Positions 1 to 37,843 of a stretch of 37,843 nucleotides of DNA are shown here, one piece after another. Numbering within the stretch: position 1 is the stretch's first letter; every line of letters begins with the position of its first letter. Source of the DNA: Bryobacteraceae bacterium (GTDB lineage: Bacteria > Acidobacteriota > Terriglobia > Bryobacterales > Bryobacteraceae); NCBI GenBank assembly GCA_013388415.1, contig JACADU010000087.1:1-37843 (forward strand), in the 5' to 3' direction. The notes below the pieces were generated by a model. The model saw only the letters and a program-made list of their open reading frames with translations. It had not been told where the DNA came from and ran no database searches. Made by a program: the position numbers and the translations under genes.

Positions 1-114
1 AAATTTTGTCAGATTGTTTTAATCAGACCTTTCATTGAATGATTCCGCCTCGCCCATGTCCGGCGGGCCCGGCTTGCCCCGGTTCCCCTACAATGTGAAG
101 AACACCAACGGTCC

Positions 115-1491
115 ATGGACGCCATTTTCGGTTACCGGCTGATCGCGATCGTCCTGATCGTGGCCGTCAACGGCTTTTTCGCTTCGGCGGAGACCGCGCT
201 GGTAAGCGTTCGCTCCTCGAGACTGAAGCGGCTGGCCGAAAACCGGATCACGGGGGCAACCGCCGCGCTCGCCCTGCTCTCGAATCCCGAGCGTCTGCTC
301 AGCGTGGTTCAGGTGGGCGTGACGCTGACCTCGCTGGCGCTCGGCTGGGTCGGCGAGGCGACCTTCGAGCACGCAATCCTGGCGGCGCTGCAACCCGTCA
401 TGGTCCCAGCCATTGTGCCTTTCGTGAAGGGAGTCAGCGTCGTCTTCGCTTTCCTGTTGATGACATTCGTGCACGTGGTTTTCGGCGAGGTTGTGCCGAA
501 GAACCTGGCCATCGGGAGCGCGGACCGGTTTTCGGTGCTGGTCGCTCCGCCGCTGCTGGTCTTTTACCGGCTTGCCGAGCCGATGGTTTGGACCATCGAG
601 CGGGCTTCCGTGTGGGTCTCGCGAGCTGTCGGAATCAGGAGCGAGGCGCACGCCGCCGGGCACTCCCGCGAGGAGCTGCAATTCATCGTCAACGCGGGCG
701 AGTCGGCGGGGCAGGTCACCGCGTTCGAGCGCAAGGCCATCGCCAATCTGCTGGACCTTCAGCACTACAACGTGCGCGAAGTCATGGTGCCGCGGAATCA
801 GTTGGTCAGTGTGCCGGCGGACGCGTCCATTGACGCTGTCCTTCAGGTGATGAGCGAGTCGCACTATTCACGGCTGCCGGTCTATGAAGGCAGCAAGGAG
901 AACCTCATCGGCATTGTCCACGTCAAGGACGTGCTGAACTACTGGACCGAACGCCGCCTGTCCAACCTCAAGCGGCGGGCGGTCGCGCCATTCGACCTGA
1001 AGTCGATCGTGCGCAAGGTCCCCGTCGTGCCGGAGAGCCGCGAGCTCCATCTCGCGCTCGACGACCTTCGCGCCCAGACGGCGCACGTGGCCTTCGTCGT
1101 CGACGAGTTCGGCACCATCTCCGGCATGGTTTCGACGGAGGATCTTTTCGAGCAGGTCTTCGGCGAGATTGAGGATGAATTCGACGCCGTCCAGGCTTTG
1201 CCGGGCACGCGCGAAGATGTCTTCGAAGTGGAAGGGACGACTCCAATCCGCGACCTGGACGTTCTGTATGGGATCGAACTTCCCACGGAAGCCGACTTCG
1301 AGACTCTGGCCGGTTTCCTGATGGACAGGCTTGGCCGCATCCCTGCCGTTGGCGATGTCGTCGAGCACGAGGGAATCCGCTTTGAGGTCCTCGAGATGGA
1401 CTTCAACCGGATTGTACGCGTGCGTGTGGAGCGGCTGCCAAAGCCTGAAGCCGGGGGCTTGGAGAACGGCGAAGACGCCCCGGCGGGTTGA
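115..1491 (+). CDS. Hemolysin/CorC-type (CNNM, DUF21 + CBS pair + CorC_HlyC) membrane transporter
   Basis: 458-aa ORF; N-terminal DUF21-like TM region (GYRLIAIVLIVAVNGFFASAETALVSVR), CBS region (REVMVPRNQLVSVPADASIDAVLQVMSESHYSRLPVYE), C-terminal CorC-like domain. Confidence 0.93.
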   Translation: MDAIFGYRLIAIVLIVAVNGFFASAETALVSVRSSRLKRLAENRITGATAALALLSNPERLLSVVQVGVTLTSLALGWVGEATFEHAILAALQPVMVPAIVPFVKGVSVVFAFLLMTFVHVVFGEVVPKNLAIGSADRFSVLVAPPLLVFYRLAEPMVWTIERASVWVSRAVGIRSEAHAAGHSREELQFIVNAGESAGQVTAFERKAIANLLDLQHYNVREVMVPRNQLVSVPADASIDAVLQVMSESHYSRLPVYEGSKENLIGIVHVKDVLNYWTERRLSNLKRRAVAPFDLKSIVRKVPVVPESRELHLALDDLRAQTAHVAFVVDEFGTISGMVSTEDLFEQVFGEIEDEFDAVQALPGTREDVFEVEGTTPIRDLDVLYGIELPTEADFETLAGFLMDRLGRIPAVGDVVEHEGIRFEVLEMDFNRIVRVRVERLPKPEAGGLENGEDAPAG

Positions 1492-1500
1492 GCCCCTGCT

Positions 1501-2807
1501 TCAGTACTCGCGATCGATCTTGATGCCGGGCTCGGGGACGGGGTATTTGCCGTCTGCGTCCGGCATGACGGGCGCCGGCCCGTCGACCGTCAGCTTGTCT
1601 ACGTTTGGAGCGAACTCATGCGGGTGGTTGAGCATCTGGTCGAAACTTCGTTGTAGGGCTTGTCGTTGCGGATCGCGTCCATCAGGTCGTCCCATTCGAG
1701 CTGATACGGGCTGACCTCCGGCTGCGGGTACGTCCAGGCGGCATTGGGATCCTGAGCCTTGTGCAGTTCGGTCTTGTTCTCGACGCGCGGAATCACATGG
1801 CCCTTGTAGATCCGCGGAATGCCGGGCGTGTGCATGAAGGTCGAGATGACCGCCGAGCCCTTCGTCCCGTGCGCGTAGCTGGCGAACTCCTCGCGGCACC
1901 CGGGGATGTAGCGCCCGCCGAAAAACAACTTGGTCCCGTCGGAGTAGGTGTACTCGATTGAGTACGTGTCGAAGTTCTGGTCGAGCGAGTCGCGCCGGTA
2001 GTGCCGCGCGCCGATGCCATGCGCCTCCACCGGCCACTCGCCCTTCATCCAGCAGCACTCGTCGATCTGATGGATGTTGTAGTCGTTGAAGACGCCGCCG
2101 CTGCCCCAGAGGAACGCGTGGAAACGCTGCACCTGGTACATGACCTCGCTGATGTTGTCCGGCTTGCGCGGCGCCGTTCCGCCGGCGCGGCCCATCCGGT
2201 AGGCGCGCATTGCGATGATGTCGCCGATCTGCCCGCCGCGGATCCTCTCGAGCAGCGCCATTCTGCCGCGGCAATGGCGGACCATGAGCCCGACGCCCAC
2301 TTTCAGGTTCTTCTGCCGGGCCTGTTCGCCCAGTTCGATCATCCGCCTCGTGGTCGGGCCGTCGACGCTGATCGCCTTCTCCATGAAGACGTGCAAGCCC
2401 TTCTCGATGGCGTAGCGGAAGTGCACCCAGCGGAACACCGGCGGCGTGGCGAGAATGACGACGTCGCCCCGCTTCAGGCAGTCCATCGCCTGTTTGTAAG
2501 CCTCAAAGCCGAGCGCCCGGCGTTCCGGCGGAACATCCACCTGGTTCGGGAACTGCGTTTTCAGCTTGTCCAGATTGTCGTTGAGCTTGGCCGGCACGAT
2601 GTCGGCCATCGAGACAACTTTCATCGGCCCCGTTTTCACCTGGAGCGCGTCGACCGCTGCGCCCGTTCCGCGCCCGCCGCAGCCGATCAGCGCGATTTGG
2701 ACAGTGTTGTTCTCGGCCGCGTGGACATGCGGCAGCGCGACTCCCGCCAGCGCCGACTTCGCCATGAACTCGCGCCTGGAATTCGCGCCGGAGTTGACTT
2801 CGCTCAT
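1501..2807 (-). pseudogene. Gfo/Idh/MocA-family oxidoreductase (Tat signal), apparently frameshifted with a small internal deletion near the 3' end
   Basis: Start MSEVNSGANSRREFMAKSAL at 2807 (ATGA overlap with upstream ThuA gene). Rossmann motif ALIGCGGRGTG. Frame 1 ends at 1599 with non-homologous tail STRCSTTRMSSLQT, while frame 2 continues as FDQMLNHPHEFAPNVDKLTVDGPAPVMPDADGKYPVPEPGIKIDREY, the family's usual C-terminus. Confidence 0.8.
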
Positions 2808-3799
2808 TTCAGACCTCCCAAATCGGCGGGCTTGAGGCCCGGCTTGTGCTTCTTCATGTGAATGGGGTTGGGCGCGTAGGTTCCCACCAAACCGGCTTTG
2901 CTCCGCGCCGGGATCTTCGATTCCATGCCGAGCGCCCAGTAGCAGGCATTGACCAGCATTCGCCGGAACCCCTCGTTCTTCAGGTCGCCCGCATGCCCCA
3001 TCGTTGTCGTGAAGACGCGGGCGGGCTTCCCGCTCGATCCCGTAAAGGTCCGTGTCCAGGCCACCGGCACAAGCTCTTTCGCGGGGTTCGGCGGATCCCG
3101 CGGATCCATTCCGCTCAGCACCTGTCCCATGACCAGCGGCTTCGCGCCGCCGGGAAGGGTGGTGATGCCGTAAACGTCCGACGGCCCCCAGATCCCGGAG
3201 ACGCCGCGCAGGATGGGGTGCTTCTCCATGCCTTCCGCGATGAGGCCCCGCGTGCTCTCTTTTTCGTGCGCCCCGTAATGGTTGATCCACGTCTCTCCAA
3301 GCACCATGCGCCCCCATCCGCCTTGCGGATCCTTGCTGTTGTAGCTGTATCTGGCGTAGGGGCTGTCCTTGCGGATGCGGTAATTGAACGCGTGGGTGGC
3401 CGTGCGGAGTCCCACAATCGGTTTGCCCGAGTTGGTGTAGTCGATGATGTGCCTCATCTGCTCATCGGGCAGTTCGAGGAAGCGGGTGAAGATGACCATC
3501 AGGTCGGCCTTGGCCAGGAGCTCGAGCCCCGGGATGTTGTCCATCGTCATGGGGTCGATCTCGCCGGTCGCGCGGTTGATGGGCAGAAGCACCGTCGTCC
3601 TGAAACCATGATGGGCGGCCAGGATCTTCGCCAGTTGCGGCATTGATTCCTCGCAGCGGTACTCCTGATCGCCCACGACGAAGACGATGTGCTTCCCTTT
3701 GCCCGGGCCCTTTCTCCCCTCATAGACGACCCACTGGTCTTGTGGAAACACGGGAGCGCAGAGCAGCGCTCCAAGCAAAAGAAGCCTGATGATCCGCAT
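2804..3799 (-). CDS. ThuA-like domain-containing secreted protein
   Basis: MRIIRLLLLGALLCAPVFPQ signal peptide; ThuA-like HIVFVVGDQEYRCEESMPQLAKIL and YTNSGKPIVGLRTATHAF; paired with Gfo/Idh/MocA gene. Confidence 0.85.
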   Translation of the reverse strand: MRIIRLLLLGALLCAPVFPQDQWVVYEGRKGPGKGKHIVFVVGDQEYRCEESMPQLAKILAAHHGFRTTVLLPINRATGEIDPMTMDNIPGLELLAKADLMVIFTRFLELPDEQMRHIIDYTNSGKPIVGLRTATHAFNYRIRKDSPYARYSYNSKDPQGGWGRMVLGETWINHYGAHEKESTRGLIAEGMEKHPILRGVSGIWGPSDVYGITTLPGGAKPLVMGQVLSGMDPRDPPNPAKELVPVAWTRTFTGSSGKPARVFTTTMGHAGDLKNEGFRRMLVNACYWALGMESKIPARSKAGLVGTYAPNPIHMKKHKPGLKPADLGGLK

Positions 3800-3821
3800 G
3801 AACCGCTCCGGGCGGAGTATA

Positions 3822-4886
3822 TCAGGCGGCGCGCGTGAGGCGAAGGACAAAATCCTCCATCACGATGCGGTCGTCAGCGCGGATGCCCTTGAGGTCCCGG
3901 TCGGCGCGGAAGACGAGTTCAATGGCTTCTTCGATTCTGCCTTTGTCGAAGCGCGTGGCCGCGGTGTGGATCTGCTCGGCGCGGGCGCGCCACATGGGGA
4001 GCCCGAGCCGCTGGAAGTAGCCCTGAACGTCCTGCGCGCTGCGCAGGTTCTGTTCTTTGGCGGCCAGGGCAAGCCGGAAGACGCCGGCCAGAAAGGTCAG
4101 CGCCAACGGCAGGTATTCGCCCGCCCGGAACAGCGTGTCGAGCAGCATCATCGAGGCGGCGCGGTCGCGCGCGGCGAGCGCATCGACGAGCTTGAAGATC
4201 GTGGTCTCCTGCGCGTTCGGAACGAGAGCCGCGATGTCGGCGGCTGATACGGGTTCGCTTCGCCCCTCAGTGAGCAAGGAAAGCTTCTCGATTTCGATTG
4301 CCAGGCGCGATGGATCGCCGGCGGTCGCATCCACCAGGAGCTCAAGTTCGGCGGATCCGAGTTGTAACTGGCGTGCCGCCGCTTCCCGCCGGGCGAACTC
4401 CCGCGCCTCCTGTGGCGCGAGGCGGGCGAATTCGACGGTCGCCGGGACGCACGAGAAGAACTTGCGCAAGCGGTCCACGCGGGCTTTGTCCTCCCCGTCA
4501 AGCTCCCACTTGCGGGCGTCGAAGACCAGAACGGTCCCCGGGGTCGGATCCTTCGCGTATGCCTCCAGACTCCCGGCGGAAGACTCCTCGCGGTCCTCGC
4601 CGGCGGAACTCCGCCCTTTGGGGAGGGCGGACTCGGCGTTGGATACCCAGATCAGGCGGTTCCCCGCGAACAGCGACATCGAGCGGGCGTCGTCCAGCAC
4701 CTCGGCGAGCGTCATTTCGTCAAGGTCGTGCCGGGTAAGGCCATCCTCGCGTTCCTCGGGCGAAAGCACGCGCGCCATGAGCGCTTTCCGGCAGAGGTCC
4801 CGCCGGTAGCTCTCGGGACCGAGAAACAGGCACACCGCCGGCGGCGTCTTTTGTTCGATTGATCTGATGAACTGTTCGGGAGTCAT
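3822..4886 (-). CDS. holA: DNA polymerase III subunit delta
   Basis: 354-aa ORF with HolA-like organisation (MTPEQFIRSIEQKTPPAVCLFLGPESYRRDLCRKAL ... FKLVDALAARDRAASMMLLDTLFRAGEYLPLALTFLAGVFR); follows lptE as in many bacteria. Confidence 0.88.
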   Translation of the reverse strand: MTPEQFIRSIEQKTPPAVCLFLGPESYRRDLCRKALMARVLSPEEREDGLTRHDLDEMTLAEVLDDARSMSLFAGNRLIWVSNAESALPKGRSSAGEDREESSAGSLEAYAKDPTPGTVLVFDARKWELDGEDKARVDRLRKFFSCVPATVEFARLAPQEAREFARREAAARQLQLGSAELELLVDATAGDPSRLAIEIEKLSLLTEGRSEPVSAADIAALVPNAQETTIFKLVDALAARDRAASMMLLDTLFRAGEYLPLALTFLAGVFRLALAAKEQNLRSAQDVQGYFQRLGLPMWRARAEQIHTAATRFDKGRIEEAIELVFRADRDLKGIRADDRIVMEDFVLRLTRAA

Positions 4887-4898
4887 CGCGGGTCCGGG

Positions 4899-5423
4899 TC
4901 AAAAAGCCGACAGCACGCTGGAGACGACCTGCCGCGCGACTTCCTGGCTCAGGCGCTGCAACGCCATGCCGCTCTCGTCGAAGAACTCACGCTCTTCGAT
5001 CGAGACCTCATACCGCTGCCGCACCTCCATGCCTTGCCGCTGGTAGAGTATCTTGCCTGTTGGCCTGTCTCTCAGGGTCACATTCAGGAAGACGCTGACC
5101 TGGATGCCCGCGGCGCGTCCCGTCGCCTGGTCGAAGATGGTTGGAGCCGACATGAAATTGGCCACCGCGCCCTCCAGCACGGCGTCGGCTTCCCGCGGGT
5201 CGGCGACGATCCGGTAGCGCGTCCGGCTGATGAACTCGCGGGTCAGCGCGGAAGGGATCTGTTCGGTGAGCTTGTAGCGCGTCGTCGCATTGCTGAAGGC
5301 GGGGATTGCGATGGTCCGGACGGTGGACGGCAGAAGATCGGCCCTGCCGCCGACCCTGTAGCCGCAACCGCCGGCCAGAACAAGCGAAGCCAGCAGCGTC
5401 GAAACTGTGCGCGCGCGGCTCAC
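4899..5423 (-). CDS. lptE: LPS-assembly lipoprotein LptE
   Basis: GTG start at 5423; lipobox-like LVLAGGCGYRVGG; LptE-like IAIPAFSNATTRYKLTEQIPSALTREFISRTRYRIV; adjacent to holA. Confidence 0.85.
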   Translation of the reverse strand: MSRARTVSTLLASLVLAGGCGYRVGGRADLLPSTVRTIAIPAFSNATTRYKLTEQIPSALTREFISRTRYRIVADPREADAVLEGAVANFMSAPTIFDQATGRAAGIQVSVFLNVTLRDRPTGKILYQRQGMEVRQRYEVSIEEREFFDESGMALQRLSQEVARQVVSSVLSAF

Positions 5424-6427
5424 GCATGCTCCTTGTGGGCCAGCCCGGCAATCATCACGGCGGTCTCGGCGACGGTGCGCAGGTTGTCGGAAGCCAGCCA
5501 CAGCCAAACGCCGCGCGGATTGGCGGCGTCCGGCTCGATGTCGCTCACCATGATCCCGCTTTGGCCGACAGCGGCGGTGTTGGACGCGGGCTCGTGATGA
5601 GCGGACCGGACGTCGGCGCCCGCCTGCTTCAGGCTGCGCTCGATGGACGCCACGTCGGGACGCGCTTCGAACTCCACCCAGACACTCTGGCAGTAGCCAT
5701 GGAAGACGGGCGCCTGCACGACGCGGAGGCTCACCGGCGGAAGACCAGCCGGGGCGAGCAGCGTCGTCAGATGCTGTTCGATACGGCGCTCCGTGGCTTC
5801 CAGGCTGGCCACCTGCGCGTGGTGGCCGTAGCGGGGCAGCAGGTTGAAACTCACCTGAGCGTCGAAGACTTTCTTCGGCTGCTGCGAAAAGTTGAAGAGA
5901 CTGACCGTCTGATTGTGCAATTCGTCCAAGGCGGCCTTGCCGTTGGCGCTGGCCGGCTCGAACACAGTGACGACCGCGGCGCGCAGCCGGGCGACGGCGT
6001 TGAGCATCCGCAGCAGCTTGGCCAGAGCGACCGCCGCGGGGTGGGCGACGATTTCAATCGGGTTCGCCGACTCCCTCGGCGCGCTCTCAATGCCCGGCGC
6101 GCGCAGCCGCGCGTCGGGATGCGATTCCAGCCCGCCGGTCAAATCGATGACGGCGGGTCTGGGAGAGAGCCCGCAGGCAAGCCCGCGGGCGCGTTCATTG
6201 ACCGTCGCCGAACCGGCCAGCAGGACCGCTTCCGCGCCCTCCAGCGAGGATTCGTCCAACGGTCCCATGATCGCAATCTCGTCCTCGGACTCGGTGAGAA
6301 CACGCTCTTCCGGTTCCGAAGACGTGGTCACCAGCGCCACCGGCAGATGATGCTCGTCGATGTAGTCACTCACTTCCCGGCCGGCAAGCGTGTCGCCGCC
6401 AACCATCACCCATTTCCGCTTGTTCAT
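5420..6427 (-). CDS. Aspartate-semialdehyde dehydrogenase-like protein (Asd/USG-1 family, probable non-catalytic)
   Basis: Asd-like fold segments (WVMVGGDTLAGREV; PAVIDLTGGL; VFEPASANGKAALDELHNQT; APVFHGYCQSVWVEFE), but the catalytic Cys region reads AHPAAVALA. Confidence 0.82.
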   Translation of the reverse strand: MNKRKWVMVGGDTLAGREVSDYIDEHHLPVALVTTSSEPEERVLTESEDEIAIMGPLDESSLEGAEAVLLAGSATVNERARGLACGLSPRPAVIDLTGGLESHPDARLRAPGIESAPRESANPIEIVAHPAAVALAKLLRMLNAVARLRAAVVTVFEPASANGKAALDELHNQTVSLFNFSQQPKKVFDAQVSFNLLPRYGHHAQVASLEATERRIEQHLTTLLAPAGLPPVSLRVVQAPVFHGYCQSVWVEFEARPDVASIERSLKQAGADVRSAHHEPASNTAAVGQSGIMVSDIEPDAANPRGVWLWLASDNLRTVAETAVMIAGLAHKEHA

Positions 6428-6430
6428 CGC

Positions 6431-7330
6431 TCACCCCGCCTGATGCTCCGGTTCGCGCGGCGGGTGCGGCCGGAAGCGCCGCCTGAGAAGCCCGACCAAA
6501 CGGACCACGATGCCGCTACCGACATAGGCCACCGCAAGGCCCAGCAGCACCGGTTGTGAGAAGTTCCAGATCAAATAGATCATCATGCCCAGCAGCACGA
6601 CGCTGAACGGCTTGCGCGGGCTGCCAAGATTAAAATCCTTAAAACTCCGGTAACGCCATGCGCTGACCATGAGGAATGAGAGCAGCGCAAGAAGGGCTGT
6701 CCAAGCCGCGGTCAACTGCCACATCTGCAACGGCGCGGAGCCGGCCGCATAGACAACCGCCGCCACCATGCCGGCGGCGGCGGGAATCGGCAAGCCCACA
6801 AAGTACTTGCGGCCCGGCCGCCCCGGATTCCTCGGGACGGGGTCGACGCTGATATTGAATCTTGCCAACCGGGCCGCCCCGCACATGACGAAGGTGAAAA
6901 GGAAGAAGTATCCCGCCTGCAAGAGGTAGTGCCTGATTGCCGGAGGAGTCGCCGGGTCCAGCATTTGGAAGCCAAAAACGAAGGCAAGCACCGCTGGAGC
7001 GATGCCGAAGCTGATGACATCGGCCAGTGAGTCCAGCTCACGGCCGAATTCGCTGGTCGTGTTGGTCATGCGCGCGATGCGGCCGTCGAGCCCGTCCAGG
7101 AATACCGACAGGCCGATCACCTTGGCGGCGATCTCCCAATGCGGATTGCTGCCCGTGTTGCCCGCCTGTGCCCAGAGCGCGCCTTCGATGGCTTTCAGAA
7201 TCGCCCAAAAGCCCATGAACAGGTTGCCTGCCGTGAATAACGCCGGCAAGGCGTAGGCAGCCCGCCGCGGGCGGCGGTCGGGCGATTTGGGGTCGATCAG
7301 CCGATCTTTGAAATTGAGCCGTGGGGTCAT
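6431..7330 (-). CDS. pssA: CDP-diacylglycerol--serine O-phosphatidyltransferase
   Basis: CDP-alcohol phosphatidyltransferase motif DGLDGRIARMTNTTSEFGRELDSLAD; start MTPRLNFKDRL at 7330, ATGA overlap with psd. Confidence 0.93.
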   Translation of the reverse strand: MTPRLNFKDRLIDPKSPDRRPRRAAYALPALFTAGNLFMGFWAILKAIEGALWAQAGNTGSNPHWEIAAKVIGLSVFLDGLDGRIARMTNTTSEFGRELDSLADVISFGIAPAVLAFVFGFQMLDPATPPAIRHYLLQAGYFFLFTFVMCGAARLARFNISVDPVPRNPGRPGRKYFVGLPIPAAAGMVAAVVYAAGSAPLQMWQLTAAWTALLALLSFLMVSAWRYRSFKDFNLGSPRKPFSVVLLGMMIYLIWNFSQPVLLGLAVAYVGSGIVVRLVGLLRRRFRPHPPREPEHQAG

Positions 7331-7938
7331 GCTCTTGCCGCGTCCTTCCGGGTAGCGAGAATCGACGATCCTCCGGCGACACGCTGTCCTTCCCGAACGT
7401 CGATCCGCCATTCAGGACCGAATGTGATGTCGACGCGCGAGCCGAACTGAATCATCCCGATCCGCTGTCCGGCAGTAACGAACTCTCCCGGCTTGACCCA
7501 GCAGACGATCCGCCGCGCGATCAGTCCGGCAATCTGCGAGAACTCCACCACCGTGCCATGTCCATCGATGACCAGGGTGTTCATCTCGTTCTCGACAGAG
7601 GCTTCCGGCTTGCTCGCGACGTGGAACTTGCCCTTCTTGTAGCGGACATCCACCACTTTGCCTGCAATGGGGGCGCGGTTGACATGGACGTCAAACACAT
7701 TAAGAAAGATACAGACTTGAGTTCCCGACGGCCTCTCTTTGATTAGGACGACCTTCCCGTCCGCAGGAGAAACGGCCACCGGACCGGAAGGGATCTTCCG
7801 CTCGGGATCGCGGAAGAACCACAGGCAGAACGCCGCCAGGATATAAAAAGGGATCGCCGCCCAGGGGGAAACGAAGGACCCAAGGGCGAAGCCTGCGGCC
7901 GTGAGCGCCAACGCATAATAGATGCCCGTTGAGACCAT
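7327..7938 (-). CDS. psd: Phosphatidylserine decarboxylase (short form)
   Basis: SPADGKVV, FLNVFDVHVNRAPIAGKV, and pyruvoyl-forming IQFGSRVDI near the C-terminus; adjacent to pssA. Confidence 0.93.
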   Translation of the reverse strand: MVSTGIYYALALTAAGFALGSFVSPWAAIPFYILAAFCLWFFRDPERKIPSGPVAVSPADGKVVLIKERPSGTQVCIFLNVFDVHVNRAPIAGKVVDVRYKKGKFHVASKPEASVENEMNTLVIDGHGTVVEFSQIAGLIARRIVCWVKPGEFVTAGQRIGMIQFGSRVDITFGPEWRIDVREGQRVAGGSSILATRKDAARA

Positions 7939-7957
7939 TCCTGGAAACTGCCTACTG

Positions 7958-9127
7958 CTACATTGTCCCAAACGAATCAGCGAGGTGGGCGGTGAGCAGG
8001 GCGAGCAAGGCTGCCCGGTCGGCGATCCGGTCCTTGAGGATGGACTCGTTCGCCGCATGGGCGCCTTCGCCGACTCCGCCGAGCCCATCCAATGTGGGAA
8101 TCCCGATGCCGGCGGTGAAGTTGCCGTCCGAGCCGCCTCCGGTGGATGACTCCTCCAGTTGAATGCCGAGTTCTCGGGAGGCGAGCGCGCGCGCAGCTTT
8201 GTAGAGGGCGCGAACTCCGGCGGTGCGCTCCATCGGGGGGCGGTTCAGACCGCCGGAGACCTCGATCGAGCAGCGCCTGTCCACGGGCTTGAGACTGTGG
8301 AACTTGCGGTCGAGCGGGGCGTAATCTCTCATCCGCGCCACACGGATGTCCACTTCGCACACCGCCTCGGCAGCCACGACGTTGGTGCGGGTGCCGCCGC
8401 TGATGACGCCGGGATTGACGGTGAGACCCTTCTTCAGGTCCGTGAAGGCGGCGATGCGGCCGATTTGCGCCGCGAGCTCGACAATGGCGCTGGCGCCGGC
8501 GGCGAAGTCGACCCCTGCGTGCGACGCCTTCCCCTTCACCCTGATGGTGTAATCGCCCACACCCTTGCGGGCGGTTTTCAACTTGCCCTCCAAGCCTGTG
8601 CCGGGTTCCGGAATCAGCACCGCGACGCTCTCACGCGCAAGGCTTTCCGTGATGGGGCGTGACACCTCGCTCCCCACCTCCTCGTCGGAGACGATCCAGA
8701 GCGCCACATCCCGCCGGACAGGGATATCCAAAGCCTGAAGAGCGCGCATCGCCTCCACGAAGAAGACCAGCCCCGACTTCATGTCGAGCACGCCGGGGCC
8801 CCAGAGGCGGCCGTTTTCGTCGCGCCAGGGCATTTGCGACAGCGTTCCGACCGGCCACACCGTGTCCAGATGGCCGACGCCCAGAATGCGCCCCGGCTGC
8901 TTCCGCTTCGGACCGGGCAGGTTGAACCGGACCAGCAGGTTCCGCCCGAATCTGCCGCCCGGCAGCGTCTCGCATGAGGCGGCGTCAGCCACCCGCGAAG
9001 CGAACAGATCGACGCAGCGGTTCACCGCAACGCTGTCGCCGCTCGGCGACTCGCACTCCACCAGTTCCCGCAAAAAGCCTGTCAATTCAGGGGTTCGCGC
9101 TTTCAGATGAGCCAGGACCGGATGCAT
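7958..9127 (-). CDS. M20-family metallopeptidase (glutamate carboxypeptidase-like)
   Basis: GVGHLDTVWPVG, WGPGVLDMKSGLVFFVEAM, SDEEVGSE, ending GVGEGAHAANESI. Confidence 0.92.
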   Translation of the reverse strand: MHPVLAHLKARTPELTGFLRELVECESPSGDSVAVNRCVDLFASRVADAASCETLPGGRFGRNLLVRFNLPGPKRKQPGRILGVGHLDTVWPVGTLSQMPWRDENGRLWGPGVLDMKSGLVFFVEAMRALQALDIPVRRDVALWIVSDEEVGSEVSRPITESLARESVAVLIPEPGTGLEGKLKTARKGVGDYTIRVKGKASHAGVDFAAGASAIVELAAQIGRIAAFTDLKKGLTVNPGVISGGTRTNVVAAEAVCEVDIRVARMRDYAPLDRKFHSLKPVDRRCSIEVSGGLNRPPMERTAGVRALYKAARALASRELGIQLEESSTGGGSDGNFTAGIGIPTLDGLGGVGEGAHAANESILKDRIADRAALLALLTAHLADSFGTM

Positions 9128-9152
9128 CGTCTGTTAGAATATCGTTTCCATC

Positions 9153-9620
9153 ATGGCTTCTTTGGAGAACGTTGAGATCCGGGATATCCTCCCGCACCGC
9201 TACCCGTTTCTGCTGGTCGACCGGATCACTGAGATGGAGCCGGACCGGATTGTCGGCATCAAAAACGTCACCGCCAACGAGCCGTTTTTTCTGGGGCATT
9301 TTCCCGAGTTCCCGGTGATGCCTGGAGTGCTGATCGTCGAAGCGATGGCGCAAGTGGCCGGGGTGCTGGTTCTCCGCGAAGTGGCTGACCGCAAGTCCCG
9401 GCTGGTTTTGCTGGCTTCGGTGGAAGATGCCAGGTTCCGTAAGCCAGTGCTGCCGGGCGACACTCTGACCATCGAAATGACGATGGTCAGGCGCAAGTCG
9501 ACCGTTGTGAAGATGAAGGGTGAAGCGCGGGTGGCTGGCTCCGTGGTCGCCGAAGCGACGGTGATGTGCAAACTCGCCGACCGCCCTGACCATGGCCGCG
9601 GCGCAGGTCCCGCCGAGTAG
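9153..9620 (+). CDS. fabZ: 3-hydroxyacyl-ACP dehydratase FabZ
   Basis: DILPHRYPFLLVDRI, FFLGHFPEFPVMPGVLIVEAMAQVAG. Confidence 0.97.
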   Translation: MASLENVEIRDILPHRYPFLLVDRITEMEPDRIVGIKNVTANEPFFLGHFPEFPVMPGVLIVEAMAQVAGVLVLREVADRKSRLVLLASVEDARFRKPVLPGDTLTIEMTMVRRKSTVVKMKGEARVAGSVVAEATVMCKLADRPDHGRGAGPAE

Positions 9621-9628
9621 TCTGACCA

Positions 9629-10405
9629 ATGCCGATCCACCCGACCGCTCTTGTCGATCCCGCGGCGGTCATCCATCCGGAAGCCGACATCGGCCCTTTC
9701 TGCGTCATCGGGGCCGAGGTTGAGATCGGAGCTCGAACGCGCCTGATGGCCAGCATCTTCGCGGAAGGGCCAACCGCCATCGGCGAGGACAACATCTTCT
9801 TTCCCTATTCGACCGTCGGCGTCGCGTCGCAAGATCTGAAGTACAAGGGCGAGCGGGCGTTCACGCGAATCGGCAGCCGAAACCGGATCCGCGAGTTCGT
9901 CACCATCCATCGCGGAACCCAGGGAGGCGGGCTCGAGACCGTGATCGGAGACGACAATCTGCTGATGGCGTATTCGCATATCGCACACGATGCGCGCATC
10001 GGCAGCCACTGCATTCTGGGCAATGCGGTGACGCTCGCCGGGCACGTCACGATCGAAGACTGGGCGACCGTTGAAGCCTTCTCCGGCGTGCACCAGTTCT
10101 GCCGCATCGGCCGGCATGCTTTCGTCGGCGGCTACAGCGTCATCACGCAGGACGTGCTGCCTTACTCGATGACGGTGACGCCTCGGGAATCCAAAGTCTA
10201 CGGCGCGAACAAAGTCGGGCTGAAGCGGCGCGGCTTCGATCCGGAGGCCATTGAAAGCCTCCACAAGTCCTTCCGGCTGCTGGGCAATGAAGCGCTGAAC
10301 ACGTCCCAGGCGATCGAGCGAATCCGGGAGGAAGTGCCCGCGACCGCCGAAGTCGAGGAATTGATCGGTTTCATCCAAAGCGCCAGGCGCGGGTTCATCA
10401 AGTGA
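9629..10405 (+). CDS. lpxA: UDP-N-acetylglucosamine acyltransferase
   Basis: Left-handed beta-helix hexapeptides; SHIAHDARIGSHCILGNAVTLAGHV, GVHQFCRIGRHAFVGG, GLKRRGFDPEAI. Confidence 0.97.
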   Translation: MPIHPTALVDPAAVIHPEADIGPFCVIGAEVEIGARTRLMASIFAEGPTAIGEDNIFFPYSTVGVASQDLKYKGERAFTRIGSRNRIREFVTIHRGTQGGGLETVIGDDNLLMAYSHIAHDARIGSHCILGNAVTLAGHVTIEDWATVEAFSGVHQFCRIGRHAFVGGYSVITQDVLPYSMTVTPRESKVYGANKVGLKRRGFDPEAIESLHKSFRLLGNEALNTSQAIERIREEVPATAEVEELIGFIQSARRGFIK

Positions 10406-11217
10406 GATACGGTCTGATCGCCGGCAGCGGCAGGTTTCCGATTCTCGCGCTGGAGACGGCGCGGAGCCTGGGCCACGAGGTCGTCGTGGTTGCGGTGAAG
10501 GACAATGCGCCGCCGGAGGTGGAGACGCTGGCCGCGCGCTGCCACTGGATCACCATCGCCGAACTTGGCCGCCTGATCGACATCCTGCACGAAGAGAAGA
10601 TCACCGAGGTCGTCATGGCCGGGCAGGTGAAGCACACGTCCATTTTCAGCTCCCTGCGGCCCGACTGGCGCCTGTTCAAGCTCCTGGCGTCGCTGCCGTC
10701 GCGCAACACGGACGCTCTGATCGGCGGCGTGCAGAAGGAGCTCGAAAAAGAAGGAATCCGGCTTGGCGACTCCACCATGCTGCTGAAGCCGCTGCTCGCG
10801 GCCGAGGGGGTCCTGACCCGCCGCCCGCCGGACAGCGAGGAAGAGAAGGATTTACAGTACGGCCGGCGCGTCGCCGCGGCGCTGGCCGGATTCGACATCG
10901 GCCAGAGCGTCGCCATCAGCGAGCGGGCCTGCGTCGCTGTCGAGGCGATGGAGGGAACGGATGCGATGCTGAGGCGGGCCGCTTCGCTGGTGAACGGCCG
11001 CCCGCTCCGCCTGGTCAAGAGCGCCAGCAGGCGCTCGCATCTGCTGTTCGACGTGCCGGTCGCGGGGCCGGGCACCATCCAAACGATGGTCGAGACCGGC
11101 GCCACCGCTTTGGCGGTCGAAGCCGGCCGCACGCTGCTGCTGGATAAAGAGGAAATGCTGGAACTCGCCGACCGCCACCAAGTCAGCGTCATCGGCTACA
11201 GGCCGGAGGCATCATGA
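10402..11217 (+). CDS. lpxI: UDP-2,3-diacylglucosamine diphosphatase LpxI
   Basis: MRYGLIAGSGRFPILALETARSLGHEVVVVAVKD start; GTGA overlap with lpxA; LpxI-like C-terminus (VPVAGPGTIQTMVETGATALAVEAGRTLLLDKEEML). Confidence 0.93.
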   Translation: MRYGLIAGSGRFPILALETARSLGHEVVVVAVKDNAPPEVETLAARCHWITIAELGRLIDILHEEKITEVVMAGQVKHTSIFSSLRPDWRLFKLLASLPSRNTDALIGGVQKELEKEGIRLGDSTMLLKPLLAAEGVLTRRPPDSEEEKDLQYGRRVAAALAGFDIGQSVAISERACVAVEAMEGTDAMLRRAASLVNGRPLRLVKSASRRSHLLFDVPVAGPGTIQTMVETGATALAVEAGRTLLLDKEEMLELADRHQVSVIGYRPEAS

Positions 11218-12203
11218 GCCAGAGCCCCATTCGAATCGCCGTGGTGGGCGCGGGCGTCTTCGGACGCAACCATCTGCGTGTGATCCGCGAAACGCCCGCC
11301 GCGGAACTGGCCGGCGTCTACGACGCCGATGCGCAGCGCGGCGCGGCGGCGGCCAGCGAGTTTGGGTGCCGCGCTTTCCATTCGTTGGAGGAGGTGGCGG
11401 CAGGCGCTCAAGCGGCGATTGTCGCCGTGCCCACGGTGAGCCACTGCGAGGTGGGCGTGCGCCTGATGGACGCCGGCCTCGACGTCCTGGTCGAGAAGCC
11501 GATTGCGGTCAATGTCGAAGAGGCGCATGCGCTGATGGCGCAAGCCGCCCGCCGGGGCCGTGTCCTTCAGGCGGGCCACCTCGAGCGTTTCAACCCGGCA
11601 GTCGAGGTAGCGCGTTCTCTGATCACCGTGCCGCTGTTCTTCGAGATCCATCGCCTCAGCGTCTTCTCCCCGCGAAGCCTGGATGTCGATGTGGTCTCCG
11701 ATTTGATGATCCACGATCTCGACATCCTCCTCTCGATGACCGGCGCCGCGCCCCGGGAAATCCGGGCCGCCGGGATCAACGTACTGTCCGGGAAAGCCGA
11801 CATCGCCAACGTCCGGCTGGCGTTTCCTGGCGGTTGCATTGCGAACCTGACGGCCAGCCGGGTTTCCACCGAGCGGGTCCGCAAGCTGCGCTTCTTTCAG
11901 CCGGGCCAGTACGTCTCGGTCGACTACGCGAAGCAGGAGTGCTTCTCGATATCAGTCACCCCGCAGCGGCAGATCGTGCCGCGGAACTGGCCGGTGACCC
12001 GGAGCGAGCCTCTGAAGCTGCAACTGGAATCTTTCCTCGAGTGCGTAGCCACCCGGGCGCGGCCCCGGGTGGACGGAGCGGCCGCCACGCAAGCCCTCTC
12101 TCTGGCGGCAGACATTCAGCGGGCAATCAGCGAGCATGGAATTGAGGTGGCTGCGACCTTGGCCTCCGCACCCCCAATTGCCTGGGATGCGTCCAAGGCA
12201 TAG
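11214..12203 (+). CDS. Gfo/Idh/MocA-family oxidoreductase in the lipid A gene cluster
   Basis: IAVVGAGVFGRNHLRVI, VEKPIAVNVEEA, GHLERFNPAV; ATGA overlap with lpxI. Confidence 0.92.
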   Translation: MSQSPIRIAVVGAGVFGRNHLRVIRETPAAELAGVYDADAQRGAAAASEFGCRAFHSLEEVAAGAQAAIVAVPTVSHCEVGVRLMDAGLDVLVEKPIAVNVEEAHALMAQAARRGRVLQAGHLERFNPAVEVARSLITVPLFFEIHRLSVFSPRSLDVDVVSDLMIHDLDILLSMTGAAPREIRAAGINVLSGKADIANVRLAFPGGCIANLTASRVSTERVRKLRFFQPGQYVSVDYAKQECFSISVTPQRQIVPRNWPVTRSEPLKLQLESFLECVATRARPRVDGAAATQALSLAADIQRAISEHGIEVAATLASAPPIAWDASKA

Positions 12204-12230
12204 GGAGCCCCAAGGCGCCTCGGCCCGCTC

Positions 12231-13280
12231 ATGCTTGAAGCGTTCTCCGCATACTGGCACGGCGACGAGGCCGAACCGCGGTTCCTCCTCGAGTTGAGGG
12301 ATCCGGACGAGCCTCGCAGGAGAGGTGTGGCCGCGGCGGGCGCAGTTCTGTTTGAAATCGTTTTGGTGCTGGTGCTGCTGTACATGCCTGGCGGCGGGAT
12401 GGGAATGCCGGACAGCCCGCGGGTCGTGGCCGACTTGCGCCGGGCCACACCACTGGTGGCGCCCCGCCTGGACGACTTCCGGCTGACCCAGAAAGAGCCG
12501 CAGCGTTCCAAGCCTTCGACGGAGGTGGACCTCGCCGCGCTGTTGCCGCGCCCCGAAGTCGTGCGCAGCCCGCGCTCTTCGCCGCGCGGTTTCATCCCGC
12601 CCTCGGGAACGCCGCAGCCTGCCGAGCAGCGGCTCCCGGTGCTGGAAGCGCCAAAGGTGGAGTTGGCTCAACAGGGACTGCCCGCCAACCTTCCGCCAGC
12701 GCCGAATCCGCTCAGCACCGCGCCGCCTCCCCCGGCGCGGGCGAGGAGCCCGTTCGAACCGGTGGGCGGACCGCAGGCTCCCGCAGCCAAACCTCAGATT
12801 GAGGTGCCCAAAAGCGGCGTGGAGGATACCGTCAAGTCGGTCGCCCGCGCCGGAGCGGGCGGAGGCGGCCAGATGGTCGGCGATCTCGGCTCGCCCGACG
12901 GAGGGATCACCGAGGGGCTCTCGCAACCGGCAACCCCCGGCCGCAGCGCGAGCACGCTGGAGCTGTTGAGCGACCCGCAGGGGATGGACTTCAGGCCTTA
13001 CCTGGTGCAGGTGCTGGCCGCAGTGAAGCGCAACTGGCAGGCGGTCATGCCCGAGAGCGCGCGTCTCGGCAGGCGCGGCCGTGTCGCGATTCAGTTCATC
13101 ATCGACAAATCCGGCCGCGTCCCGAAACTCGTGATCGCCATGCCATCCGGCGCCGACGCGCTCGACCGCGCCGCGGTCGCCGGCATCAGCGCCTCAAATC
13201 CATTCCCGCCTTTGCCCCGTGAATTCCGCGGGAATGAAATCCGGCTTCAACTCGTTTTCAGCTACAACATGCCGCGATGA
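12231..13280 (+). CDS. TonB-family protein (energy-transducer-like, TonB C-terminal domain)
   Basis: Single TM (FEIVLVLVLLYMPGG), Pro-rich periplasmic linker, TonB C-terminal-like RGRVAIQFIIDKSGRVPKLVIAMPSGADALDRAAVAGISASNPFPPLP. Confidence 0.85.
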   Translation: MLEAFSAYWHGDEAEPRFLLELRDPDEPRRRGVAAAGAVLFEIVLVLVLLYMPGGGMGMPDSPRVVADLRRATPLVAPRLDDFRLTQKEPQRSKPSTEVDLAALLPRPEVVRSPRSSPRGFIPPSGTPQPAEQRLPVLEAPKVELAQQGLPANLPPAPNPLSTAPPPPARARSPFEPVGGPQAPAAKPQIEVPKSGVEDTVKSVARAGAGGGGQMVGDLGSPDGGITEGLSQPATPGRSASTLELLSDPQGMDFRPYLVQVLAAVKRNWQAVMPESARLGRRGRVAIQFIIDKSGRVPKLVIAMPSGADALDRAAVAGISASNPFPPLPREFRGNEIRLQLVFSYNMPR

Positions 13281-13375
13281 GTCGATCGCTTGGGGAATGC
13301 CAGCGGACAACCGCCTGGCATCGGCCACACCACGCCCCGGCGGGGTGCGGCGCAGAACCGGTGGCGGGCATGCCC

Positions 13376-13684
13376 TTAACGGCGCTGCGCGTCGTGCTTT
13401 TGACGGTAAATGTCGCGGCTCAGCCTGTCCTGCCGTGCTTCGATGCGGGCGCGTTCCGGCGCGGTCAGCCCCGGGCCATCGGCGCGATCGCGCCGGATGT
13501 CCTGCCGCAACTCCCTCTCGCGCGTGGCCAGGCGGGCGGTCTCCCGCTTGGTCAGCTCGCCGGACCGCACGCCCTGTTCGATCCGCTCATGCTGGGCCTT
13601 CTGCCGGTTCACCACTCGCTGCGCCTGCGCCTCCAGGCAAAGGAACAGCCCCACTGCCATGCTCACTCCGATCAGTCTCTTCAT
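13376..13684 (-). CDS. Small secreted, charge-dense helical hypothetical protein
   Basis: MKRLIGVSMAVGLFLCLEAQA signal peptide followed by Arg/Glu/Gln-rich helices. Confidence 0.7.
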   Translation of the reverse strand: MKRLIGVSMAVGLFLCLEAQAQRVVNRQKAQHERIEQGVRSGELTKRETARLATRERELRQDIRRDRADGPGLTAPERARIEARQDRLSRDIYRQKHDAQRR

Positions 13685-13743
13685 TGGTCTCACCCTTTCT
13701 GACTTGTTGAACACGGCTCGGGGCAATTTGATTCGCGGGTACA

Positions 13744-13941
13744 ATGTCAATTCGCATGATCACTCCTCGCGAGGATTCCGCCCTTCAGGGGAAGTTGAAG
13801 TGGGCGATGCTTGCCTATGCCGTTCTGGCGCTGCTTGCGGCTCTGACGCTCGATGGGAATTTCCGGTTCTTCGTGCTGATTCTCCTAGGTGCGCTGGCGC
13901 TGAAAAGCTGGATCGCCGTCAAGCGGGAATCGGTGGAATAA
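13744..13941 (+). CDS. Small membrane protein, hypothetical (65 aa)
   Basis: One or two predicted TM segments (WAMLAYAVLALLAALTL; FFVLILLGALALKSW). Confidence 0.55.
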   Translation: MSIRMITPREDSALQGKLKWAMLAYAVLALLAALTLDGNFRFFVLILLGALALKSWIAVKRESVE

Positions 13942-14404
13942 TCCCCCCCTTTTGAGGTAGCCGGTGCTAAGGCAATTCTGCCTACAGGATCAGGCGAGCC
14001 GTCTAGTGGGAATTCCTCAGAAACCCGGTACGATCAACCCGAAGAACTAAAACGGCTGAGCACTGACTCTGTCGTGCCGGAAACCCGAAAAAGTGTTCCG
14101 GAATGAAACTAACTGTTCCGAATTAGATGGGGATGGAGTGATGCGAGGCACTAAATCGGGTCGAGGACGATCCAACGTCATAGGCTGCGTTGCGCCGGGT
14201 CTTCGGCCGGAGTTTGACTACGGCGGAATCGGTCCTTCAGAAAGCCTGCAAAACCTAGGATTAGCGCTCGATTCGGCAGCTCAAGCCACTCCCTTGCCGG
14301 TCCGCCGGCGGTCTGCCTCCGTATTTGGCCCGGCAATTGCCCTAAGTGAGACGCCTGACGGCGAGCCCCCCAGAAAGGCTCCAGGAAAGGCGCTGATGGT
14401 AAGA

Positions 14405-14478
14405 CGCCGCACCGATGGAAGCGGCGCAGATCGCAGAGAACCCTCCGCCAGAGAGGGGCGCGAAGAGGAGACAGGGTT
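14405..14478 (+). other. Consecutive hairpins in the untranslated leader of the FliA-type sigma gene
   Basis: CGCCGC(14405-14410)/GCGGCG(14421-14426) and AACCCT(14439-14444)/AGGGTT(14473-14478) inverted repeats just before the likely start at 14498. Confidence 0.4.
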
Positions 14479-14497
14479 GAGGAGCAAGGAGAAGGTG

Positions 14498-15406
14498 ATG
14501 CCGGTCCAGGTTGCAGTTGCTGCGTGCGCGAATCAGCCAGCGTCGAGATCGAGGCGGGTTCTCTCAGTCAGGCCGAGAGGAGCGGCCCCGGCCGGCGCCA
14601 AGCCGGCGCAGGCCGTGCCTCAGGCGCCGGCGGAAGCCTCGCGCATTGAGATGATGCGCGCCGAATGCCCGGAGACCGAGGAGACTCCAAAGGAGATCCG
14701 CGACAAGGTCGTTCTCGAGAATCTGCCACTGGTGAAGGCGATTGCCATCCGCGTTCACGAGAGCCTGCCGGTCCATGTCGAGTTGGACGACCTCATCCAC
14801 GCCGGCATCCTGGGTCTTTTTGACGCCGCCACCAAGTACAACCCTTACAAGCAGGTGGCGTTCTCCAGCTACGCCAAGCACCGGATCAAGGGAGCGATGC
14901 TCGACAGCCTGCGGCAGCTCGACTGGGCCTCGCGCGACATGCGCCGGCGGCACAAGCAGGTTGAGCAGGTGACAAGGGACCTGTGCGCTGAATTGCACCG
15001 CAATCCGACAGAAGACGAAGTGGCGCAGAAACTCGGAGTCGAAGTCAGCCGCTGGCGCCAGATGGCCCTCGATCTCCGCAACGTGGGCCTGATCTCGGCT
15101 TCCACCCGGCCCAACGACAATGAGGATCTCCCGGCGCCCGACTTTCCCGGGAACCCGGAGAATCAGCCCGACAGCATGTGCGCCCGGGAGCAGATGCGCG
15201 AGAAGCTCGAGCTCGCCATGAGCGCGCTGCCGGAGCGCTACCGCAAGGTGGTCACCCTCTACTACGCCAACGAACTCACGATGAAGGAAATCGGCGGCAT
15301 GCTCGGCATCAACGAAAGCCGCGTCTCGCAGATTCACAAGTCGGCGCTCGAGAAGATGGCCAACGTGCTGGTTTCGAACGGAATCACGTCAGCCGGCGCC
15401 TTCTGA
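14498..15406 (+). CDS. FliA/WhiG-type sigma-70 family RNA polymerase sigma factor
   Basis: Region 2: LIHAGILGLFDAATKYNPYKQVAFSSYAKHRIKGAMLDSLRQLDWASR; region 4: LPERYRKVVTLYYANELTMKEIGGMLGINESRVSQIHKSAL. Start MPVQVAV with upstream ggagaagg; the longer ORF start at 14093 is unlikely. Confidence 0.9.
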   Translation: MPVQVAVAACANQPASRSRRVLSVRPRGAAPAGAKPAQAVPQAPAEASRIEMMRAECPETEETPKEIRDKVVLENLPLVKAIAIRVHESLPVHVELDDLIHAGILGLFDAATKYNPYKQVAFSSYAKHRIKGAMLDSLRQLDWASRDMRRRHKQVEQVTRDLCAELHRNPTEDEVAQKLGVEVSRWRQMALDLRNVGLISASTRPNDNEDLPAPDFPGNPENQPDSMCAREQMREKLELAMSALPERYRKVVTLYYANELTMKEIGGMLGINESRVSQIHKSALEKMANVLVSNGITSAGAF

Positions 15407-15424
15407 AGCCTGCGGCGCGCCGGG

Positions 15425-17152
15425 CTACCTGAACCGCAACTGGAAGGGCATCACGCGGAGCATTCCGCCTTCGAGCCACGGCGCGACGCCCGGTCCGAGC
15501 GTTCGCAAAAGGGAAGAAACCTCGGGCGGAGCTGAGGCTTCGAGTTCCCTCGCCATCAGCAGTTCGAACCAGCTCTTCTGGCGGGGATAGATATCGAGAT
15601 CGATCTGGACATCCGGCCCTTCGAGCTTCGCTTTCTTGCGCAGCAGCGCGATGGCCGTGTCGAGGGTGCCCGTTTCGTCGATCAGGCCGTTGGCTTTCGC
15701 CTGGGCGCCCATCCAGACGCGGCCCTGAGCCACCGGCTCGATCTCCGCCGCGGCTTTTCTCCGCCCTTCACCTACCCGCTTGAGAAATCCATCGTAGATG
15801 AACCTCAACGACTCACGCAGCTTTTCTCTCGCCTCCGGCGTTAACGGACGCGAGCCCGAATCGATGTCGGCGAACCGCCCGCGCTTGAGGATCTCCGTGC
15901 TGATCCCCAGCTTGTTGTAGAAGCCTTCGAGATTGGCCTTGCCGTAGACCACGCCGATCGAGCCCGTAATCGTGCCCGGATAGGCGACAACGGGGTCGCC
16001 CGTCATCGAGATGTAGTAGCCGCCCGAGGCGGCGACGTCGGACATGGAGATCACCAGCGGCTTCTTCGCGGCGAGCTGTTTCAGATCGGCCAGAATCTCA
16101 TCGGAGGCGATCGCGTCGCCCCCGGGAGAATCCACCCTGAGCACGACGCCGCGCACTCGCGGGTTGTTCGAGATGGCGCGAATCTGGCGCGAGATTCCTG
16201 CCGGGGTGATCGTCTGGTCTTCGCCGAAAACGCCGCCCACGGAACCCCGGAGGATGTCCCCCTGCGCGGCAAGCACGGCGAAGCGCGCCGCCTTGCGGCG
16301 CGAGCCGCGTCGCGCGGCCAGATAGTCCCGCGCATCCACCTTGTCTTCGGGGCTCAGCCCGGCTGCCTTGGCCAGCGCGGCAACGGCGTCCTTCTCATAC
16401 TGAAGCGCGTCAACCAATCCCTTGTCGCGGGCCTTTGGAGCGAGAAACGGCCCTTCGTCCAGCAGCGCGACAACCTGGCTGGGCGTCATTTTGCGGGATT
16501 CACCGATGAGTGTGCAGAGCCGCGAGTACAACTCGTCGAGAATCGAGTTGAGAGATTCCCGCGTTTCCGGAGTCATCGAACTCCGTGAAAACGGATCGGC
16601 GGCGTCCTTGTACTTGCCGATGTGCTCCACTTCGAACTGAACGCCGAGCTTGTCCAGGGCTCCTTTGAAGTACATCGCCTCCAGGCGGAGGCCCTTCACG
16701 TCGAGCAGGTCTTCCGGCGAAAGCGCTACTTTTTCCGCCGCCGAAGCCACCAGGTACTCTCGCGTGCCCGGGCTCGCCAGCCAGGCGTGCACCGGCTTGC
16801 CGGCTCGCCGCACCTTCCTGATGCCCGCGCGAATCTCCTCCATCTTGCCCCAGCCCGCCGCCAGGCCCCTTGGCTCGAGCATCACGCCTTTGATGGCGGG
16901 ATCCGTGGCCGCGGTATCGAGAATTCTCCAGACATCGGCAACGGTGAGAGGCGATTGTCCGGACAGTCCGGGGAACGGCGCCTCTGGCGCGGCGACTTCC
17001 GGCATCTCACCCTGAAGTTTTAGCGAAAGCCAGGCCTTGGCCGGGATCTTGGGCTCAGTCTTCGTAAAACGGACAGCCGCGAAGATCAGAACGACCGCCG
17101 TCACGCCGGCCACGATAAAGCCGGCCAGCACACCAAGGAGAAATTTCTTCAT
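15425..17152 (-). CDS. sppA: Signal peptide peptidase SppA, long (67K) type
   Basis: Catalytic Ser region MSDVAASGGYYISM, Lys region HIGKYKDAADPFSRSSMTPE, GSIGVVYGKANLEG. Confidence 0.94.
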   Translation of the reverse strand: MKKFLLGVLAGFIVAGVTAVVLIFAAVRFTKTEPKIPAKAWLSLKLQGEMPEVAAPEAPFPGLSGQSPLTVADVWRILDTAATDPAIKGVMLEPRGLAAGWGKMEEIRAGIRKVRRAGKPVHAWLASPGTREYLVASAAEKVALSPEDLLDVKGLRLEAMYFKGALDKLGVQFEVEHIGKYKDAADPFSRSSMTPETRESLNSILDELYSRLCTLIGESRKMTPSQVVALLDEGPFLAPKARDKGLVDALQYEKDAVAALAKAAGLSPEDKVDARDYLAARRGSRRKAARFAVLAAQGDILRGSVGGVFGEDQTITPAGISRQIRAISNNPRVRGVVLRVDSPGGDAIASDEILADLKQLAAKKPLVISMSDVAASGGYYISMTGDPVVAYPGTITGSIGVVYGKANLEGFYNKLGISTEILKRGRFADIDSGSRPLTPEAREKLRESLRFIYDGFLKRVGEGRRKAAAEIEPVAQGRVWMGAQAKANGLIDETGTLDTAIALLRKKAKLEGPDVQIDLDIYPRQKSWFELLMARELEASAPPEVSSLLRTLGPGVAPWLEGGMLRVMPFQLRFR

Positions 17153-17177
17153 CCTTCCTCCAGGATCGCCGACAGAC

Positions 17178-18056
17178 CTACGCGCCCGCCAGGATCCGGT
17201 CCACCCGCTGGCTCAGGTCTTTGAGGTACGCCGCGTCGCCGCCGCTCAATTCAACGGTCGCGTCCCCCTTGTATCCGATCTCGCGGAGCGCGGCGTGGAT
17301 CTCCTTCCAGTTGAGATCGCCTTCCAGCAGATTCGGCCAGTCGGCCACGTTCTTCTTCAGTTGCTGGTCGCGCCGGAAGCTGAAGTCCTTGAAGTGGACC
17401 TTGACGATCCGGGAACCAAGCGTGCGGATCCAGTCCTGAGAAAAACCGTAGAGCGCGACGTTGCCGACGTCGAAATAGGCGCGCACCCACGGGCTCTTGA
17501 ACTGGTCGACGTAGCTGGCGAACTCGATCGGGCTGGTGAGGAACTTGTTCCAGACGTTCTCGACGGCGATGATCACATTGCGCTTCGCGGCTTCCGGGAT
17601 CAGCTTGCGGATCTCGGCAACGCTGCGATCCCAAGCCTGCTTGTAGCCTGTCTCGGGGTTGACGACGGCGGGTACGAGCAGCACAGTCCCGGCGCCCCAG
17701 AGTTTCGCGTTGTCCAGGCTGGTCATCATGCCCTTGACGCTGCGCTCCACCACTTCGGGCTTCGAGCTGGACAACGGATACTGCCAGTGGTCGCGGTTCA
17801 TCACGGAGTGCACCGGGAACTTCGTCTCCTCGCTTGCCTTGCGGATCTCCTCGGCTTCGCTTGGATTGTCGGCCGTTCCGCATTCCATCGACTCGAAGCC
17901 GCATTCCCGGGCGAGTTCGAAGCGCTGCTTGATGCTGAGGCTCCTGGGCAGCATCCCGAGCAGGATGCCCTTGCGGATGGGAAGCTTCGCCGCGGGCTGC
18001 GCTTCAAGGATGGCGGCCGCTCCGGCGGCGCTGATCAGAAAATCTCGGCGTTGCAT
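17178..18056 (-). CDS. Sugar phosphate isomerase/epimerase (TIM barrel, AP endonuclease 2-like)
   Basis: MQRRDFLISAAGAAA leader; AVENVWNKFLTSPIEFASYVDQFKSPWVRAYFDVGNVALYGFSQDWI; VKVHFKDF. Confidence 0.88.
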   Translation of the reverse strand: MQRRDFLISAAGAAAILEAQPAAKLPIRKGILLGMLPRSLSIKQRFELARECGFESMECGTADNPSEAEEIRKASEETKFPVHSVMNRDHWQYPLSSSKPEVVERSVKGMMTSLDNAKLWGAGTVLLVPAVVNPETGYKQAWDRSVAEIRKLIPEAAKRNVIIAVENVWNKFLTSPIEFASYVDQFKSPWVRAYFDVGNVALYGFSQDWIRTLGSRIVKVHFKDFSFRRDQQLKKNVADWPNLLEGDLNWKEIHAALREIGYKGDATVELSGGDAAYLKDLSQRVDRILAGA

Positions 18057-18130
18057 GTTGGTCCCCTTTCGGCCGTGCCCATGATTGTACAGCCAGAGGA
18101 GCCCTCCTGCCTCGCCCCGCACAGAAAGAA

Positions 18131-18151
18131 GGGCGGCCGATGGGGCCGCCC
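18131..18151 (-). terminator. Candidate intrinsic terminator downstream of the response regulator gene
   Basis: Perfect 8-bp stem GGGCGGCC/GGCCGCCC with 5-nt loop; minus-strand RNA continues TTCTTTCTGT. Confidence 0.6.
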
Positions 18152-18200
18152 CGGGAGTTTGGTGCCACTGTCAGGCTAGAAGCTTCGGATCGAATGGCTG

Positions 18201-18866
18201 TCAGGCCAGGTTGGGGATTTTGATGATCTTCTTCTGGATGGCGTACTGCACAAGCTGGGCTTTGTTGTGAATGTCGAGCTTGCGCATGAGATTGAACTTG
18301 TGAGCCTCCACGGTCTTGACGCTGAGGTTCAGGTCGCAGGCGATCTCTTTGACTGAATTGCCTTCAGCGAGGAGCTTGAGGACCTCGCGCTCGCGGGTTG
18401 TCAGCGTGGCAAACCGGGGCAGGCGGTTGGCGCTCTTGATCCGCGTGCGGAAATCGTCCACCAGTTGCGAGAGCATTCTGGGGCTCAGATAGCTTCCCCC
18501 GCGGCAGACGTCGCGGATCGCGCTGACCAGTTGGGATGAGGGGCTGTCCTTCAGCACGTAGCCGTTCGCGCCGACCTCCATGCCTTCGACGAGGTAGTCC
18601 TCGTCGTCGTACATCGTGAGCACGAGGACCTTGGTTTCGGGCCGGTTCTTCTTGATTTGCCGCGTCGCCTCAAAGCTGCTCAGGCCGGGCATGCCAATGT
18701 CCATGAGGACAAGATCAGGCCGCAGCTCGGCCGCACGGTCGACCGCATCGCTCCCGTTGGCCGCTTCTCCCACGACTTCCATGTCAGTCTCCGAGCTGAT
18801 GAGCTGCCGGATGCCCTGACGGAAGAGCGTGTGATCGTCAGCCAACAATATCCGAATCTTCGCCAT
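18201..18866 (-). CDS. NarL/FixJ-type response regulator
   Basis: Receiver (ILLADDHTLFRQGIRQL, DLVLMDIGMPGLSSFEA) and LuxR HTH (LTTREREVLKLLAEGNSVKEIACDLNLSVKTVEAHKFNLMRKL). Confidence 0.95.
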   Translation of the reverse strand: MAKIRILLADDHTLFRQGIRQLISSETDMEVVGEAANGSDAVDRAAELRPDLVLMDIGMPGLSSFEATRQIKKNRPETKVLVLTMYDDEDYLVEGMEVGANGYVLKDSPSSQLVSAIRDVCRGGSYLSPRMLSQLVDDFRTRIKSANRLPRFATLTTREREVLKLLAEGNSVKEIACDLNLSVKTVEAHKFNLMRKLDIHNKAQLVQYAIQKKIIKIPNLA

Positions 18867-18929
18867 ACCTGGTCTCCCAATCTCTTCTTTCGCCATGTTG
18901 ACGGCGGTCAGGACGGAGACGACGAACGG

Positions 18930-20835
18930 TCAGCTCCATCCCGCGGCTCTCGCCAACGGCGATCGTTCCTTTCTGCTCGCCACCCTGGTCTTGATTCGGC
19001 CGGCAGGACTCTTCCCCCGCCCTGCGTCAGCGGCACTCCTGGACCGGTTCTTTCTGGTTCCGGCGGCCGGCGCCTCTCTCGCTGGCCGCTTCCCCGGGCT
19101 GGTCACCCGGTCCAGCGGCAGCTCGATCCAGATCGCCGTGCCAGGCCTGTCCTCGCCTATCTGGCCAAGGCCGATGTTTCCTCCGGAGCCCCGGCCAGCG
19201 TCCTCATTGGACTGCCTGCGCCGGCTCTTGACCACCAACATTCCCCCCAGTAGAGCAACCCTCTCCTTCAGACCGGAGAGGCCGAAGCAGTTGCTGCGGG
19301 AGAACGCTTCCTCCACGTCGAAGCCGACTCCGTCGTCCTCGACTCTAAGTCTCAGCCTTCCATCGGTGGTTTCTAGGGAAAGGTTTACAGCAGATGCAAG
19401 GGAATACTTGGCGATGTTGTTGAAGATCTCCTGCACCAGCCGGTAAACAATCTGCTCCACCTTCTTCGGAAGGTCGAGCCGCCGCGGCAGGTCGATGTGA
19501 ACCTCCGCGGAGTGGATTCCGCGGAACCTCCCCACCAACTGCCGCAACGCCGCCGCCAATCCCATCTGCTCGAGAATCGCCGGGCTCAACGCCGCGATCA
19601 GCCGCCGGATCTCGACAATGGTGTGCTCGGTCATCTCGCGCAAGGCCGAAAGGCGACCCCGGATCCCCGACTCGGCGGCGGGCAGTTCCTGCTCCAGCAT
19701 CTCCATCTGGAGCCTCACGCAAAGCAGACTCTGCCCCGCCTCGTCGTGCAACTCTCGGCTGATTCTGCGGCGTTCGGCTTCCTCGACCTCAACCATGTGT
19801 TCCGCCAGCCGGCGAACCTGCTCCTCCCTCTGGGCGAGATCATCCATCAATCGCGCCTTCTCGGCCGCCATCCAGCAGCGCTCGCCGGCGGCCATCAGCA
19901 TCTCCAATTCTCTGGGCAGCCAGTCGTATGGCTTCGGGAAGGCGAACTGCATGACCCCTCGCAGGTTCCCGTTGCCCTCCAGCGGCACGCTCCAGCAGGT
20001 CTTGTACTGCCCTGCCCACGCCGGGTCAAGAACCAGTTCGCTCGTCCCCTCGGAGATTTCAAACGATTGCGCTTTCAGTAGCTTCCGCCGCAGCCGGCCG
20101 CTGACCGCGATGCCGCCGCCCTCCCCAGGGACCGGCTTCCAGATGCGCGCATCTTCATCGTAAAGATAGATCCTGGAACTGCTGGCCATCGTGTAGACCT
20201 GCAAAATCTCCAGGAACCGCGGCAACATCTCTTCCAGAGTCCGCGACTCCACCTCCACGCGGAAAAGCTCGTAGAACGTCCGGCTTTCCGCTTCGCGCAC
20301 CTGATAGAACGCGTTGTTCAGCGAGAGCACCGCCAGGAAATGCAGTTGGCTTCGAACCCAGGCGAAGTTGGCAGCCATCTGGGCGTCCAGCGGCTCAGTC
20401 GCCTGTTCGACCAGCGAGTCGTATTCCCTGAGCGCCGCGATGACTTCGCTGGGGGTCGCTCCAAGCTTCGCCAGCCGCCGCCCGCGGTATTCCACCTGCT
20501 CGAGGAATGCCGCCACCGGCAATCCACGCGCCAGAATTCGGCTCGCCGCCCCGGGGGTGATCTCCCGCAACGACGCCCGCTGCGCGCTGTCGTATCCCTG
20601 CCGGCGCAGCGTTCGCTCGAAAGCCCTGTCCAGGCGCGAGATCTTGGGCCCAAGCGCCAGCGCCATGAGAGCCAGCAAATCCACCATTTGCCGGCTCAGG
20701 CCCGCAGCAGCTTCTGCCAGGACAGCGCTTGGCTGGAGTGCTCGCACGAGCCTCTTATCGGTCCTAAGGTGGGCTGACTTTAGCGCGTAGGGTGTTCGAT
20801 GGATACGAACTGTGCGAGGCAGCCGGCGAGCCATG
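18930..20835 (-). CDS. Sensor histidine kinase (GAF-like + HisKA_3 + HATPase), NarX/DegS class
   Basis: EEAERRRISRELHDEAGQSLLCVRLQMEML, VQEIFNNIAKYS, VEDDGVGFDVEEAFSRSNCFGLSGLKERVALLGG; start could also be 20873. Confidence 0.92.
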
Positions 20836-21078
20836 GGGTCGGACTTCTCCTCGCGGCTCCCCCGGGGCATCACCCCGCTCGAGTGAGCCGCCCCGACCCC
20901 GCTGGCTTATCTTCCAGCCTACCCCGCCGGCCCGGTAACTTCCAGACGCGAAAGTACTAAAACGGACCACAGCTTGTGCGTCGTTTCCTCATCCGCAGCG
21001 TCTATACTCAATAGTGGTTACTAATCTGGAGAACAAAACTACTTCCAGCAGCGTCTGTCTATCACAGGAGCAGTTTTT

Positions 21079-22500
21079 GTGAAGCGCAAGTGGAAATGGA
21101 TCCTCGGTGTGGTCTTTGTGGCCGTCGCCGGCGGCGGAACGCTCGCCGCGATCCGCATGAAAAATAACGGGATCGTCACAGTTCAGACGGGCAAAGCGGT
21201 CCGCCAGGATCTGACCAGCCTGGTGACAGCGTCAGGTGAAATCAAGCCCCTGAAATACATCAACATCGGGGCAAATGTGATGGGCCGCATCACTGACATT
21301 TATGTCAAGGAAGGCGACCGGGTGCATCGCAATCAGGTCCTCGCCAAGCTCGAAAGCGTACAGGCGGAAGCCGATGTGGCCGCCCAGAATGCAGCATTGA
21401 ACTCTGCTCTGGCCGAGGCTGCGGCCGCCGAAGCTGGTCTGAAGGCGATGGATGAGAACATGCGCACCGCCCAGGCGGCGGTGGACCGCGCCAAAGCCGA
21501 ACTCGAGCGCGCCCGGCTGGACTACGAGCGAGCCAGCCAACTCTGGAAAGAAAAGCTCGTCGCCAAGCAGGAGTTCGACAGCCGCAAGGCTCAGTACGAC
21601 TCTCTGGAAGCAGGCTTGCGCGAGGCGCAGGCCAGGATGAGCCAGATGAAGGCGCAGCGGGAACAGACCGCGGCGCAGTTGGCGGTCAGCCAGCGGCGGG
21701 TGGCCCAGGTTCGCGCGACGCTCAACCGGTTCTCCGACGTCCTGCAAAAGCACAACGCGGTCACCCCGATTGACGGCATCGTGACGAACCTGCCGGTCCG
21801 TGTCGGCGAAACCGTTGTGCCGGGCGTCCAGAACTCGTCCGCATCGTTGATCATGACCATCGCCGACATGAGCCTAATCACGGCGGAAGTCAAGGTGGAT
21901 GAGACAGATATCGTCAACGTGAAGCTCGGCCAGGCAGCCGATGTCACCATCGACGCAATCCCCGGCAAGACCTTCCGCGGCAAGGTGATGGAGATCGGCA
22001 ACACGGCCATCCTGCGCTCGACCGGCCTGGCGGCCAGCCAGAGCGCCGTCTCCAGCCAGGAAGCCAAAGATTTCAAAGTAGTTGTGGCGCTTGACAACCC
22101 GCCGGCCGAGATCAGGCCGGGCCTGTCGTGCACGGCAAAAGTGATCACTGCCACCCGCGCCAAGGCGCTTTCGATTCCGATCCAGGCTCTGACCGTGCGC
22201 CAGCGGGGCGACCTCGAGCCCGAGTCCAAGGCGGGTAACGTCCAGGCCGCCGCGAACGTCGATCCAGAAAAGCAGAAAAAAGCGAAGGAAGAGCTGCAAG
22301 GCGTTTTTGTCGTCAAGAACGGTGTGGCTCGTTTCCGGGAAGTAAAAACCGGAATCACCGGCGCCACCGACATCGAAGTGTTGGAAGGGCTGAACGAGGG
22401 TGAAGAAATCATCACGGGCAGCTACAAGGTGATCCGGACTTTGCGCAACGACGCCAAGGTAAAGGTAGACAACAAGGCCCCTGCCAAGGCAGAGTCGTAA
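21079..22500 (+). CDS. HlyD/MacA-like efflux periplasmic adaptor subunit
   Basis: N-terminal TM, lipoyl/barrel-sandwich VTASGEIKPLKYINIGANVMGRITDIYVKEGDRVHRNQVLAKL, coiled coil, IDGIVTNLPVRVGETV. Confidence 0.93.
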   Translation: MKRKWKWILGVVFVAVAGGGTLAAIRMKNNGIVTVQTGKAVRQDLTSLVTASGEIKPLKYINIGANVMGRITDIYVKEGDRVHRNQVLAKLESVQAEADVAAQNAALNSALAEAAAAEAGLKAMDENMRTAQAAVDRAKAELERARLDYERASQLWKEKLVAKQEFDSRKAQYDSLEAGLREAQARMSQMKAQREQTAAQLAVSQRRVAQVRATLNRFSDVLQKHNAVTPIDGIVTNLPVRVGETVVPGVQNSSASLIMTIADMSLITAEVKVDETDIVNVKLGQAADVTIDAIPGKTFRGKVMEIGNTAILRSTGLAASQSAVSSQEAKDFKVVVALDNPPAEIRPGLSCTAKVITATRAKALSIPIQALTVRQRGDLEPESKAGNVQAAANVDPEKQKKAKEELQGVFVVKNGVARFREVKTGITGATDIEVLEGLNEGEEIITGSYKVIRTLRNDAKVKVDNKAPAKAES

Positions 22501-22542
22501 GTAGCAGGATCATTCCGACCAGAGAGCCGAGGAAGCAGCACG

Positions 22543-23298
22543 ATGGCCACCGCCACCCTCCCCGACAAGGCCGCACGCGGCCAGGAACTGAAGCGCAACA
22601 ACATCGTCATCCGGACTTACGATCTGTGGAAGACCTACGTCATGGGCGACCAGGAGATCCACGCGGTGTCGGGTGTCGACATCGAGATCCGCCGCGGCGA
22701 GTATGTCGCCATCATGGGTCCTTCGGGTTCCGGAAAGTCGACGCTGATGAACCTGATCGGGTGCCTCGACACGCCGACCAAGGGTGAATACTTCATCAAC
22801 GGCAACCTGGTCAGCGACATGACCGACGACGAGCTCGCCCGCATCAGGAACAAAGAGATCGGCTTCGTCTTCCAGACCTTCAACCTGCTGCCGCGCGCGA
22901 CGGCGCTCCACAACGTCGAGCTGCCGCTGATCTATGCCGGAATCCCGGCCGAGGACCGCATCGAGCGGGCCAAACACGCGCTGCGCATCACGGACCTGGA
23001 AGCGCGCATGTATCACAAGCCGAACGAGCTCTCGGGCGGCCAGCGGCAGCGCGTCGCCATCGCCCGCGCTCTGGTGAACGACCCCTCAATTCTGCTCGCC
23101 GACGAGCCAACGGGCAACCTCGACTCCGCCACCAGCGTGGAGATCATGGGCCTGTTCGCCCGGCTTCACCAGCAGGGCAACACGATCATCCTGGTCACGC
23201 ACGAGCGCGACATCGCCGAATACGCCCACCGCATTGTGACGATCCGCGACGGCAAGGTCAATCGCGACGAGATCAACCCGCATCCCACCAAGCACTGA
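22543..23298 (+). CDS. ABC transporter ATP-binding protein (MacB/LolD-type)
   Basis: Walker [13 protein letters not shown], signature [15 protein letters not shown], Walker [14 protein letters not shown]-loop LVTHERD. Confidence 0.97.
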
Positions 23299-23303
23299 GC
23301 ATC

Positions 23304-23321
23304 CGTCCGCGCACGCGGACG
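23304..23321 (+). terminator. GC-rich hairpin just after the ABC ATPase stop, possible terminator
   Basis: CGTCCGC-gcac-GCGGACG 7-bp perfect stem 5 nt after the TGA; no strong U tract. Confidence 0.4.
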
Positions 23322-23372
23322 CGCTTCGCCCTCCCTCTCCGCCCGCATGGTGGTGAGCGCGCGGGACCCCGG

Positions 23373-23453
23373 CTAAAACGACCGTGTTGGGGTCGCAAAG
23401 ATCAGTGCGATCAGCGTGGCCAGAGCCACCGCCAAAAGAACACGAATCTTCAT
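23373..23453 (-). CDS. Possible 26-aa hydrophobic microprotein (tentative)
   Basis: ATG...TAG encoding MKIRVLLAVALATLIALIFATPTRSF in the intergenic gap; not in the supplied track because of its size. Confidence 0.25.
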   Translation of the reverse strand: MKIRVLLAVALATLIALIFATPTRSF

Positions 23454-23591
23454 GCTCTGAACCCTTCCAGCGTAGAAGCATTGCTCATTTCGGCGCCGGA
23501 GTCAACCGCCCGAATACCCCAAACTTTACGCAGTCTGGACGGTTGACGGCGGCCTTCCGGAATAGTACGTTGTAGCCGAAAGGATGGGGTC

Positions 23592-26500
23592 ATGAGAATG
23601 AGATCTCTTTGGCTGTTTGCTGCCGCGTTCCTGCTTTGCGCGGGGCCGGCGCGCTCTCAGAACGTGACCGGGGCGTTGACGGGCGCCGTGCAGGATGCCG
23701 CCGGCGCGGTGGCGCCCGGGGTCCGCGTCGTGATGACGAACCAGGCGACAGGCGTTTCGCAGTCCACGCAGACCAACGACGCGGGCATCTTCCTGTTCCC
23801 GAGCGTTCTCCCAGGCACCTACCGGCTCGAGATCACGATGAGCGGCTTCCGCCCCGTCGAGATCAGGGACGTGATGGTGACGGCGAACGACCGGCGCACC
23901 ATCGGAACAATCACGCTTCAGGTCGGCCAACTCCAGGAGAAGATCGAAGTCGTCGCCGAAATCACGCCCGTGGAAACCGCCTCCAGCGAGCGCACCGGCC
24001 TGATTACAGGCGACCAGATGCAGAACCTCGCCATCAAGGGCCGGGACTTTCTCGGCTTGATGTCGACGCTGCCCGGCGTCATCGACACCAACGTCGGCTC
24101 GCGCGAAGTGGTCATGACCGGAAACGTGCTCAACGGGCTGCATGTGAACGGCGGCCGGACAAACTCCATCATGTATGCGCTCGACGGCATCTCGGCCGTC
24201 GATACCGGCTCGAACTCGAGCGTGCACAACTCGCCGAACATGGACGCCATCGGCGAGGTGAAAGTGCTGACCTCCAACTACCAGGCTGAATACGGCCGCA
24301 ACAGCTCCGGAACCATCAACGTGATCATCAAGAGCGGCGGCCAGGACTTTCACGGCAGCGCCTATTGGTACTACCGCCATGAGACCCTGAACGCAAACAG
24401 TTTCTTCAACAACCGCACCGGCTCGCAGAAGCCCATCTACCGCTTTAACAGCGGCGGCTATTCGATAGGCGGGCCGGTCTACATCCCGGGCAAATTCAAT
24501 AAGAACAAGGACAAGCTCTTCTTCTTCTGGTCGCAGGAGTTCGTGCGGCGGCGGCTGTACCCGGGCATCCGGTTCGTGACGACGCCCACCGCGCTCCAGC
24601 GCAACGGCGATTTCTCGCAGACGTTCGATGTCAATGGGGCGCTGATCCCTATCAGGGACCCGCTCGCCGGAGCGAACTTCCCGGGGAATCTGGTGCCCAA
24701 GTCGAGAATCAATGCGCAAGGTCAGGCGATCCTGAACTTCTTCCCGCTGCCCAACTACACCGACCCCGATCCGAAGCTCGTCTACAGCCGTAACTACCGA
24801 TCGAACATCAGCGGCGAGAACCCGCGGCGCCAGGAAGTGTTCCGCATCGACTACAACGTGACGAACACGCTGCGCGCCTACTTTCGGGGCATCCGTGACA
24901 ACGACGACGAAGAATGGCCTTACGGCAGTTGGGTGTCAGGCAGCATCAACTACGACCTCACGAACACGTTGCGTCCTCAGCGGGGACGGGGCGGCGTCTT
25001 CAACCTGACGAAGGTCTTCGGTCCGTCCATGGTGAATGAGTTGACCCTCGGCGGCACGACGCGGGGGCAGACTTTCAACCCGGTCGAACCCGAAAAAGTC
25101 GCGCGGAGCCGGATGGGAAACATTGGGCAATGGTATCCCCAGTCGAACGAGTCAGGCGCCATCCCGAATGTCACGTTCGGAGGAGTGCCCAACTACATCA
25201 ACCCTTCGCTTGGGAATATCCCCTATACGAATGAGAATCCCGTCATCACGGTGTCCAACAACTTCAGCAAACTCTGGGGCGCGCACTCGCTGAAGATGGG
25301 GCTCTACTTTGAGCGGATGAGAAAAGACGAGGTCGGCAGTCCAAATACACGCGGCGCATTCGCATTCGACAGAAACGTCAACAATCCGCTCGACGCCAAC
25401 TACGCATTTGCCAATGCAATCCTGGGGAATTTCAACAGTTACTCCGAGGGGACCTTCAGGCCCTATTCACACTACCGGTATTCGCAGGTGGAGTGGTACT
25501 TACAGGACAGTTGGAAAGCCGCCCGGCGGCTGACGGTCGAAATCGGCGTGCGCTTCTACATCATCCCTTCGGCGCATGACGAGCGCTATGCGATCACGAC
25601 CTTCGATCCCGCGCTGTATGACTTGAAGCAGACAGCGCGGCTGATCATGCCGGGCAAGAATGCCGCCGGCAAGCGGGTGGGCGTGGATCCCGCGACGGGA
25701 ACGATCTATCCGCTTCCCTACATCGGCCTTTTCGTGCCCGGCTCGGGCAACTACGCGCCGGGCATGGTGGTCGGCGGAAAGGACGGATACAACCCGAAGC
25801 TGTTTGATCAGCCCACGGTGGCGGTCGGTCCGCGCATCGGTCTGGCATGGGACGTAACCGGCGACGGCAAGACGGCGCTGCGCACCGGCTTCGGCGTTTT
25901 CTACGACAGGCCGCAGGGCAACCTGTACTCGGGCACGAACGGCCAGCCGCCGGTCGCCTACACGCCAACCCTGTACTTCAGCTCGCTGGATACCTTCCTT
26001 CAGGCGCAAGGCGCCGTCGGACCGGCGGCAGTCAACGCGCCGCAAGTTGGACGCCAGCCGCTGCCGAAGTCGATGAACTTCAGTTTCGGCCTTCAAAGGC
26101 AGGTGGGCTGGGGAACGGTGGTCGACGCGTCCTACGTCGGCAGCCTGGGCCGGAGCCTGCTTTACTCGCTCAACATCAACGCCATCCCGATGTACTCACG
26201 CTTCGATCCGAAGAACATCGACTGGACGACGGGCAGCGCGCTCCAGGACAATTTCTTCCGGCCCTACTACGGACTCGGCAATATCAACGTGAGAGGGTTC
26301 GGCGCCTCGTCGAACTATCATTCGGCGCAGCTCGCCATCAACCGGCGCATGGCCCGCGGACTGCAATACGGCGTGTCTTACACCTTCTCGAAGGCCCTGG
26401 GCGTCGGCGAGGGGGATTTCAACGGCATGAGCCCGTATTTCCCGATGCGGCAGCGCAACTATGGCTTGCTTCCGTATGACCGGACCCACGTTTTCGTCGT

Positions 26501-27041
26501 GAACTACACTTGGGAATTGCCCGATCCCGGCAAGAAGTGGAACAACAAGGCGCTGTCCTACATCCTCGGCGACTGGCAGGTCTCCGGCATCACTTCTTTC
26601 ATCTCGGGCTCGCCCTTCACGCCCGGCTTCAGCACGTCGGACTCGGTCGACCTGACCGGGTCCAACGAAGGCGCCCGCATCACCGTGCTCGGCGACCCTC
26701 GTCTGGACAAGGGTCAACGCACCTTCGAGCGGAACTTCAAGACGGAAATGTTTGCCCGAACGGCCAAGATGGACTTCGGCAACGCCGGCATCGGGCTGCT
26801 CCGCGGACCAGGCACGAACAACTGGGACATCAGCGTCACCAAGCGGGTCCGCTTCACCGAAGACAGGTACTTCCAGTTCCGGACGGAGTTTTATAACGCC
26901 TGGAATCACACGCAGTTCTCCAGCATCGACACCGGCGCGCGGTTCGACCCCGCCGGCAAGCAGATCAACGCCAATTTCGGCGCTTACAACGGCGCGCGCG
27001 ATCCCCGCAGGATCCAGCTTTCGCTCCGCTTCATGTTCTGA
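23592..27041 (+). CDS. TonB-dependent receptor with N-terminal carboxypeptidase-regulatory-like domain (Oar-like, acidobacterial type)
   Basis: Signal peptide; GALTGAVQDAAGAVAPGVRVVMTNQATG..., plug-like segment, long beta-barrel, C-terminal aromatic end RIQLSLRFMF. Confidence 0.93.
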   Translation: MRMRSLWLFAAAFLLCAGPARSQNVTGALTGAVQDAAGAVAPGVRVVMTNQATGVSQSTQTNDAGIFLFPSVLPGTYRLEITMSGFRPVEIRDVMVTANDRRTIGTITLQVGQLQEKIEVVAEITPVETASSERTGLITGDQMQNLAIKGRDFLGLMSTLPGVIDTNVGSREVVMTGNVLNGLHVNGGRTNSIMYALDGISAVDTGSNSSVHNSPNMDAIGEVKVLTSNYQAEYGRNSSGTINVIIKSGGQDFHGSAYWYYRHETLNANSFFNNRTGSQKPIYRFNSGGYSIGGPVYIPGKFNKNKDKLFFFWSQEFVRRRLYPGIRFVTTPTALQRNGDFSQTFDVNGALIPIRDPLAGANFPGNLVPKSRINAQGQAILNFFPLPNYTDPDPKLVYSRNYRSNISGENPRRQEVFRIDYNVTNTLRAYFRGIRDNDDEEWPYGSWVSGSINYDLTNTLRPQRGRGGVFNLTKVFGPSMVNELTLGGTTRGQTFNPVEPEKVARSRMGNIGQWYPQSNESGAIPNVTFGGVPNYINPSLGNIPYTNENPVITVSNNFSKLWGAHSLKMGLYFERMRKDEVGSPNTRGAFAFDRNVNNPLDANYAFANAILGNFNSYSEGTFRPYSHYRYSQVEWYLQDSWKAARRLTVEIGVRFYIIPSAHDERYAITTFDPALYDLKQTARLIMPGKNAAGKRVGVDPATGTIYPLPYIGLFVPGSGNYAPGMVVGGKDGYNPKLFDQPTVAVGPRIGLAWDVTGDGKTALRTGFGVFYDRPQGNLYSGTNGQPPVAYTPTLYFSSLDTFLQAQGAVGPAAVNAPQVGRQPLPKSMNFSFGLQRQVGWGTVVDASYVGSLGRSLLYSLNINAIPMYSRFDPKNIDWTTGSALQDNFFRPYYGLGNINVRGFGASSNYHSAQLAINRRMARGLQYGVSYTFSKALGVGEGDFNGMSPYFPMRQRNYGLLPYDRTHVFVVNYTWELPDPGKKWNNKALSYILGDWQVSGITSFISGSPFTPGFSTSDSVDLTGSNEGARITVLGDPRLDKGQRTFERNFKTEMFARTAKMDFGNAGIGLLRGPGTNNWDISVTKRVRFTEDRYFQFRTEFYNAWNHTQFSSIDTGARFDPAGKQINANFGAYNGARDPRRIQLSLRFMF

Positions 27042-27114
27042 CCATTCGCCCGGTTCTGTCTGACGGCTGGAGGCGCAGGCCGGCGTAGAAACGAGTGTAC
27101 TATGCTGGTCACCG

Positions 27115-28509
27115 ATGAAGACACTCGTGTATTGCTTGTCCCTTTTGACGGCAAGCGGGTGGGGGCAACCACTCCCGAAGGATGAAGGCTACCGGGGCAT
27201 CTGGTACTACAACCAGCCCTCCAAGGACGAATTCAAGTACAAATACAGCGGCGGCTTCGCGACCTACCCCCAGCAGCATGCGCCCATCGCCATTTACTCG
27301 AAGGAGGCGAACAAGACGTTCTTCTGTTATGGAGGAACGGTCAAGGGCAGGCAGGAACTGCTGCACATGGTTTCCTATTACGACCACGCGGCCGGCAAGG
27401 TTCCTCGCCCCACAATTCTGCTGAATAAGCAGACCGAGGACGCCCACGACAACCCGACGATTTCGATCGACTCGGCCGGGCACATTTGGATCTTTTCCAG
27501 TTCGCACGGCACGGTGCGGCCCTCGTTCATCCACCGGAGCAGGAAACCTTATTCGGTGGACGAATTCGAACTCGTTTCGACGACCAACTTCTCCTACACT
27601 CAGCCGTGGTATTTCCCCGGCGGGGGCTTCCTGTTTCTTCACACCCGCTACAGGGGCACGACCGCGCGGGACACGCGCAGCGGAAGGGCGCTGTTCAGCT
27701 CGGCGAGCGCGGACGGCTTACAGTGGACGCCGCCCAGGGAAGTCGCCTTCATTCACCTGGGCAGCTACCAGATCAGTTGGCCGTGGAAGAACAAGCTCGG
27801 GACGGCGTTCGACGTGCACCCGCCCCCATTGGGACTGAACGAGCGGACGAACCTCTATTACATGGAAACCGCCGACCTCGGCAGAACGTGGAAAACCGCG
27901 GATGGCCGGAGCGTTGAACTGCCGTTGGCGGAGGAGACGAATGCGGCGCTCGTTCGGGATTACCATTCCGAGAAACTGCTGGTCTACCTGAAGGACCTGA
28001 ACTACGATGCCGAAGGGCGGCCGGTGATCGTCTACCTGACCAGCCGAGGCTACGAGCCGGGACCGAAGAACGGTCCGCGCATCCTGATGGTGGCCCGCTG
28101 GACGGGCAAGCAGTGGCGGTACTCGAAGATGGGCGAGACAGACCACAATTACGATCACGGTTCCCTCTATATCGAGGGCGCGCGATGGCGTTTCATCGGA
28201 CCCACCGGGGCGGGACCGCAGCCTTACGGAACGGGAGGCGAATTGGAAGAGTGGGTGAGTTCGGATAACGGCGCCACATGGAAGCGAACCCGGGCGCTGA
28301 CGGCGGGCAGCCGGTTCAATCACACCTATGTGCGCCGTCCGCTGAATGCGCATCCGGATTTCTATGCTCTCTGGGCCGACGGGGACGCCTTCGCCGAGTC
28401 CGAATCGAGGCTGTATTTCGCCAACCGCAAAGGCGAGGTCTTCCGCTTGCCAGCGGTGATGAAAGCGGACTACGAACGGCCGGAGAGGGTGCGGGCGAGA
28501 AAAGAGTAA
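27115..28509 (+). CDS. BNR_4-type beta-propeller protein (putative polysaccharide lyase/glycan-active)
   Basis: DEGYRGIWYYNQPSKDEFKYKYSGGFATYPQQHAPIAIYS; HDNPTISIDSAGHIWIFSSSHGTVRPSFIHRS, typical of BNR_4 proteins. Confidence 0.8.
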   Translation: MKTLVYCLSLLTASGWGQPLPKDEGYRGIWYYNQPSKDEFKYKYSGGFATYPQQHAPIAIYSKEANKTFFCYGGTVKGRQELLHMVSYYDHAAGKVPRPTILLNKQTEDAHDNPTISIDSAGHIWIFSSSHGTVRPSFIHRSRKPYSVDEFELVSTTNFSYTQPWYFPGGGFLFLHTRYRGTTARDTRSGRALFSSASADGLQWTPPREVAFIHLGSYQISWPWKNKLGTAFDVHPPPLGLNERTNLYYMETADLGRTWKTADGRSVELPLAEETNAALVRDYHSEKLLVYLKDLNYDAEGRPVIVYLTSRGYEPGPKNGPRILMVARWTGKQWRYSKMGETDHNYDHGSLYIEGARWRFIGPTGAGPQPYGTGGELEEWVSSDNGATWKRTRALTAGSRFNHTYVRRPLNAHPDFYALWADGDAFAESESRLYFANRKGEVFRLPAVMKADYERPERVRARKE

Positions 28510-29411
28510 GCTTCTTCACGGACGTCCGGCGGGAAGTCGTGCTCAGCGTCAGGGTGGCGCACCGTCACGTGCGCAAGACCGGAAGCGGCTTCGTCCACGC
28601 CGGCGGGATCGAAGTTGGCATCGCGCAGCGGCGCGTTGACAAACACCCGCCGCGGCGCGATCGCCTCCAGCACGTCCCTGAACTCGAACGGCATCCGCGC
28701 GGGGTCCTTGCCATACTCGGCGGCAATCCGCGGCATGTAGCCGCGGTGGGACCAGCCGTTGAGATCGCCGCCCATGTAGCGCCGGAAGGACGTAAAACCG
28801 CAACTGCTGACGACGGCGCGGATTCGCTCGTCGAACGCGGCAAGAAACAAGGCGTTGTGGCCGCCGAGCGAGTGGCCGATGGCGCCAATCCGCCGGGCGT
28901 CCACTTCGGGCAGCGACTGGAGCAGGTCCACTGCCCGGATGTGGTTCCAGATTCCCTTCATCGTCGCGCTGGCGTAGCCGTGCGCGTAAGGGTCGAACTT
29001 GTACCCGCCGAAGTTGGGATAGTCGGGCGCAATGGTGACGAATCCGCGTTCGGCGAGTTCGCGGGCATAGTGGAGATTGGGCTTGCCGCCCAGCCCGGCG
29101 GGTTCGGACTTGCCGATGGCCGTCGTCTGATGCAGACAAACCGCCGCGGCGAAGGGCGGCCGCCTGCCCAACGGAACAAAGAGATATGCCGGGACCCGGT
29201 CGCCCGGCTCAGGAACGAAGGAGACGAGCATCCGGCGGTCAGTCTGCCGCCGCTCCTCATCCAAGATCCGCAGCTCCAGCGGCGGCCGCTCTCCGGACGG
29301 CAGAGGCCCCATCACCTGCTCCATCCGGCGAAGAATCGCGCTCCTGCGCTCATCGGCTTGAGCTCCGGCGAACGCCAGCGCGGCAAATGACCTCCGAGTC
29401 ATGCGATTCAA
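28470..29411 (-). CDS. Alpha/beta hydrolase (dienelactone hydrolase/acyl esterase-like), probable Tat signal
   Basis: TRRSFAALAFAGAQA leader; nucleophile elbow GAIGHSLGGHNALFLAAFD; ATGA overlap with upstream DsrE gene. Confidence 0.85.
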   Translation of the reverse strand: MNRMTRRSFAALAFAGAQADERRSAILRRMEQVMGPLPSGERPPLELRILDEERRQTDRRMLVSFVPEPGDRVPAYLFVPLGRRPPFAAAVCLHQTTAIGKSEPAGLGGKPNLHYARELAERGFVTIAPDYPNFGGYKFDPYAHGYASATMKGIWNHIRAVDLLQSLPEVDARRIGAIGHSLGGHNALFLAAFDERIRAVVSSCGFTSFRRYMGGDLNGWSHRGYMPRIAAEYGKDPARMPFEFRDVLEAIAPRRVFVNAPLRDANFDPAGVDEAASGLAHVTVRHPDAEHDFPPDVREEAYSFLARTLSGRS

Positions 29412-29761
29412 AACGAGATGACGCGGTCCGCGGAGAGCGTCCAGGCTCTGAGGTCGTCAAGCGTTCCCCGTTTTGCGCCGTTGACAAGATCCGAATCGAG
29501 GATGCCGCGCGCATCCATGCAGGTCCGGCAGACCAGCGAATGCGCCCCGGCAGCCAGGGCGCGTTCAAGAAGCCAGGGGATGTCGAATGACGCATTCTCG
29601 GGTTTTTGAGTCTTCGCCGACGCCGACCACGCGCCGTCTCCCAGAAAGAACAGACGGACTTCGACATCCTTGTCCTGGCGGAGCGCGGCCGCGAGGCGGA
29701 GAGCGTTATACGCCCTTTCTCCCGAGTAGGGCGCTTCATTGATGATGACGAGAACGGTCAC
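29408..29761 (-). CDS. DsrE-family protein
   Basis: VLVIINEAPYSGERAYNALRLAAALRQDKDVEVRLFFLGDGAWSA ... CRTCMDARG. Confidence 0.85.
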   Translation of the reverse strand: MTVLVIINEAPYSGERAYNALRLAAALRQDKDVEVRLFFLGDGAWSASAKTQKPENASFDIPWLLERALAAGAHSLVCRTCMDARGILDSDLVNGAKRGTLDDLRAWTLSADRVISF

Positions 29762-29821
29762 AGCTCAACGTAACATGTTGGCCCGGGCCTTTCCGCCGCG
29801 GCAACCCCTGCCCTTCACCGG

Positions 29822-32233
29822 TCAAAAGGAAAACCTCATGCCCGCCGTCGCCCACGCTCGCGGCGTGCGGAAACCGTCCTCGTAGAACTCCCGGTTCAGA
29901 ACGTTCTCCACCCTGAAAGTGAACTTGAGCGACCGCCGCTCTCCGGTGTGGACCGTGTAGTTGGCCGAGAGGTCGAGCTTTCGCGGTCCGGCGAAGAGGT
30001 ACGGGCGATTCCCGCTGCCCGTGAAGAACGATCCGCTGACGTAATCGCTCGCCGCCAGGAAATCGGCGGCGAATTGAAGCCGCCGGGTCGCCTGCTGCGT
30101 AAACTGGGCGCTGAAGGCGTGCGGAAAAACGCGGATCGACTGAAGCATGCCGCCGACAAGCGCGCTGCGGCGCTCATCCGCATTGGTCCACGTGTAGGTG
30201 GTCTGTAGCTGCGTGCGCCGGCTGGGGCGGCCTTCAAACGTCAACTCCACGCCGCGGGCGAGCCCGCCGCCCGTGTTGGCGTAGCCGCCGAACCGGCCCC
30301 ACGGATCGTTCGTTAGACCCATGTAGCCGATGACCTCCTGTAGCCGGGTGTAGAAATAGGTGGCGCCCGCGCGAACACGGTCGCCGGCGAGATACTGGTC
30401 GAATCCGAAATCGAAGCTGACCGTGCGCTCGGGGCGGAGCCCCGGATCGCCCAGCGGCGAGAATGCGCCGAAGAAGAAGGACGTGCCGATGCGTTCGTAC
30501 AGCGCCGGCGCGCGGTAGCCGTTGCCGGCGTGCGCGCGGAGCTTGCTCGACGTCTTCGGAATGAAGTAGCTCAACGAAACGTCTCCCGTCAGTGCGTTGG
30601 GCGGCGCTTCGAACGAGGCGCCTTCATAGCGCGGCGCTCCTCCCCGAAAGACGGGCTGCGAAAGCGAATAGGACTGGAACCGCCCGGTGACGTGCAATTG
30701 CAGGCGCTCGTCGAGCAGGCGGGTCTGGTTCTGGAAGAAGACCGCGTTGCTGCGCTGCGCGGCGCTCGCCGATGCGTCGACTCTTTGCAGGGGATTCGGA
30801 TTCTGGTCGCTGGAGATGTTCTCGTACCACTCGCGCTCATACTCGTAGCCGATCGCCAATAGGTTCCAGCGCACGGGGGCGAAATCGGCGCGAGCCTGGA
30901 CAGTATCGATGCGTCCGTCGTAAACGCTCGAGTTGTTGTAGGCCGGTTGAAAGCTCGTTCCCCCCGGACCGTTCCGCGTGTCGCGCCCGGTGAGCAGGTT
31001 CTGGTAGGAAACGCGATAGTTGAACCGCGGCGCGGCCTGATGTTGCCAGGCGATCATCGTCGCCGAATAGTCGCCGATCCGCCTGCCGTCAGGGTCGTAG
31101 AAGTTTGGCCCGAACGTGGCGTTGCCCCAGGAAAAGGGCTGGCCCTGGTCGCCAAGCAGCATTTGACCGTGAGGCAGGGCAATGGCCGGGATCGTCCCCG
31201 CCGGCGGAAGATTCGCCGCCGGCGCGGCTACAGGGCTCGAGTTCACTCCGATGGTGCCGAAGCCGCCGTAATACCGGCCCGAGAGGGAGGCCGCCGAGAC
31301 GGGCCGCCACTGTATGGAACCCTGCCCCGAGGAGTTGCGGACGTTTTCGACACCGTCGATTCCGCCATTGACGTTGAGGTGCGACACGCCGCCGCTGAAA
31401 TTCAGGCGGTTGTTCAGCGCCCCGCCCGCCAGGCGCGCCGCGCCGCGAGCCAAGCCAAGACCGCCGCCTTCGCCCGAAATCTCGCCGCGCAACGGGCCTC
31501 CCCCTTGATCCGTGACAATGTTGACCACGCCGGCCGTTGCGTTCGTTCCATAGACCGCGGAGCCGAGGCCGCAGAGGACTTCAATCCGCTCGGCGTCGAC
31601 CAGTTGCAGATCGCCAAGATAGGCCGTCGCATCGCCCTGCACCGCTGCGGCGTCACGCATCCGCATGCCGTCGATCAACAACCCGGTGTCCGCCGCTCGC
31701 AGCCCGCGCATCTGGATGCGCGCGAATGAGCCCGGCCCGCCAAGCTGTTGGACGCGCAACCCCGGCACGATGCGGAGCGCTTCCACAATCGAGATCTCGT
31801 TGCGCGCCTCGAAGTCGGCGCGCTCGAGCGTGTCCAGAGCCTTGCCTGCCGACGCCACGGTTTCAGGCGATGCGGTCGCTGTCACGGCGACGCGGTCCGA
31901 GCGCGGCGCCAGCCGGAGCTTCAGATCGATTTCCGTCTTCTCGCCCTCGCGCACCGCCACGCTCACCGCCTCGCTTGCCAGTTGCGCCTCAGCGGCTGAG
32001 GCTTGAATCAGGAACTCGCCGGCGGATGCGTGTTCGAATCGATAGCGGCCCTCGCCGTCGCTGAATCCGTTCGTTTGCACCCGGGTCAGCCGGTTGTAGA
32101 GCCTGACCTCGGCCTTGGGCACAGGCGACCCCGATTCGTCGAGGACCCGCCCGCTGATCACTGAGTTCGGCCGGACCGTTTGCCCAACCAGAACACTGCT
32201 CGTGATGGTGAAAATGAAAGCAAGAAATCGCAC
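29822..32233 (-). CDS. TonB-dependent receptor with N-terminal carboxypeptidase-regulatory-like domain; probable cobalamin (BtuB-type) or corrinoid receptor
   Basis: GTG start at 32233 with upstream gggagggg; plug (SIVEALRIVPGLRVQQLGGPGSFARIQMRGLRAADTGLLIDGMRM), barrel, C-terminal AWATAGMRFSF; preceded by a cobalamin riboswitch. Confidence 0.9.
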   Translation of the reverse strand: MRFLAFIFTITSSVLVGQTVRPNSVISGRVLDESGSPVPKAEVRLYNRLTRVQTNGFSDGEGRYRFEHASAGEFLIQASAAEAQLASEAVSVAVREGEKTEIDLKLRLAPRSDRVAVTATASPETVASAGKALDTLERADFEARNEISIVEALRIVPGLRVQQLGGPGSFARIQMRGLRAADTGLLIDGMRMRDAAAVQGDATAYLGDLQLVDAERIEVLCGLGSAVYGTNATAGVVNIVTDQGGGPLRGEISGEGGGLGLARGAARLAGGALNNRLNFSGGVSHLNVNGGIDGVENVRNSSGQGSIQWRPVSAASLSGRYYGGFGTIGVNSSPVAAPAANLPPAGTIPAIALPHGQMLLGDQGQPFSWGNATFGPNFYDPDGRRIGDYSATMIAWQHQAAPRFNYRVSYQNLLTGRDTRNGPGGTSFQPAYNNSSVYDGRIDTVQARADFAPVRWNLLAIGYEYEREWYENISSDQNPNPLQRVDASASAAQRSNAVFFQNQTRLLDERLQLHVTGRFQSYSLSQPVFRGGAPRYEGASFEAPPNALTGDVSLSYFIPKTSSKLRAHAGNGYRAPALYERIGTSFFFGAFSPLGDPGLRPERTVSFDFGFDQYLAGDRVRAGATYFYTRLQEVIGYMGLTNDPWGRFGGYANTGGGLARGVELTFEGRPSRRTQLQTTYTWTNADERRSALVGGMLQSIRVFPHAFSAQFTQQATRRLQFAADFLAASDYVSGSFFTGSGNRPYLFAGPRKLDLSANYTVHTGERRSLKFTFRVENVLNREFYEDGFRTPRAWATAGMRFSF

Positions 32234-32281
32234 GCGCCCCTCCCTAGAGAGCTGTTGAGATGCCCGGGCGCACTGGCCCTG

Positions 32282-32478
32282 GCACGTCAGGCAGGTCTTC
32301 GGACTTGCGAGCCTTGCTCCCCTCAGGGGAGACTCCCTACTTGCCGCGGCTTCCCAGCCCCCTGGCGGGGCCAGTGCCTTCAGTGCGGCGTTCGTTCTCG
32401 CTGACCGCTGCTGGGCAGTCCCGGATTCTCACCGGGTTCCCTCTTGGCGCGGCCCGACGTTATCAACCGGACGGGCCG
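32282..32478 (-). ncRNA. Cobalamin (AdoCbl/B12) riboswitch
   Basis: Minus-strand RNA contains AGAGGGAACCCGGTGAGAATCCGGGACTGCCC, GGCACTGG, GGGAAGCCGCGGCAAGTAGGGAGTC and B12 box AAGTCCGAAGACCTGCCTGACG, in canonical order. Confidence 0.95.
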
Positions 32479-32493
32479 ACCTGACGCAATCGG

Positions 32494-32523
32494 ATCATAC
32501 TATCTGAAACGCCGCCCGGTCAA
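32494..32523 (-). promoter_or_regulatory. Sigma-70-like promoter for the riboswitch/TonB receptor transcript
   Basis: Minus strand TTGACC-N18-TATGAT immediately upstream of the riboswitch. Confidence 0.65.
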
Positions 32524-32575
32524 TCCCAAAGGTCAAGTTGTTGCAAATCCTGGTGCGAAGCGGCATCATAAAGCC

Positions 32576-33112
32576 ATGAAAGTGTTCTCACTTTGCTTGG
32601 TGGCTCTCTGTCTGGCCGCGTCCGCGCCGGCTCAGGAGGGCGAGAAGGCGAAAGAACAGGAAGGCGCCCTCGTCAAGGGCGCAAAAGCGACAGAGGGCGC
32701 TGCGAAAGCGACCGTGAAGGGAACCAAAACCGCAGCCAAGGTGACCGCCGACGAAACCGTCGAGGCGGCTCAGGCGACTGCCAAAGGCTCGAAGAAAGTC
32801 GCCAAGGCGACCGCGGAGGGCGCCACCACCGCCGCCGGGAAAACCGCCGAAGTGACCACCGATGCCGCCAAAGCAACGGCGAAAGGAACGAAGAAGGCTG
32901 CCAAAGCCACAGCCGAGGGAACAACAGCGGCTGCGGAAAAAACGGCCGAAGTCACCACCGATGCGGCCAAAGCAACCGGAAAAGGCGCCACCACCGGCTT
33001 CAAAGCGGTCACCGGGACTGTCCAGAAAGGCGTGCAGAAGACCGGCGAAGGGATGTCGAAGGTCGGCGACAAGATGTCCGGCAAGGACGAAAAATCGAAA
33101 TCGAAGAACTAG
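32576..33112 (+). CDS. Secreted Lys/Ala/Thr-rich protein of 11-residue repeats (LEA/apolipoprotein-like)
   Basis: Signal peptide MKVFSLCLVALCLAASAPAQ followed by repeats such as ATAKGSKKVAK ATAEGATTAAG KTAEVTTDAAK. Confidence 0.82.
   Translation: MKVFSLCLVALCLAASAPAQEGEKAKEQEGALVKGAKATEGAAKATVKGTKTAAKVTADETVEAAQATAKGSKKVAKATAEGATTAAGKTAEVTTDAAKATAKGTKKAAKATAEGTTAAAEKTAEVTTDAAKATGKGATTGFKAVTGTVQKGVQKTGEGMSKVGDKMSGKDEKSKSKN
32774..32971 (+). repeat. Two tandem 99-nt (33-aa) copies within the LEA-like gene
   Basis: ATAKGSKKVAKATAEGATTAAGKTAEVTTDAAK / ATAKGTKKAAKATAEGTTAAAEKTAEVTTDAAK. Confidence 0.85.
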
Positions 33113-34179
33113 CCCGGCGACGGCTTCGCCGAGGAGATTTCGACCGTCTTGAGCTGGAAGGGGATATTGATCCCCTCCTGCCGGAAGCGCTTCAGAAGCC
33201 GCCGGCGCAGAAGGTCCGTCACAGCAAACTGCTGTTCAAATTGAGCCGCGTGAACGAAGAGCGTAAAGCTCAAGCCGACGTCTCCGAATCCCGGATTCAG
33301 GCGCAGCACGGGGGCGGGCTCCTCCAGCAGCCCTTCGATTGACCCGATGCTCCGGTGCACTTCCTCCATCACGATCTGCTCGAACCGGTCAATGTCGGTC
33401 GAGTAGGACACATTCAGCGGAATGGCGACGGCAAGCGGCTTCACAGGCTGGCTGAAATTGGTCACCACGGCTTCGGAAAGCTTCGAATTCGGGATCACGA
33501 TCAGGTTCTGCCCCATCGTTCTGATCGTCGTGATCCGCCAGCGGATGTCCTCCACCCATCCTTCATAGCCGCCGTCGATCCGGATGTAGTCGCCCTTTCG
33601 GAGATTGCCGGCAAGGCTCACGTAGAAACCGGAAAACAGATTCGCCAGGGTGTCCTTCAGAGCCAGTGAGACGGCGATGCCCCCAACGCCCAGCGCGGTC
33701 AATGCCGGAGCGAGGTTCACTTCGAACGTGTTGAGGAGCCCCAGAACCGCCGGGATGGAGCAAACCATGGTGACGGCTGTCCGTGTGAGGGTGGTCACCT
33801 CCCGCCCGTCGGGCTGCTTCCGGAACCAGTAGACCAAGCCGGTGATCGCCACCCGGGAGAGCGCCACCGTCACGGCGATCCAAATGAGAATCGCCATCAG
33901 GTTCTCCAGCCACGTAGCCGCCCCCGGCGGCATATCGCGCGGTTCAAGATTGGCCACCGCCCAGCGCAGGGCGCTGAACAGCACGATCAGCCGGGCTGGC
34001 CAGTTCAGCCCGTCGAGCATCTCGTCGTCGAGAGTGCTTTCGGTTTGTTCAGCCAGCCGCCGCAAGACACGAAAAACAACTGCCTTGATCGTGAAAGCGA
34101 CCGCCAGCCCCAGGCCGAACACGGCCAGGAAACGCGCTACCCCGTGCCACTGATTGATGAGATCGGCCATTTGAGCCAT
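33109..34179 (-). CDS. Mechanosensitive ion channel (MscS family)
   Basis: VNLAPALTALGVGGIAVSLALKDTLANLFSGFYVSLAGNLRKGDYIRIDGGYEGWVEDIRWRITTIRTMGQNLIVIPNSKLSEAVVTNFS. Confidence 0.95.
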   Translation of the reverse strand: MAQMADLINQWHGVARFLAVFGLGLAVAFTIKAVVFRVLRRLAEQTESTLDDEMLDGLNWPARLIVLFSALRWAVANLEPRDMPPGAATWLENLMAILIWIAVTVALSRVAITGLVYWFRKQPDGREVTTLTRTAVTMVCSIPAVLGLLNTFEVNLAPALTALGVGGIAVSLALKDTLANLFSGFYVSLAGNLRKGDYIRIDGGYEGWVEDIRWRITTIRTMGQNLIVIPNSKLSEAVVTNFSQPVKPLAVAIPLNVSYSTDIDRFEQIVMEEVHRSIGSIEGLLEEPAPVLRLNPGFGDVGLSFTLFVHAAQFEQQFAVTDLLRRRLLKRFRQEGINIPFQLKTVEISSAKPSPG

Positions 34180-34195
34180 AGAAGATCAGGCCCGG

Positions 34196-34417
34196 CTACT
34201 GCTTGATTCGCTCCACCGGCAGCGCCAGCCGGCGCAGCGTATGATCGAGGTCCTCGGGCGTCAGCCGCGAGGCGTCGTAGAGGACGGTGAGTCCCTCGAG
34301 CTTGGGGTCGAGTTTCACGCTTCGCACGCCATACTCCGAATGCGCGCTCTGGATCGCCGATGTGAATTCTTCCTGGAAGGGTGCGGTGAAACGGTAACGG
34401 GCTTCAACCAATGTCAT
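34196..34417 (-). CDS. Small conserved-looking hypothetical protein (about 73 aa, alternative start 34453)
   Basis: MTLVEARYRFTAPFQEEFTSAIQSAHSEYGVRSVKLDPKLEGLTVLYDASRLTPEDLDHTLRRLALPVERIKQ; beta-alpha-beta pattern. Confidence 0.6.
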   Translation of the reverse strand: MTLVEARYRFTAPFQEEFTSAIQSAHSEYGVRSVKLDPKLEGLTVLYDASRLTPEDLDHTLRRLALPVERIKQ

Positions 34418-34463
34418 CGCACCCATCAGCATACCATCGGGCCTCCGGCGCACCCCGCGAAGC

Positions 34464-35210
34464 TCAAGGGTTGCGCAGTTTCCAAAGGATCTGCCGCAAC
34501 ATGCCTGTCCAGATGTGAATATCGTGCTCGCGCAGCGCGAGACGCCTCACCAGCCGGTGCGTCTTCTCAGATGCGCCGGTGGCGCGCGTATAGTCGGTAT
34601 GGCCCGAAAGCTGAAGCGCCTCCTCGAGCAGGCGCGTAAACCGCTCCACCTCCTCGCCCGAAGCCAGAATGGCCTCCTCCGGCATTCGCCTGGCTTCAGA
34701 CGGCTTTCGAATCAGCTCATACAGGCAAACGGCCACCGCGTGGGCGAGATTCATCGATTCGTGTTCCGGGCGGGTCGGAATCCGCAGCAGCCAGTGGCAG
34801 TGGCTGATCTCTTCGTTCGCCAGCCCGGACTTCTCGCTGCCAAAGAGAAGCGCCGCCCGCGAGGCCGCCAAATGCCGCCGCATCAGCCGTCCCGCCCGTT
34901 CGAGGCGGTGCAGCGCCTGCTGGGGCGTGCGGTTCCCGAGCCCGGTCGCCCCCACCACCAGCGAGCAATCGGCAACCGCGCTCGCGATATCGTTGAAGAC
35001 CCGCGCCGAAGCCAGCACGGCTCCTGCGCCAACCCCCGAAACCGCCTCCCGGAACGCCGCCTCGTAGGGGTTGACCAGCCGCAGATCGAAGAATCCGAAG
35101 TTCGACATCGCCCGCGCCGCCGCGCCGATATTGAGCGGGTTCCTGGTATTCACCAGCACGACGGCCAGTCTCGAGTTGGGTCCGGAATCGCGAGAATCCT
35201 GCACTCTCAT
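34464..35210 (-). CDS. TrmH-family RNA methyltransferase (TrmJ-like)
   Basis: SPOUT motifs VVLVNTRNPLNIGAAARAMSNFGFFDLRLVNP; AALLFGSEKSGLANEEISHCHWLLRIPTRPEHESMNLAHAVAVCLYEL. Confidence 0.9.
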   Translation of the reverse strand: MRVQDSRDSGPNSRLAVVLVNTRNPLNIGAAARAMSNFGFFDLRLVNPYEAAFREAVSGVGAGAVLASARVFNDIASAVADCSLVVGATGLGNRTPQQALHRLERAGRLMRRHLAASRAALLFGSEKSGLANEEISHCHWLLRIPTRPEHESMNLAHAVAVCLYELIRKPSEARRMPEEAILASGEEVERFTRLLEEALQLSGHTDYTRATGASEKTHRLVRRLALREHDIHIWTGMLRQILWKLRNP

Positions 35211-35275
35211 CAGAATCCCATTTTGCCCCGCGTCGAAAAACCTGGAACTTTTGCCCCCCGGACGTGCAATTGTCA

Positions 35276-35839
35276 ATGAAGGGAATGATCGAAACCGAAG
35301 CCGCGCTGGTCGACAGGATGCGGCGCGGCGACGAGGGCGCTTTCGAAGTCCTCTACGCGCGTCATCAGCCTGCCGTGTACCGCTACGCGCTTCGGATGAC
35401 GGGTTCGCCCGCGATGGCCGACGATGCCGTGCAGGAGACCTTCCTCTCCTTGCTTCGCGGCAGCGGCTACGACCCCGGGCTCGGCCCTTTGCGGAGCTAC
35501 CTCTACGGGACGGCGCGCAACCTGTTGTTCCGGATGTGGGGCGCGCAGGGACGCGAGGAGGACATCGACCCCGCCACGGCGGACGCCGGTCCTGACCCGC
35601 TCGAGGGGCTGGAGGCAGCCGAACAAGCCGCCCTGTTGCGGCAGGCGTTGGCCTCGCTTCCGCCCCATTACAGGGAAGTCGTTGCATTGTGCGATCTCGA
35701 GGAACTGAGCTACGCCGAGGTCGCGGAGATCTTGGGTTGCGCGGTCGGAACCATCCGGTCGAGGCTGAGCCGCGCAAGGGCGTTGCTGGCGGAAAAACTC
35801 GGCCAGTACAGACTCTCGGCCGGCAGGTGCGGAGCATGA
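35276..35839 (+). CDS. ECF-type RNA polymerase sigma factor
   Basis: Sigma2 VDRMRRGDEGAFEVLYARHQPAVYRYALRMTGSPAMADDAVQETFLSLLR; sigma4 LPPHYREVVALCDLEELSYAEVAEILGCAVGTIRSRLSRARALL. Confidence 0.94.
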   Translation: MKGMIETEAALVDRMRRGDEGAFEVLYARHQPAVYRYALRMTGSPAMADDAVQETFLSLLRGSGYDPGLGPLRSYLYGTARNLLFRMWGAQGREEDIDPATADAGPDPLEGLEAAEQAALLRQALASLPPHYREVVALCDLEELSYAEVAEILGCAVGTIRSRLSRARALLAEKLGQYRLSAGRCGA

Positions 35840-36414
35840 GCGGAAATGATCGGATTCAGGCGGCCATCGAGGCTTTCGCCCGCGAGACGGCGAACGCGCA
35901 AGCCTCGCCTCGCGTGCGCGCCAGGTTGTTGAGAGAGGTGAGGAAGCGCCGCATTCGCCATGCCGCTCCCTGGTGGCTTGCCGCCGCCGCGGCTCTGGTG
36001 ATCGGAATCGCGCTCGGGCTTTGGCCCCGGGTTCAGAAGCAGACCGGACAGATCGCTTTGGCGCCGCCAGCCGTCCCGGCGGTCAATGACATTGAAGCTC
36101 CGCGGGTGGAGCCGGAAGGAGCCCCTGCGATTCCGCCTCAACTCGCGGCAGCCGCCCGGCGCGCGGCGCATGCACCCGTCCGGCAATCCGCGCGCCCGGC
36201 GCCGGCGGTCAGCGTCGTCGCGACACCTTGGATCGTGCATCAGGCCTTGCCCGTTGTGCAGCGGGGCCAGGTCCTCCGCCTCCCCATGACCGCTGAGCTC
36301 GCGCGGCAATTCGGCGTGCCGCCCCACTCTGGCGGCTGGCAGGCGGAGGTTTTCATCGGCGACGACGGTCTCGCCCGGGCTTTCCGGCTCGTGCGCGTCC
36401 CGGCCTACAAGTGA
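35836..36414 (+). CDS. Single-TM protein, putative anti-sigma/regulatory partner of the ECF factor
   Basis: ATGA overlap with sigma gene; N-terminal cytosolic stretch, TM WWLAAAAALVIGIALGLW, periplasmic domain. Confidence 0.65.
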   Translation: MSGNDRIQAAIEAFARETANAQASPRVRARLLREVRKRRIRHAAPWWLAAAAALVIGIALGLWPRVQKQTGQIALAPPAVPAVNDIEAPRVEPEGAPAIPPQLAAAARRAAHAPVRQSARPAPAVSVVATPWIVHQALPVVQRGQVLRLPMTAELARQFGVPPHSGGWQAEVFIGDDGLARAFRLVRVPAYK

Positions 36415-36458
36415 CGGTTTTTACGCAGGGGAATGATCGATTGAAGGAGATGATTTCG

Positions 36459-37424
36459 ATGAAGCATGCATTCACAGCAATCGCCGTGGCCGGGGGCCTG
36501 TGCCTCCCAGCCGCGGCCCAGGAAAAGCGGCACGTCGTGGTTCACGAGGCGGCAAACGTGATCCAGCGTTCCGGCGCGGCTGCGACAGCCTCGGCCGGCG
36601 TCCGCATCATGTCGATGTCGACCGAAGCCGTGAAAGGCGCTCCTTACTCGGCTGAGGCCGTGAGCGAATCAATCCAGATGCTCGCCGACGGCAACCGCAT
36701 CACCCATACGTCCAAGAGCATGCAATACCGCGATAGCGAGGGCCGCACCCGCACCGACAACACTCTGAGCCCGGTTGGCATATGGGTGCCGGAATCCAGG
36801 GATGTCTCGATCTCGAACATCAACGACCCCGTCTTGGGCGAGCACTTCATGCTGGACCACGACCGCAAAACCGCCGTCAAATCCTCGCTCCGGACCATCG
36901 CCGCCCATGCCGGCCCCGGCGCCGAAACCAAGGAAGTTCGCGTGGAAGTGAAACAGCGCGCGCAGGCCGGAGCCCCCGTGTTTGTCTCCGAAGGCGCAAC
37001 CTTCGCCCACGCCGTCCCGCCGCCGGCTTCCGATGTCCTTGTGGGTCCGGGACCGGCGGTGATGATGCTCCATGCCGGAGGCGCCGAAGGCGCCGCAGGC
37101 ATCGCCGTCAAGACGGAGTCTCTCGGCAAGCGCATCATCGAGGGACTCGAGTGCGAAGGCACACGCGAGACTCTCACCATCGAAGCCGGCAAGATCGGCA
37201 ACGAGCGGCCCATCCAGACCGTGACGGAACGCTGGTACTCGGCCAGGCTGCGCCAGGACATTCTGCGCAAGACCACCGATCCCCGCTTTGGCGAAATGAC
37301 CTACAAGCTGACCCGCATCACTCAGAGCGAACAGCCGCGCTCTCTGTTCGAGGTTCCCCCGGACTACAAAGTGGAGGACATGAAGAACACCATCCAGTTC
37401 ATGAGGCAGCAGGGCAAGGAGTAA
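36459..37424 (+). CDS. Secreted hypothetical protein downstream of ECF module
   Basis: MKHAFTAIAVAGGLCLPAAAQ signal peptide; no family recognised. Confidence 0.7.
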   Translation: MKHAFTAIAVAGGLCLPAAAQEKRHVVVHEAANVIQRSGAAATASAGVRIMSMSTEAVKGAPYSAEAVSESIQMLADGNRITHTSKSMQYRDSEGRTRTDNTLSPVGIWVPESRDVSISNINDPVLGEHFMLDHDRKTAVKSSLRTIAAHAGPGAETKEVRVEVKQRAQAGAPVFVSEGATFAHAVPPPASDVLVGPGPAVMMLHAGGAEGAAGIAVKTESLGKRIIEGLECEGTRETLTIEAGKIGNERPIQTVTERWYSARLRQDILRKTTDPRFGEMTYKLTRITQSEQPRSLFEVPPDYKVEDMKNTIQFMRQQGKE

Positions 37425-37462
37425 AGAGCCGGCCGTCCGGAACGCCTCGCGGAGCGCCGCGG

Positions 37463-37843
37463 CTAAGGCTGCTCTTCAGCCGCGGCGGCCGCGCTCTCTT
37501 GGGTCAGCAGTTGCCGCTTGCGCTCGACGCCCCACCGGTAGCCGGCCAGACTCCCGTCCGACGCGATCACCCGGTGACATGGAATCCCCACGGCGATACG
37601 GTTCGACGCGCACGCTCTCGCGACAGCACGCGCGGCCCCGGGATGGCCCAACGCCGCAGCCACCTGCGAGTAACTTCGCGTCTCCCCCGGCGGGATCGTT
37701 CGCAGATACGACCACACCATCCGCTGGAAGACCGTTCCTCGCAGATCCACCGGACCCGCCAGCGCCGCCATCGCCGCATCCCAGTTCTCGAAACTTGCCC
37801 GCTGCAACTCAGCCTCCGGAAACTCGGCTCGCAGCCGCGCCAG
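37463..37843 (-). CDS. Methylated-DNA-protein cysteine methyltransferase domain, likely C-terminus of an Ada-like protein; 5' end truncated by the window
   Basis: VDLRGTVFQRMVWSYLRTIPPGETRSYSQVAAALG; active site VGIPCHRVIASDGSLAGYRWGVERKRQLL; frame stays open to the last base. Confidence 0.92.
   Translation of the reverse strand: MARLRAEFPEAELQRASFENWDAAMAALAGPVDLRGTVFQRMVWSYLRTIPPGETRSYSQVAAALGHPGAARAVARACASNRIAVGIPCHRVIASDGSLAGYRWGVERKRQLLTQESAAAAAEEQP

Follow-up and report, generated by a model that had tools for sequence, protein, structure and literature searches.

The window, the whole 37,843-nt stretch of Bryobacteraceae DNA that was analyzed, carries on its minus strand a promoter, a cobalamin riboswitch and a TonB-dependent receptor gene, with a small hairpin over the ribosome-binding site (RBS). 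The Rfam covariance model RF00174 matched 32499-32273 (-) with 94.6 bits (E 1.8e-22, gathering score 31.5), and the match spans model positions 1-189, is not truncated and has all conserved blocks. Far beyond chance, this segment is a cobalamin riboswitch, which bears out both the call of an initial annotation and the RF00174 check that it had proposed. The aptamer (32273-32499 (-), GCAGCGGU ... AGUCCGAAGACCUGCC) is of the E. coli btuB-like subtype, and no other RF00174 copy was found in the source assembly, an 84% complete draft. Its P1 helix joins GCGTCAGG (32480-32487) to CCTGACGT (32284-32291), as read from the sequence and from the P1 signal in relatives (z = -3.88). The P5 stem-loop CUGGCCC-CGCCAGG-GGGCUGG (32354-32374) is placed by the RF00174 match, has pair probabilities of about 0.86, and its stem is extended outward by GGC/GCC.

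A sigma70-like promoter (32494-32523 (-), 10/12 match) lies upstream, with TTGACC at 32523-32518, an 18-nt spacer and TATGAT at 32499-32494. This was the sole sigma70-like match in 551 scanned bases, where 0.1 were expected. About a dozen relatives have TTGAC(N)-17/18-TAnnnT at the equivalent place relative to the aptamer (e.g., L009, L050, L053, L124, L153 and L157), so the promoter proposed initially holds. The promoter, aptamer blocks, hairpin, RBS and GTG listed in the initial annotation were each found where it had placed them. On the opposite strand, a divergent gene starts from ATGAAAGTG at 32577 (32577-33112 (+); ORF listed as 32444-33112). Its product has a signal-peptide-like start and Ala/Lys/Thr-rich near-repeats (TAKGTKKAAKATAEG...), and no Pfam match was found for it.

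The aptamer occupies the 5' leader of a gene that is plausibly B12-related, with a predicted B12 specificity. The gene (29822-32233 (-)) encodes an 803-aa TonB-dependent receptor with CarboxypepD_reg, Plug and beta-barrel domains by Pfam, and begins with GTG at 32233 behind the purine run GGGAGGGG at 32244-32237. The nearest solved chains were those of BtuB, the best being PDB 1nqe (E 6e-13, plug region only). Against the BtuB equivalogs of NCBIfam, the receptor scored below cut-off (82 vs 599.7 bits for TIGR01779, the TonB-B12 model, and 63 vs 836 bits for NF007926). A receptor homologue is encoded at 50 of the 71 other loci with the same aptamer subtype. Together with the Pfam domains and the 1nqe match, this count supports the earlier assignment of a TonB receptor as the regulated gene, and the receptor probably imports cobamides. 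The source genome encodes a B12-dependent MetH (methionine synthase) domain and a corrinoid adenosyltransferase and has five B12-binding domain matches above cut-off. In the same 84% complete draft, CobS, CobD/CbiB and CbiG had no match. Because these cobamide-using functions are present and no CobS, CbiB or CbiG match was found, import probably matters, and the incomplete draft suggests a cobamide user dependent on it. Such dependence fits a regulated receptor. B12 riboswitches ahead of outer-membrane receptors are well known, and the window offers one more example of this arrangement. Two relatives, L018 and L061, have B12 riboswitches before genes whose N-termini resemble, by eye, BtuF-type substrate-binding proteins (RIISTAPSITETL; RIVSTAP).

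Of 61 related genomes, 60 contain RF00174, as do 191 of the 200 family genomes. From the loci compared, 72 leaders of the window's aptamer subtype were extracted, and individual tests used 65, 52 non-redundant or 35 distinct sequences. The subtype is marked by AGUCCGAAGACCU, in place of which other subtypes have AGUCAGGAGACC or AGCCAGGAGACC. The named relative recovered by the receptor-sequence search was a Bryobacteraceae MAG, SKYG119 (L077), with a receptor identity of 63%. L077 shares the aptamer subtype and the RBS hairpin with the window, and L053, from the same family with a receptor identity of 52%, additionally shares the promoter form and the GGGGCGCGTG start context. One further relative (L076, G018:C200:17249-19460) carries two near-identical RF00174 copies about 2 kb apart. 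A literature search on acidobacterial cobalamin riboswitches returned nothing relevant.

The conserved element of the expression platform is a hairpin at 32252-32236 (-), which the initial annotation did not mention. It reads GCUCU-CUAGGGA-GGGGC, with a stem of 32252-32248 and 32240-32236 closing a 7-nt loop (32247-32241), and it ends two bases upstream of the GTG. The Shine-Dalgarno sequence GGGAGG (32244-32239) spans the conserved loop and the 3' arm. A 7-nt loop was found in the RBS hairpin of 55 of the 72 leaders, most commonly CGAGGGA, and the closest leaders, L077 and L053, have GCUCU-CGAGGGA-GGAGC or GGGGC. Around this fixed loop the stem shows compensatory changes (GC/AU/UA, CG/GC and CG/UA). 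Across 35 distinct sequences, 94.9% of stem cells were paired, compared with 80.9% in shuffled and at most 64.6% in slid versions, and 31 cells carried double changes vs 9.5 in shuffles. The covariation score was attained by none of 500 shuffles, a count that is not a probability, as the sequences share kinship. The stem register was picked by maximizing pairing, and the mean of 5.4 pairs compares with 3.4 when flanks were shuffled under the same maximization. With the Shine-Dalgarno sequence lying in its loop and 3' arm, the hairpin, once formed, would presumably impede translation initiation. The loop's conservation comes partly from selection on the Shine-Dalgarno sequence itself. Relatives from within the order (e.g., L013, L029 and L032) have leaders of another aptamer subtype, in which UUCCG-CGAGGUA-CGGA follows P1 with no evident start codon adjoining. 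Because these leaders place a CGAGG loop away from an evident start codon, the 7-nt CGAGG-type loop may do more than present a Shine-Dalgarno sequence.

Between P1 and the RBS hairpin lies a second hairpin, UGCC-A-GGGC-CAGUGC-GCCC-G-GGCA (32284-32261 (-)), which folds strongly (pair probability 0.98-0.99, -15.9 kcal/mol). The initial annotation had placed it before the RBS as one state of a switch. The hairpin is present, but what is conserved is its position alone: 50 of 52 leaders have a hairpin there, of unrelated sequence and with loops mostly of 4-5 nt, and it does not cover the Shine-Dalgarno sequence. Spacer folding was stronger than in controls across 65 leaders (mean z = -2.2). Most likely this hairpin is a spacer for which the conserved position counts and the precise sequence, with the 10-nt complement discussed below, is unimportant. 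By eye, UGCGCCC in the window's spacer can pair with GGGCGCG before the GTG; L053 has GGGCGCG and a spacer without the partner.

We consider it likely that the locus is an RF00174 riboswitch of the E. coli btuB-like subtype that has a sigma70 promoter of its own and acts as a translational OFF switch of the TonB receptor through the RBS hairpin. When cobalamin is scarce, the RBS would be available and the receptor would be made. Intracellular cobalamin, the presumed ligand, would bind the aptamer and stabilize the hairpin at 32252-32236, and with the Shine-Dalgarno sequence held in its 7-nt loop and 3' arm, translation would decrease. An RBS-sequestering hairpin 3' of the aptamer characterizes btuB-type translational riboswitches, and the covarying hairpin occupies this place; its formation is predicted to depend on ligand. 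L077 and L053 also argue for the OFF switch, as both retain the aptamer and the RBS hairpin. Against it, the window's hairpin is weak (five pairs, two of them G-U). Unconstrained folding gives it a probability of only about 0.01-0.03 and joins the RBS region to the P6 insert instead. The weight of this objection depends on how far one trusts such folds, and minimum-energy folds of a 288-nt G+C-rich RNA are unreliable and ignore ligand and tertiary contacts.

The step that would couple the aptamer to the RBS hairpin is without support, because no L5-L13 kissing loop was detected. In this general mechanism, known from P. megaterium metE, env8HyCbl and E. coli btuB (PMC10653944), L5 pairs upon ligand binding with the loop of P13, which in the window could be either the spacer or the RBS hairpin. 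The precedent, the near-constant RBS loop and the positions of both hairpins, which suit a P13, speak for it. The loops themselves do not: among 52 subtype members, one has the UCCCG consensus in L5, and the window's L5 lacks it. Across the 52 members, complementarity of L5 to the RBS loop (p 0.34) or to the spacer loop (p 0.32) was no better than in permuted pairs, in a test that misses short, non-contiguous or constant-partner contacts. On this measure, neither the RBS heptaloop nor the spacer hairpin gained support as a partner kissing L5. We regard the canonical kissing loop as possible, with the evidence leaning against it. It is a tentative and rather doubtful suggestion of ours that the btuB-type riboswitches of Bryobacteraceae are a sub-family of their own, where a different coupling has taken the place of the canonical L5-L13 kissing loop and the Shine-Dalgarno sequence resides in the near-constant C(G/U)NGGGA heptaloop of the covarying RBS hairpin.

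The P6 insert is another conceivable partner. Without ligand, aptamer segments adjoining P6 would hold either the Shine-Dalgarno region or the RBS hairpin's 5' arm in a duplex, and folding of the aptamer around its ligand would free them. In the window's minimum-energy fold the P6 insert is base-paired to the RBS region, the 3' part of the RBS gave a signal against P6 in the permutation test (z = -2.58, p 0.006), and the P6 insert of L053 holds a 7-nt complement of its own RBS loop. However, this was one of about 15 comparisons and is non-significant once corrected, and the pairing register varies among members, some of which are phylogenetically linked. The same permutation test gave no significant signal for the RBS hairpin arms vs P1-P2, P3-P4, P5 or the spacer. 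We consider P6 pairing improbable as the mechanism and treat the region as a weak lead for coupling.

Control of transcription, through an intrinsic or a Rho-dependent terminator within the leader, also appears improbable. Members of RF00174 that act on transcription exist, P. megaterium metE among them (PMC10653944), but no intrinsic terminator was found in the leader, and the sole terminator-like site in the scan is upstream of the promoter. The placement of the RBS hairpin, only two bases from the start codon in the window and likewise near it in relatives, also points away from transcriptional control.

The switch proposed in the initial annotation rested on a 10-nt complement. In the absence of ligand, GGGCCAGTGC (32279-32270 (-)) would pair with GCACTGGCCC (32377-32368 (-)) in the conserved P5 core; with ligand present, it would instead be part of the local hairpin at 32284-32261, and the gene would be controlled by the shift between the two pairings. 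The match to this conserved core element is indeed perfect, and a complement of at least 10 nt to this aptamer was reached in only 1.7% of dinucleotide-shuffled downstream segments, which is modestly beyond chance (about 0.017) for this leader alone and takes no account of the complement having been spotted in a 37.8-kb window. Its role as an anti-aptamer did not survive comparison. The core complement CAGTG, sought in the spacers of 65 leaders, occurred in the window only (1/65), and the 10-nt complement is absent from both orthologous leaders, L077 and L053 (receptor identity 52-63%), whose spacer hairpins are unrelated in sequence. Over the 65 leaders, the longest complement between the spacer and the first part of P5 averaged 3.89 nt vs 4.00 in shuffles. 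When native duplexes were compared with permuted ones in 52 non-redundant leaders, spacer-P5 pairing gave z = -0.67, whereas the P1 helix, the positive control, gave z = -3.88. With complementarity equal to shuffled and permuted controls, anti-aptamer pairing was rejected as a conserved switching element. The fold check proposed with the switch also went against it, as the GGGCCAGTGC-GCACTGGCCC pairing has a probability of about 0.001 in the unconstrained leader fold and forcing it costs about 6.6 kcal/mol over the minimum-energy structure. Finally, the hairpin 32284-32261 stops eight bases short of the RBS hairpin and leaves the Shine-Dalgarno sequence uncovered. We judge this switch very unlikely; the complement may have a role confined to this window. 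However striking, a 10-nt complement seen in a single leader does not amount to evidence for a switch when relatives lack it, and the covarying RBS hairpin is the element deserving tests, in a clade without a recognizable kissing loop.

Set against known systems, the window agrees with the cobalamin riboswitch family RF00174 in its full-length match above the gathering score, its conserved blocks and the TonB receptor downstream, and departs from it in an L5 without UCCCG and an undetected L5-L13 complement. Its receptor resembles BtuB (PDB 1nqe), the best solved match, through the plug region, and differs in an additional N-terminal CarboxypepD_reg domain and an equivalog score far under the cut-off. 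The E. coli btuB riboswitch (NC_000913.3, L166) shares the subtype motifs GCAGCGGT and CCCGAAGACCTGCC and a TonB-dependent receptor downstream, and in its leader, by eye, an apparent hairpin likewise follows P1 with a separate one near the start codon. In contrast to E. coli btuB, the window's subtype has a spacer hairpin with short, variable loops that are non-complementary to L5, and an RBS hairpin whose short 7-nt loop bears the Shine-Dalgarno sequence.
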